Assembly (NCBI RefSeq): GCF_000455225.1
Contig: NZ_HF954537.1
Span: forward strand, 682,162-732,693
Direction: 5' to 3'
Length of the DNA: 50,532 nucleotides
Source: Megasphaera massiliensis
Lineage (GTDB): Bacteria > Bacillota > Negativicutes > Veillonellales > Megasphaeraceae
Positions 1 to 50,532 of the stretch are shown here, piece by piece; the stretch's first letter is position 1, and every line of letters begins with the position of its first letter. The notes under the pieces were generated by a model. The model searched no databases and was not told where the DNA came from. It saw nothing but the letters and a program-made list of their open reading frames with translations. The translations under genes were made by a program, and so were the position numbers.

Positions 1-834
1 CAAGGTAACCGTGTCGCCGACGCGGCAGTCGCGGACGTTCTTCATGCTGGCTGCCAAATAACCGACGCTGCCGCAGCCGAGAGACGGCACGGGATGCATC
101 TGAGGCAGGAAGACGCCCGTTTCGATGACTTCAAATTCTTTGCCCGAAGCCATCATGCGGATCCGCTGGCCCGGCTTTAAGCTGCCTTCCATGATGCGGA
201 TGTTAGCGATAGCCCCCTTATAGGCATCGAAGTGGGAGTCGAAGATGAGGGCCCGCAAGGGCTTATCTTCTTCGTCGGCCGGGGCGGGAATGCGCTGGAC
301 AATGGCTTCCAGGACCTGGTCGACGCCGAGGCCCGTCTTGGCGCTGATCATGATAGCGTCGGAGGCATCGAGACCGATGACGTCTTCGATTTCCTTGCAG
401 ACTCGGTCCGGGTCTGCACTGGGCAGGTCGACCTTATTGATGATGGGGATGATTTCTAAGTCATGTTCCAAGGCAAGGTACACATTGGCCAAGGTTTGGG
501 CTTCGACGCCCTGGGTGGCGTCGACGATGAGCAGGGCCCCTTCGCAGGCGGCCAGGCTTCGCGATACTTCGTAGTTGAAGTCGACGTGCCCCGGCGTATC
601 GATGAGGTTCAGCGTATACTGTTTGCCGTCTTTGGCATCATAAATGAGGCGGGCCGACTGCGCTTTGATAGTAATGCCTCGTTCTCGTTCAAGGTCCATC
701 GTGTCGAGTAACTGGGCTTCCATTTCCCGTTCGGGCACAGTGCCGGTCATTTCCAGCATCCGGTCGGCCAAGGTAGACTTGCCGTGGTCGATATGAGCAA
801 TGATTGAAAAGTTTCTGATATGATCTGTGGACAC
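1..834 (-). CDS. lepA: Elongation factor 4 (LepA), N-terminal 278 residues, partial
   Basis: The reverse strand encodes the start of the translational GTPase LepA (EF4), which back-translocates stalled ribosomes. The G1 P-loop is in [10 protein letters not shown]2/switch I lies around [10 protein letters not shown]3 is DTPGH and G4 is NKVD, followed by the beginning of domain II. The window edge cuts the gene at a codon boundary, so the C-terminal half is missing because of the window and not because of a mutation. I chose the GTG at 834 as start: it directly precedes the conserved [12 protein letters not shown] segment and has AGAGGGG about 9 nt upstream, and no ATG fits in frame. It lies 19 nt after mnmA on the same strand and is probably co-transcribed with it. 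Confidence 0.95.
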
Positions 835-853
835 CGTATGTTTCCCCTCTTTC

Positions 854-1933
854 TTATTGGATGACGCCGCCGCCGAGGACGCGTTCCCCTGTTTCTTCAT
901 CGTAGAGCACGAGGGCCTGGCCGGCCGTAACGGCACGCTGGGCTTCATCGAACTCGACGCGCATGTCGTCGCCGTCAGGATAGACCGTGCAGGGCGATTC
1001 GTTAGCCGCATAGCGTATCTTGCCGAGGGCCCGGAAGGGCGCTGTCGGCACCTGTTCGACCCACGTCGCTTCGCTGGCTTCGACGGTCTTTGAAAACAGG
1101 TCCTTTTCTGAACCGACGATGACTCGATTATGTTCGACGTCTAAGGCAGTGACGTAGTAGGGACCGCCGGGACCGCCGAGGTTGAGTCCCCGCCGCTGGC
1201 CGACGGTATAGGCAGCAATGCCCTGATGACGGCCGATGACGCGGCCCGATTCATCGACGAAGTCGCCGGGCTTAAAGATATCCTTCTGTTCCTTTTCCAA
1301 AAAGCCCTTGTAGTCGTTGTCGGGAATGAAGCAAATATCCTGACTTTCGGGCTTGTTGAAGACCGGAAGGTTCCACTCTTTGGCCAGTTTCCGCGTGTCG
1401 GCCTTCTCGAGATCGGCCATGGGGAACAGGAGGTGCGGCAAGATGTCCTGGGTCAGCTGATAGAGGACGTAGGACTGATCTTTGCGGCGGTCTGTACCGC
1501 GTAAGAGCGAATAGATTCCCGTCTGTTCGTCTTTTGCCAGACGGGCGTAATGGCCGGTGGCCAGGAAATCGGCGCCAAACTGCTTGGCTTTTTCCCAGAG
1601 CAGGCCGAATTTAATAAATTTATTGCAGGCAATGCAGGGATTGGGCGTCTTGCCCCGGCGATAGGAATCGACGAAATAGTCGATGACATCGCGGCGGAAC
1701 AGTTCGCGGAAATCCAAGGTATAATGGGGAATGCCCAGAACCGAAGCGACGGCTTTGGCGTCGTCGACGGAACTGAGGGAACAGCAGGCGTGGACGTTGT
1801 CGATGGTGCAGGCCGGGTCTTCTTCCCACAGGCGCAGGGTGATGCCGATGACGTCATACCCCTGCTGCTTTAAAAGACCGGCTGTAACCGAGCTGTCGAC
1901 GCCGCCGCTCATAGCTACTGCGACTCGTTTCAT
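854..1933 (-). CDS. mnmA: tRNA-specific 2-thiouridylase MnmA
   Basis: The 359-residue product thiolates U34 of tRNA-Glu, -Gln and -Lys to s2U, using persulfide sulfur and ATP. The PP-loop motif SGGVDSS is at residues 9-15. The two catalytic cysteines expected for the family are at C103 (within CIACNK) and C201 (within SQDICFI), very close to the positions in the E. coli enzyme. Length is normal. It starts 2 nt after the cysteine desulfurase stop, so the sulfur donor and the thiolase form a tight operon, an arrangement also seen in Firmicutes. The complete active site makes the assignment firm. Confidence 0.96.
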
Positions 1934-1935
1934 GT

Positions 1936-3078
1936 CTAATCTCCTCTACTGGTCGTCACGGCGTCCCGGATCCGGGACACGGCGTGTTCAATATCTTCTG
2001 TCGTATTGTCTTTGCCGACGGACAGGCGGATGCTGCTGCGCAGCCACTTTTCTTCGACGCCCATGGCCTGTAGGACGTGGGACGCTTCGACGGCACCGGC
2101 TTCGCAGGCCGACCCGGCCGATACGGCAATGCCCTGTAAATCGAGGGCGATGAGTAAAATGGCACTGTCCACCCCGTCGACGCTGAAGTCGATGATATTG
2201 GGCAGAACCTGACGGCGATTGCCGTTTAAGCGGAACCGATCGTCGCCTTGAATGAGCTTGTCATAGACGATGTCGGTCAAAACCCGGGCGGCTTTGGCCC
2301 GATCGTCCCGTTCTTTTTCAAGTAAGGCCGCTGCCTCGCCGAAACCGACGATGGCGGCGACGTTTTCGGTCCCTGCCCGCAGGCGGTGTTCCTGAGGACC
2401 GCCGTAGGCTTCGGCTGTCACCTTGAGTCCGTGGCGGATATACAAGGCACCGACGCCCTTAGGGCCATAAATCTTATGGCTGCAGACGGTGAGCATGTCG
2501 ATATTTTCTTCCATAGGCCGAACGGGCAGATAGCCGAAGGCCTGAACGGCATCGACATGAAAGGCAACGCCTTTTTCCTTGGCCAGGGCTCCGATGGCAG
2601 CAATGGGCTGAATCATGCCCGTTTCATTGTTAGCGTACATGACCGAAATGAGGGCCGTATCGTCCCTCATGGCAGCTTCCACATCGTCTGCTGAGACGCA
2701 GCCGTCTCCATTGACGGGGACGTAGGTCACGTCATAGCCCTTTTCTTCCAGGGCCTGGAAAGTTCTCAGGACGGCATGGTGTTCGACGGCCGTCGTGATG
2801 ACGTGGCCGCCCTTGGGAAAATTGGCCCGCAGATAGCCTAAAACAGCCAGGTTATCCGCTTCCGTTCCACCGCTGGTAAAGACCAGGTCTTCGCCGCTGA
2901 CGCCGAGGCAGTGTGCGACTTGACCGCGTGCCTTCTGAACGGCAGCCCGAGCCTGTTGACCAAAGTAATGGAGGCTCGACGGATTGCCGTAAGATGTCGT
3001 CAGATACGGCATCATGGCGTCCAGGACTTCCCGATCCATAGGCGTCGCTGCGGCATTATCTAAATAAATGCGTTTCAT
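1936..3078 (-). CDS. Cysteine desulfurase (NifS/IscS family, partner of MnmA)
   Basis: This 380-residue PLP enzyme converts L-cysteine to alanine and a protein persulfide. The PLP lysine is K202 in CSHKIYGPKG, and the persulfide cysteine is C325 in AGSACEAG on the mobile loop. HVDAVQAFG is the usual cofactor-aspartate segment. Coupling to mnmA (2-nt gap) suggests its main client is tRNA thiolation, as for YrvO of Bacillus, rather than a dedicated Fe-S operon; no iscU or iscR is nearby. The ATG at 3078 has a GGAG-type ribosome site. A small hairpin between it and topB suggests its own promoter; an extended -10-like TGGTATTAT lies about 60 nt upstream. The exact paralogue name is uncertain. Confidence 0.93.
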   Translation of the reverse strand: MKRIYLDNAAATPMDREVLDAMMPYLTTSYGNPSSLHYFGQQARAAVQKARGQVAHCLGVSGEDLVFTSGGTEADNLAVLGYLRANFPKGGHVITTAVEHHAVLRTFQALEEKGYDVTYVPVNGDGCVSADDVEAAMRDDTALISVMYANNETGMIQPIAAIGALAKEKGVAFHVDAVQAFGYLPVRPMEENIDMLTVCSHKIYGPKGVGALYIRHGLKVTAEAYGGPQEHRLRAGTENVAAIVGFGEAAALLEKERDDRAKAARVLTDIVYDKLIQGDDRFRLNGNRRQVLPNIIDFSVDGVDSAILLIALDLQGIAVSAGSACEAGAVEASHVLQAMGVEEKWLRSSIRLSVGKDNTTEDIEHAVSRIRDAVTTSRGD

Positions 3079-3102
3079 TTATGATTCTTACTCCTATATG
3101 GA

Positions 3103-3128
3103 CAAAAAAGCTATGAAAAAAATAGCTT
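3103..3128 (-). terminator. Intrinsic terminator after topB
   Basis: On the minus strand AAGCTAT and ATAGCTT form a 7-bp stem around a 7-nt T-rich loop, followed by a T run. It lies between the topB stop and the cysteine desulfurase gene. The stem is weak, so termination may be partial. Confidence 0.55.
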
Positions 3129-3190
3129 AATCTTTATAATACCATAGGGCGGCCTTTTTGTATATCCGTCCTTTTGACATATGGCCGTCA

Positions 3191-5323
3191 TCAGGACTTG
3201 GCGTAGAGGCTGGGCACGCCGTCGACGTCGGCACACTTGGTGTTGCAGGTCTCGCCGCTGCAGACCCAAAAGACGCCGTAGGGCCCGGTCCTTTTCTGGA
3301 AGGTCCCCTTCTTACAGCGCGGGCAGGGATAGGGCGACGGTTTGGCATCCCCGTCCTTCCCCTCTTCGGTAATAGGTTCCGTATGGCGGCACTTGGGATA
3401 GTTGCTGCAGCCGTAAAAGTCGCCGTACTTGCCGTGGCGCTTGACCATGGGGCTGCCGCATTCCGGGCAGGCCTTGGCGCCTTCGACCTTCATGACGACG
3501 CCGCCGGCAGCCGTGACCAAGGCTTTCAGAAAATCGAGCTGGTCGCGTAGGAAGGCTTCGAGGTTGTCCTTCCCGAGGCTCATCTGATAAAGCCGTTCTT
3601 CCCAAATGGCCGTTTCATCGGGATAGAGCATTTCGTCGGGCAGGGCGTCGACGAGAAGATAAGCGTTGTCCGTCGGCTTGAGATATTTCTTTTTCCCTTC
3701 GGCCGTCAAGAATTTGCGCTGAATCAATTCTTGAATGATCGTCGCCCGCGTCGCTTCCGTACCGATGCCTTGGACTTCTTTCAACTTCTTCTTCAAGCTG
3801 TCGTCTTTGACGTACTTATAAATTTCTTTCATGGCCGCCAATAAGGTCGACGGCGTAAACCGCGGCGGCGGCTTGGTCGCCTTCTTGTCAACCTGGCCGT
3901 TTCGGTAATGGACGGCATCGCCTTTGCGGACGACGGGAAGTTCTCCCTTTTCTTCCTCATCGTCATTCTTATCGCTCTGATAGAGGACCTTCCATCCCGG
4001 CACGGTGACGGCCTTGCCGTGGGCGACGAAGGTCTCGTCGGCGCAGTCGATGGTAATCCGCGTCTGGTCGTATTCGTGGATGGGATAGAACTGGGCCAGA
4101 TAGGCCTGGGCGATGAGGTAATAAATGCGCTGCTGGACGGCGGTCAATTTGTCGAAAGGACAAGGAACGGTCGTCGGGATGATGGCGTGATGGGCCGTAA
4201 TCTTGCTGTCGTTCCAGGCCCGACTCTTGATCTTGCCGTCAGCCCCGGCCGCCCATTCAGGAAGCTTCCCGGCCGGGATGGCCGCGATATTCGCTAAGAT
4301 GCGGGGCACGTCTTTACGCTGATTGAGGGGCAGGTATTCACAGTCCGAGCGGGGATAGGTCGTAAGCTTCCGTTCGTACAAGGTCTGGGCCGTGTCGAGG
4401 ACCTGCTGGGGCGTGTAGCCGTAGCGCTTGCCGGCCAAGACCTGGAGGGACGACAAGGATAAGGGCAAACGCTGGGGTTCTTTCTTCTTGGATTTCTTAT
4501 TCTCGACGATGGTTCCGTCGGGATTGGCCGCTAAGCGGGATAAGATATCCTTCGCCGCTTCTTCCTTGATACAGCGCCCTTCGGAATCGAGGCCGGCCTG
4601 GGTATCCTTCGGCTGCCACTGAGCGCGGATGAGGCCGTTCTTATGCTCAAAATCGGCTTTCACGACGTAATACGTAACCGGCACGAAATCGTCGAGTTCC
4701 CGCTGGCGGCGGACGACGAGGGCTAAGGTCGGCGTCTTGACTCTTCCGATGGGAAAGACGACGCGATGGCCCTGACGACGAGCCGACAAGGTATAGGCTC
4801 GGGACAGGTTCATGCCGATGAGCCAGTCGGCCCGGCTCCGAGCTAAGGCCGAATCCTTCAAGTGGACGAAGTCGCCGTTGCTGCGAAGATCGCCTAAGGA
4901 TTCATGGATGCTCTTTTCATCAAGGGCATTGAGGAGAATGCGCTCGACAGGTTTTTCATTCCCGACGTAGTCGAGGATCTCGTCGATGAGCAGCTGCCCT
5001 TCCCGGTCAGGGTCACCGGCGTTGACGATGGCATCGACATCGGGACTTGAAATGAGGCCTTCAATGATATGGAACTGCTCCTTGCTGGCCGGACTGATGA
5101 GGAGTTTCCATTCCGTCGGAATGATGGGTAAATCTTCCGCCTTCCAGCGTTTATATTTGGGGTCGTAGTCTTGAGGTTCGGCCTGCTGCAGGACGTGGCC
5201 GTAAGCCCAGGTGACGATGCCGCCTCCCGTACGGATACAGCCGTTTCCCCGCCGATGAGGTTCCGGCAGGCACTTAGCCAGTTCCCGGGCCATACTCGGT
5301 TTTTCGGCAATAAAAAGTTTCAT
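3191..5323 (-). CDS. topB: DNA topoisomerase III (TopB)
   Basis: A 710-residue type IA topoisomerase that relaxes and decatenates single-strand-containing DNA. An N-terminal TOPRIM domain opens with KLFIAEKPSMA and carries DPDREGQ at about residues 104-110. The active-site tyrosine is Y323 in LTTYPRSD. The C-terminus has two zinc-ribbon modules, one with CPECGSPM...CSNYPKC and one with CPRCKKGTF...CSGETC, the second ending the protein. An upstream TTG in the same frame is open, but the ATG at 5323 has AGAGAG at good spacing and begins the conserved MKLFIAEKPS, so I use it. An extended -10-like TGCTATAAG at about 5355-5362 may be its promoter. It sits next to an OLD nuclease gene. Confidence 0.95.
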   Translation of the reverse strand: MKLFIAEKPSMARELAKCLPEPHRRGNGCIRTGGGIVTWAYGHVLQQAEPQDYDPKYKRWKAEDLPIIPTEWKLLISPASKEQFHIIEGLISSPDVDAIVNAGDPDREGQLLIDEILDYVGNEKPVERILLNALDEKSIHESLGDLRSNGDFVHLKDSALARSRADWLIGMNLSRAYTLSARRQGHRVVFPIGRVKTPTLALVVRRQRELDDFVPVTYYVVKADFEHKNGLIRAQWQPKDTQAGLDSEGRCIKEEAAKDILSRLAANPDGTIVENKKSKKKEPQRLPLSLSSLQVLAGKRYGYTPQQVLDTAQTLYERKLTTYPRSDCEYLPLNQRKDVPRILANIAAIPAGKLPEWAAGADGKIKSRAWNDSKITAHHAIIPTTVPCPFDKLTAVQQRIYYLIAQAYLAQFYPIHEYDQTRITIDCADETFVAHGKAVTVPGWKVLYQSDKNDDEEEKGELPVVRKGDAVHYRNGQVDKKATKPPPRFTPSTLLAAMKEIYKYVKDDSLKKKLKEVQGIGTEATRATIIQELIQRKFLTAEGKKKYLKPTDNAYLLVDALPDEMLYPDETAIWEERLYQMSLGKDNLEAFLRDQLDFLKALVTAAGGVVMKVEGAKACPECGSPMVKRHGKYGDFYGCSNYPKCRHTEPITEEGKDGDAKPSPYPCPRCKKGTFQKRTGPYGVFWVCSGETCNTKCADVDGVPSLYAKS

Positions 5324-5402
5324 ACCACATCTCTCTTTCTGCAATAGACTGTACCTTATAGCATACCATATTTTGAGGTTTCTTTACAGGGTGCCATCGG
5401 CA

Positions 5403-5435
5403 CAAAAAGCAACCCAGGCCTATACGGCTTGGGTT
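5403..5435 (-). terminator. Terminator overlapping the end of the OLD nuclease gene
   Basis: On the minus strand AACCCAAGCC and GGCCTGGGTT form a 10-bp stem with one mismatch, followed by GCTTTTTG. The stop codon of the OLD gene lies in the loop. It separates the OLD gene from topB. Confidence 0.7.
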
Positions 5436-7081
5436 ACTTTGGCTAATTGTCCGACGGCCCGGATGACGTTGGCAAAGGCCGGCGGAATATCGTCTTTTTC
5501 AAGGGATTGGCCGAGGAGGCGTCCGAGAATGACGCCTTTATTACTGTACAGCCAGGCAAAATAGTAGACGTACAGGGCCCGCTTATTGCGAGGGTTGACG
5601 TTCCACAACCGGCGTGCCGGATAGTCATGGTAATTGATATCCAGCTTACGGCAGGCCTTTTTGATCATGTCCGTCGTAGCCCTGGCGTGGTCGCCGCAGG
5701 CCGTGTTGATGATGCGGTCCAAATCGCGGCGCCGTCCCCTGTCGAGGAGGGTCTTGGCCAGATCCATTTCAAAACAGATTTCATGGGTAAAATAGACACC
5801 GCGTTCACCCTTGTGGGCCGCCTTGACGTCGGCGTCATACAAGGCGGCGACGGGAATCTTGAAGTATTCTAAAAGGGCTTTGATCTTAGAAATAGAGCTT
5901 TCACCGCGGGCGTTGATGAGACAGATGCCGTAGTAGTCAAAGGGTATGTTTAAGGTCACGCCGAATTGCTGGAAGCAGCCGTACTCCGTTTCGCCTTCGA
6001 CGATGAGGGCGCTTCGCGAATAGAGGGCCGCCTTGACTTCCGGGAAGTGCATGATCAGGTGTTTTTCAATTTCTTCGCTGAAATGGAAACAAGAGCCGCA
6101 GGCCGCTCGAACCATCCCCTGCTTATCGCGGTACAGGCGGATGATGTTGCGATAGTCGTCGATGAGGGAATCCGTCGAATGGGTGACGATAAACAGCTGC
6201 CCCCGCAAGCCGTCGATGTTGAACAGATCCTTGAGGATCCGGCAGAACTGAGGATCTTCGTTCTGGAGAAGCTGCTGATAATAATGGAGGACCGACCGCT
6301 GCATATACGGATGCAGGTGGATTTCAGGCTCGTCGATGGAGATGATGAGCGGCAGGTACCGCCTTCCTTTTTCATCGACGATGAGGTTGTGTTCCATGGG
6401 CACGGCCCGGCTGAGGGACATTTGGTAGACATGGGTAATGACGCAGAGCGCCGCCAGGGAAATGAATTTCATATTGTCCGCCCGGGGCCGATCCGTGCGG
6501 CACAAAAGCTTCGACAAGAGGAAGATATTGACGAAGTAGGAAGAATCGAGGCTGCCGACGGCCACTTCATGATGGATAAAGGCTCGCGCATCTTCTGACA
6601 AACCGTCCCAATGCTCCTCTCCCCAAGCCGAGAGCTTCTGCTCTAAGGCCCGATAGATTCGCGGAGCCACCCGCTGCTCTTCGGGAATGGTCGCCGAATA
6701 GGACACATAGCGCAGGCGGCGGATCAATTCTAAGGGCAGCTCTTCACCCGTGTCGTCGAAGTAGAGATGGGGATACATATCGCTGATATGCATTTCCATG
6801 CGGATGCGCAGATTTTGGCGATGTTCATCGGGTTTATCGGCAAAGTACTCCTTGTCGCTCTCGAGGAGATGAAGCCCCATGGTGATGATGATGGGCTGTG
6901 ACGGATCGGCGTAATCGTCTTCGTCGACGTTGCGGCCGTCGCTCATATATGCCAAAAGGCGCAGGAGACCGCTCTTGCCGATGGCATTTTCCCCGACGAT
7001 ATAGTTTGCCTTTTCATGAAAGGTCATGTCGACATCTTGTAAGTTTCGATAATTTTGAATGCGCATGTGCGTGATATACAC
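5420..7081 (-). CDS. OLD-family ATP-dependent endonuclease (AAA ATPase plus TOPRIM)
   Basis: A 553-residue protein with an ABC/SMC-like ATPase domain joined to a TOPRIM nuclease. Walker A is GENAIGKS (residues 30-37) and Walker B is ISIDEPEIHLHP (from about 247). A switch histidine lies in IVTHSTDS (about 298-305). The TOPRIM acidic residues are in IVEGETE (about 360-366) and YDADVK (about 415-420). This is the overcoming-lysogenization-defect fold found in phage P2 Old and in the GajA subunit of Gabija. No UvrD-like helicase gene adjoins it, so it resembles class 1 (single-gene) OLD proteins rather than Gabija. The start is GTG at 7081 with AAGGAGG about 7 nt upstream. Its cellular role is unknown; anti-phage defence or DNA repair are both possible. 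Confidence 0.85.
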   Translation of the reverse strand: MYITHMRIQNYRNLQDVDMTFHEKANYIVGENAIGKSGLLRLLAYMSDGRNVDEDDYADPSQPIIITMGLHLLESDKEYFADKPDEHRQNLRIRMEMHISDMYPHLYFDDTGEELPLELIRRLRYVSYSATIPEEQRVAPRIYRALEQKLSAWGEEHWDGLSEDARAFIHHEVAVGSLDSSYFVNIFLLSKLLCRTDRPRADNMKFISLAALCVITHVYQMSLSRAVPMEHNLIVDEKGRRYLPLIISIDEPEIHLHPYMQRSVLHYYQQLLQNEDPQFCRILKDLFNIDGLRGQLFIVTHSTDSLIDDYRNIIRLYRDKQGMVRAACGSCFHFSEEIEKHLIMHFPEVKAALYSRSALIVEGETEYGCFQQFGVTLNIPFDYYGICLINARGESSISKIKALLEYFKIPVAALYDADVKAAHKGERGVYFTHEICFEMDLAKTLLDRGRRRDLDRIINTACGDHARATTDMIKKACRKLDINYHDYPARRLWNVNPRNKRALYVYYFAWLYSNKGVILGRLLGQSLEKDDIPPAFANVIRAVGQLAKVTQAV

Positions 7082-7125
7082 AACGATTCCTCCTTTTTCC
7101 GGATATCCTTACTATAGGTATTCGA

Positions 7126-7166
7126 CAAAAAACGCGCTGCTCCCTTCTTTTGAGAGACAGCGCGTT
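7126..7166 (-). terminator. Terminator of the glycogen operon
   Basis: On the minus strand AACGCGCTG and CAGCGCGTT form a perfect 9-bp GC-rich stem followed by six T residues. It starts about 20 nt past the stop codon of the GH13-GH77 gene and closes the operon before the OLD gene. Confidence 0.9.
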
Positions 7167-7187
7167 ATTCCATTTCGGCAAGGAGAC

Positions 7188-10100
7188 TTAGCGGCCGCTT
7201 TTACGGCAAAGTTTCGCCAATCGGCGAGCCAAATCAAAGGTCGTCTGGCCTTCCTTCATCTGCCACTGCCAGTTGCCGTCGGCGACGCCGGGAACGTTCA
7301 TCCGAGCTTCTGCCGGGAGGGCCAACAGATCCTGCATGGGCACGATGACCGTTTCAGCCCGGCGGCGGTAGGTGTAGGCGATGACGGCCTGTACCAGCTC
7401 TTCCGGCGAGACGTCGTCAGAAAGGTCCAACATGCGGCGAATATGAAGCTGTTCGCTTTCAGAAAGTTCCTGTTCATACCATCCCCGAATCGTATTGTTG
7501 TCGTGGGTCCCCGTATAGGCGATACAGTTCAGTTCTGTATCGAAGGCGCGAATGCCGTCGGAACGGTCTTTAAGATGGAACTGGAATACCTTCATACCCG
7601 GGAGATCAAGGGCGTCTTTTAAGGCGCAGACGTCATCGGTAATGACGCCTAAATCTTCGGCAACCAGGTTCAGTCGGCCCAGTTTTTGATAGACGGCGCG
7701 GAACAAATCGAGGCCCGGCCCTTCTTTCCAGGCACCGTCTTTAGCAGTCGGGGCGCCCTGAGGGACGGCCCAGTAGGCGGCAAAGCCCCGGAAATGATCG
7801 ACCCGCAGTTCATCGAAGAGGTCTTTCATGCGGCGGAAACGATCGGTCCACCACTGATAGCCGTCGGCGGCCATGGCGTCGTAATCATATAAGGGATTGC
7901 CCCAAAGCTGGCCGTCGGCACTGAAGTAGTCAGGCGGTACGCCGGCGACCGATACGGGCCGTCCGTCCTCATCGAGGTCGAACTGATCCTGATGAGCCCA
8001 GCAGTCGGCACTGTCATGGGCAACGAACATGGGCAGGTCGCCGAGGATGGTGATGCCGTTTTCTTTGGCATACGCCCGAAGCTCGTGCCACTGACGGTCG
8101 AAGATGTACTGCATGAATTTGACATGGGACACTGTGGCCGAGAGTTCCTTACCATAGCGCGTAAGAGCTGCGGCATCGTGGCGGCGGATGTCATCGGGCC
8201 ATTCCGTCCAAGGACGGCCCTTAAAGAAATCACGGATACTGCGGAACAAGGCGTAGTCGTCGAGCCAGTAGGCATTGGCCTCACAGAAGTCCCGGAAGGG
8301 CTGCCAGGAAATGATGAGGTCCTTATCGTGAGACAGATTCCATAAGATGCGGGCCTTTTCGGCCGCCACCTCCGATGGCGGCAAGCCTTTCCCCATAGCG
8401 ATGAAATCGGCGACGACGTCTTTTTTCAGCCAGCCCCAGTCACACAGTCGTTCTAAAGAAATGAGGGATTCGTTTCCGGCAAAGGCCGATTCCGAGAGAT
8501 ACGGCGAATCGCCGGCCAAGGGCGGCATCAGGGGCAGGATCTGCCAGACCGATTGACCGGCCGTCTTAAGGAAGTCGACGAATCGATACGCCGCCGTCCC
8601 TAAGACGCCCTTTCCGACAGCTGCCGGCAGTGACGTCGGATGGAGAAGGACGCCGCTGCGTTTCTTTTCGGCCTCACCGGCCTGTAAGATGACCGCTTCT
8701 AAGGGCGGCAGGGTCAAGGTCAGGCGGCTGTTCAAGGTCACTTCCGGTTCCATTCGCTTATTCAGGGCATTGGTAAACTTGCCGTAAGCCAATCCGTCCG
8801 TATACAGGCTGATGGTCCGAAGCGCCGACGGATTCCGGTTCATGGCGACGATGAACAGCCCGTCTTCTGCCGGTTTCCCAAAGACGTCGCGGCCGCCTTC
8901 GATGAGCCTGGCAAAGGCGTAAACGTCGCCGTCGGCGTAGAGCGGGATGAAACGGCCCGTCTGTAAGGCATCATGAGCCGTCCGCAAACGCGTCAAAGCC
9001 TTGGTCCAACCGAGAATATCCCAGTCTTCCCGTCCCCAGGGATAGGTCCGACGGTTGTCCGGATCCTTACCGCCGGTGAGACCGGCTTCATCACCGTAAT
9101 AGATACAGGGCGCACCGGGCATGGTCATCTGCCACGTCGTCAAGAGTTTCAACCTCTTTTTGGCCGTCGTTTCGACATCTTCTACGTCGGTGCCGCCGGC
9201 GGCACTCAGGACGGTCAAGATTCGTTCGATGTCATGGCTGCTGATGAGGTTGAGCATGGCATAGAAATTTTCCGGCGGATAATTTTCCCGAAGGCGGGTC
9301 AATTCATCATTCATGCGCCGTGCCTCTTTGGCTCCGGTGACAAAATCCACCATCAAGGCCCTTTGGGCGTAGTTCATGGCGCTGTCGATGTCGTAGCCCG
9401 AGAGGTATTCCCGCTGCTCGCTGTAGCTGACCTTATTCGACGCGTCTTCCCAGACTTCGCCGATGAGGACGGCGTCGGGATTTTCTTCTTTCAAGGTCTT
9501 ATAGAACTGCCGCAAGAAAGGAACGGGCAGCTCGTCGATGACATCGAGGCGCCAGCCGCGGATGCCCTGATTGAGCCAGTATTTGAGGACGCTTTCTTTC
9601 TTGTTAATGATGAAATCCATGTACGACGGCGTCGTTTCCTCGACGTCGGGCAGGTCCGACACGCCCCACCACGATTCGTATTCATCGGGATAGTTGGTGA
9701 ATCGGAACCATTCGTAGTACAGCGATTCCTTCGATTGGTAAGCGCCGACGCCGGGATAATGACCGAAGCGGTTGAAGTAGATGCTGTCGGCCCCGGTATG
9801 GCTGAAAACGCCGTCGAGGATGACGGCCATGCCGGCCTCTTTGGCAGCTTTACAAAAGGCGGCAAATTCTTCATTGGTCCCCAGCATGGGATCGACGCGG
9901 AAATAATCGGCCGTTCCGTAGCGGTGATTACTCGAGCTTTCAAAGATGGGATTGAGGTAAATGGCCGTAATACCCAATTCTTTTAAATAAGGCAGTTTCT
10001 CCTGAATGCCCTTGATATTGCCGCCAAAAAAGTCATAATAAACGATATCGCCGACGCCTTCCCGCTTGCAGTAGTAAGGCTTATCATACCAATTACTGTG

Positions 10101-10577
10101 AATAACGGCCCCTTCTTTGCCCCAAAGGTTTTCTCCGTCGCCGCTGCGATAGAAGCGGTCGGGGAAAATCTGATAGACGATGGCATGCTTAAACCAGTCC
10201 GGCGTATGGGCCTCTTTGTCGTAGACCGTAATCTGATAGGCCGGCGGCGCCGCTTCATAGACGGCCCCTTCCCCGCCGAGCTGTTCGTAATTATTCCCGT
10301 AATAACGCGTCGTGTCTCCGTCGCTTACGATGAAGTAATACCATAAGAGGCAGCCCTTATCGGGAATGGGCACGACGGCTTTAAAGGCCTGGTCCTCATA
10401 AGTCATGGAGAGATGCGATTCACCGACGTTACTCTGCCACAGGCGCACCTCGGCCCGGCAATTCTCCCCCTGTCCCGAAGCCCCCAGGCGCAGGATAAGC
10501 CGGCTTCCTGACGGGACGGCACCGAAGGCAGACCGATAATAAAAATCATGAGAGTTGTGATACAGTCGTAAGTCCAT
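7188..10577 (-). CDS. Bifunctional glycogen debranching-type GH13 enzyme fused to 4-alpha-glucanotransferase (GH77)
   Basis: A 1129-residue fusion acting on alpha-glucans. Residues 1 to about 115 form an Ig-like amylase N-domain. About 130-480 is a GH13 barrel with nucleophile D346 (GWRLDVID), acid/base E375 (IGEVWED) and D450 (SSHDIER), most like neopullulanase/cyclomaltodextrinase. From about residue 640 a full GH77 (MalQ) domain starts at SGVLLHPTSLP, with its nucleophile Asp in LRVDHFRGF, its acid/base Glu in VAEDLG and GTHDNNT. It probably debranches glycogen and rearranges the released maltooligosaccharides. Two in-frame ATGs lie upstream (10619 and 10598), but the ATG at 10577 has AAAGGA 6 nt away and leads into the N-domain. 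It is last in the operon, 71 nt after glgA, behind a strong hairpin. Confidence 0.9.
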   Translation of the reverse strand: MDLRLYHNSHDFYYRSAFGAVPSGSRLILRLGASGQGENCRAEVRLWQSNVGESHLSMTYEDQAFKAVVPIPDKGCLLWYYFIVSDGDTTRYYGNNYEQLGGEGAVYEAAPPAYQITVYDKEAHTPDWFKHAIVYQIFPDRFYRSGDGENLWGKEGAVIHSNWYDKPYYCKREGVGDIVYYDFFGGNIKGIQEKLPYLKELGITAIYLNPIFESSSNHRYGTADYFRVDPMLGTNEEFAAFCKAAKEAGMAVILDGVFSHTGADSIYFNRFGHYPGVGAYQSKESLYYEWFRFTNYPDEYESWWGVSDLPDVEETTPSYMDFIINKKESVLKYWLNQGIRGWRLDVIDELPVPFLRQFYKTLKEENPDAVLIGEVWEDASNKVSYSEQREYLSGYDIDSAMNYAQRALMVDFVTGAKEARRMNDELTRLRENYPPENFYAMLNLISSHDIERILTVLSAAGGTDVEDVETTAKKRLKLLTTWQMTMPGAPCIYYGDEAGLTGGKDPDNRRTYPWGREDWDILGWTKALTRLRTAHDALQTGRFIPLYADGDVYAFARLIEGGRDVFGKPAEDGLFIVAMNRNPSALRTISLYTDGLAYGKFTNALNKRMEPEVTLNSRLTLTLPPLEAVILQAGEAEKKRSGVLLHPTSLPAAVGKGVLGTAAYRFVDFLKTAGQSVWQILPLMPPLAGDSPYLSESAFAGNESLISLERLCDWGWLKKDVVADFIAMGKGLPPSEVAAEKARILWNLSHDKDLIISWQPFRDFCEANAYWLDDYALFRSIRDFFKGRPWTEWPDDIRRHDAAALTRYGKELSATVSHVKFMQYIFDRQWHELRAYAKENGITILGDLPMFVAHDSADCWAHQDQFDLDEDGRPVSVAGVPPDYFSADGQLWGNPLYDYDAMAADGYQWWTDRFRRMKDLFDELRVDHFRGFAAYWAVPQGAPTAKDGAWKEGPGLDLFRAVYQKLGRLNLVAEDLGVITDDVCALKDALDLPGMKVFQFHLKDRSDGIRAFDTELNCIAYTGTHDNNTIRGWYEQELSESEQLHIRRMLDLSDDVSPEELVQAVIAYTYRRRAETVIVPMQDLLALPAEARMNVPGVADGNWQWQMKEGQTTFDLARRLAKLCRKSGR

Positions 10578-10604
10578 AGAAAATCCTTTCTTCTTCATCA
10601 AGAA

Positions 10605-10632
10605 TCCCCCGTCGCGCATACCCGACGGGGGA
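10605..10632 (-). promoter_or_regulatory. Strong hairpin between glgA and the GH13-GH77 gene
   Basis: TCCCCCGTCG and CGACGGGGGA form a perfect 10-bp stem with an 8-nt loop. It lies 16 nt after the glgA stop and 27 nt before the chosen start of the next gene. No T run follows on the minus strand (ATTCTTG), so it is not a classical terminator. It may instead be an mRNA-stability or partial-attenuation element. Confidence 0.6.
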
Positions 10633-10648
10633 CCCGATACTGAGCCCC

Positions 10649-12085
10649 TTACAGCTGCAGTACACTTTCATATAAACTTATATAGGCGTCAGCCGATTGG
10701 TTCCAGCTGTAATCGCTGGTCATGGCGTTGCGGACCAGCTGATCCCAAAGGGAATCGTCTTCGTAATAACCGAGAGCCCGTTTCGTCGTAAACAAGAGTT
10801 CGTGGGCATTGAAATTCGGGAAGGTCAGGCCGTTGCCCTGTTTGCTGTACTTATCGAAGGGCTGTACCGTATCCTTGAGTCCTCCCGTTTCCCGGACGAT
10901 AGGAATGGATCCGTAGCGAAGGGCAATGAGCTGGCTGAGACCGCACGGTTCATAGCGCGACGGCATGAGGAACATATCCGACGCGGCGTAGACCTTATGA
11001 GCCAGGGCTTCATTGAACATGATATTGGCCGAGACCTTGTTGGGATGGCGGTAAGCCAGTTCCCGGAAGGCATCTTCATAGCCGGCATCGCCGGTCCCGA
11101 CCAGAACCAGCTGGACTTCGTCATCGACGAGTTCATCCATGATTCGCATGACAAGGTCCAGGCCCTTGTCTTCGACGAGGCGCGTGACCATAGCGATGAG
11201 GGGTACGCCGCGCTTGATACGAAGGCCGAGTTCAGCGCGCAGGGCGTCTTTATTTTCCCGTTTGTCCGCCCGGGCCGTATCGACAGAGTACTGCTTTTTA
11301 ATGTACGGATCCGTTTCCGGATTGTAAGCATCGACGTCGAGACCATTCAAAATGCCCGACACTTTGCCGCTGTTAGCCCGGATATAGCCGTCCAGGCCTT
11401 CCCCGAAGTAGGGATAGGTGATTTCCTGAGCGTACGTCGGGCTGACCGTCGTAACCCGGTCGGCATAGACCAGGCCGGACTTCATGTAGTTGACGCAGCC
11501 GTCGCATTCGAGATTGCCCTTATCAAAGAGTTCCTGCGGCAGGCCGATGATGTCGCGCATAATCGACGGCGGATAGATGCCCTGATACTTCAGGTTATGG
11601 ATGGTATAGACCAGCTTCATATCCTTATAAAAGTCGTCGTGGCGGAAGTCTTCTTTGAGGAAGACGCCCATGAGCCCTGTATGCCAGTCGTTGCAGTGGA
11701 TGATATCGGGCTTAAAGCCGACGGCGGGCAGCATGGTCAGAACGGCGCGGCAGAAATAAGCAAACCGTTCGGCGTCATCGCCGTAGCCATAGAGATTGTC
11801 CCGCTTGAAATACCATTCGTTGTCGATAAAATAGACGGTCACCCCGTCTTGTTCTACCGCTTCGACGCCGTAATAGAGCTGGCGCCAAGACAAGTTGACC
11901 GTACCGGTCACGACGGTCTTCATCTTTTCTTTGACAGCATCGGCAATGCCGCTGTATTTCGGAATGACCAGCCGGACGTCCACGCCTTTTTTGGCTAATG
12001 CCTTCGGCAAGGCCCCCATGACATCGGCTAAGCCGCCAGTCTTAATAAATGGCACTGCTTCTGAAGCCACAAATAATACCTTCAT
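10649..12085 (-). CDS. glgA: Glycogen synthase (ADP-glucose type)
   Basis: A 478-residue GT5 enzyme that extends alpha-1,4-glucan from ADP-glucose. It starts with KVLFVASEAVPFIKTGGLAD, whose KTGGL loop binds ADP-glucose. The C-terminal GT-B half has the conserved SRYEPCGLSQL with its catalytic-site Glu and a GGLKDTV segment. Length is normal from the ATG at 12085, which has AGGGAGG upstream. The frame stays open for 54 more codons up to an ATG at 12247 that overlaps the glgB stop. That stretch is Arg-rich and unlike GlgA, so I leave it out. The gene lies between glgB and the debranching fusion. Confidence 0.95.
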   Translation of the reverse strand: MKVLFVASEAVPFIKTGGLADVMGALPKALAKKGVDVRLVIPKYSGIADAVKEKMKTVVTGTVNLSWRQLYYGVEAVEQDGVTVYFIDNEWYFKRDNLYGYGDDAERFAYFCRAVLTMLPAVGFKPDIIHCNDWHTGLMGVFLKEDFRHDDFYKDMKLVYTIHNLKYQGIYPPSIMRDIIGLPQELFDKGNLECDGCVNYMKSGLVYADRVTTVSPTYAQEITYPYFGEGLDGYIRANSGKVSGILNGLDVDAYNPETDPYIKKQYSVDTARADKRENKDALRAELGLRIKRGVPLIAMVTRLVEDKGLDLVMRIMDELVDDEVQLVLVGTGDAGYEDAFRELAYRHPNKVSANIMFNEALAHKVYAASDMFLMPSRYEPCGLSQLIALRYGSIPIVRETGGLKDTVQPFDKYSKQGNGLTFPNFNAHELLFTTKRALGYYEDDSLWDQLVRNAMTSDYSWNQSADAYISLYESVLQL

Positions 12086-12239
12086 CGTCTGTCCCTCCCT
12101 TTTACGGTCTGATGTCGTCCGCGCCGCTTCTCGCGTTGCTTGGGCACGGCGTTTTATAGATGGTGATGGATGTGTTACTGATACCCGCCGTCTCGTTTGA
12201 TGCCGGCGTGTTCCCTTTCTCATGCCTTTGCCTTCTTTC

Positions 12240-14177
12240 TCAGCCATTCAGCTGTTCTTCTTCGCAGTCCGGTTTCTCCGCCTCGCAGCCCTTTCGGCGC
12301 AGATAAATCGTCGCCAACGGCGGCAGGGTCAATTCGATGGACTGGTCCATGCCGTGCATGGGTACATCCTGAGCGGCAAAAACGCCTTCATTGAGGACGT
12401 TCGACCCGCCAAAGGCTTCGGCATCGCTATTAAAGACTTCGACGTAATCGCCCTTGACGGGAACGCCGATGCGGTACGAATGGCGGACGACAGGCGTAAA
12501 GTTGCAGATGACGACGGTCGAATCTGTTTCGTCTTTGCCCGTCCGGAAGAAGGCAATGGCGCTGTTATCGTTGTCATCGCAGCTGATCCAGGAAAAGCCC
12601 GACCAGTCGCAGTCCTCTTCCCACAATTCCGGATGGTCGACGTAGTACCCGTTCAGTTGGCGCACGTAGTCGTGCATAGCCAAATGCATGGGGTAATTCA
12701 AGAGGTGCCAGTCGAGACTGTCATCGTACTTCCATTCGATGAACTGGCCGAATTCACTGCCCATGAATAAGAGTTTCTTGCCGGGATGGGCCATCCAGTA
12801 GCCGTAGAAGGCTCGAAGGCCGGCAAATTTCTGCCAGTAATCGCCGGGCATCTTATCCAGGAGCGAGTGTTTGCCGTGGACGACTTCATCGTGCGACAAG
12901 GGCAGGATGAAGTTTTCCGAAAAGGCGTAGCACAAGGAAAAGGTAATGAGATTGTGATTGTCCTTGCGGAACAAGGGGTCCATGGACATATAACGCAGCA
13001 TGTCGTTCATCCAACCCATGTTCCACTTATAATTGAAGCCCAGGCCGCCGACGTCGACCGGTTTGGTTACGAGGGGCCAAGCCGACGATTCTTCGGCGAT
13101 CATGAGGGCCTGCGGAAATTCTTTAAAGACGGCCGCGTTGAGATGGCGCAAAAAGTCGATGGCTTCCAAATTTTCCCGGCCGCCGTACTTATTGGCCTGC
13201 CATTCTCCGTCGGGATGGCCGTAGTCGAGATACAGCATATTGGCCACGGCGTCGATGCGAAGGCCGTCGATATGGAACTGGCTCAGCCAAAAGAGGGCGC
13301 TGGAAATGAGGAAGGACTGGACTTCCGTCCGGCCGTAGTCGAAGTTCATCGTATCCCATTCCTTGTTTTCCGCCAAGATCGGATTTCCCGATTCGTAGCA
13401 CGGTTCGCCGTCAAAGTGGCGCAGGCCGTGGGCGTCGCGGCAAAAGTGGCCCGGCACCCAGTCGAGGATGACGCCGATGCCGTTTCGGTGGCAGTGGTCG
13501 ATGAGATACATAAAATCTTCCGGCGTGCCATAGCGGCTGGTCGCTGAAAAATAACCCGTTCCCTGATAGCCCCAGGAACCGTCAAAGGGATATTCACACA
13601 GCGGCATGAGCTCGATATGGGTATAATGCATGTCTTTTACGTAAGCGACCAGCTCTTCGGCGATATCGCGGTAAGTCAGCATGCCGCCGTCTTCGCCGCG
13701 CCGCCACGAGCCGAGATGGACTTCATAAGTCAGCATCGGTTTACGATACGAATCGTAAGCCTCACGGCTATCCATCCATTTCTTATCGTGCCAGGTATAG
13801 TGGAGCTTGGTCAGTTTCGATGCCGTATGAGGCCGTACTTCCGACCAGAAAGCGTAAGGGTCGCTCTTTAAGATGCGTTCTCCTGACGCCGTCGTAATGG
13901 CGTATTTATAAATATCGCCTTCTTGAAGGCCTTCTATATATGCGACCCAAATGCCATTGCCTTGGCGGCTTCGTTCCATCGGATTGGCATCGTCATCCCA
14001 ATGGTTGAAATCACCGACGACACTGACCTTCTGTGCGTGCGGTGCCCAAAGGGCAAAACGCACGCAGGATTTGCGGTGCCGAGAAGAAAAATGAGCACCG
14101 AATAGTCGATAACTAGCGTAATTGGTACCCTGGTGATACAAGAAGGTACTGTATTCGTCGATTGCACTGAGTTTCAT
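12240..14177 (-). CDS. glgB: 1,4-alpha-glucan branching enzyme
   Basis: A 645-residue GH13 enzyme that makes alpha-1,6 branches in glycogen. It has an N-terminal CBM48-like domain (VRFALWAPHAQKVSVVGDFN region), then the catalytic barrel with nucleophile Asp in GLRIDAVANM, acid/base Glu in IAEESSAWP and the third Asp in LSHDEVVHGK, then a C-terminal all-beta domain. It follows glgP after 18 nt. After its stop there is a 154-nt spacer before glgA. Start and length are typical of the family. Confidence 0.96.
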   Translation of the reverse strand: MKLSAIDEYSTFLYHQGTNYASYRLFGAHFSSRHRKSCVRFALWAPHAQKVSVVGDFNHWDDDANPMERSRQGNGIWVAYIEGLQEGDIYKYAITTASGERILKSDPYAFWSEVRPHTASKLTKLHYTWHDKKWMDSREAYDSYRKPMLTYEVHLGSWRRGEDGGMLTYRDIAEELVAYVKDMHYTHIELMPLCEYPFDGSWGYQGTGYFSATSRYGTPEDFMYLIDHCHRNGIGVILDWVPGHFCRDAHGLRHFDGEPCYESGNPILAENKEWDTMNFDYGRTEVQSFLISSALFWLSQFHIDGLRIDAVANMLYLDYGHPDGEWQANKYGGRENLEAIDFLRHLNAAVFKEFPQALMIAEESSAWPLVTKPVDVGGLGFNYKWNMGWMNDMLRYMSMDPLFRKDNHNLITFSLCYAFSENFILPLSHDEVVHGKHSLLDKMPGDYWQKFAGLRAFYGYWMAHPGKKLLFMGSEFGQFIEWKYDDSLDWHLLNYPMHLAMHDYVRQLNGYYVDHPELWEEDCDWSGFSWISCDDNDNSAIAFFRTGKDETDSTVVICNFTPVVRHSYRIGVPVKGDYVEVFNSDAEAFGGSNVLNEGVFAAQDVPMHGMDQSIELTLPPLATIYLRRKGCEAEKPDCEEEQLNG

Positions 14178-14195
14178 CGCATATCCCCCTGTCTT

Positions 14196-16628
14196 TCAGT
14201 CGTGCTTAGATGGCTTGATGTGCCAAATATCGTCGGCGTACTGCTTGATCGTCCGGTCACTGGAGAAATATCCCGACTGGGCAATATTGACGACACTGGA
14301 CCGCCACCAATCTGATTTATGTCCATACCGCTTGGCAATTTCCTGCTGTGCCTCACAGTAGGCTTTAAAATCTTTCAAGACGAAGTATTCGTCGTTCTTA
14401 TCGAGGAGTGATTCGTAGAGCAGGCCGAAACTTTCACCGCCCAGAGTTCCGTCGACGAGGGCATCCATGAGGCGCCGTATATCGGAATCACTGCTGTACA
14501 TCTTCCAAGACGAATAACCGCCGCGAATATAGTAATTCATGACTTCATCGGCTCGGAGGCCAAAGATGACGCAGTTGTCGTCACCGACGAGATCGTGGAT
14601 TTCGACGTTGGCCCCGTCCATGGTCCCAAGGGTAGTGGCGCCGTTCATCATGAATTTCATATTCCCCGTCCCGGACGCTTCCTTGCCGGCTGTCGAAATC
14701 TGTTCGCTGACGTCGGCAGCCGGGAAAAGGAGCTGTCCCAGAGATACGTTGTAATTTTCCAGGAACAGGACCTTCAGCTGCTGGCTGACCGTCCGGTCGC
14801 CATTGATCATGCGGGCGATGACGTTAATCAGGCGAATCGTTTCCTTGGCTTCGCCGTAACTGGCTGCGGCCTTGCCGCCGAAGAGATAGGTCCGCGGCGT
14901 AATGGTCAGGGACGGATTGTCCTTTAAGAGGAAGTAGAGGTGCAGGATATGGAGGATATTCAAGGTCTGGCGTTTGTATAAATGAATACGCTTAATCTGA
15001 ATATCGAAGATGGAATCGGTCCGGATATCCTGATTATACTTGTCCCGAATGTAGCGGGCCAGCCATTCCTTGCGTTCGGTCTTGACCTTGGCCAGCTTTT
15101 CCTTAAAGGAAGCGTCGTCTTTATAGGCCATGAGGTCGGCCAAACGCGACGGCGTCTTACGCCACTTGTCACCGATCGTATCGTCGATGAGGGACGCCAG
15201 TTTCGGATTGGCCTCGATGAGCCAGCGCCGATGAGAAATGCCGTTGGTCTTATTGGAAAAGCGGTGCGGGAAACAGGTATAGAATTGGTGCAGCGTCGAA
15301 TCCTTCAAGATCTGCGAATGGATTTCGGCGACGCCGTTTACGCTGTGACTGCCGAGGACCGAGAGGTGCGCCATGTGAATCTGGCCGTCCCACAAGATGG
15401 CTACGTCACGGGCCTTATTTTCATCGCCCGGATAGAGACGGCGTACTTCTCGGAGCCAACGGTTGTTAATTTCTTCAATAATTAAATAAATTCGCGGCAA
15501 GAGGTCCTTAAACATGGGAATGGACCATTTTTCCAGGGCTTCCGGAAGGATCGTGTGATTGGTATAAGCGACGGTCCGGACGGTAATATCCCAGGCGGCC
15601 TGCCACGAGAGGCCTTCTTCATCCATGAAGATGCGCATCAGCTCGGGGATGACCAGAGCCGGATGGGTATCGTTGATGTGGATGGCAACGTATTGGTCGA
15701 AACGATAGAGACTTTCTCCGTATTTTTTCTTATAATGGCGGACAATACTTTGGACGCCGGCCGATACGAAGAAGTATTCCTGCATCAGGCGCAGGCGGCG
15801 TCCGTCTTCGGTGCTGTCATCGGGATAGAGGAAACGGGAAATCTGTTGGACGCTGTCTTTGTAGCGGAAGGCCCGGTGCCGGTCACCCATAGACAGCTCC
15901 TTATACATTTCTTCCCGGGAATACTCGGCCCGCCACAGGCGAAGGGTATTGACCGTATCGTTTTGAAAGCCGATGACCGGCACGTCATACGGAACGGCCT
16001 TGACCGTCGAGAACTGTTCGTGAACACATTCGAGGCTGCCGTCACCGGTAGGCCGCATATAGGCATTGCCGCCAAAGCGGACGTAGACGGCCTTGTCGAC
16101 TTTCTTGACCTCCCAAGGATAGCCTTTGACCAGCCAGTTATCGGGCAGCTCGACCTGCTGGTTATCGACGATGCGCTGGTTAAACAGGCCGTACTGATAA
16201 CGGATGCTGTTGCCGTGACCGGGAAGGGACAAGGCGGCCAGGGAGTCGATGAAGCAGGCTGCCAGCCGGCCGAGTCCCCCATTCCCGAGACCGGGATCGC
16301 GTTCGGCCGGGATGACGTCTTCGAGATCCCAACCGAGGTCCTTCAAACCGTCCCGGCAGATGTTGTCCATATCGACATTGAGGAGATTCGATTCCAACAA
16401 GCGGCCCATGAGAAATTCAATGGAAAAATAATAGACTTGTTTGACTTTTTTCGCAGCATAGGATTGGTTGGTACGGATCCAATCTTCACTGACCAGATCG
16501 CGAATCATGTAGGCAATGGTCTGATAGACTTCGTTCAAGGTTAACTCTTGCAATTCCTTTTCCCACAGTCGGTAGGCTTTGTCGGTAAACAACCTTTTGA
16601 ATTCTTCCTTGTCCTGCCATGTTTTCAT
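14196..16628 (-). CDS. glgP: Glycogen/maltodextrin phosphorylase
   Basis: A GT35 PLP-dependent phosphorylase of 810 residues that releases glucose-1-phosphate from glycogen. The PLP-lysine segment is EASGTGNMKFMMNGA, and GNGGLGRLAACF and the NKTNGISHRRWL segment are also conserved. The frame is open upstream to 16862, but that part is a low-complexity antisense copy of glgD. The ATG at 16628 begins the recognisable MKTWQDKEEFKRLF N-terminus and has GGGGAT upstream. It lies 28 nt after glgD, so storage and mobilisation enzymes share one transcript. Confidence 0.96.
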   Translation of the reverse strand: MKTWQDKEEFKRLFTDKAYRLWEKELQELTLNEVYQTIAYMIRDLVSEDWIRTNQSYAAKKVKQVYYFSIEFLMGRLLESNLLNVDMDNICRDGLKDLGWDLEDVIPAERDPGLGNGGLGRLAACFIDSLAALSLPGHGNSIRYQYGLFNQRIVDNQQVELPDNWLVKGYPWEVKKVDKAVYVRFGGNAYMRPTGDGSLECVHEQFSTVKAVPYDVPVIGFQNDTVNTLRLWRAEYSREEMYKELSMGDRHRAFRYKDSVQQISRFLYPDDSTEDGRRLRLMQEYFFVSAGVQSIVRHYKKKYGESLYRFDQYVAIHINDTHPALVIPELMRIFMDEEGLSWQAAWDITVRTVAYTNHTILPEALEKWSIPMFKDLLPRIYLIIEEINNRWLREVRRLYPGDENKARDVAILWDGQIHMAHLSVLGSHSVNGVAEIHSQILKDSTLHQFYTCFPHRFSNKTNGISHRRWLIEANPKLASLIDDTIGDKWRKTPSRLADLMAYKDDASFKEKLAKVKTERKEWLARYIRDKYNQDIRTDSIFDIQIKRIHLYKRQTLNILHILHLYFLLKDNPSLTITPRTYLFGGKAAASYGEAKETIRLINVIARMINGDRTVSQQLKVLFLENYNVSLGQLLFPAADVSEQISTAGKEASGTGNMKFMMNGATTLGTMDGANVEIHDLVGDDNCVIFGLRADEVMNYYIRGGYSSWKMYSSDSDIRRLMDALVDGTLGGESFGLLYESLLDKNDEYFVLKDFKAYCEAQQEIAKRYGHKSDWWRSSVVNIAQSGYFSSDRTIKQYADDIWHIKPSKHD

Positions 16629-16656
16629 ATGCTTATTATCCCCTTTTGTCAAAACA

Positions 16657-17778
16657 CTAACGTACGGAACATTTGCCAATACACAACAGATCATCGGCGG
16701 TACGCTGCAAGACAGCTTCCGGCTGGATGACCGAATTCTTATCGCAGACGACGTAGTCGAGCTGGGCGTCGTCACCGATGACCGAGTGCTGCATGATGAT
16801 GCTGTTGCGGATGACCGCATTCTTTCCGACCCGGACGCGGCGGAAGAGGATCGAATTTTCAACGCGCCCTTCGATGATGCAGCCGTTGGCTACAAGGGAG
16901 TTGGAAACGTGGGATTCTTCCATGTACTTGGCCGGAGCTTCGTCTTTGATCTTGGTATAAATACGGTGATCCAAGTCTTTTAAAAGCAGTTCGTGCCAAA
17001 TGCGGCTGTCGCGCAGATCCATGTTGACTTCAAAATAAGATTGGAGTGAATCGATTCGTTTGGCGTACCCTTGATAATTATACCCGAAAATGCGCAGGCG
17101 GTCGACGTTTCGCTGGAATACATCGGTAATGAGATGGGTATACCCTTTAGAGTAAGCCCGGCGGATGCAGTCCTGGAGAACGTCGCAGTCGATGATGATG
17201 CCGCGCTGGTAGAGGTTATCCCCGGCTTTGACTTCCATCTTGGAGTCGATGGCCCGGACCCGGTCGGTGCAGTCTGTATCGATGGTCAGTACATAGCCTT
17301 CGCGGTTAAAATCATACTGCTGTTTCTGATAAATAAGGGTTACGTCGGCATTGTGGCGGCGATGGAAGTGCAGGACTTCATCGTAGTCGATATTCTGCAC
17401 CATGTCGCAGCCCGACAGCAGGGCGTAGCGCTTATTGGCCCGCCGGATAAAAATCAGGTTGCGGTAATAAGCGGCGATGTCACCTTCGACGGGATTTTCG
17501 ATGTCGGCCCGTTCTTCCGGCAGATAAAACAGACCGTCCCCCTTATGAGCCAATCCCCATTCCTTCCCGGAACGGATGTGATCAAGGACCGACCGCGACT
17601 GACTCGAAAGCATGAGGCCGACGTTTTCGATGCCGGCATTGACCATATTCGACAAGGTAAAGTCGATGAGGCGATACTTGCCGCCAATGGGAAGGGTCGC
17701 CAAAGGGCGTGTGTCATTGATTTCCTTTAACGGGCGGTCTTCACGCATGTTGATGAGACCGATCATATTGCTGTTCAT
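16657..17778 (-). CDS. glgD: Glucose-1-phosphate adenylyltransferase regulatory subunit GlgD
   Basis: A 373-residue nucleotidyltransferase-like subunit followed by a left-handed beta-helix (hexapeptide-type repeats near residues 290-370, with [20 protein letters not shown] character). Its N-terminus ([11 protein letters not shown]) lacks the GGxGxRL pyrophosphorylase loop seen in GlgC. This is characteristic of GlgD, which activates GlgC in Firmicutes. Its ATG overlaps the glgC stop in an ATGA tetranucleotide, implying translational coupling and equal stoichiometry. Confidence 0.94.
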
Positions 17779-18950
17779 AGCGAGTCTTCCCCTTTCACGG
17801 TAACTTCTTCCGGTTCGCCGTCTGTAAGCTTTGCCTTGCGGCCGAGAACGGCGACAGAGCCGTCTTTATTGCGCAGGACGGCACCGGGATAGATATGGCA
17901 TCGTTCCCCTAAGATGGCCTTGTCGATGACGGCGTTCTCTTCAATGACGGTACCGGGCATGATAACGGAATTGGTGACCTTAGCCCCTTCCTTGATGGTA
18001 ACGCCGTAGAAAATGACGGAATTGCTGACATTGCCGAGTATTTCAGAGCCTTCGGCGATGAGAGAACTCTTGGCCGACCCGTTAGGTCCGATGAGATGAG
18101 GCGGAAAACTCTGGTTTCCCGAATAGATGCGCCACTTGCTGTCCCGAAGATTGATGGGCGGTTCATCTGCCAAAAGGTCCATGTTGGCCTGCCAGAGGCT
18201 GTCGATGGTACCGACATCCTTCCAGTAGCCTTCAAAGGGATAGGCGTAGAGCGGAACCTGATCGGCCAGCATGGTGGGGATGACATTTTTCCCGAAGTCA
18301 TGTTCTGACTTTTCATCTTTGGCGTCGGCCCGGAGATACTCTTCGAGGACGGCCCGGTCAAAGATGTAGATGCCCATGGAAGCCAAATTGCTTTCGGGCT
18401 TGGCCGGTTTTTCCTGGAACTTGTTGATGCGCATGTCTTCATCAGCGACCATGATGCCGAAGCGGCTGGCTTCGTCCCAGGGGACGCGGATGGTACCGAT
18501 GGTAACCTGAGCCTTATGCTTCTTGTGGAAATTGAGCATCTTGTCGTAATCCATGGAATAGATATGGTCACCGGACAAGATGAGGACGTAGTCGTCGCCG
18601 ACCATATCGACGAAATTCAGATTCTGATAGATGGCGTCGGCCGTGCCGCGATACCAGTTAGAACCGCCGTCGCTCTGATAAGGCGGCAGGACATAGGTAC
18701 CGCCTCGATTGGAATCGAGGTTCCATGAACTGCCGTTACCGATGTACCAGTTCAGTTCGAGAGGCTGATATTGGGTCAGGATACCGACCGTATCGATGCC
18801 GGAATTACGGCAGTTGCTCAAAGGGAAGTCGATGATGCGGTATTTTCCTCCGAACAAGAGGCCCGGCTTGGCTTGGTCTTTGGTCAGGACGCCAAGGCGG
18901 CTCCCCTTCCCACCAGCCAGGATCATAGCCAGGCAATTAGATTTTTTCAT
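17775..18950 (-). CDS. glgC: Glucose-1-phosphate adenylyltransferase catalytic subunit GlgC
   Basis: A 391-residue ADP-glucose pyrophosphorylase, the committed step of glycogen synthesis. The nucleotide loop is [13 protein letters not shown], with [15 protein letters not shown] and the glucose-1-P site [18 protein letters not shown] nearby, and a C-terminal beta-helix. It is the first gene of the glg operon. GGAGG precedes the ATG at 18950. A leader of about 320 nt upstream suggests regulation there. Confidence 0.96.
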
Positions 18951-19270
18951 AAAAGCGCCTCCTAACGCGACTTCGGTCCGGCGGATGGTGAAAAGGAATG
19001 CCCTATGTCGAAGATGAGCTGACGGACCTGCATCGGACCGTACACATTACATACAATATAATATATACAGCCATTCATTTTATGATTATAGTATTAATTA
19101 TACACCAAATCTGTTAGAAATTTAAAGGGATAACGATTAAAAATAGGGTAACAAATATCACAATTTTTCATTTTCCTTTAGAATTTGACTACAATCAGGA
19201 ACTATTATCAGCCAAAACGAGCAAAACAGGCACTAATTTCGGAGCGTTTTCGTCCCGCAAGGGAAAACAG
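18951..19270 (-). promoter_or_regulatory. Leader and promoter region of the glycogen operon
   Basis: There is no gene in this stretch. On the minus strand it holds an AT-rich block at about 19055-19135 with two TATAAT-like hexamers but no convincing -35 element, so the promoter is only approximate. Nearer to glgC, CGGTCCG (about 19044-19050) can pair with CGGACCG (about 18971-18977), giving a possible long stem in the 5' leader. No known riboswitch was recognised. Confidence 0.35.
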
Positions 19271-19305
19271 CAAAAAAAGAGACAATCTCTCAAGAGATTG
19301 TCTCT
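19271..19305 (-). terminator. Terminator after the DUF4911 gene
   Basis: AGAGACAATCTCT and AGAGATTGTCTCT form a perfect 13-bp stem, followed on the minus strand by a T7 run. It ends the mltG-trmR-trhP-DUF4911 operon and insulates the glgC promoter. Confidence 0.9.
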
Positions 19306-19357
19306 AATCGGATAAACGTATAACTATAAATTTTACTAAAAAAATACCTTACGTTTA

Positions 19358-19612
19358 TCAGCCTTTTTCATTCGTCTGATTCGTTCTTTTCAGGACCTGT
19401 TCAAAGGACAGGATCTCGACAGGAATGGGAAGGTCTTTTAAAACGTCGCGTGTCTCCCCTGCCGTATCGGCCGTCGTCCGGACGAAGCCGATCCCCGCCT
19501 TTCCATCGAGGGCGGTGACGACGCCGAGGTAGCCGCAGCCTTCGATAATGCGGTTGACGAAGGTCATGTCCGTCGGCGCCACGCGAAAGTAGACCCAATC
19601 GGCATCAAGCAT
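19358..19612 (-). CDS. DUF4911 domain protein (small, unknown function)
   Basis: An 84-residue protein with the pattern of DUF4911: an opening WVYFRVAPTDMTFVNRIIEGCGYLGVVTALD, then VRTTADTAGETRDVL. It has no signal peptide or membrane segment. It looks like a small alpha/beta protein binding a ligand or partner. Its ATG overlaps the trhP stop by 8 nt, so the two are probably translationally coupled, and a role with the U32 enzyme or its tRNA substrate is an inference from position only. Family assignment rests on my memory of the pattern. Confidence 0.75.
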   Translation of the reverse strand: MLDADWVYFRVAPTDMTFVNRIIEGCGYLGVVTALDGKAGIGFVRTTADTAGETRDVLKDLPIPVEILSFEQVLKRTNQTNEKG

Positions 19613-20843
19613 GGTCTTCTACCTGACGGCGCATCATGGAAAAGGCTTCAAGGGGCTCGGAAATGGCCACCCCCACGAGCTGCCGCGGATGGCGGGCGGC
19701 ATCGAGGGCTTCCCCGTCTTCATTGATGATGGAGCCGATGGTGCAGGTGACTAAATGGCCTTTGGGCTGCAAAAACTCGACGGTCTGACCGACTTTGAAG
19801 TGGTTCCGCTGTTCAATCCAGGCAATCCCCTTTTCGGCATCATAGGAGCGGACCAAGCCGATGAAGTCGTGGGTCTGGGTATTGCTCGATTCACTGTAGA
19901 CCTGGTCGGCCTCCGTCGGCCGCGATACGGAGAAGCCGCGGGTATAAGGCCGGTGGGAGATTTTTTCCAATTCATCGAGCCATTCCGGGCGGACCGTGAA
20001 GTGTTCGGGATCGGCTTCATAGGCGTCGAGGGCTTCGCGGTAGACCTTGGTCACCGTTGCCACGTAATGGATACTCTTCATGCGGCCTTCGATTTTGAGG
20101 CTCGACAGGCCGGCGTCGTAGAGGTCCGGCAGATACGGCAGCATGCACAGATCTTTCGAGTTGAAAATGTAAGTCCCCCGTTCATCTTCGACGACGGGAA
20201 AATACTGACCCGGCCGTTTTTCTTCGACGACGTTGTACTTAAAGCGACAGCACTGGACGCATTCGCCGCGGTTGGAATCGCGGTCCCCCTGGGTAAAGTA
20301 ATTGCTCAGCAGGCAGCGGCCGGAATAAGAAATACACATCGCACCGTGGACGAAGCCTTCAAGTTCGACATGCGGCACTTTTTCGTGAATGGTCTTGACG
20401 TCGGCCAGGCTGACTTCGCGGGCCATGACGACTCGCGCCGCCCCATTGTCGGCCCAAAATTTCACCGAAGCCCAGTTGGTCGTATTGCCCTGGGTCGAAA
20501 TGTGAATCGGAAGATCCGGTACCATCTGGCGAGCTAAGGCAAAGATGCCCGGATCGGCGATGAGAACGGCATCGACGCCGATATCGCGAAGGTAGACGAG
20601 GTATTCCGGAAGGCCTTCCAAATCTTCATTATGCGGAAAGATATTGACCGTGACGTGGATCCGCTTGCCCAAAGAATGGGCGTAGTCGACGGCTTCTTTC
20701 AATTCTTCATTTGAAAAGTTGTCACTGAAAGCCCGCAGGCCGAAGGATTTCCCGCCTAAGTAGACGGCGTCAGCACCGTATAAGAAGGCCATTTTCAATT
20801 TATCCATACTGCCGGCCGGAGCCAGCAATTCTATTTTTCCCAT
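19605..20843 (-). CDS. trhP: U32-family tRNA 5-hydroxyuridine synthesis protein (TrhP/YrrO-like)
   Basis: A 412-residue U32 'peptidase' family protein. Members of this clade (YrrO, RlhA/YegQ relatives) are now known as RNA hydroxylation factors that use prephenate and an Fe-S cluster to hydroxylate U34. The barrel begins with IELLAPAGSMDKLKMAF. Clustered cysteines in HGAMCISYSGRC and GECVQCCRFKY suit the Fe-S site. I chose the ATG at 20843 (MGKIELLAPAG), with AAAGGA 8 nt upstream; the earlier ATG overlaps the trmR coding end. It follows trmR by 5 nt, and TrmR would methylate its product. Only one U32 gene is present, where Bacillus has two (yrrN, yrrO). Confidence 0.85.
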   Translation of the reverse strand: MGKIELLAPAGSMDKLKMAFLYGADAVYLGGKSFGLRAFSDNFSNEELKEAVDYAHSLGKRIHVTVNIFPHNEDLEGLPEYLVYLRDIGVDAVLIADPGIFALARQMVPDLPIHISTQGNTTNWASVKFWADNGAARVVMAREVSLADVKTIHEKVPHVELEGFVHGAMCISYSGRCLLSNYFTQGDRDSNRGECVQCCRFKYNVVEEKRPGQYFPVVEDERGTYIFNSKDLCMLPYLPDLYDAGLSSLKIEGRMKSIHYVATVTKVYREALDAYEADPEHFTVRPEWLDELEKISHRPYTRGFSVSRPTEADQVYSESSNTQTHDFIGLVRSYDAEKGIAWIEQRNHFKVGQTVEFLQPKGHLVTCTIGSIINEDGEALDAARHPRQLVGVAISEPLEAFSMMRRQVEDHA

Positions 20844-20848
20844 GTATC

Positions 20849-21436
20849 TTATCCTTTCCATCGTGAAACGGTCATGCCGTCTCCATTTTCAAAAAACACC
20901 GTTTCAAAATGTGCCCGATCTTCGATAAGGACCATAAATTCCCGCAGGCGGCTTATGGCCGTCCGGTGTTTGTGGGGCAAGGTGCCTTCGATATAAAACA
21001 TCTCATGATAGCCGATGTTGTCGGCCATGATAAGGGCCCCGGGTAAAAGTTTCGGCATGAGCTGCCGAAGCTGGCGGACATACTGTCCTTTGGGCCCGTC
21101 GAGAAAAACCAGGTCCCACGGCCCCGAGAGGCTTCCGGAAAGTTCCGTGCCGTCCCCTAAGAGCGCCGTAATGACGCCCTTATAAGGAGAGCGGCCGATA
21201 AAGTCCCGTGCCTTTTGCCAACGACCTTCATCAAATTCGATGGTCGTAATCGTACCGCCGTCGCCGAGAAAAGGCGCCATGCGAAGGGCCGAATAGCCGA
21301 TGCAAGTCCCGATTTCAAGGACCTTCACCGGCCGTTGGTTAGCTATGATACGTTCAAAAAGAGGGACTTCACTGTCCCTGAGGATAGGAAGCCCTTCTCT
21401 TTCGGCATAAGCCTTCATCTCACAAATCAGACTCAT
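20849..21436 (-). CDS. trmR: tRNA 5-hydroxyuridine methyltransferase (TrmR/YrrM-like O-methyltransferase)
   Basis: A 195-residue class I SAM-dependent methyltransferase of the catechol-O-methyltransferase-like family. Motif I is VLEIGTCIGYSALRMA, the acidic SAM-ribose residue follows in TTIEFDE, and DLVFLDGPKGQY and MADNIGYH are the metal-site segments. By synteny with Bacillus yrrM it should convert ho5U34 to mo5U34 in tRNA. The start overlaps the mltG stop as ATGA, with AGGAG 8 nt upstream, and trhP follows after 5 nt. Annotation as a generic O-methyltransferase would also be correct; the TrmR role is inferred from context. Confidence 0.82.
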   Translation of the reverse strand: MSLICEMKAYAEREGLPILRDSEVPLFERIIANQRPVKVLEIGTCIGYSALRMAPFLGDGGTITTIEFDEGRWQKARDFIGRSPYKGVITALLGDGTELSGSLSGPWDLVFLDGPKGQYVRQLRQLMPKLLPGALIMADNIGYHEMFYIEGTLPHKHRTAISRLREFMVLIEDRAHFETVFFENGDGMTVSRWKG

Positions 21437-22494
21437 GGCATATGCTCCTGTACATTCTTCATGTGTTCGTCATACGTTGCGGCAAAGTAGTTATGCCCGT
21501 CCTTATCGGCGACGAAGTAGAGATAATTCGTCGCCGGCGCGTCTAAGATAGCTTCCATACTGGGAAGACCGGGGTTTCCGATCGGTCCCGGCGGCAGGCC
21601 TTCATAGACGTAGGTATTGTACGGCGAATCGTACTGGGTCTCACTGATGCTGTACTCCGCCTTGTGGTTGCCCATGGCGTAGGCAATGCTGGCATCGGAC
21701 TGGAGTTTCATGCCGATGCGCAGGCGGTTTTCAAAGACCGAAGCGATAAGGGGCCGATCCGGTTCGAATTTAGCTTCCTTTTCGATGAGCGATGCCAAGG
21801 TGACGAACTGGTAGATGGACATATTCTTCTTGGCAATGCGCTCTTTCATAGCCGGCGTCAGATGCTTATCGAAATTCTTCAGCATCATGGCCACGACGTC
21901 GTCGGCTGTCGCATCGTAAGGGATGAAATACGTATCGGGAAATAAGAAGCCTTCCGTGGCAAAGGTCACTTGCCGGTTGCCCTTCATATACGGAAAAAGC
22001 TGGGCGTCCGACGCAGCCGCCTTTAAAAAGTCCGCTTCACTGATACGGCCGTTGGCAGCGACGGCTTTGGCAATATTCCATACCGTATACCCTTCGGGCA
22101 CGACGAGCCGGTCAGCTTCAGACTTGCCGCTGGCCAGTTTCTGTAAAATAGTAAAGACGCTCATTCGCGAGTTAAAGGTATATTCTCCGGCGTGGATCGA
22201 GCCGGCCTGACCGGTCGCCATGGCCGCGGCGCGGAACCATAAAGGACTTGCAATATAGCCCTTATCTGTCAAAGCATCGCCGACGTCGGCTGCCGTCATG
22301 TCACTGCGAACATGGAGATAGCCGCTGGTATAGGGCAAGAGGAAGTTCGGGCCGAAAAAGCCATAGAGCACGACGGCGGCCGCGGCGATGAAGCACCCGG
22401 TCAATATTTTTTTAAGTCTCTTACGCGGAGGCTTAGGGGATGGCACGGGAGCTGTGTTTTTAATTTCCTTCGAGGTCATATCGTTTGTTTCCAT
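21433..22494 (-). CDS. mltG: Endolytic murein transglycosylase MltG
   Basis: A membrane-anchored enzyme of 353 residues that cleaves nascent peptidoglycan strands. It has a basic cytoplasmic tail (PPRKRLKK), a single membrane segment (ILTGCFIAAAAVVLYGFF), a LysM-like stretch (LVVPEGYTVWNIAKAV) and the YceG/MltG catalytic domain with its catalytic Glu in LASLIEKEAKF and the conserved YNTYVYEGLPPGPI. A TTG start 5 codons earlier is in frame but lies on the ribosome site; the ATG at 22494 follows AAAGGAG, though with a short 3-nt gap. It heads the yrrL-yrrM-yrrO-like gene order. Confidence 0.94.
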   Translation of the reverse strand: METNDMTSKEIKNTAPVPSPKPPRKRLKKILTGCFIAAAAVVLYGFFGPNFLLPYTSGYLHVRSDMTAADVGDALTDKGYIASPLWFRAAAMATGQAGSIHAGEYTFNSRMSVFTILQKLASGKSEADRLVVPEGYTVWNIAKAVAANGRISEADFLKAAASDAQLFPYMKGNRQVTFATEGFLFPDTYFIPYDATADDVVAMMLKNFDKHLTPAMKERIAKKNMSIYQFVTLASLIEKEAKFEPDRPLIASVFENRLRIGMKLQSDASIAYAMGNHKAEYSISETQYDSPYNTYVYEGLPPGPIGNPGLPSMEAILDAPATNYLYFVADKDGHNYFAATYDEHMKNVQEHMP

Positions 22495-22523
22495 ATTCTC
22501 CTTTATCAATCCTTTTTATCGGG

Positions 22524-24362
22524 TTAACGGTCGGCAGTCCAAGTACGGCTCTGCTGAGCCTTTTCTTCACTGCGGCTCATGGCCTGGGCCTGCTGTTCCT
22601 TATCGTACTGCGCCTGGGCGGCGTCTTTGGCAGCCTGGAGCTGAGCCTGAACGGCCGGATCCGGCGGAACTACGGTGCCGTCTTCATCGACGGTCTGGGC
22701 CGCATCGAGCTGAGCTTGGGCTGCGGCTACGTTATTGGCCAGGTTCTGAAGGCGCTGGTTATTGCTTCCTTGGCGCACATCGGCTTCAAGGGATACGGAC
22801 GGCGTCTTTTTGACGTCGACGTAGACTTCGAACAGGCGCTGCCAAGGCAAGGTGACGTCAATGGTCCGCGGGTCGACGCCGAGGTACGTCGATGCGTAGC
22901 GCTGGAGTTGTGTTTTGGCCAGGCTCTGCAGTTCCTGGTTCCGCGAAGCGTACACCGGCGTGATGGTGTGGGCTTCGAGTTTTTGATCCATGCGGGATAC
23001 GTAGTCGCGGACGTTGGCCTGATAAGCCCAGTTATCGAGATACTGGGTGGTCAGCATGTCGCGGTGGTCAGCGGGCGTCATATACTTGGCGAGGACGCCC
23101 TGCGAAAGGCCGTAGCCGACGGAGTTGCTGGCCGTATTCCAGCCGTTGTAGGCTGCCAGGCGATACATCATCTTGTCCTGGTAGAGGCCGTAGACCAAGG
23201 TGTTATCCGAGCCGTTGGAAAAGGCCATATCGACGAGGCTAACCGGGATATTGAGGTTGACCGCCTTTTCAATCTGGTTCAGGAAGTCTTTCGTCGACTG
23301 GAGCATGATCGGGAAGTTTTCAAAATTTGCCGATTCCGTCGTCGTTGTAGTCAGCGGCGTATTGACGGCGAGCAGGAGATCCGGCCGTTCATTGTCGACA
23401 ATCGTGCCGCCAATGGCTTCGACGTGAGAGGCAATAGTCTTGCCAATGGCCTGTCCGTCATAGCGGGGGACCGTCTTTTCTCCCCCGCCCAAGGGGTAGA
23501 TGACCGAAATTTTCGGATGATAATTATTGAAGTCGTTGCTGGCTCTCGTAATGAGCAGCAATCCCAACTGGTCGGCGCCGGGGAAGGAACCGAAGGATGT
23601 CTTAGGAATGCCTTGGCCGGCCATTTCGAGATACTTCGATTCCAAAGAAGACTGGGTGCTGACCGAGTTGTCGTCGTGGCCCAGGCTATAGTAGGTAAAG
23701 ACGCCCTTTCGAGCATCGTCGATGAGCCGATAATTGATGCTCATATTCTTGCGGCGCCGATTGTACCAATCCTGCAGGTATTCCATGGGAATGCGTCGCA
23801 TGATAGCGAACCAATCGTTCCGTTCCTGGGGATTGAGCCCTTCTTCATCCATCTTGGCCTGAAGAGAGGCTAATTGATAGATATCGGAGCCCATGGTCAG
23901 GTAGTAGTCCGGTTCAACGCCCTTGCCGCCGGCCCAGGGACTGCGCATGACCGTGCTGAATACGTAGAGGGGCACTTTGGTATTGGCCTTGTGCAGGGCT
24001 TCTACTCTTTCAAGGCGCGTCAAGAGGGTCGACATGGGAAGGTTGTGCTTCCGGGAATCGACGAGACCGCCGTAGACTAAAGAATCAATGGACAGGACCA
24101 TGGCATCGGCTTTATTCGCGTTATTCTCTACCCAAGACATGAGCCGGTCCGGCGAACCGTGGAAATTCATGCCCGACAGATACTGTGCGGGCGGCGTCAA
24201 AATCGTATAGCCTGCCGATTCTGCCGTACTGACCGTATATTCGTAATCTACAGGCCGGTCGTCCTGCGGTACGTATAAAATCGTCTTAGCCAGTGTCGAC
24301 GGCGTAGCACACAGGAACAGGGATACGACGGCCATGCTGACTGCCTTCTGTAACAGATTCAC
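22524..24362 (-). CDS. DUF4127 family secreted protein
   Basis: A 612-residue protein of DUF4127, recognised by VPQDDRPVDYEY near the N-terminus and by DAMVLSIDSLVYGGLVDSR and NERPDLLLAVNTPL. A signal peptide of about 25 residues ends at STLA. The last 75 residues form an Ala/Gln-rich, probably coiled-coil tail (AAAQAQLDAAQ, QLQAAKDAAQAQYDKEQQAQ) that I do not associate with the family core. The start is GTG at 24362 after AGGAGG; an ATG one base earlier runs straight into a stop. A TATAAT lies upstream in the 57-nt gap to the TRIC gene. Function is unknown; an exported, cell-envelope location is inferred. mltG follows after 29 nt. Confidence 0.85.
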   Translation of the reverse strand: MNLLQKAVSMAVVSLFLCATPSTLAKTILYVPQDDRPVDYEYTVSTAESAGYTILTPPAQYLSGMNFHGSPDRLMSWVENNANKADAMVLSIDSLVYGGLVDSRKHNLPMSTLLTRLERVEALHKANTKVPLYVFSTVMRSPWAGGKGVEPDYYLTMGSDIYQLASLQAKMDEEGLNPQERNDWFAIMRRIPMEYLQDWYNRRRKNMSINYRLIDDARKGVFTYYSLGHDDNSVSTQSSLESKYLEMAGQGIPKTSFGSFPGADQLGLLLITRASNDFNNYHPKISVIYPLGGGEKTVPRYDGQAIGKTIASHVEAIGGTIVDNERPDLLLAVNTPLTTTTTESANFENFPIMLQSTKDFLNQIEKAVNLNIPVSLVDMAFSNGSDNTLVYGLYQDKMMYRLAAYNGWNTASNSVGYGLSQGVLAKYMTPADHRDMLTTQYLDNWAYQANVRDYVSRMDQKLEAHTITPVYASRNQELQSLAKTQLQRYASTYLGVDPRTIDVTLPWQRLFEVYVDVKKTPSVSLEADVRQGSNNQRLQNLANNVAAAQAQLDAAQTVDEDGTVVPPDPAVQAQLQAAKDAAQAQYDKEQQAQAMSRSEEKAQQSRTWTADR

Positions 24363-24418
24363 ATTATCCTCCTATCGTAAGAAAAAACAAGTATTTTTTA
24401 TTATAGCACATCTGCCCT

Positions 24419-25084
24419 CTAAAAAGAAGAACCTTGCTTCTTACGGCGGATGCGGGGCACATTGAGGTGGAAGCGAATGGCAACCAACCGGATGGCAACG
24501 GTAACCGAAAAACTGACGATGGCCCCCACTTCAAAAGGCACTTCAAAGGGAATGACGGCGCCGTACAAGAGGACACTGCCGAGGAGCGACGCCGTAGCAT
24601 AGACTTCAGTCCGCAGGACGACCGGAATCCGTCCGGCCAAGACGTCGCGGATGACGCCGCCGCCGACGGCCGTGAGGACACCGAGGGTAATATCTAAAAT
24701 CCAGTAATCAGGATAATAATAACAGCCGAGAAGGGTCCCGGTTACGGTAAAGGAACCCAGGCCAATGGCATCACACAAGAGGTAGATGGCCGACAGATGA
24801 CCCATAAAGCGGCGCCACATGTGGATATTGAAGTAGCGGACAGTCAAGGTGACGATAACGATGGAACCTAATATAATCCATAGGTAAATGCTGTTTTTAA
24901 AGGCCGCCGGAGGAATATTGCCGATGAGGATGTCACGGACGATGCCGCCGCCGACAGCCGTCGCTGCGCTGAGGACGAAGATGCCGAACAGATCCATGCG
25001 CCGGGAAAGGGCTGCAAAAACGCCGGATACGGCAAAGGCCGTCGTCCCCAATAAGTCAAAAATATGCCACCAAATCGCATCCAT
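24419..25084 (-). CDS. Trimeric intracellular cation channel (TRIC/UPF0126) family protein
   Basis: A 221-residue membrane protein with about seven helices arranged as two related halves. Each half carries the glycine-rich signature: SAATAVGGGIVRDILIGNIPPA and TAVGGGVIRDVLAGRIPVV. Bacterial TRIC homologues form trimeric potassium-permeable channels. I chose the ATG at 25084 (MDAIWWHIFDLLG) with AAGGGGAA upstream, rather than an earlier in-frame ATG at 25153, which overlaps the tadA start. It is divergent from tadA. Confidence 0.9.
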   Translation of the reverse strand: MDAIWWHIFDLLGTTAFAVSGVFAALSRRMDLFGIFVLSAATAVGGGIVRDILIGNIPPAAFKNSIYLWIILGSIVIVTLTVRYFNIHMWRRFMGHLSAIYLLCDAIGLGSFTVTGTLLGCYYYPDYWILDITLGVLTAVGGGVIRDVLAGRIPVVLRTEVYATASLLGSVLLYGAVIPFEVPFEVGAIVSFSVTVAIRLVAIRFHLNVPRIRRKKQGSSF

Positions 25085-25151
25085 AGGAATTCCCCTTCCC
25101 TCTCTTTCGTGATATGATAAATGAACCATGTTAATTACTAAGGAGATCATC

Positions 25152-25646
25152 ATGACTAAAGATGAATTTTATATGGGCAAGGCCCTCGCCGAAGCCAAGA
25201 CCGCCTATGCCGTCGGAGAAATACCCATCGGCGCCGTCATTGTCTATCAGAAAAAGGTCATCGCCCGAGCCTATAACCTGCGGGAATCCCTTCCCTGTGC
25301 CACGGCTCACGCCGAACTGTTGGCCATTGAAAAAGCCTGTCGCGCACTGAATCGCTGGCGCCTGACAGGCTGTACCCTATACGTCACGGTCGAGCCGTGC
25401 CCCATGTGTGCCGGCGCCATCGTAAACAGCCGCCTGGACCGGGTCGTCTACGGCTGCGACGACCCCAAGGCCGGGGCAGCCCGTTCCCTCTTTCACCTCA
25501 TCGACAGCGACAGTCTCAATCACGCCGCCGTCGTCACAGCCGGGGTCCGTGCGGAAGAATGCGCCGCCCTTATGAAAAGTTTCTTCAAAGAGCGGCGTAA
25601 GAAAGAGACGGTTATCCTTTCAACAAGTCCTTCAGATAAGCCTTGA
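25152..25646 (+). CDS. tadA: tRNA-specific adenosine deaminase TadA
   Basis: A 164-residue zinc deaminase that converts A34 to inosine in tRNA-Arg(ACG). The active site is complete: H53 and E55 in AHAELLA and the zinc cysteines C83 and C86 in EPCPMCAGA. The ATG at 25152 has AAGGAG 6 nt upstream; an earlier in-frame ATG at 25128 lacks a site. It is the only plus-strand gene in the left half of the window. Its 3' end overlaps the convergent galU 3' end by 35 nt, so the last dozen codons are antisense to galU. Confidence 0.95.
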   Translation: MTKDEFYMGKALAEAKTAYAVGEIPIGAVIVYQKKVIARAYNLRESLPCATAHAELLAIEKACRALNRWRLTGCTLYVTVEPCPMCAGAIVNSRLDRVVYGCDDPKAGAARSLFHLIDSDSLNHAAVVTAGVRAEECAALMKSFFKERRKKETVILSTSPSDKP

Positions 25647-26487
25647 AATCATGGCCCAAGTCGTCACGACGCAGGGCGTATTCGACAGTGGCCTTCAAAA
25701 AGCCAAGCTTATTGCCGGCATCATAACTGGTTCCCGTAAAGGTATAGGCATAGACGCCTTCGCGGTCAGCCATGAGGCGCAGGGCATCGGTAAGCTGGAT
25801 TTCACCGTTCTTCCCGGGCTGGACGCGGCGCAGGATTTCAAAGATATCCGGCGTCAGGATATAGCGTCCGAGGGCCGCCAAGCGGCTCGGCGCTTCTTCG
25901 ACAGACGGTTTTTCAATCATATCGATGAGCCGCACGATGCGTTCGTCTTTCGTCGGCATCCCGTGGACGATGCCGTAACGCGATACCTGGTCGAGAGGTA
26001 CTTCCTGGCAGCCGAGGAGGGTCGAACCGACTTCGCTGAAGGCCTCGATCATCTGACGCAGAGCCGGCCGCTCCGGTTCATAGACGATATCGTCGCCTAA
26101 GAGGACGGCAAAAGGTTCATTATCGATAAAGGATTCGGCACAACGAATGGCGTCGCCGAGACCGCGCATATGCTTTTGCCGGATATAGTGGACGTTGATA
26201 CTGGAAATATCCTGTACCATCCGTAAGAGGCGGGTCTTTCCCTGCTGGCGCAGCTGCAGTTCGAGGTCGATATTGGTATCGAAGTGGTCTTCAATGGCCC
26301 GTTTTCCGTGGCCGGTGATGATTAAAATTTCTTCAATGCCGCTTTGCAGGGCTTCTTCGACGATATACTGGATGACCGGTTTATCGACGATAGGAATCAT
26401 TTCCTTAGGGATAGCCTTGGTCACCGGTAAAAACCGCGTGCCGTAGCCGGCCGCCGGAATGACGGCTTTGCGAACTTTTTTCTGCAT
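25612..26487 (-). CDS. galU: UTP-glucose-1-phosphate uridylyltransferase
   Basis: A 291-residue enzyme making UDP-glucose. The nucleotide loop is PAAGYGTRFLPVTKAIPKEM, followed by PVIQYIVEEA and LLGDDIVY, all standard for GalU. It starts 4 nt after glf on the same strand, giving a glf-galU pair that supplies UDP-sugars for surface polysaccharide or lipopolysaccharide. It also competes with glgC for glucose-1-phosphate. Length is normal. Confidence 0.95.
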   Translation of the reverse strand: MQKKVRKAVIPAAGYGTRFLPVTKAIPKEMIPIVDKPVIQYIVEEALQSGIEEILIITGHGKRAIEDHFDTNIDLELQLRQQGKTRLLRMVQDISSINVHYIRQKHMRGLGDAIRCAESFIDNEPFAVLLGDDIVYEPERPALRQMIEAFSEVGSTLLGCQEVPLDQVSRYGIVHGMPTKDERIVRLIDMIEKPSVEEAPSRLAALGRYILTPDIFEILRRVQPGKNGEIQLTDALRLMADREGVYAYTFTGTSYDAGNKLGFLKATVEYALRRDDLGHDFKAYLKDLLKG

Positions 26488-26491
26488 CTGT

Positions 26492-27586
26492 TCAAATCTC
26501 CTTTTCGGCGACAGTCAAAGCGCTCTCAATGACGTCGTCCATATCGTAATACTTATATTCAGCCAAACGACCGCCAAAGATGACGTTCCGTTCATGGCCG
26601 GCGAGCCGGGCGTACTGCTTGTAGAGGGCCTGGTTCTTGTCATCGTTGACCGGATAATAGGCTTCTTCCCCACGGTGCCATTCCGACGGGTATTCCCGAG
26701 TGATATAGGTCACCGGTTGGGTTCCGAATTCAAAGTGCTTGTGTTCGATGACTCGCGTATACGGCGTCTCCCGGTCGGTATAATTCATGACGGCTACGCC
26801 CTGATGATTGACTTCTTCCAAGCGTTCCGTTTCAAAGCGAAGGCCCCGGTATTCCAAACAGCCCAGTCGGTAGCCGAAATATTCATCGATAGGGCCCGTA
26901 TACACGACCTTGCGGGCAATATCGAGATAAGACGACCGTTCTTTATTGTAATCGATGCCGGTCCGCACTTCGATTCCCTCTAACAGGGCGTCGACGAGGC
27001 CATTGTAACCGCCGATAGGAATCCCTTGATAGCTGTCGTCAAAGTAGTTGTTGTCAAAAGTATAGCGGACGGGCAGGCGCTTGATGATAAAGGCCGGGAG
27101 GTCGGTGCAATTCCGTCCCCACTGCTTTTCCGTATAGCCCTTGATAAGTTTCGTATAAATATCGGTGCCGATGAGGGAAATGGCCTGTTCTTCTAAATTT
27201 TTCGGTTCCGTAATATGGGCCTTTTGACGCTGTTCTTCGATCTTGGCGGCCGCTTCCGCCGGCGTGACGATGCCCCACATCTTGGCAAAGGTATTCATAT
27301 TAAAAGGCAGGTTGTAGAGCTCGCCTTTGTAATTGGCAACCGGCGAATTGACGTAATGATTAAACTCGACGAACTGGTTGACATAGTTCCAAACTTTTTT
27401 ATTCGACGTATGGAAGATATGGGCCCCGTAGCGATGGATGCGGATCCCCTCTTTTTCTTCGCAGTAGACGTTACCACCGACGTGCGCTCGCCGTTCCAGG
27501 ACCAGGCACTTGCGCCCGGCTTTTTTCATTTCATGGGCAAAGACGACGCCAAAGAGACCGCTGCCGACGATGACATAATCATACAT
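26492..27586 (-). CDS. glf: UDP-galactopyranose mutase
   Basis: A 364-residue flavoenzyme that interconverts UDP-galactopyranose and UDP-galactofuranose. The Rossmann FAD motif is VIVGSGLFGVVFAHEM, followed by RRAHVGGNVY, YGAHIFHT and NLPFNMNTFAKMWG, which are diagnostic for Glf. It implies galactofuranose in surface glycans. The ATG at 27586 has a GGTG-type weak site. Upstream lies a perfect 12-bp palindrome. No glycosyltransferase genes are adjacent. Confidence 0.95.
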   Translation of the reverse strand: MYDYVIVGSGLFGVVFAHEMKKAGRKCLVLERRAHVGGNVYCEEKEGIRIHRYGAHIFHTSNKKVWNYVNQFVEFNHYVNSPVANYKGELYNLPFNMNTFAKMWGIVTPAEAAAKIEEQRQKAHITEPKNLEEQAISLIGTDIYTKLIKGYTEKQWGRNCTDLPAFIIKRLPVRYTFDNNYFDDSYQGIPIGGYNGLVDALLEGIEVRTGIDYNKERSSYLDIARKVVYTGPIDEYFGYRLGCLEYRGLRFETERLEEVNHQGVAVMNYTDRETPYTRVIEHKHFEFGTQPVTYITREYPSEWHRGEEAYYPVNDDKNQALYKQYARLAGHERNVIFGGRLAEYKYYDMDDVIESALTVAEKEI

Positions 27587-27610
27587 TGCAAAACACCACC
27601 TGATAGAAAA

Positions 27611-27624
27611 TGTACAGCTGTACT
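27611..27624. promoter_or_regulatory. Perfect palindrome upstream of glf
   Basis: GTACAGCTGTAC (27612-27623) is a perfect 12-bp palindrome 26 nt upstream of the glf start, in a 108-nt gap after the P1 peptidase gene. It could be an operator or part of the glf promoter. No convincing -35/-10 pair was found nearby. Confidence 0.3.
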
Positions 27625-27694
27625 GAACTGCCTTTTAGGATAACAAAAATTACGATGCGCTGAAACAGTGCCTCCCCAAGTCCTTTCGCAGACT

Positions 27695-28681
27695 TCAATC
27701 GAGGGAAGCGGGGATGCCGTACATCGGTTCAGCCTGCAAAACGGCACGGCGGACCGCCTGTTCGACGGCGTAAGCTGCCAGGGTTCCGGTCAAACTGATT
27801 TCGGCTGAAACGGTGCCGATGCTGGCTGCATACAGGGAATCGCCGTCGGCCGTCGTATTGACCGGTCGAATCGTGCGGACCATGCCGTTGCTGCCGAGGG
27901 CGGCTATTTTTTTCAGCTGAGCCTTGTCAAAGCGGCCGTTGGTCACGACAGCACCGATGGTCGTATTGGTCGTCGTACCGACGGCTCGCTGCGAAAAGAG
28001 GGTCGGTGTGATTCCTGCTTCTTCGAGCATGACCCGCCGCGTATCGGCAAATCCTTTGCCGTCACGGCTTCTCATGCCGGAGAGGATTTCCCCCGATTCG
28101 CCGAGGACGTCGCCGACAGCGTTGACGACGACGATGGCACAAACCTTGAGGTCTCCGACGGAAACGGCATAGGCACCGACACCGGATTTCATCATATAGT
28201 CCGGGCCGCAGAGCTTTCCGACCGTAGCCCCCGTACCGGCACCGTAACAGCCCTCACGGAAGTCGCCTTTAAAGGCCGCATCACAAGCGGTATAGCCCAT
28301 GGCCGCATCGGGACGGACATCGTCTCCGCATCCGAGGTCAAAGATACACGAAGCGACGACTAAAGGGACTTTGGCGATCCGCGTTTCAAAGCCGATGCCC
28401 TGTTCTTCCAAACAGGTCATAACCCCCGTGGCCGAATTGAGGCCGAAAGCACTGCCGCCGCTTAAGAGGATGGCATGGATGCCCGACGCTGCCGCCATGG
28501 GACTTAGCAGCTCCGATTCCCGACTGGCCGGACCACCGCCGCGGACGTCGACGGCACAGGGTGCGCTTTCAGGGAAGACAAGGACCGTGCAGCCGGTACC
28601 ACCTTTTCGGTCTTCAGCACTTCCCAAGCAGAACGTTTCTTTCGACAACAGTTCCTGAATATCGATTTCTCTCATGGTCAT
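27695..28681 (-). CDS. P1 (S58/DmpA-like) family peptidase
   Basis: A 328-residue N-terminal-nucleophile-type aminopeptidase homologue. Typical features are the early DVRGGGPASRESELL, SGGSAFGLNSATGVM, GAGTGATVGK and TTNTTIGAVVTNG. The last is the expected self-cleavage and nucleophile region of the family. No signal peptide is visible, so a cytosolic role in cleaving N-terminal or D/beta-amino residues is inferred; substrates cannot be told. AGGAG precedes the ATG at 28681; an ATG two codons later is possible. It follows dcd by 7 nt. Confidence 0.88.
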   Translation of the reverse strand: MTMREIDIQELLSKETFCLGSAEDRKGGTGCTVLVFPESAPCAVDVRGGGPASRESELLSPMAAASGIHAILLSGGSAFGLNSATGVMTCLEEQGIGFETRIAKVPLVVASCIFDLGCGDDVRPDAAMGYTACDAAFKGDFREGCYGAGTGATVGKLCGPDYMMKSGVGAYAVSVGDLKVCAIVVVNAVGDVLGESGEILSGMRSRDGKGFADTRRVMLEEAGITPTLFSQRAVGTTTNTTIGAVVTNGRFDKAQLKKIAALGSNGMVRTIRPVNTTADGDSLYAASIGTVSAEISLTGTLAAYAVEQAVRRAVLQAEPMYGIPASLD

Positions 28682-28688
28682 ACCTCTC

Positions 28689-29219
28689 CTATTTTTTCAG
28701 CTTTTCAAAGTCTTTCCAAAGCATGCTCGGCTGAATGCCCGTATTGTTCTGATATTTTCCGTGGGTATACTTGTCGTACTCCCCATCGATATCGTGATAG
28801 TAAATCTGGCAGATTTCGACATTGGGGTAAATCCGTATGGGCTGAACACAAAAGATTTCAAGGGTCCAGTAACCGGCAAAACCGACGTCGCCAAAACCGG
28901 CCGTAACGTGGATGAATACGCCGAGACGACCGACAGACGACCGACCTTCCAGCATGGGGATGTAGCCGTCGGTCCGGGTGTATTCATTAGTCCGGCCCAA
29001 GTAGAGCGTATTAGGCTGGAGGACATAGCCCGATTCCGGAATATGAATCGTCGACGCCGGATTGGGCTTAGCCATGTCCAATTCGGCATGGTCGTAAATC
29101 ATCAGTTCGTTATGAAGAGACAGATTATAGCTATTGGGATTGACCCGTTCGGGATGAAAGGGTTCGATGATAATTTCTTTACCTAAATGTTTGACAATTT
29201 CCTTGCCTGATAAGATCAT
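28689..29219 (-). CDS. dcd: dCTP deaminase
   Basis: A 176-residue enzyme of the dUTPase/dCTP-deaminase fold that produces dUTP for thymidylate synthesis. It starts MILSGKEIVKHLG and carries the core GRSSVGRLGVFIHVTAGFGD and then WTLEI, whose Glu is the catalytic base. The FGDVGF segment differs from the IDPGW of E. coli Dcd, so whether it also hydrolyses dUTP cannot be told here. I use the ATG at 29219 because it matches the family N-terminus; a GTG three codons earlier is possible and neither has a strong ribosome site. Confidence 0.9.
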   Translation of the reverse strand: MILSGKEIVKHLGKEIIIEPFHPERVNPNSYNLSLHNELMIYDHAELDMAKPNPASTIHIPESGYVLQPNTLYLGRTNEYTRTDGYIPMLEGRSSVGRLGVFIHVTAGFGDVGFAGYWTLEIFCVQPIRIYPNVEICQIYYHDIDGEYDKYTHGKYQNNTGIQPSMLWKDFEKLKK

Positions 29220-29246
29220 AAGGGCCACTCGCTTTCTCTGGTAATT

Positions 29247-30536
29247 TCATTTCTTATGATATAGCAAAACAGGCTCGATGTCCACGGCGCGACGGGCCGG
29301 TTTTTTCTTGTTTATATCGAAAAAGTCTTCGACATAAAAAGTGACCTTCTCCCCTTCTTGCGCTCGGACCCGATACAGGGAGGCTGTACGGAAATAATAC
29401 TGACCGCCGCCGTATTCCCGGATGAAACCGGCCTTGCCGCCGGGAAGGATCTTATCGATAGTCCCCGTATGCTGTTCCTCACCGGCATGCTTTTCCGCCA
29501 TCCAGAAGGACTGCAGGCGACGAAGCAGTTCCGGCCGATCCGCCGGGGAATAATCATAACTGTCGACCTTGGCGATGAGCTGGGGCGAAATTTTCCAATT
29601 TTGTTCGGTCCGGATGAGTTTCGCCAAGAGATAATGTTCATAAGCCTCTTTATCGTAACTGCCCATATTTTCCAAGGCTCCTGCCAACTGGACGAGGAAG
29701 TTGACCTTAGCCTTAAGCTCGCCGGGAGCGGCCATGGCCGATGCTCCATAGCGGCGCATGGCCTCACTGTCGCCATTGGCTTGGGCCGCAAAAAAGAGGC
29801 CGCGATAGACGATCCAGTGTTGCTTATACTTTAATAACTCTTCAAACCGCTGCCGGGCGTCCTCGATCTGTCCCAACCGCAGCTCACAGAGGCCGATGCG
29901 GTAAGAAAACCAAATGTCGTTGTCGTGGTGCAGTTCTGGAAAGATTCCCAAGGCCATTCGGCAAAGACGAATGCAGTCATCGTACTTTTCTTCCTTGATG
30001 AGGGTCCGGCTCATGAGGGCATACCAGCGTTCTCGTTCGGAGGCGATAACCTGTTCCCGTCCGCGAAGGGTCACCTTTTTTTCTTCATCGGACAAGAGAT
30101 CCGGATCGAGACGGCGCAAATAGTCACCGGCCATATTCGCCATAGAAGGCGGTTTTGTCTTTAAGACTTCGACCATCCGCCATACGGCTAAGGTATACGG
30201 CGTGTACGGACCTTGTTGACTGTACTTTAAGATGGCGTCGACGGCGCGGCGAAAGTCTTCGAAGGTATGGAGCCGTTCATCGAATTTTTGGATGTATAAA
30301 TAGTAAAGGCACCAGCAGTAGATGCCGTGAAGATTGGTAAACTCCGGAAAGGCGATGATGCCGGCCCGGGCAATTTCCCGCCCTTTAGCGTAATTTTTGA
30401 CCTTGCGCAGGGCATAGGCATAGTAATAATAATCCCAGTTCGTCCAAGAGCCGTCGGGGGCAGCCTTGTCATACATGGCGATGACGTCATTGTATCGGCC
30501 CTCCTGACAAGCCTCGCGGGCTGCAAAAGAATCCAT
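29247..30536 (-). CDS. TPR-like protein with C-terminal cold-shock-like (OB-fold) domain
   Basis: A 429-residue protein I do not recognise by name. Residues 1 to about 340 are all-helical with TPR-like pairs (EGRYNDVIAMYDKA, EEKYDDCIRLCRMALGIFPE, LGQIEDARQRFEELLKY). Residues 358-423 resemble a cold-shock domain: GTIDKILPGGKAGFIREYGGGQYYFRT aligns with the KGFGFI strand region, then EGEKVTFYVED. It has no signal peptide. It probably binds RNA or single-stranded DNA through the OB fold and proteins through the TPRs; this is inference. AGGAGG precedes the ATG, and a TATAAT lies about 45 nt upstream. It heads an apparent operon with dcd and the P1 peptidase. Confidence 0.8.
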   Translation of the reverse strand: MDSFAAREACQEGRYNDVIAMYDKAAPDGSWTNWDYYYYAYALRKVKNYAKGREIARAGIIAFPEFTNLHGIYCWCLYYLYIQKFDERLHTFEDFRRAVDAILKYSQQGPYTPYTLAVWRMVEVLKTKPPSMANMAGDYLRRLDPDLLSDEEKKVTLRGREQVIASERERWYALMSRTLIKEEKYDDCIRLCRMALGIFPELHHDNDIWFSYRIGLCELRLGQIEDARQRFEELLKYKQHWIVYRGLFFAAQANGDSEAMRRYGASAMAAPGELKAKVNFLVQLAGALENMGSYDKEAYEHYLLAKLIRTEQNWKISPQLIAKVDSYDYSPADRPELLRRLQSFWMAEKHAGEEQHTGTIDKILPGGKAGFIREYGGGQYYFRTASLYRVRAQEGEKVTFYVEDFFDINKKKPARRAVDIEPVLLYHKK

Positions 30537-30640
30537 AGAAAAACCTCCTACCCGTTTATTACACAGTGTTCATTATGCCTATTATAACATAAAGAATCTT
30601 CCTCTTCGGCATAACAGCCCCTAAAAAACCTTGAAAACGC

Positions 30641-30685
30641 AAAAAAGAGCTTTTCCACAATACGACATTGTAGAAAAGCTCTTTT
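30641..30685 (-). terminator. Terminator after etfA
   Basis: AAAAGAGCTTTTC...ACAAT and ATTGT...GAAAAGCTCTTTT form a long near-perfect hairpin with a 5-nt loop, followed by T6 on the minus strand. It ends the etfBA transcript. Confidence 0.9.
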
Positions 30686-30729
30686 ATACAGCCTGCTATG
30701 ACCTGAACGAAAGGCTCACAGCCAGGTTT

Positions 30730-31731
30730 TTATCCTTTGATCTTGGCAATTTGTTTTTCCAATTCCGGCATGACTTCAAAGAGATCGCCAACGATGCCGT
30801 AGTGGGCGAATTCGAAAATCGGAGCATCGGGATCTTTATTGACGGCAATGATCAATTCAGCATCCTGAACGCCCAATTTATGCTGGATAGCACCGGAAAT
30901 ACCCATGGCGATGTAGATTTTCGGCGCAATCTTCTTGCCCGTAATCCCGATCTGCAAATCATGGGGAGCCCATTCGTTATCGACGAGGGGTTTGGAAACG
31001 CCGAAGGCAGCCCCGATACGCTGAGCAAAAGCTTCGACAGCTTTCATGCCTTCTTCGTTCTGAACGCCGCGGCCGGCGCCGACGACGATATCAGCCGATT
31101 CAATAGACAGGCTTTCAGCTGCGTTTTCGACGGCTTCAAAGTTAGTTACTTTAATGGTCGGAACATCTCCGCTGAAATCGACTTTTTCTTTGATGACGTC
31201 ACCCTTGCGGGACGGATCAGCCGGGACACCGTGGAAGATTTTATCGCTGACCGTTCCGAGCTGCGGGCGAGTCGTCGTCTGAATCTTAACCAGGAGTTTA
31301 CCCGTGAAGGCCGGACGAATCCAAGTAAGCGTATCGTCATCACCTTCGTGGAGGACGTCGATGCAATCGGCAACGAGGCCGACCTTCAATTTAGCCGACA
31401 GGCGGCCGCCGAGGTCACGGCCGTTGGGAGAACCGCCGATGAGGATGACGCTCGGTGCGTATTTTTCGACCAAAGCTGCAATGGCCTTCGTATACAAGGC
31501 CGAGTCATAACCTTCGAGTACCGGATCTTCTACGGCGACGACAGCGTCTGCACCATAGGAAATCGCTTCTTCAGCCGCTTTGCTCGTATCGGCACCGACG
31601 ATATACGCGACGACTTGTTCGCCCTTTTTGTCAGCCAGCTGACGAGCCTTGCCCAACAATTCAATGCTCAGCGTGCTCAAGGCACTGCCGGCAACTTCAA
31701 TATATACGCTGATGTTGTTTTTTAATTCCAT
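30730..31731 (-). CDS. etfA: Electron transfer flavoprotein, alpha subunit
   Basis: A 333-residue ETF alpha subunit. The C-terminal FAD domain carries GAGRGVQNEEGMKAVEAFA, then GITGKKIAPKIYIAMGISGAIQH and VNKDPDAPIFEFAHYGIVGD, the signature block of EtfA. It shuttles electrons between acyl-CoA dehydrogenases or lactate/NADH donors and other carriers. In Megasphaera the ETF is a known two-FAD, NADH-using protein, but whether this copy bifurcates cannot be read from motifs alone. GGAGG lies 9 nt before the ATG. It follows etfB by 14 nt. Confidence 0.96.
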   Translation of the reverse strand: MELKNNISVYIEVAGSALSTLSIELLGKARQLADKKGEQVVAYIVGADTSKAAEEAISYGADAVVAVEDPVLEGYDSALYTKAIAALVEKYAPSVILIGGSPNGRDLGGRLSAKLKVGLVADCIDVLHEGDDDTLTWIRPAFTGKLLVKIQTTTRPQLGTVSDKIFHGVPADPSRKGDVIKEKVDFSGDVPTIKVTNFEAVENAAESLSIESADIVVGAGRGVQNEEGMKAVEAFAQRIGAAFGVSKPLVDNEWAPHDLQIGITGKKIAPKIYIAMGISGAIQHKLGVQDAELIIAVNKDPDAPIFEFAHYGIVGDLFEVMPELEKQIAKIKG

Positions 31732-31745
31732 GTTCAGAGCCCTCC

Positions 31746-32528
31746 TTACAGTAAGTTCTTGGCAGTCAGATCTTTAACGAGATTAGCCGCAAGGTCCGCC
31801 GGGGTATTCCCTTCGACCATGATACCGACGGGATTCGGTTCCGGCGCGAACATTTCCGTAACTTTCGTTGCCGAACCGGATTTGCCAACACTTGCTGCAT
31901 CGAGGCCCAAGTCTTCGATACGCCATACATCGAAGACAGCCTTTTTGGCAGCCATCTTACCGCGGATTTTCGGAGAACGCGGCGTATTGCTCTTATCCGT
32001 AACCGAAACGACGGCCGGTAACTGGGCCTGAACCGTTTCAACGCCGCCGTGATTGGCGCGGGTTGCCGTAATCGTCGAGCCTTCGACATTGATGGAATCA
32101 GCATAGGAAACGAGAGAGATGTTCAAATACTGAGCAACGGCCGGAGGAATCTGGCCCGTATCGCCATCGGTCGAACGTTTGCCCGTGAATACCAGGTCGA
32201 CGTCGCCGATCTTTTCAATAGCCTTTGCTAAAATCAGGCCCGTAGCTAAGGTATCGGACCCGGCCATGCGTTCATCGGATACGAGAACGCCTTTATCAGC
32301 ACCGACTGCGATGCCGTCACGCATGACTTCCGCGGCCTGAGCCGTGCCCATGGTGATAAGGGTAACCGTGCCGCCCACTGCGTCTTTGACTGCAATCGCT
32401 GCTTCGATGGCATGCTTGTCAACGGGATTTAACATCGACGGAGCACCGACACGGACCAGGTTATTATCTTGCGCAATTTCGATTTCAGAAACTGCCGGAA
32501 CTTGCTTTACTAAAACTACAATATTCAT
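31746..32528 (-). CDS. etfB: Electron transfer flavoprotein, beta subunit
   Basis: A 260-residue ETF beta subunit: NIVVLVKQVPAVSEIEI at the start, LNPVDKHAIEAAIAVKD, then the nucleotide-binding FTGKRSTDGDTGQIPPAVAQ and KIRGKMAAKKA, standard for EtfB. The ATG at 32528 has AAAGGAGG upstream; the frame extends 15 codons further without support. Transcription is from a consensus-like promoter with a leader of about 60 nt. It is divergent from an OPT transporter gene. No acyl-CoA dehydrogenase gene adjoins, unlike many butyrate operons. Confidence 0.96.
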   Translation of the reverse strand: MNIVVLVKQVPAVSEIEIAQDNNLVRVGAPSMLNPVDKHAIEAAIAVKDAVGGTVTLITMGTAQAAEVMRDGIAVGADKGVLVSDERMAGSDTLATGLILAKAIEKIGDVDLVFTGKRSTDGDTGQIPPAVAQYLNISLVSYADSINVEGSTITATRANHGGVETVQAQLPAVVSVTDKSNTPRSPKIRGKMAAKKAVFDVWRIEDLGLDAASVGKSGSATKVTEMFAPEPNPVGIMVEGNTPADLAANLVKDLTAKNLL

Positions 32529-32596
32529 AGAAGAACCTCCTTTATAAGGACTGTAAGAATAGTGCATTCGCATATTGCGACTCTCTTATGTCCACT

Positions 32597-32625
32597 ATTA
32601 TACTCTATAATTAAAAATTTATCAA
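32597..32625 (-). promoter_or_regulatory. Sigma-70 type promoter of etfBA
   Basis: On the minus strand TTGATA and TATAAT are separated by exactly 17 bp. They lie about 70 nt before the etfB start in an AT-rich block. It faces away from the OPT promoter. Confidence 0.8.
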
Positions 32626-32681
32626 TTAAGAATTGTTTTTAATTATATAATTTTATCCGTAAAATTCTCGTAAAGCCATCG

Positions 32682-32710
32682 TTGACAGACCAGCGTCGTT
32701 CTTCTAAAAT
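32682..32710 (+). promoter_or_regulatory. Sigma-70 type promoter of the OPT transporter gene
   Basis: TTGACA and TAAAAT are separated by 17 bp, about 70 nt before the start codon. A second TATAAT 10 nt downstream has no matching -35. Confidence 0.75.
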
Positions 32711-32779
32711 TAAAGAGTCTATAATGGGTTAATCGTTTGATTTGCCAATGAAACTTTATACTTTTAGGAGGTCTTTCTT

Positions 32780-34717
32780 ATGTCTTCACCAAATTCCGAC
32801 GGACGACACTATGCCCCGCCCATGGCGCCGGACAGAAACTATGTTGAAATCAACGCCTACGTCGTCGGCTGGGGGCTCTTTTTCGCCGCCCTCTTCGCCT
32901 TAGCCGTCGGCTATCTGTGTCTGAAAATCGGCCAGACCGTCGACGCCTTCGCCCCGGTCTCGGTCCTGGCTATGGGCATGGCCGTTCTCTTCAAGCGCAA
33001 AAACGCCTTCCCGGAAACGGTCCACATCCAGGCCATTGCCAGTGCCGGTACCAACATCATCGGCGGCGTCATGTTTATCCTGCCGGCCCTTTTCATCCTG
33101 CAGCTTGACAGTCAATTATCCTTTGCCGAAATGGTCATTCCCATCGTCCTCGGCGGCGTTCTCGGAGTCCTCTTGGCCACGACCTTCCGCCGCTATTTCT
33201 GCGAAGAAATGGACGCAGCCTACCCCTTCCCGTCGGGTCGGGCCGCTGCTGAAGTCTTGAGCTGCAACGAAGGATCCAAGGCTAAAGTCATGGTCTTCAG
33301 CGGACTCTTGGCCATGGCCTACGACTTCGTCCTCAACAGCCTCGGTTGGTGGCAGGAAGTCTTGTCGACCCTGACCTTTTCCTGGGGCCAGGCGGCAGCC
33401 GATAAATACAAATTGGCTTTCAGCCTCGATAACGACGCAGCCCTCCTCGGCATCGGCTACTTCACGGGCCTTCGCTACGCCGCCATCATTGCCGCCGGTT
33501 CCTTCTTCTCGTGGTTCGTCTGTATCCCTGTCGTCTACTATCTCGGCGGTGACCACGTCATGACCATTGGCGGCCAGTCCGTTCTCTTGGCCAATGCCTC
33601 CATTGACGACGTCTTCTCCCAGTACGTCCGCCACATCGGCATCGGCATGCTGGCCATGGCCGGCATCATCGGCCTCATCTCCATGTCGGGCGTCGTCGGC
33701 CGGGTCATGAAAAGAGCTGCCGTGGATATGTTCTCATCGAAGGGCTCTTCGGCAACGGATCTTCTCCGTACCCAGCAGGATATGCCCATGAGCCAGATCG
33801 TCACCGGGACCCTGGCCATGGACGCCTTATTCATCCTCTTCTTCCATGTCACCTGCTCCCAGAACATCACCCAGACCCTTCTGGCCGGTGTCATCATCAT
33901 CATCTTTTCCTTCATGCTCTCCGTCGTCGGCATCAGTTCCATCGCCTTTACGGGGAATGAACCGGTCTCGGGCATGACCATCTTTATGATCATCGTATCG
34001 GCCGTCCTCATGGGCAACGCCGGCATGAGCGGCAGTTCCGGCATCATCGCCATCCTCATGATGGCCGCCTTCCTCTGCGCCACCTTGGCCGTTGCCGGCA
34101 ACTTCATGTCGGAACTGAAAGTCGCCTACCTCACGGGCGCTACGCCGAAGAAGATGCAGCAGTGGCAAATCGTCTCCATCATCGTCACCAGCTTCGTCTC
34201 TGTCGGTGTCATCTTCCTCTTGAACCACGCCTACGGCTACACCGGCCCCGGCGCCTTAGCCGCTCCTCAGGCCAATGCCATGGCGGCCATCGTCAAACCG
34301 ATGATGGACGGCGGTGCCGCTCCCTGGCCGCTCTACATGGCCGGCGCCTTCTTCGCCTTCATCTTGTGGATGATGAAAGTTCCGCCGTTGGCCTTCGCCC
34401 TCGGCGCGTACCTTCCCATGGAAATCAACACGCCGGTCCTCATCGGCGGCTTGGTATCGTACTTCGTCTCCCACAGCAGTAAAGACGAAGCCTTAAATGA
34501 ACTCCGTCTCAGTGAAGGCAGCACCATCGCCTCGGGCTTCGTTGCCGGCGGTGCCATCGGCAGCCTTATCAGCGCCGTCCTCCATATCGGCGGCGTCGAC
34601 TGGTTCTTAAAAGACTGGGTCACCACTCCGGGCGCTACTTACCTCGGCATCCTGGCCTATCTCGGCTTGTGCGCCGTCATCTACTGCGTCGCCTGCCGCA
34701 TCAAAAAACAGGCTTAA
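32780..34717 (+). CDS. OPT family oligopeptide transporter
   Basis: A 645-residue integral membrane protein with about 14-16 hydrophobic helices and the OPT-family features: YVVGWGLFFAALFALAVGYL near the start, FPSGRAAAEVL, GEDHVM-like GGDHVMTIGG and a repeated GNAGMSGSSG region. Substrates of bacterial OPT proteins are peptides or metal chelates; which applies here cannot be told. AGGAGG lies upstream of the ATG at 32780. The gene is monocistronic, with its own promoter and a composite hairpin terminator. Confidence 0.93.
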   Translation: MSSPNSDGRHYAPPMAPDRNYVEINAYVVGWGLFFAALFALAVGYLCLKIGQTVDAFAPVSVLAMGMAVLFKRKNAFPETVHIQAIASAGTNIIGGVMFILPALFILQLDSQLSFAEMVIPIVLGGVLGVLLATTFRRYFCEEMDAAYPFPSGRAAAEVLSCNEGSKAKVMVFSGLLAMAYDFVLNSLGWWQEVLSTLTFSWGQAAADKYKLAFSLDNDAALLGIGYFTGLRYAAIIAAGSFFSWFVCIPVVYYLGGDHVMTIGGQSVLLANASIDDVFSQYVRHIGIGMLAMAGIIGLISMSGVVGRVMKRAAVDMFSSKGSSATDLLRTQQDMPMSQIVTGTLAMDALFILFFHVTCSQNITQTLLAGVIIIIFSFMLSVVGISSIAFTGNEPVSGMTIFMIIVSAVLMGNAGMSGSSGIIAILMMAAFLCATLAVAGNFMSELKVAYLTGATPKKMQQWQIVSIIVTSFVSVGVIFLLNHAYGYTGPGALAAPQANAMAAIVKPMMDGGAAPWPLYMAGAFFAFILWMMKVPPLAFALGAYLPMEINTPVLIGGLVSYFVSHSSKDEALNELRLSEGSTIASGFVAGGAIGSLISAVLHIGGVDWFLKDWVTTPGATYLGILAYLGLCAVIYCVACRIKKQA

Positions 34718-34739
34718 CGTGCAGCCTTAACATAAAAAG

Positions 34740-34791
34740 AATGATCTCCTAACGTCCGTTTTGAAAGACGAACTCCGGGAGGTCATTTTTT
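34740..34791 (+). terminator. Composite-hairpin terminator after the OPT gene (repeat copy 1)
   Basis: The outer stem AATGATCTCC/GGAGGTCATT has 10 bp with one G-U pair, and the inner stem GTCCGT/ACGAAC has one mismatch. A T6 run follows on the plus strand. The outer stem is shared with the hairpins at 36339 and 44573. Confidence 0.8.
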
Positions 34792-34910
34792 ATGGCTACT
34801 CACTATTTAAATTACATCAAAAGAATCCCGACTTGTCCGAATCAAGCTGACGCGGTTCCTATACGTCTATGCCCCTTGTTTTTTTCTTAAAGTTTGATAC
34901 ACTATAGTCG

Positions 34911-34968
34911 ATAGAGCCCACCACGCATAAGGCGGAAACGCACTGCGGACCATGGTGGGACTTTTTTT
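34911..34968 (+). ncRNA. Candidate small structured RNA with own promoter and terminator
   Basis: An outer stem CCCACCA (34917-34923)/TGGTGGG (34953-34959) is followed by T7. Inside it, CGCA/TGCG stacks on GCG-GAAA-CGC, a stem closed by a GNRA tetraloop. Upstream are TTGTTT (34876-34881) and TACACT (34898-34903), 16 bp apart, a modest promoter that would start transcription near 34910. It lies between two convergent genes and has no ORF or ribosome site. It could also be just a second, more elaborate terminator. I do not recognise an RNA family. Confidence 0.4.
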
Positions 34969-35006
34969 ATTCCTATAAAGAAATACGCTCCTCCCTATTT
35001 TCTGGC

Positions 35007-35039
35007 AAAAAAAATGCCGACCATCTCACGATGACCGGC
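35007..35039 (-). terminator. Terminator after the zinc-ribbon membrane protein gene
   Basis: GCCGGTCATC and GATGGTCGGC pair over 10 bp (two wobbles) with a GTGA loop, followed by T8 on the minus strand, directly after the stop codon. Confidence 0.88.
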
Positions 35040-35046
35040 GTTCAAT

Positions 35047-35391
35047 TTAGAACGGTGCCCAAGGATTCAGCCAACGATAGACCATCTGGTCAGCGCCAAA
35101 ATGGACGGCAATCATGCCGACGACAAAAACACCGACGGCACAAGTGCCCGCTTTAATCAGATTCTGCTTGGTAGCCAATCCCTTTACAGCTTCCTTCATG
35201 TCCTGCAGTTCCTCGGCGGCAGTCCTGTTTTCCATGGTGTCGGGCTCTTTCACTTCTTCGACGGTGTCCGTTTTCACGTCCGCAGCACTGCGTTCTTTCA
35301 GTTCGTGCCAAATGCAGGACTTGCACCACACCTTCCCATCAAAACGGACAACCTTCTTTTTCTTCCCGCAACAACTGCACTTCTTCTTCAT
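35047..35391 (-). CDS. Small zinc-ribbon protein with C-terminal membrane segment
   Basis: A 114-residue protein of unknown function. Two CxxC knuckles (CSCCGKKKKVVRFDGKVWCKSC) at residues 4-27 form a zinc ribbon. A charged, probably coiled middle part follows (KTDTVEEVKEPDTMENRTAAEELQDMKEAV, about 40-75), then one hydrophobic segment (TCAVGVFVVGMIAVHF) and a short WLNPWAPF tail. I chose the ATG at 35391 with GGAGGG upstream; the frame opens 6 codons earlier with TTG only. It has its own promoter and terminator, so it is a stand-alone gene. Confidence 0.7.
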   Translation of the reverse strand: MKKKCSCCGKKKKVVRFDGKVWCKSCIWHELKERSAADVKTDTVEEVKEPDTMENRTAAEELQDMKEAVKGLATKQNLIKAGTCAVGVFVVGMIAVHFGADQMVYRWLNPWAPF

Positions 35392-35458
35392 AATCCTTGC
35401 TCCCTCCAACCGACAGACTCACATCGGCCATCTTTTGTATATATGTTAGATTTATTTT

Positions 35459-35488
35459 ATTATATCATATATATACTTTATATGACAA
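35459..35488 (-). promoter_or_regulatory. Promoter of the zinc-ribbon protein gene
   Basis: On the minus strand TTGTCA and TATAAT are 18 bp apart, about 70 nt before the start codon, in an AT-rich stretch. Confidence 0.6.
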
Positions 35489-35541
35489 AGAACGCCTGCC
35501 CGTAGGAGCAGGGCCTTACCGAATCTTCAAGAAAAGCCGTT

Positions 35542-35589
35542 AAAAACAGAGAGGGCACGACCTAAGCCCAAAGCTCCGTCGTGCCCTCT
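35542..35589 (-). terminator. Strong hairpin terminator downstream of a gene remnant
   Basis: AGAGGGCACGAC and GTCGTGCCCTCT form a perfect 12-bp stem, with a T5 run on the minus strand and TTT on the plus strand. The only minus-strand coding remnant ending here is the short fragment at 35623, which suggests it once ended that gene. Confidence 0.8.
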
Positions 35590-35622
35590 TTGTCAATTCA
35601 ACAGGTATGATAAATCCCATTT

Positions 35623-35724
35623 TTACTTACAAATATGATCGAAGATATACTGCAGGGCCTCTTTGGCCTGGGCATATCGTTCTTCCGTCCCGCTCAGGAG
35701 ACGGGCAAGAATGGTAAAACCAAT
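35623..35724 (-). pseudogene. 3' remnant of a minus-strand gene
   Basis: A 33-codon frame ending in TAA reads as ILARLLSGTEERYAQAKEAL followed by QYIFDHICK. It looks like the helical C-terminus of a bacterial protein, possibly a TetR-type regulator, but this is a guess. An in-frame stop lies just before it, there is no start codon or ribosome site, and a good terminator sits after it. These facts fit a truncated gene whose 5' part was lost. The break coincides with an inverted repeat (GAGACAG/CTGTCTC at 35730-35756). The rest of 35593-35809 shows nothing else recognisable. Confidence 0.5.
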
Positions 35725-35809
35725 TTAATGAGACAGTCATCTAAAACAATCTGTCTCGATGGAACAATAGATTGAATATGAACTTCCTATTCAGAAGGGC
35801 ATGTTATCT

Positions 35810-36232
35810 TTATGTCCATTGAAGTTTCATAAACTTAGGATACTCTTCGCCTACATTGCCTACGAGTATAAAAGTCATATCCAGAAGAAATGCGGGATCA
35901 AAGTGATCCTTAATAAACAATGACCACTGCATGACAACATCGCCTGTATCTCTGACGAAAAACTTGCCAAATCGATACTTTAGATTGAGTTCATTAATCA
36001 ATTCCAATAAATTTTCTCGTTTTGAAGAATCTTCTATCTTGGCGATATCAAAAATTCTCACGTCTACAAAATTTTCTTCCTCTGGGAATTCAAAAACCAC
36101 CGTAAGTAACTGATTGTCTTTAATCTCGTGTTGAGCAATAAACCCCCGCGTCACGCCCTCCTTATCGGTGACCTCACGATAGCGATATTCTCTTTCATCC
36201 AGATGCTCTTTAAATAAATCCAGTTTACTCAT
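35810..36232 (-). CDS. YbjN-like small protein
   Basis: A 140-residue acidic protein resembling YbjN / type-III-chaperone-fold proteins: HLDEREYRYREVTDKEGVTRGFIAQHEI, LLTVVFEFPEEENFVDVRIF, ELINELNLKYRFGKFFVRDTGDVVMQWSLF. Such proteins have an alpha/beta chaperone-like fold and may bind peptides. No signal peptide. The ATG at 36232 has GGAGG upstream; an in-frame ATG four codons earlier contains that site. Base composition is visibly more AT-rich than the core genes, which suggests later acquisition. It lies in an island of small odd genes. Function is unknown. Confidence 0.65.
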   Translation of the reverse strand: MSKLDLFKEHLDEREYRYREVTDKEGVTRGFIAQHEIKDNQLLTVVFEFPEEENFVDVRIFDIAKIEDSSKRENLLELINELNLKYRFGKFFVRDTGDVVMQWSLFIKDHFDPAFLLDMTFILVGNVGEEYPKFMKLQWT

Positions 36233-36338
36233 CGTTACCTCCATGATAAAAACAAATACGTATCATAACTTTTATTGCTTTTATCATAACACAAATAACG
36301 CAGAGTCGTAAATATACGTACAAATTTGCCTAAACAAA

Positions 36339-36382
36339 GGCCTCCTTAGGGTTAACTTTTTAGAGCTAATCCTCAGGAGGTC
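36339..36382 (-). terminator. Composite hairpin after the XRE regulator gene (repeat copy 2)
   Basis: The outer stem GGCCTCCT/AGGAGGTC (one G-U) encloses an inner stem AGGGTTA/TAATCCT (one G-U) with a 12-nt loop. The minus-strand tail (TTTGTTT) is a weak T run. It shares its outer stem with the copies at 34740 and 44573. Confidence 0.6.
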
Positions 36383-36404
36383 AAGGACAGAAAAAACAAA
36401 TTCA

Positions 36405-36986
36405 CTAGACATGTATCTTAAACAAGCCGTCGCGATTGCAGTAGGCATAGATAAAGCCATGGCCCCGACTCATGAATCGGCACTGCGCATCCTGTTCAGG
36501 ATAGAGCTTGACCAGGGTATAGCGGTCGGCCGTTACATAGGCCATAAAGGAAATATAGTGCTCCTTAGTCATGGGATGGTCGATATGGACGAAGAACTCA
36601 TGTTCGATCATGTCATAGTTGATTTGATGAGCTGAAGAAGCGTCTTCCACCGTAAGGACCGGCAATTTGACGCCGCAGCAATTATAATCGCCTTCGCCGA
36701 AGGTGGTAATGATATTGCCGCAAATGGGACAGGCGTAAAACTTAAGTTTTTTCACATTGGCCGAGCGGTTATCATTGACGGCATATTCACCGGCAAAGAG
36801 TTCTGCCACCGAAATACCGAGAGCTTCCGCTAAGGGGGCTACCAAGGTAATATCCGGCAGGCCCTTCCCGGTCTCCCATTTCGAAATCGTCTTGTCGCTG
36901 ATACGCAGTTTCTCAGCTAATTCTTTTTGCGTGAGATTCCTTTTTTCACGCAGTTCTTTCAACATCGTTCCTGATATATAATTCAT
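36405..36986 (-). CDS. XRE-family regulator fused to a desulfoferrodoxin/superoxide-reductase-like domain
   Basis: A 193-residue protein. Residues 8-64 are a Cro/CI helix-turn-helix (LKELREKRNLTQKELAEKL, DKTISKWETGKGLPD). Residues 84-110 have a desulforedoxin-like knuckle with C86, C89, C103 and C104 (CPICGNI, NCCG). Residues 118-191 align with the iron site of superoxide reductases: H120, H137 in DHPM and H143 in KEHYI match three His ligands, and C183 in YCNRDG matches the Cys ligand. The fourth His (of CNxHG) is Asp 186. It is probably a redox- or metal-sensing repressor; target genes are not evident. AGAGG lies 8 nt before the ATG. No canonical oxygen-defence genes adjoin it. Confidence 0.75.
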   Translation of the reverse strand: MNYISGTMLKELREKRNLTQKELAEKLRISDKTISKWETGKGLPDITLVAPLAEALGISVAELFAGEYAVNDNRSANVKKLKFYACPICGNIITTFGEGDYNCCGVKLPVLTVEDASSAHQINYDMIEHEFFVHIDHPMTKEHYISFMAYVTADRYTLVKLYPEQDAQCRFMSRGHGFIYAYCNRDGLFKIHV

Positions 36987-37013
36987 ACATTACACCTCTT
37001 TCCGTTACTATGA

Positions 37014-37094
37014 TTATCTTAAAATAAAAGGGGCAATAATACTACCTACGCAGCGTAGAATCGTCTCCCCTCCGAAAATAAGCAGCTCAACCAT
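37014..37094 (-). CDS. Possible 26-codon hydrophobic leader ORF upstream of the XRE gene
   Basis: AAGGAG lies 4 nt before an ATG that opens a 26-codon frame reading MVELLIFGGETILRCVGSII and then APFILR, ending 27 nt before the XRE start. The peptide is hydrophobic with a basic end. A good ribosome site and its position suggest a leader peptide or small membrane peptide, but an ORF this short may occur by chance. The rest of the 36987-37338 gap holds only the MATE terminator. Confidence 0.2.
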   Translation of the reverse strand: MVELLIFGGETILRCVGSIIAPFILR

Positions 37095-37237
37095 ATCACT
37101 CCTTCGACGAAGAAAGCCCGTACTTAACGGCACCGGATTCTAAAGTAATCCGCCGGCTATTCCGTATTTGCAAAAAACTCAAGCTTTATATTAAAGTCCC
37201 TTGTCATGAATGACAGCTTACATTCTTATCCTACAAG

Positions 37238-37277
37238 AAAAAGACGCATAATAACAATTCGTCTTACGCGTCTTTTC
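37238..37277 (-). terminator. Terminator after the MATE exporter gene
   Basis: GAAAAGACGC and GCGTCTTTTTC form a 10-bp stem with a loop of about 19 nt and a T-rich 3' arm on the minus strand, about 60 nt after the stop codon. Confidence 0.65.
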
Positions 37278-37338
37278 TATAAGCTTTACGTAGGTATTTT
37301 CATTTCTCACCATCATGAATAGCTCATATCGGTTCTAC

Positions 37339-38751
37339 TCAGCCTTCATAAGCCAGTTTTTCCGTCCCATGTCCTAAGCGATGGGGCGGACGATACCATA
37401 AGAGCAGGGCAAAAATGCAGACGGCGGTGATGGCCAGGCTGACCGGATAGGCCATCATGATCCAGTAGAATTCGCGGTGCAGCGGAAAGACGACAAAAAT
37501 CCAAAAGAGACGACTTCCGCAGATGCTGACAGTCGTAACGGCTGCCGGCAGCAAAGAAATACCAAAACCTCGCATATAACCGGACATATTTTCATATAAA
37601 ACAGTGAATACATAGGCAAAGAAGACCATCTTCAAGCGCAGCATGCCCAGTTCAATGACGGCCGGATCCGGCGAAAAGAGGGATAACAGAAAGGGGCCGA
37701 ACGAGAAAATCAGGAAAACGGCGGCGACAGAAGCGATGATGTCTTCGAAGAGGGCAATCTTAAAAATGCGGCGGCAGCGGTCAAGCTGACCGGCACCATA
37801 GTTCTGCCCGACAAAGGTCGTGCAGGCCTGGCTGAAGGAATTAAGCAGATCATACGTAATCATTTCAAGGTTAAAGGCTGCAGCCGAAGCAGCGATGGCA
37901 TTCGTCCCCAAGCTGTTGATAGCGGCCTGGATAACGATGTTGGCTAAGGTAAATACGCCGCTTTGAACGCCTGCCGGAAGACCGATGGCGATAACCGAAC
38001 GGACGCAGTCCCAATGAATGCCGATATCGTTGACCTTCAGCTGAATGTAACGGTGGGGCCGCATCAACAGGCGGAACAAGACGCCGGCACTGACAGCGTT
38101 GGCCATCACCGTAGCCAAGGCGGCACCGGCGACATGCAAATCGAGGACGGCAACAAAAAACAGACTGAGGATTACATTTACCAGTCCCGATACGACGAGG
38201 ACCTTTAAAGGCATGCGCGTATCGCCGACGCTGCGAAAGATAGACGATTCAAAATTGTACAGCATGATGACCGGCAGTCCCAAGAGATAAATTCGTAAAA
38301 AGAGCACTGCCGACGGCAAGACGTCATCGGGGACATTGAGAGAACCGAGAAGCGGTGCCGCCACGACTTCTCCGATGATGGCCACGGCGACGCCGATGAC
38401 CAGGCCCATGACGACGGCCGTATGTACCGTATGGGTTACGGTCAGTCTGTCCTTACGGCCGATGGCATTGGCGATGACGACGTTGACACCAAGAGCCAAT
38501 CCGATAAAAAGGTTTAGAATTAAGCCGATAATGGGGATATTAGCCCCAATGCCGGCGACGGCAATCGTATTGGCGGCACCGCTGAAATGACCGACAACGG
38601 CCAAATCAGCTGCCAGAAAAAGTTGTTCCAAAATGACCGTGGCTGCTACAGGCAAGGCAAAGAGAGGGATTTTATCCCAGAGTGAACCGTGCAGCATGTC
38701 GATTTTAAACATTTTTTGATGTACGTGATGCATTGTATTTGTTTCTTCCAT
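37339..38751 (-). CDS. MATE family efflux transporter
   Basis: A 470-residue multidrug/toxin extrusion antiporter with about 12 helices in two related halves. The N-half shows LPVAATVILEQLFLAADLAVVGHFSG and GIGANIPIIGL, and a MATE-typical GQNYGAGQ lies near residue 315. I chose the ATG at 38751 (MEETNTMHHVHQ) with AGGAGGAG 7 nt upstream over an earlier in-frame start. It is divergent from a LysR regulator that probably controls it. Substrate unknown. Confidence 0.93.
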   Translation of the reverse strand: MEETNTMHHVHQKMFKIDMLHGSLWDKIPLFALPVAATVILEQLFLAADLAVVGHFSGAANTIAVAGIGANIPIIGLILNLFIGLALGVNVVIANAIGRKDRLTVTHTVHTAVVMGLVIGVAVAIIGEVVAAPLLGSLNVPDDVLPSAVLFLRIYLLGLPVIMLYNFESSIFRSVGDTRMPLKVLVVSGLVNVILSLFFVAVLDLHVAGAALATVMANAVSAGVLFRLLMRPHRYIQLKVNDIGIHWDCVRSVIAIGLPAGVQSGVFTLANIVIQAAINSLGTNAIAASAAAFNLEMITYDLLNSFSQACTTFVGQNYGAGQLDRCRRIFKIALFEDIIASVAAVFLIFSFGPFLLSLFSPDPAVIELGMLRLKMVFFAYVFTVLYENMSGYMRGFGISLLPAAVTTVSICGSRLFWIFVVFPLHREFYWIMMAYPVSLAITAVCIFALLLWYRPPHRLGHGTEKLAYEG

Positions 38752-38776
38752 AGTAGGTCTCCTCCTAACGACACTC

Positions 38777-38805
38777 ATTATAGTGCTGTCAGTGATTCAT
38801 AGCAA
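38777..38805 (-). promoter_or_regulatory. Promoter of the MATE gene
   Basis: On the minus strand TTGCTA and TATAAT are 17 bp apart, with the -10 about 26 nt before the start codon. The LysR-type palindrome begins 8 bp upstream of the -35, a position suited to activation. Confidence 0.65.
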
Positions 38806-38812
38806 AGACCTA

Positions 38813-38835
38813 TAAACTATCATTATCATAGTTTA
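38813..38835. promoter_or_regulatory. Likely LysR operator
   Basis: TAAACTAT and ATAGTTTA form an 8-bp inverted repeat spaced by 7 bp, matching the interrupted-dyad form of LysR sites. It lies in the 135-bp gap between the divergent MATE and LysR genes. Confidence 0.55.
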
Positions 38836-38886
38836 CAGCAATGGTACCTCATGCTACAATGGACCTGAAAAAGAAAGGAGACTCTC

Positions 38887-39765
38887 ATGGATATTCGCGT
38901 CTTACGTTATTTTCTGGCCACGGCCAGAGAACAAAACATTACCCGTGCCGCTGAAACCCTGCACATTGCCCAACCCTCTCTTTCTAAGCAGTTGATAGAA
39001 CTGGAATCTGAACTGGGAAAACAGCTCTTAATACGGAGAAAGCGGCGCATCACCCTCACGGCCGACGGAATCTTGCTGCGAAAACGAGCTGAAGAAATCG
39101 TCGCCCTCCTTGAAAAGACGGAGCAGGAAATCGCTTCAACGGACCAGGATATTACTGGCACCGTCGCCATTGGCGGTACACCGCGTCAAGGCGTCCTTGA
39201 AGCGGCGTCAACCCTTCATCAGCAGTATCCGCAAATCCGTTTTTCCTTCCATGTCGGCGATGCGCCCGACATCATCGAACGCCTCGACCACGGCAGCCTG
39301 GATTTCATCGTCCTCCTCGACCGGCCGGACAAGGCAACGTATGGATCGCACCCCCTGCCCGATGTCTCCCTTTGGGGCCTGCTCATGAAAAGCGACGATC
39401 CCCTGACAAAAAAAACAGCCGTCACCCCAAAAGACCTCTGCCGCCGCCCCTTGGTCATTGCCCAACGAGAAGGGATTCGCCAAATGCTCTTCGATTGGGC
39501 CAAGCCCGTTTCCGACCAATTGGACATCATCGCCACCTACAACGTCATGAACGGGACCCCCGTCCCCTTTGCCCTCTATACACCGGGACTGGTCCTCATC
39601 ATCCGCGACCTCCTGTCGCCGACCATCGACCCGGCCGTCGCCTTTCGCCCCCTCGATCCGCCCATAAAAACCAGTCATTACCTGGCCTGGAAACGCTATC
39701 CTGCCTTTTCGGCAGCCAGCCAGAAATTCTTAGAAACCGTCTATCGACTCTATCCCCAAAAATAG
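38887..39765 (+). CDS. LysR family transcriptional regulator
   Basis: A 292-residue LTTR. The N-terminal winged helix reads MDIRVLRYFLATAREQNITR, AAETLHIAQPSLSKQLIELE. A periplasmic-binding-protein-like effector domain follows from about residue 90 (GTVAIGGTPRQGVLEAA...). AAAGGAG precedes the ATG. It is transcribed divergently from the MATE exporter across a palindromic site, the usual arrangement for a regulator and its target. The effector is unknown. Confidence 0.93.
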   Translation: MDIRVLRYFLATAREQNITRAAETLHIAQPSLSKQLIELESELGKQLLIRRKRRITLTADGILLRKRAEEIVALLEKTEQEIASTDQDITGTVAIGGTPRQGVLEAASTLHQQYPQIRFSFHVGDAPDIIERLDHGSLDFIVLLDRPDKATYGSHPLPDVSLWGLLMKSDDPLTKKTAVTPKDLCRRPLVIAQREGIRQMLFDWAKPVSDQLDIIATYNVMNGTPVPFALYTPGLVLIIRDLLSPTIDPAVAFRPLDPPIKTSHYLAWKRYPAFSAASQKFLETVYRLYPQK

Positions 39766-39976
39766 CCTGTAAACGGGCCCTGCCCAAAAGAAGGAGCTGC
39801 TCAAACCATCAAATATTCCTATGCGAAAAAGACTTATGGATGAGTGATTCATGGCGAATACCAACGACCTTTCCTTTTGTGCCAAAAGAAAACTCCCTTC
39901 TAGGTGAACAGGATATACTTAGTTACCGGTCCACTAAAAAGGGAGTAATTTTGTCTATGTCTGATAGTGAGCTATA

Positions 39977-41128
39977 TCAGAGAATCGACTTATAGAGATC
40001 TACAATTTGGGACTTTTCGACGTCTCTCGGATTTCCGGGCGTGCAGGCATCGGCCATGGCCGAATCAGCTAAGAAATCAATATCTTTTTCCTGAACGCCA
40101 AGGTCGGAAAGTTTTCGAGGGATACCGACATCGTCTGCTAATTGTTGGCAGGCATCAATGGCGGCTTTACGATATTCGTCTTGACTCATTTCGTCAACGC
40201 CGGCAACGCCCATTGCCCGAGCAACTTCACGATATCGTTCCCCCGTGGCAGAAGCGTTGAATGTCAAAACAGGTGCTAAGAGGATGGCACAGGCCACGCC
40301 GTGAGGAATATCATAAAAAGCACTTAACGGATGGGCCATGGAATGGTCGATACCAAGGCCGACGTTCGAAAATCCCATACCGGCAATGTATTGGCCAAGG
40401 GCCATTTTTTCTCGAGCCTCCATATCCCCTTCTACAGATTTACGCAGCCATTTGCTAATGATCTCAATGGCTTTCAAGTGCATCATATCCGTCATTTCCC
40501 AAGCATTCTTGGTAATATATCCTTCAATGGCGTGAACTAAGGCATCCATGCCGGTAGCCGCACAAAGTTTTTTAGGCATGGAGGCCACCATATCCGGATC
40601 AATGACGGCTACGACAGGAATATCATGGGGATCGCAGCAGACAAATTTACGATGCTTTTCAGGGTCTGTAATGACATAGTTAATCGTAACTTCAGCTGCC
40701 GTTCCGCTCGTCGTTGAAACGGCAATGATCGGCAAGCACTTGTTCTTCGTAGGCGACGCCCCTTCAAGACTTCTGACATCGGCAAATTCCGGATTCGTCA
40801 AAATGATGGCGATCGCCTTTGCTGTATCCATAGCTGCTCCGCCGCCGACAGCGACGATAATATCGGTCTTTGCATCTTTACAAAAAGCTACGCCGTCCTG
40901 AACATTTTGAATCGTCGGATTGGGCTTAATCCGATCATAAACCGTATACTGGATGCCATTTGCATCGAAAAGATCGGTAATCTTTGTCGCTACTTTAAAT
41001 TTCATTAAATCCTTGTCGGTAATGACCGTAACATGCTGACAGCCGCGGTTTTTAACTTCTGTGACGATTTCCTGAATAGCCCCCTTACCAAAGTATGATG
41101 TTTCATTTAAAGTGATCTTATTTGCCAT
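39977..41128 (-). CDS. fucO: Lactaldehyde reductase (iron-containing group III alcohol dehydrogenase)
   Basis: A 383-residue enzyme very similar to E. coli FucO, reducing L-lactaldehyde to L-1,2-propanediol with NADH. GGGAAMDTAKAI is the nucleotide loop, and the iron ligands fall at D195, H199, H262 and H276, one residue off the E. coli numbering. EVTINYVITDPEKHRKFVC and GQYIAGMGFSNVGLG are FucO-like. AGGAGG precedes the ATG. It would consume the lactaldehyde made by RhaD. A sigma-54 type promoter lies upstream and an activator gene is next to it, so it is not in the rha operon despite its linked function. Confidence 0.93.
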   Translation of the reverse strand: MANKITLNETSYFGKGAIQEIVTEVKNRGCQHVTVITDKDLMKFKVATKITDLFDANGIQYTVYDRIKPNPTIQNVQDGVAFCKDAKTDIIVAVGGGAAMDTAKAIAIILTNPEFADVRSLEGASPTKNKCLPIIAVSTTSGTAAEVTINYVITDPEKHRKFVCCDPHDIPVVAVIDPDMVASMPKKLCAATGMDALVHAIEGYITKNAWEMTDMMHLKAIEIISKWLRKSVEGDMEAREKMALGQYIAGMGFSNVGLGIDHSMAHPLSAFYDIPHGVACAILLAPVLTFNASATGERYREVARAMGVAGVDEMSQDEYRKAAIDACQQLADDVGIPRKLSDLGVQEKDIDFLADSAMADACTPGNPRDVEKSQIVDLYKSIL

Positions 41129-41175
41129 CTTGCATTCCTCCTACAACTTGTATAAATTATTTTCATTAATATATA

Positions 41176-41191
41176 TGTAATTACCGTGCCA
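41176..41191 (-). promoter_or_regulatory. Sigma-54 (-24/-12) promoter of fucO
   Basis: On the minus strand TGGCACG-GTAA-TTACA matches the -24/-12 consensus TGGCACG-N4-TTGCA at all but one position, with exact spacing. It ends 47 nt before the fucO start. A neighbouring sigma-54 activator gene supports it. Confidence 0.8.
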
Positions 41192-41290
41192 ATCAAAGGC
41201 AGGAATACAGACAAAATCACTATACTGGCTAGTTTATGCGTTATTATATTTTTTTAACGAACTTCTTTAGGATAAACGAAAAGAAAAAAA

Positions 41291-41340
41291 TCTCAAAAAG
41301 TCTCAAATGTCTTGATAATTTTTGAGATTTTTGAGACATT
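41291..41340. promoter_or_regulatory. Large inverted repeat: activator-binding site and/or terminator
   Basis: TCTCAAAAAGTCTCAAA (41291-41307) and TTTGAGATTTTTGAGA (41321-41336) are inverted copies, each holding two TCTCAAA units. It lies just after the stop of the sigma-54 activator and about 100-150 bp upstream of the fucO -24 box, where an enhancer site is expected. T7 follows the stem on the minus strand, so it may also end the activator transcript. Confidence 0.55.
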
Positions 41341-41351
41341 TTCAAGGGCGA

Positions 41352-43304
41352 TTACGGGTGGCGCCGCCGGATTTCTTTAGGCCGAATTCCATGGCGATGA
41401 CAGAGGCGATAAAAAGTCGCTCGGCTTACTCCGTAAGAACTTGCAGCAGCCGGTACGTTCCCAAAAGCAGTTTCTAAACAGTGCAGGAGTGCCGCTTTTT
41501 CTGCCGCATTTGTCCCATCAACAGGAGGGTTCAATCGTCGGACATCATCTGCCGGCTGCCTGTCGCGAAGAGCCAGGTCATGGGGCATGATGATCGCCGA
41601 TGAGCTGGTGTAGAAAGCTCGTTCAATACAATTTTGCAGCTCTCTGACATTACCGGGCCAAGAATATTCCAGAAGAGACTTCAATGCCTCCGGAGATAAT
41701 TGGCGAGTCCGTTCGGGATAGCGTGTATTAAAGCGCTTCAAGAACAGGTTGGCACAGTAGCTGATATCGTTCGGCCTCTTGCGGAGCGGCGGGATTGACA
41801 GTTTAAGAATGTTCAATCGATAGTATAAATCGCCGCGGAAGGTTCCCTTTGCGACTTCAGACTCCAAGCAGCGATTGGTCGCAGAAATAACGCGGACATC
41901 GAGTTTTTTCTCTTCTTTGCCTCCGATACGGCGAATGCAAAGCGTCTCTACAGCCCGGAGCAGCTTGGCTTGGAATTCCAGAGGCATTTCACCGATTTCG
42001 TCGAGAAAGAGAGTCCCGTGATCAGCCAGTTCGAACTTGCCCGGATTCCCTTCTCGAAGGGCCCCGGTAAATGACCCCTTTTCATAGCCGAATAATTCGC
42101 TTTCAATTAAATCTCGAGGCAATGATGCGCAATTCACGGCAACGAAAGGCCCTTTATGCCTGGGGCTCTCGGCATGGATGGCCTGGGCAAAGAGTTCTTT
42201 CCCGGTCCCACTTTCCCCTTCAATAAGGATGGTGCTGTCATAGTAGGCATATTGACGGCCTTTATCAATGACTTCAGACATAGCGGGGTCCGCCGTATAA
42301 ATATTTTGAAAGGTATAGTTTGCTTGATTGCCGGCTACACGGTTAACGGACCGAAATAAGTGTTCCTGTCTGCGCAGAATGAGCGTATACGTTTGTCCCG
42401 TAGCATCGCAGGTTTTGGATAAGGTAGCACTGAAGTGACGTGTTTTCTTGGCTAGAACGACGCCCAGATCATCCATATACAAGGGGTTGTCACTCACCGT
42501 ATCGGACTGAATGGCAGGCCAGTCGATTTGAGGCAGGACACGGCGGAAATCGAGGGCCGACAGCTCCTTATGGGATACGCCCAATTCACGATAGGCCGTG
42601 GCATTGGCCCAGCGCACTTTCAAGGTATCATTTAAAAGAAGGATGGATTCCGGCAGGCCATTGGCGGCGGCTTTCATGAAATGGCTTTGGTGATAAGAAC
42701 GCAAGGTCTGTTCGATACTAAAGGCACAGGCTACCACCAAGGCTAAGGTATGGGGATGAGCGGCAGCCGCACTGCCCGAAAGATCCAGAACGCCGATCAC
42801 CTGTCCGTCATTCCCGTGGATGGGTGCTGCTGAACAGCTCCAGTTATGTTGGTCAGCGCAATAATGCTCTGCGCCGATAAGTTGTACGGGCCTGTCATAT
42901 TCCAGGGCCAGCCCGGGACCATTCGTGCCGACAGAATCATTTCTCCACACAGAGCCGGGATGAAAAAAAATATTTTCTGAATGTTGCAAAATCGTATCAT
43001 CGCCAATGGTACGCAGCACGCAGCCGGCACTATCCATTAAGGCCAAAAGAGAATGGGATTCCCGGACAATTTCATGGACACTTTGCATAATGGGTCCGGC
43101 AACTTGCAACAATAATCTGTTTTTTTGACGACTTCTATTTAGATTTTCTAAATCAACGGGAAGATTTTTTCGGTGCCACGGATCGATTCCCTTCTTGCGG
43201 CAATCCTGCCATGAACGGGCAATAAGCGGAGGCAATTGTTTACTCAAGATGCCCTCTTCGATGAAGCGCTGCCAGATTTTTTTCCGTTCTTGTAAATCTA
43301 TCAT
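41352..43304 (-). CDS. Sigma-54-dependent activator, AcoR-like (GAF-AAA-Fis)
   Basis: A 650-residue enhancer-binding protein. An N-terminal AcoR-like part (IARSWQDCRKKGIDP) leads into a GAF domain (about 75-205, with HNWSCSAAPIHGNDGQVIGVLDLSG), a PAS-like linker (about 215-315) and the AAA+ domain. Walker A is GESGTGKE (about 363-370), the sigma-54 contact loop is GSFTGA (about 410-415) and Walker B is LFLDEIG (about 432-438). A Fis-type helix-turn-helix closes the protein (VPAAASSYGVSRATFYRL). I chose the ATG at 43304, as GGAGG is then 7 nt away; the earlier ATG touches it. It almost certainly drives the downstream fucO promoter. The effector, perhaps an aldehyde or diol, is unknown. Confidence 0.92.
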   Translation of the reverse strand: MIDLQERKKIWQRFIEEGILSKQLPPLIARSWQDCRKKGIDPWHRKNLPVDLENLNRSRQKNRLLLQVAGPIMQSVHEIVRESHSLLALMDSAGCVLRTIGDDTILQHSENIFFHPGSVWRNDSVGTNGPGLALEYDRPVQLIGAEHYCADQHNWSCSAAPIHGNDGQVIGVLDLSGSAAAAHPHTLALVVACAFSIEQTLRSYHQSHFMKAAANGLPESILLLNDTLKVRWANATAYRELGVSHKELSALDFRRVLPQIDWPAIQSDTVSDNPLYMDDLGVVLAKKTRHFSATLSKTCDATGQTYTLILRRQEHLFRSVNRVAGNQANYTFQNIYTADPAMSEVIDKGRQYAYYDSTILIEGESGTGKELFAQAIHAESPRHKGPFVAVNCASLPRDLIESELFGYEKGSFTGALREGNPGKFELADHGTLFLDEIGEMPLEFQAKLLRAVETLCIRRIGGKEEKKLDVRVISATNRCLESEVAKGTFRGDLYYRLNILKLSIPPLRKRPNDISYCANLFLKRFNTRYPERTRQLSPEALKSLLEYSWPGNVRELQNCIERAFYTSSSAIIMPHDLALRDRQPADDVRRLNPPVDGTNAAEKAALLHCLETAFGNVPAAASSYGVSRATFYRLCHRHGIRPKEIRRRHP

Positions 43305-43356
43305 TGCCATACCTCCTTTACAGAGAATAAGTCACGTGTATGTAGGGTCACGAAAC

Positions 43357-43399
43357 ATCAAATATTTTTGATTGTATCATGGATTCGGACGTCTCACAA
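43357..43399 (-). promoter_or_regulatory. Promoter of the sigma-54 activator gene with overlapping palindrome
   Basis: On the minus strand TTGTGA and TACAAT are 17 bp apart (43371-43399). An inverted repeat ATCAAA-TATT-TTTGAT (43357-43372) starts at the -10 and extends downstream, a suitable site for repression or autoregulation. Confidence 0.6.
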
Positions 43400-43703
43400 A
43401 AACTTTATGGAGATTTCTATTCGGATAACGTCGCTGCCAATATATTCGCAGGGGGGCCCTTCCGATCTCCTATCGATTCTACCACGCTGCCCTTCTTGAA
43501 AACACCTTGCTCCCTCCCATACGAATAAATCCAAAGTCTATGTCCTCCGAAAAAATCCTCTTTTTTTATACCCTGCATGGGCGTAGTCAAACAGCTCCTC
43601 TTATCAGGGTACTTTCGCTCATTTTTTATGAAGACACCTTTCTTTTCAAGTGAACCGAGAGACAACATCCAACAAATCAAACGTCTATTTTTGTCTGTTT
43701 CTA

Positions 43704-43732
43704 TTGTATTGATCCTCAAATTGCCCTATAAT
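43704..43732 (+). promoter_or_regulatory. Promoter of the DeoR-family regulator
   Basis: TTGTAT and TATAAT are 17 bp apart, 62 nt before the start codon. The leader holds AACAGAAAACAAGAGAAAG, which resembles the rhaB leader. Confidence 0.7.
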
Positions 43733-43794
43733 AAGAGCGAATCATTGGGAAATAGAAAAAGATAACAGAAAACAAGAGAAAGAAGGAGCTTATC

Positions 43795-44550
43795 ATGCTG
43801 GGATTAGAACGCAGACAAAAAATCATGGAAAAGATTCGAATTGACCGCAAAGTTTACGTCTCAGAACTTGCTAAGTTATTCAAAGTAACCGAAGAAACAA
43901 TCCGCCGCGACCTGGAAAAACTGGAAAGACAGGAGTTGCTCAGCCGCAGTTACGGCGGTGCCGTGATAACGGAAAGCACGAGTGATGAACTTTCTTATAC
44001 GCGTCGCAGCTCCATAAACAATGAAAGCAAACTGCTCATCGCCGACAAAGCCGCAAGCCTGATCCAAGACGGCGACACGATCATGATGGATTCCAGCACG
44101 ACCTGCCAAGCACTCTTGCAGCGCCTTCAGAATCAGCGTAATATCACGGTCGTTACCAATTCCATCCGTCTCATGAACGATTTCATCGGCTGCGGCTTCA
44201 AAATGATCTGCACAGGCGGCACGATGCGCGACAGCTCCTGTGCCCTGACAGATTCCATAGCCTGTGAAACACTTACCCGATACTACGTCGATTTTGCCTT
44301 TATCAGCTGTAAGAGCATCGACTTGAACAAGGGCATTATGGAATCCAACGAAAGCGAAAGCCGCGTCAAGAGCATCATGATGCAGCAGGCCCGCAATACC
44401 ATTCTTCTGGTCGACCATTCGAAATTTGACAAAACGGCGTTTGTTAAATGTGATGATTTCGAACGCATCGACACCCTCGTCACCGATGTTCCGCCTTCTA
44501 AGGAATGGCAGGAATTTCTGGCAGATAAACAGATTAACTTAATCTTCTGA
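43795..44550 (+). CDS. DeoR/GlpR-family regulator, probably of the rhamnose operon
   Basis: A 251-residue DeoR-family protein. The N-terminal winged helix is LGLERRQKIMEKIRIDRKVY, VSELAKLFKVTEETIRRDLEK, and the C-terminal sugar-phosphate sensor of the DeoR_C/SIS-like type includes DGDTIMMDSSTTCQALL, TVVTNSIRLMN, CTGGTMRDSSCALT and ILLVDHSKFDK. DeoR-type regulators (RhaR) control rhamnose genes in several Firmicutes and sense a phosphorylated sugar intermediate. It faces rhaM convergently and has its own promoter. The target is inferred from position and from a shared leader motif. AAGGAG precedes the ATG. Confidence 0.85.
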   Translation: MLGLERRQKIMEKIRIDRKVYVSELAKLFKVTEETIRRDLEKLERQELLSRSYGGAVITESTSDELSYTRRSSINNESKLLIADKAASLIQDGDTIMMDSSTTCQALLQRLQNQRNITVVTNSIRLMNDFIGCGFKMICTGGTMRDSSCALTDSIACETLTRYYVDFAFISCKSIDLNKGIMESNESESRVKSIMMQQARNTILLVDHSKFDKTAFVKCDDFERIDTLVTDVPPSKEWQEFLADKQINLIF

Positions 44551-44564
44551 CAAAGGCTGATTTA

Positions 44565-44613
44565 CAAAAAACGACCTCCTAAATTAGACGTTCGGATCTA
44601 ATCTTAGGAGGTC
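44565..44613 (-). terminator. Composite-hairpin terminator of the rhamnose operon (repeat copy 3)
   Basis: The outer stem GACCTCCTAA/TTAGGAGGTC is a perfect 10 bp. The inner stem ATTAGA/TCTAAT has 6 bp around an 8-nt loop, with one bulged C. T6 follows on the minus strand, so it ends rhaM and, weakly, the convergent DeoR gene. Confidence 0.88.
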
Positions 44614-44659
44614 ATTTCATGTCCATAAGAAATTCGTTTTTTATTTTTAGGAAACGATT

Positions 44660-44977
44660 TCAAGGCAGGAAGAATACCTGCTGCATCTTCGGCTGTGCTC
44701 CCGTCGTTGGATCCATTTCCATAACCATGACATCCTTCATGTACTCATTCCACTTGTCAACGACAGCGCTCTTGGCCTGATAGGATTCGGCATAAGCCAC
44801 CCCTTTTTCGCATTCAAAATAGCCGAACAGTTCATTTCCGACATTCCATATCGTATAGTTTGAAATACCGGCATCCTTCAGTACCTGCTTCATTTCCGGC
44901 CAAATATGGGCATGACGATATTTATATTCATCGAGTTTTCCCTCTTTGACCGTCGCTTTCCATGCAAAACGTTCCAT
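44660..44977 (-). CDS. rhaM: L-rhamnose mutarotase
   Basis: A 105-residue protein that interconverts alpha- and beta-L-rhamnopyranose to speed entry into catabolism. Y18 and H22 (EYKYRHAHIWPEM) match the catalytic positions of E. coli RhaM, and the end QVFFLP resembles its QEVFYLP. The ATG at 44977 follows GGGAGG; an in-frame ATG five codons earlier contains that site. It is the last gene of the rha operon, 152 nt after the transporter, with a terminator behind it. Confidence 0.93.
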   Translation of the reverse strand: MERFAWKATVKEGKLDEYKYRHAHIWPEMKQVLKDAGISNYTIWNVGNELFGYFECEKGVAYAESYQAKSAVVDKWNEYMKDVMVMEMDPTTGAQPKMQQVFFLP

Positions 44978-45129
44978 CAAAAAACCTCCCATACATGTTC
45001 ATCAAAATGATCAAAAAGAAGAACCTCCGTCTCCCCCTTCTCCAATTGCCCGACAAAAGGAATCGTTTGGGAGCGGCGAAGGCTCTTTTTCATCTTATAC
45101 GTTAAACCTCAATCGTATGCAGACGGCTG

Positions 45130-46482
45130 TCATTTTCCTACCGGATGAATGGCATTGACATTATGTTCGACCGGTTTGACAAACCAGCCATTTTCATCGA
45201 TTTCGTGGTCATAGCGCTGTTTCGTGATTTCATCAAGGGTCAGGCCGCGGGCATCAGAACCAAAGAAGGTACCGGCAACCCAGCTGATAAATACGAATCC
45301 GATCATGATCATCGCGGCGACCTGGAAACCGACCGTTTCCATCAGGATAGGAACGAGGAAGCCCCAAACAGCGGCGGAGAAACGCGTGACAAAGAAGGTG
45401 AATCCCTGTGCCGTTGCGCGGTAGCGGACCGGGAAGAGTTCGGAGCTCCAAAGTTGATAGAACTGCTGCTGCATCGAGAATCCCCAGACAATGGTGAAGA
45501 AGAAGAGCATCCACATCTGCATCATGTTCGCCGGCAGGGCCCAAACGAACCAACTGATGACACCGAGACCGGAAAAAATGCCAAATACCTTGCGGCGATT
45601 AAATTTATCGCCTGTATACATAAAGATGAAGGTCGTCAAGATACAAACGGCAAAGTTCAAGGCCGTCAGGAACAAAGACATGGCGTTCGAGAGCTTACCG
45701 AGGTGTTCGTACACATAGGGCATGAAGAATCCGTTCGTACTGGCAGCCAGATTCCAGAGCGTATAAACGGCACAGAGCATGACCACCGTCTTGAGGCAGG
45801 TACCGTGAAGGATATCGCCATAATGGACCTTACGAACTTTAATGCCTTTTGCCGCAAGTTCCTGTTCCCGTTTATGGGCTTCTGTCCATTCCGTCGATTC
45901 CGGCATCTTCAAACGCTGATACCAAATCCAGCCGGCAACGACGATCAAATGGGCAAAGATGATACGGTTACCGAGAAGGCCGAACATCGAATTGAGCGGA
46001 ATGGATGCGAGAAATACGACAACAGGCCCGAGCATCCAGGCAACTTGGGCTGAACCGCAGTGTTTGGCACGATTTTTCGACGGCGCTTCTTCCGCAATAA
46101 AGGTCCAGGAAGCGACGACATCGGCGCCGACCATTAACCCGACAATGACGTAACCGAGCAGGAACAGGGGATAGTTCGTTGCCAGGCAAATCATCGCCAC
46201 GCCGATCATATAAAATAGAAGTGCGTAGTTATAAACGAATTTACGGCCATACTTATCACAAATCTTACCCCCGATCAGCGCCCCGATGGCAGCCCCTCCC
46301 GTATTCGATGACAGCGCGGCCAAAAGACCCATCTGCACACTGCTCATGCCGAGATAGCCTTGCCACATCGACAGTCCGGAAGCCCCTGCTACGATGGAAC
46401 CGGCATCGATGTAACTGATGAGCCCGGCAATTAAGGTCTTTTTCCAAGCAGACATCTCGTAATCGACTTTTACACCTAACAT
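45130..46482 (-). CDS. MFS transporter, probable L-rhamnose permease
   Basis: A 450-residue major facilitator of the sugar-porter type with 12 predicted helices. The loop 2-3 signature reads GGKICDKYGRKFVY, its second-half counterpart is MYTGDKFNRRKVFG, and PESTEW follows helix 6. GGGAGG precedes the ATG. Lying between rhaD and rhaM in the same operon, it most likely imports L-rhamnose by proton symport. It is not homologous in appearance to E. coli RhaT, so the function is inferred from context only. Confidence 0.85.
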   Translation of the reverse strand: MLGVKVDYEMSAWKKTLIAGLISYIDAGSIVAGASGLSMWQGYLGMSSVQMGLLAALSSNTGGAAIGALIGGKICDKYGRKFVYNYALLFYMIGVAMICLATNYPLFLLGYVIVGLMVGADVVASWTFIAEEAPSKNRAKHCGSAQVAWMLGPVVVFLASIPLNSMFGLLGNRIIFAHLIVVAGWIWYQRLKMPESTEWTEAHKREQELAAKGIKVRKVHYGDILHGTCLKTVVMLCAVYTLWNLAASTNGFFMPYVYEHLGKLSNAMSLFLTALNFAVCILTTFIFMYTGDKFNRRKVFGIFSGLGVISWFVWALPANMMQMWMLFFFTIVWGFSMQQQFYQLWSSELFPVRYRATAQGFTFFVTRFSAAVWGFLVPILMETVGFQVAAMIMIGFVFISWVAGTFFGSDARGLTLDEITKQRYDHEIDENGWFVKPVEHNVNAIHPVGK

Positions 46483-46509
46483 AGCCTTTTCCTCCCTTTA
46501 TAAAAATGA

Positions 46510-47328
46510 TTAATCCAATAACTTCGTATTCAAATCAATATGGAAATCCTTAGCAAGCTGTATAAAGCCCTCCCGAGGAATCGTCTGTTTTTTACCGCCC
46601 ATCGATAAGACTTTGACACAAATTTCCGAGGCTTTTTCAACCGTATCCATGAGTCCGAAGGCTTCATCAAAGGTATCGCCGCAAACGAACAGGCCATGAT
46701 GGGCCCAGACGACGACGCGGTATTTCTCCATCAGTTTAACCGAGGCGTCGGCAATTTCCTTGCCGCCCGGTACCATCCAGGGCACGACACCGATGCCTTC
46801 CGGGAAGATGACGGGATCTTCCGTGGCCATTTCCCAAAGCTCACGCGTGAATTCCTTATCCTTCAGGGGCAGGACAAAAGTCAGGGCAATGAGATTCGTC
46901 GGGTGTGCGTGATAAATGATGCGGTTCGTCCCGTTGGTCATCTTTTTCTTCAGTTCATGGGCTGCCAGGTGCGTCGGCAGTTCACTCGTCGGACGACCGC
47001 CGTTGACAAGGCCCCAAACAATGCCATAATTCTCGCCTTTTTCGTCGATCTTTATGAGGGCCGTGTTTTCTTCCGGTGCCAATGAGACGTTGCGCATATA
47101 TTTGCCGCTTCCCGTAACCAGGAAATATTCGCCGGCAAGGCCCGGGACAGTATTGCCGATGGGCTTCCATTCCGTCACTTCATGCAGCGATTCCTTGACG
47201 GCGTCGACTTCTTCTGTTTTGACACGATACGTCAAATTGCCGCCGTTTCGTTCATGCCAGCCTTTCTGAAATGCATCTGCCGTCAGGCGCTTAAAACCTT
47301 CCATAAATGTTGAATCTTTGATATCCAT
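46510..47328 (-). CDS. rhaD: Rhamnulose-1-phosphate aldolase
   Basis: A 272-residue class II (zinc) aldolase that splits L-rhamnulose-1-phosphate into DHAP and L-lactaldehyde. Zinc-site histidines lie in IIYHAHPTNLIALT and VWAHHGLFVCG, and the catalytic Glu is expected in the HERNGGNLTYRV/TSELPTHLAAHE region typical of RhaD. AAGGAG precedes the ATG. It lies between rhaA and the transporter. Its product lactaldehyde is the substrate of the nearby FucO. Confidence 0.95.
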   Translation of the reverse strand: MDIKDSTFMEGFKRLTADAFQKGWHERNGGNLTYRVKTEEVDAVKESLHEVTEWKPIGNTVPGLAGEYFLVTGSGKYMRNVSLAPEENTALIKIDEKGENYGIVWGLVNGGRPTSELPTHLAAHELKKKMTNGTNRIIYHAHPTNLIALTFVLPLKDKEFTRELWEMATEDPVIFPEGIGVVPWMVPGGKEIADASVKLMEKYRVVVWAHHGLFVCGDTFDEAFGLMDTVEKASEICVKVLSMGGKKQTIPREGFIQLAKDFHIDLNTKLLD

Positions 47329-47364
47329 GATTGACTCCTTCTTTATTTCAAATTATAGTTTCTC

Positions 47365-48600
47365 TTATCGCTTGGACAGAACGTCCTTTTCGTAATCCGT
47401 AATGACGGAGTACCACTGACCGTCAACGGGGACCTCGTTGCGTTTGCAGAACTCAGCCCAGACATCGCCGAAGGGCAGCGTCTTCATTTCTTCCAGTCCC
47501 TGCAGGACCCGCGTGAAATCGGCTGCATCTTGTGCTTCCTTGAGTTCTTTGTTCGGTGTCAAGAGGCCGTAGAGCAAAGCTTTCTGCATGTTGCGCATGC
47601 CGATAACCCAGGCTGCAACACGGTTGATGCTGGCGTCGAAGAAGTCAAGGCCGATGAACACCTTGTCGAGGGCATTACAGCGGACGAGCTCCGTTGCCAG
47701 TTCCTTGAGCTCATCATCGAACTTGATAACATGATCGCTGTCCCAGCGGACCGGGCGGCTCACATGAAGGGCTAAACTGTCGTTAAAGAGCAGCATCGAA
47801 GAAATCTTATCCGAAACGACTTCCGTCGGATGGTAATGACCCGTATCCAGGAGACACATGATGCCATTCTTGGCGGCGTAATTCATATAAAATTCATGAG
47901 AGCCTACGGTGTACGACTCAACGCCGATACCGAAAACCTTTCCTTCCACCGCGTCGGCGATGTTCTTACGGTCATATTTCACGGAAAGGATTTCATCCAA
48001 AGATTCCTTGAGGCGCTGACGAGGTCCCAAACGGTCAGCAGGCACATCCTTTGTCCCATCGGGAATCCAGATGTCGTCCAGAGCCGTGATGCCAAGTTCT
48101 TCACCAAAGTAGTTGGCAATCTTCCGGCAGGCTTTGCCATGAGCAATCCAGAAATCACGAATATCCTTATCCGGGCTGGAAAGGGTCATGTTGTTTTTAA
48201 CATTCCGGTGACTGAAGAAAGTCGGGTTGAAATCAAGGCCGATGCCTTCTTCTTTCGCAAAATCAACCCATGCCTTGAAATGTTTCGGCTCGATCTGATC
48301 ACGATCAATATTTTCACCGGTGATCCGGTACGAAGCATGAAGGTTCAGTTTGTGCTTAGCCGGAATCAGAGAATAAGCCTTTTTGATATCCTGCATGAGT
48401 TCTTCCGGATTGCGTGCACGGCCCGGATAATTGCCCGTCGCCGCAATGCCTCCAGTCAGTGAGTCCGAATCGAATCCTAAGACATCGTCGCCCTGCCAGC
48501 AATGCATGGAAATACGTACATCTTGCAGTTTCTGTAAGGCCTTTTCTACATCCACACCCATCGATGCGTAACTTTCTTTTGCTTCTTCAAATCTCGACAT
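47365..48600 (-). CDS. rhaA: L-rhamnose isomerase
   Basis: A 411-residue metal-dependent TIM-barrel isomerase converting L-rhamnose to L-rhamnulose. [10 protein letters not shown] near the N-terminus, [34 protein letters not shown] with metal ligands, and [13 protein letters not shown] are all characteristic of RhaA. AGGAGG lies upstream of the ATG. It follows rhaB with a 106-nt gap containing two hairpins. Confidence 0.96.
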
Positions 48601-48632
48601 AATGAAAACCTCCTATAAATCCTGTAACCTTG

Positions 48633-48705
48633 AGGTGACGTACATCACCTGATATATAATATTTATAACTTCCAACATCTTAATCGCTCCGGTTATGGAA
48701 CCGGA
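48633..48705 (-). promoter_or_regulatory. Two hairpins in the rhaB-rhaA gap
   Basis: TCCGGTT/AACCGGA with an ATGG-type tetraloop (48688-48705) follows the rhaB stop by one base, and AGGTGA/TCACCT (48633-48650) lies 33 nt before rhaA. Neither has a T run. They could stabilise or process the operon mRNA. Confidence 0.5.
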
Positions 48706-48706
48706 A

Positions 48707-50125
48707 TTACTCGAATTGATTTTCGATGCGCTTCACATCGAAGGACTTGGCTACGACCTGCCGTGCTTCCTTTAAATCTTCAAAGACCTTAGCACCCAGC
48801 ATCTGCGCCATGATATTGCCGATAGCCGTCGCTTCTACCGGCCCGACATACACCGTTTTGCCTGTCGCCTCGGCAAGCAGCCTGTCCAGGAATTTATCTT
48901 GACAACCGCCGCCGACAACATGAATCGTATCGTACGTACGGCCCGTGACTTCCTCGATTTCGGCAACGGTCTTGGCATAGCAGTTTGCCAAACTCCGATA
49001 GACACAATACAGGAGTTCACATTCCGTTTCCGGTTTTTCCTGATTCGTTCTTTCACAATAATCCTGCAAGGCTTTGATCATACTGTCCGGGGCCAGGAAA
49101 GCGCTGTCGTTGACATCAACTGTCGATGTAAAATAGCGGCCGATATGGGCGAGTTCATAAAGTTCGTCAAAGGTGTACGGATGCTTAAACTCGCGGCGCA
49201 GATTCTGCATCATCCACATTCCCATGATATTCTTGAGATAGCGATAGCGATAATGGTATCCGCCTTCATTCGTAAAATTATGCTTTCGACTCATTTCGGT
49301 ACAATCCGGAATCAGGCGTTCAATTCCCATGAGCGACCAGGTTCCCGAACTCAGATAAATGCTGTCATCGGAATTCGTCGGGACTGCCATGACTGCCGAA
49401 CCCGTATCGTGTGTGGCCGGAAGGACAACATGGGTCTTGAATCCGACGCACGCTTCCATTTCTTTTGAAAGGGGGCCGACCAGCGTCTTCGGCATATGGA
49501 TGTCACCAAAAATTTTTGTCGGCAGGCCCAGCATTTTAAGGAGTTCAAAATCCCAATCCTGTGTTTTTGCATTAATCAGTTGTGATGTTGTTGAATTAGT
49601 GTATTCATTCATGGCAATCCCGGTCAGTCGATAATTAAGATATTCCGGGATCATCAGAAAACGTTCTGCCTTGTCCAGTATTTCCGGTGTTTCTTTTTTG
49701 ATGGCCATTAAATGATAGATGGTGTTAATCATCATTTTCTGAATGCCATTGCGACTGTAAAGTTCCGCTTCGGAAATCGTCTTATAAACTTCCTCATCCA
49801 TGCCCTTTGTACGTCCGTCGCGATAAGCAACCGTATCGCCGATGACCTGGCCGGCCTTATCGAGGAGGACAAAATCAACGCCCCAGGTATCGATGCCGAC
49901 GCTCTCGGGAATGCGGTCAAGGTCCTTACACTTCTTAAGCCCTTCGACGACCTCCTGAAAGAGATGCTCAAGATCCCAGCAAAGATGACCGTTCTGTTTT
50001 ACAAGCTTATTCTCGAAGCGGTAAATTTCCTCTATGCGAATCTTTCCTTTATCAACCCAGCCAAGGATATGACGACCGCTCGAAGCGCCGATATCTACCG
50101 CCAAATAATACTTTATATCTGACAT
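48707..50125 (-). CDS. rhaB: Rhamnulokinase
   Basis: A 472-residue FGGY-family kinase that phosphorylates L-rhamnulose. The N-terminal phosphate-1 loop is LAVDIGASSGRHILGWV. SVGIDTWGVDFVLLD, LPATHDTGSAVMAVP and the C-terminal VVGGGCQDKFLDRLLAEATG are conserved in RhaB. It is the first gene of the operon, so the kinase leads rather than the isomerase. AAAGGAAATGGGAG lies before the ATG. The promoter is about 90 nt upstream. Confidence 0.95.
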   Translation of the reverse strand: MSDIKYYLAVDIGASSGRHILGWVDKGKIRIEEIYRFENKLVKQNGHLCWDLEHLFQEVVEGLKKCKDLDRIPESVGIDTWGVDFVLLDKAGQVIGDTVAYRDGRTKGMDEEVYKTISEAELYSRNGIQKMMINTIYHLMAIKKETPEILDKAERFLMIPEYLNYRLTGIAMNEYTNSTTSQLINAKTQDWDFELLKMLGLPTKIFGDIHMPKTLVGPLSKEMEACVGFKTHVVLPATHDTGSAVMAVPTNSDDSIYLSSGTWSLMGIERLIPDCTEMSRKHNFTNEGGYHYRYRYLKNIMGMWMMQNLRREFKHPYTFDELYELAHIGRYFTSTVDVNDSAFLAPDSMIKALQDYCERTNQEKPETECELLYCVYRSLANCYAKTVAEIEEVTGRTYDTIHVVGGGCQDKFLDRLLAEATGKTVYVGPVEATAIGNIMAQMLGAKVFEDLKEARQVVAKSFDVKRIENQFE

Positions 50126-50213
50126 ACTCCCATTTCCTTTCCCATCAATAAACCACTTACATTTTTCTTGTTTTCCTGTTTTCTTCTTTGTTTACTTGGT
50201 TTTTACAATAACT

Positions 50214-50242
50214 ATACTACATTTAAACTATGTAAAAGTCAA
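50214..50242 (-). promoter_or_regulatory. Promoter of the rhamnose operon
   Basis: On the minus strand TTGACT and TAGTAT are 17 bp apart, 89 nt before rhaB. Between the promoter and rhaB lies ACAGGAAAACAAGAAAAA, close to a motif in the DeoR leader. Confidence 0.75.
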
Positions 50243-50510
50243 CATTATTTCTTTTTTCATATGTTTTTACTTTTGTTATGCATTAAAAGCAAGATATAAA
50301 GCTCTTTTTATCAATATTCTTTACATATTAATAGCGGATTTCTTAAAAAATATAATCTGGTTTTCACAAGAAAGATGGCTTTGATCGAATCTCACCCCAA
50401 CATCAGTCGCCGTCTTCAGTCCCCAAAACGATGGAGAAAATGGCTTTATATGGCCATTAAGACATCACCCTCTCGTATCCCCTGCCCATTCGCCCGGCCC
50501 GATACAACGC
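50243..50510. other. AT-rich intergenic stretch upstream of the rhamnose operon
   Basis: No gene is supported. A plus-strand frame is open from an ATG at 50375 to the window end (over 50 codons), but it has only a weak ribosome site, no family resemblance, and runs into a terminator-like sequence, so I do not call it. Confidence 0.5.
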
Positions 50511-50532
50511 AAAAAAACCTCCGAAAGTTAGA
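50511..50532 (-). terminator. Half of a fourth composite hairpin, cut by the window edge
   Basis: AAAAAAA-CCTCC followed by an AAGTTAGA-like inner arm matches the left half of the copy at 44565, which also begins with an A run and CCTCC. It would be the terminator of a minus-strand gene beyond the window. Confidence 0.45.

Follow-up and report, generated by a model that had tools for sequence, protein, structure and literature searches.

Within the window, the whole 50,532-nucleotide stretch of Megasphaera massiliensis DNA that was analysed, the reverse strand carries at 36405..36986 a gene (ATG at 36986) for a 193-amino-acid HTH-Dx-SOR-like transcriptional regulator, as delimited by its open reading frame, Pfam matches and an AlphaFold model. 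An XRE/Cro-C1 type helix-turn-helix (HTH) occupies residues 6-67 (36786..36971, reverse strand); it matched HTH_3 and HTH_19 in Pfam, the former with an E value of 5e-18 and 65.2 bits against a cut-off of 23, which places the protein in the XRE family, and it shares the fold of the P22 c2 repressor (Z 11.8). This domain is followed by a desulforedoxin (Dx)-like Cys4 knuckle at residues 79-108 (36663..36752, reverse strand), recognised by profile alignment and by the cysteine spacing counted across the family, in which cysteines 86, 89, 103 and 104 form a CX2CX13CC motif. The remainder is a superoxide reductase (SOR)-like domain at residues 112-193 (36408..36653, reverse strand), placed by alignment and structure superposition, that contains H120, H137, H143, C183 and D186, and the GAC codon for D186 (36429..36431, reverse strand) stands at the position of SOR His119 in D. 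baarsii numbering. On the 3' side of the gene lies a strong hairpin (36339..36382, reverse strand; folding z -2.8 in a 105-base stretch) that may separate it from a YbjN-family gene and that was not called a terminator by the consensus scan. The YbjN-family gene lies just downstream (35810-36244) and, among 81 loci, was shared only with two Megasphaera relatives. We also noted at 35047-35409 a small protein with a zinc-ribbon-like start (CSCC...CKSC) and a membrane segment recognised by eye, for which Pfam gave no match better than E 0.13.

The C-terminal part of the regulator resembles the desulfoferrodoxins in both sequence and predicted structure. Residues 80-190 matched TIGR00320 with an E value of 9e-11, at a score of 42 bits that is far under the 146.9-bit cut-off, and the match to PF01880 was borderline, at 21.5 against a cut-off of 22.2 in one scan and at 22.7, above the cut-off, in a second. 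The desulfoferrodoxin-like part also matched PDB entry 2ji2 (E 8e-9), and the closest solved relatives of residues 80-190 were the desulfoferrodoxins of D. baarsii and D. desulfuricans. An AlphaFold model made from 76 sequences (mean pLDDT 92.2, pTM 0.72) could be superposed on the D. desulfuricans SOR (Z 13.9) and, at residues 80-193, on that of D. baarsii (Z 13.7). An earlier note, made from the sequence alone, had described the protein as an HTH linked with a desulforedoxin-like Cys4 knuckle and an SOR-like domain, and Pfam, TIGR00320, the profile alignment and the superpositions agree on this layout. The same note had claimed that three His and the Cys of the SOR centre are present with an Asp for the fourth His, and had named alignment with desulfoferrodoxins and structure prediction as ways to check it. 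The alignment bore the claim out, and the predicted structure supported the SOR fold: in the profile alignment of 76 sequences, on which residue numbers were counted by hand, H120, H137, H143, C183 and position 186 pair one-to-one with H49, H69, H75, C116 and H119 of the D. baarsii SOR, and model residues 77-192 superpose on the T. pallidum SOR with a Z of 15.1 (rmsd 2.0 A, 114 aligned). Centre II of SOR is described (PMC3116461) as having His at its four equatorial positions and Cys at the axial one. In place of this Fe(His)4(Cys) ligand set, the regulator has three His, an Asp and a Cys. The His near the Cys in SOR ligates iron via N-delta, and an Asp carboxylate can replace N-delta; D186 would be a reasonable metal ligand, and may still bind metal.

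The family alignment comprised 103 HTH-bearing members and 14 true SORs, duplicates removed, and drew on the best 80 of 535 protein-search relatives, a selection biased to close ones, and on 398 genomes of the phylum, 33 of which contained a match. C86, C89, C103, H137 and M139 were invariant in all 103 members, H143 and C183 were each conserved in 102, and at position 104 Cys was seen in 93 members and His in the other 10. Counted over 105 family rows, among them HTH-less copies, the gap between the second and third Dx cysteines was 13 residues in 103; in 11 of 12 true Dx-SORs it was 15 residues. Position 186 was His in 79 members, Asp in 22, Glu in one and Gly in one, and was His in all 14 SORs. 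H120 was present in 90 of the 103 members, with 11 of its 13 losses in a distant subfamily (n = 17) and the rest in two members, L030 and L066; the lost His was replaced by E, P, N, K, D or A, unlike position 186, where the replacement was almost only Asp. The absence of H120 from 11 of the 17 distant members suggests that the full five-ligand site is dispensable in some of the family.

The Lys that precedes the first His of SOR and is catalytic there was found in seven of the 103 family members (the M. massiliensis protein has Ala119), as against all 14 aligned SORs and all 30 PF01880 loci, two sets that share 12 proteins and so represent 32 of 32 distinct SOR-family proteins. The SOR Trp at position 147 (13 of 14 SORs) was absent from every one of the 103 members, 102 of which have Phe, and the SOR Trp at position 189 (14 of 14) remained in one member and was absent from 102. 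Some natural SORs deviate around the catalytic-Lys loop, and the Lys is not strictly defining. H120 and H186 occurred together in 69 of the 103 members, 68 of these also having C104. Set against the ligand counts, the losses of Lys and Trp suggest that the catalytic surroundings were lost before, or independently of, the ligand change. The view in the earlier note that one changed ligand retired the enzyme did not survive this comparison, since those 69 members retain both His and yet the catalytic Lys is missing in 96 of 103; its more general proposal, that an SOR-like site forms the basis of a regulator, was supported, and was strengthened by the conserved operator described below.

A tree built without trait columns by a quick search, which left 46 of 117 inner branches open, parted the HTH-Dx-SOR family from the SORs with a support of 100. 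On this tree, Asp at position 186 was gained in about six separate changes, at least three of them forced by starred branches. D186 is common to the regulator and two Megasphaera relatives (94% and 92% identical, with intact frames), and the sister pair of Veillonella ratti and another Veillonella sp. has H186, the codons being GAC for Asp versus CAT for His. The Veillonella ratti H186 protein and the Megasphaera D186 protein, which are 83-85% identical, form a natural pair. As judged from these sequences, D186 is a later, recurrent change, and the enzyme was not retired by it. Of the ten members in which position 104 is His, nine also have Asp at 186, and so combine swaps in two metal sites. 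Correlated evolution of C104H with D186 (nominal Fisher p 2e-6) was considered and rejected, as the association was not significant on the tree, where there are only two to three independent pairs.

The distribution of the gene in the genus was patchy, with 3 of 15 genomes carrying it. Of 72,556 plasmid records, two contained a relative, one of these records being 2.6 Mb in size, so that plasmids do not seem to be its usual carriers. Two other SOR genes, marked by EKH and CNLHG motifs, are present in the M. massiliensis genome; the products of both (L002 and L003) lack the Dx cysteines, and the C-terminal tail of L002 has two cysteines. Two further family loci, L119 and L121, are HTH-less copies of the regulator, L122 is a split copy, and L066 has lost several ligands.

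A conserved block upstream of the regulator gene was first seen when the DNA of five close relatives was aligned, and the upstream regions of the wider family share it. In M. massiliensis, the predicted operator TCTACGCTGCGTAGGT (37044..37059, reverse strand), conserved upstream of the regulator gene across the family, is followed by a predicted -10 box, TAAGAT (37016..37021, reverse strand), that begins 38 bases past the operator's first base and was absent from the output of the general promoter scan; the palindrome, ACTCTACGNNNCGTAGGTTG, overlaps the predicted -35 region. Of 84 distinct main-subfamily members (a set that excludes the duplicates or fragments L093, L096, L101 and L122; L055 and L057 had no usable upstream region), 78 have the motif TCTACGNNNCGTAGGT, with at most two mismatches, in the 160 bases upstream of the gene, as do, at the same threshold, five of 17 members of the distant subfamily. 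Shuffled upstream regions, 20 for each and preserving base composition only, not dinucleotides, reached a match in about 0.2% of cases. The operator was present in 20 of the 22 D186 members. Four upstream regions of the distant subfamily (L104, L107, L108 and L113) contain an altered site, approximately ACTCTACGGAGCGTTNATTG, in which the left half is retained and the right half changed.

The consensus of 83 operator sites was aCTCTACG NWN CGTAGGTtG, and in 55 of these a -10-like box begins 38 bases past the operator's first base, a spacing that would place the centre of the operator near -42.5, overlapping the -35. This position fits either repression, by blocking the -35, or activation, in the manner of lambda CI at OR2. 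The operator was flagged by the consensus scan, but we rejected the idea that it is an RNA stem or a terminator: the half-sites are fixed in sequence, and the paired positions show hardly any covariation, making a protein site more likely than an RNA structure.

We searched for the exact pattern TCTACNNNNCGTAGGTNG in 32 family genomes, which were hand-picked and include two species twice (G069/G419 and G354/G427), and found 26 sites in 24 of them, as against three for a reversed-pattern control. Twenty-four of these sites precede a regulator gene by 71-159 bases, among them one at a second copy in the same genome; the other two precede a flavoprotein-regulator pair in genome G261 and a flavoprotein gene alone in a Butyrivibrio genome. 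Among the 398 phylum genomes, the exact pattern was found in 11. Eleven of the 398 carry a full-length main-subfamily gene, and eight of these have the pattern; so do three of the 387 others, where no regulator adjoins the site. The association of exact site with gene carriage gave a Fisher p of 2e-12, a value that, like the other Fisher value given here, is nominal owing to relatedness. As the pattern was derived partly from the upstream regions of the 11 carriers, the eight of 11 do not form an independent test, and the three of 387 do. The reversed-pattern control gave about 31 hits (hand count) in the 398-genome scan, versus 11 genomes with the pattern itself.

Looser matches were uninformative. 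A longer pattern with up to two mismatches gave 62 matches across all 32 family genomes versus about 210 for its reversed control, and the extra two-mismatch sites that we inspected were mostly inside genes. The M. massiliensis genome has one exact site, and its weaker sites were not enriched (65, versus 223 with the pattern reversed); the signal is confined to exact sites at the regulator gene. Definition of a regulon by site search was likewise abandoned, as the two one-mismatch sites of this genome (L154 and L155) fall inside genes, and the operator-pattern scan of it produced no convincing target beyond the regulator's own site. Six of eight stretches inspected (L212, L213, L214, L216, L218 and L219) had the site in genes or without a clear target, and sensible targets were seen only in L215, with the Butyrivibrio flavoprotein, and L217, with the flavoprotein-regulator operon.

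Neighbouring genes were too varied to serve as a guide to function: in 81 flanks, the largest homologous clusters (MATE; ABC ATPases) comprised 11 loci and the flavoprotein cluster four, membership meaning presence somewhere in the flank, not adjacency. The MATE gene upstream of the regulator had no operator copy within two mismatches. The flavoproteins that recur as neighbours belong to the flavodoxin-fold NADPH-dependent FMN reductase family (PF03358; above cut-off in all five tested). We read in them a CX2CX2CX6-7C motif that fits the compact cysteine motif of iron-sulfur flavoproteins, given as CX2CX2CX5-7C (PMC3164229). The flavoprotein gene lies downstream of the regulator in L041, L051, L071 and L082, and upstream of it in one operon in G261 (L217), and it has an exact operator of its own in the Butyrivibrio genome (L215). 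This is the one recurring functional link, and it rests on few genomes, the independent cases being fewer still since L041 and L051 are near-copies. In one study, an iron-sulfur flavoprotein reportedly reacts with O2 and H2O2.

Computation supports the domains, the ligand alignment, and the conserved operator with its place before the gene; from these we infer operator binding by the regulator, its dimerisation, a bound metal, a signal and a direction of control. The explanation that we favour, and consider reasonably likely, is an autoregulated transcription factor whose SOR-like metal site senses redox or metal state. The presence of a conserved operator before the regulator's own gene makes autoregulation likely, and the dedicated site that gut-anaerobe relatives carry before their own gene points to probable self-control; the regulator thus probably controls its own gene, responding to oxygen, superoxide or metal. 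Sensing of O2, superoxide or iron is plausible, and is our best guess at the signal. In the mechanism that we envisage, the N-terminal HTH would bind, as a dimer, to ACTCTACGNNNCGTAGGTTG overlapping the -35 of its own promoter, and the Dx-SOR module, putatively derived from a 2Fe-SOR, would have lost the catalytic Lys and yet still bind metal. A change at the metal site (its oxidation, contact with O2 or superoxide, or loss of metal) would then alter DNA binding. D186 would be a lineage variant whose carboxylate probably retains the metal and shifts its affinity or redox behaviour. Counting against this explanation are the lack of a convincing second target in the M. massiliensis genome, the reversed-pattern controls that outnumber the real pattern in the wider scans, the varied neighbourhoods, the few genomes behind the flavoprotein link and the loss of H120 from 11 of the 17 distant members.

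The conserved ligands could alternatively belong to a purely structural Dx-SOR module, whose two sites contain zinc or iron that keeps the dimer assembled; the protein would then sense nothing, or another ligand. Structural zinc sites often tolerate Cys to His, and such a change at the Dx site is found in 10 of the 103 members, in line with this idea, as is the absence of H120 from most of the distant subfamily; we nevertheless regard it as unlikely, as the SOR-type ligands rank among the most conserved residues and position 186, where it changes, almost always becomes Asp, a sign of a tuned metal site. Genomes have roughly one exact operator each, in most cases in the regulator's own promoter. 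This would also suit a protein that is still active as a superoxide reductase, or that scavenges metal, and regulates its own production, with its own gene as main target, and all five centre-II ligands are indeed present in the 69 members noted above. The loss of the catalytic Lys from 96 of 103 members and of the SOR Trp residues from 103 (position 147) and 102 (position 189), the lack of one centre-II His in the M. massiliensis protein, and the two other SOR genes that its genome already has, make such an enzyme improbable.

We give very little credence to a decaying gene in which D186 and the other ligand losses are drift. The HTH-less and split copies in some genomes, the patchy occurrence in the genus and the loss of several ligands in L066 are what decay would produce, but the frames of the two close Megasphaera relatives are intact, 20 of 22 D186 members retain the operator and nearly always the other ligands too, and the replacement is repeatedly Asp. 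Returning to the metal-responsive, self-regulating transcription factor, a broader proposal can be made, tentatively: that an SOR iron centre has been converted into a metal-based transcriptional sensor in anaerobic Firmicutes and beyond, retuned by ligand swaps and equipped with its own operator and sometimes a flavoprotein. Repeated changes from His to Asp at the fourth ligand, and changes from Cys to His in the second site, would retune what the sensor detects, and the operator ACTCTACGNNNCGTAGGTTG would form an autogenous loop, sometimes also driving an O2/H2O2-reducing iron-sulfur flavoprotein.

To our knowledge, few direct superoxide or O2 sensors are known in anaerobes. Our literature search, which covered few subscription journals, returned no recognisable functional study of the HTH-Dx-SOR class, and nothing usable on SOR ligand mutants. 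The architecture is already known but apparently unstudied; the ligand change is real and recurrent, and the operator is described here. The conserved operator opens this unstudied class to direct tests, for which a single 20-bp probe and one protein would serve, together with the natural pair of H186 and D186 proteins.

The available text of SORGOdb (2011) lists 19 HTH-Dx-SOR proteins as a class, without function (PMC3116461), and these have the same order as the regulator, an N-terminal HTH, a desulforedoxin unit and an SOR unit. The Dx metal motif is worded there as CXXCX15CC (PMC3116461), whereas the regulator has all four Dx cysteines in the form CX2CX13CC, two residues shorter than in true Dx-SORs; it also has Asp where the SOR unit of the class has the fourth His, which 79 of the 103 relatives possess. 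Compared with the 2Fe-superoxide reductases or desulfoferrodoxins of D. baarsii and T. pallidum, residues 77-193 match in fold and in four of five centre-II ligands, but the regulator has an HTH in addition, does not have the E47-K48 pair that precedes the first His, has Asp at His119 and scores far under the cut-off. TrtA of Treponema denticola, an XRE-type protein of 104 amino acids linked to oxygen stress (PMC12724145), is an analogue at most: compared by description, it too is an XRE regulator from an anaerobe, and its residues after 81 are described in the available text as resembling no known functional protein (PMC12724145). With XRE/Cro-C1 repressors such as P22 c2, DdrO and CylR2, the regulator has in common the DNA-binding domain and a palindromic predicted operator, and it differs from them in that its effector domain is an SOR-like metal module.
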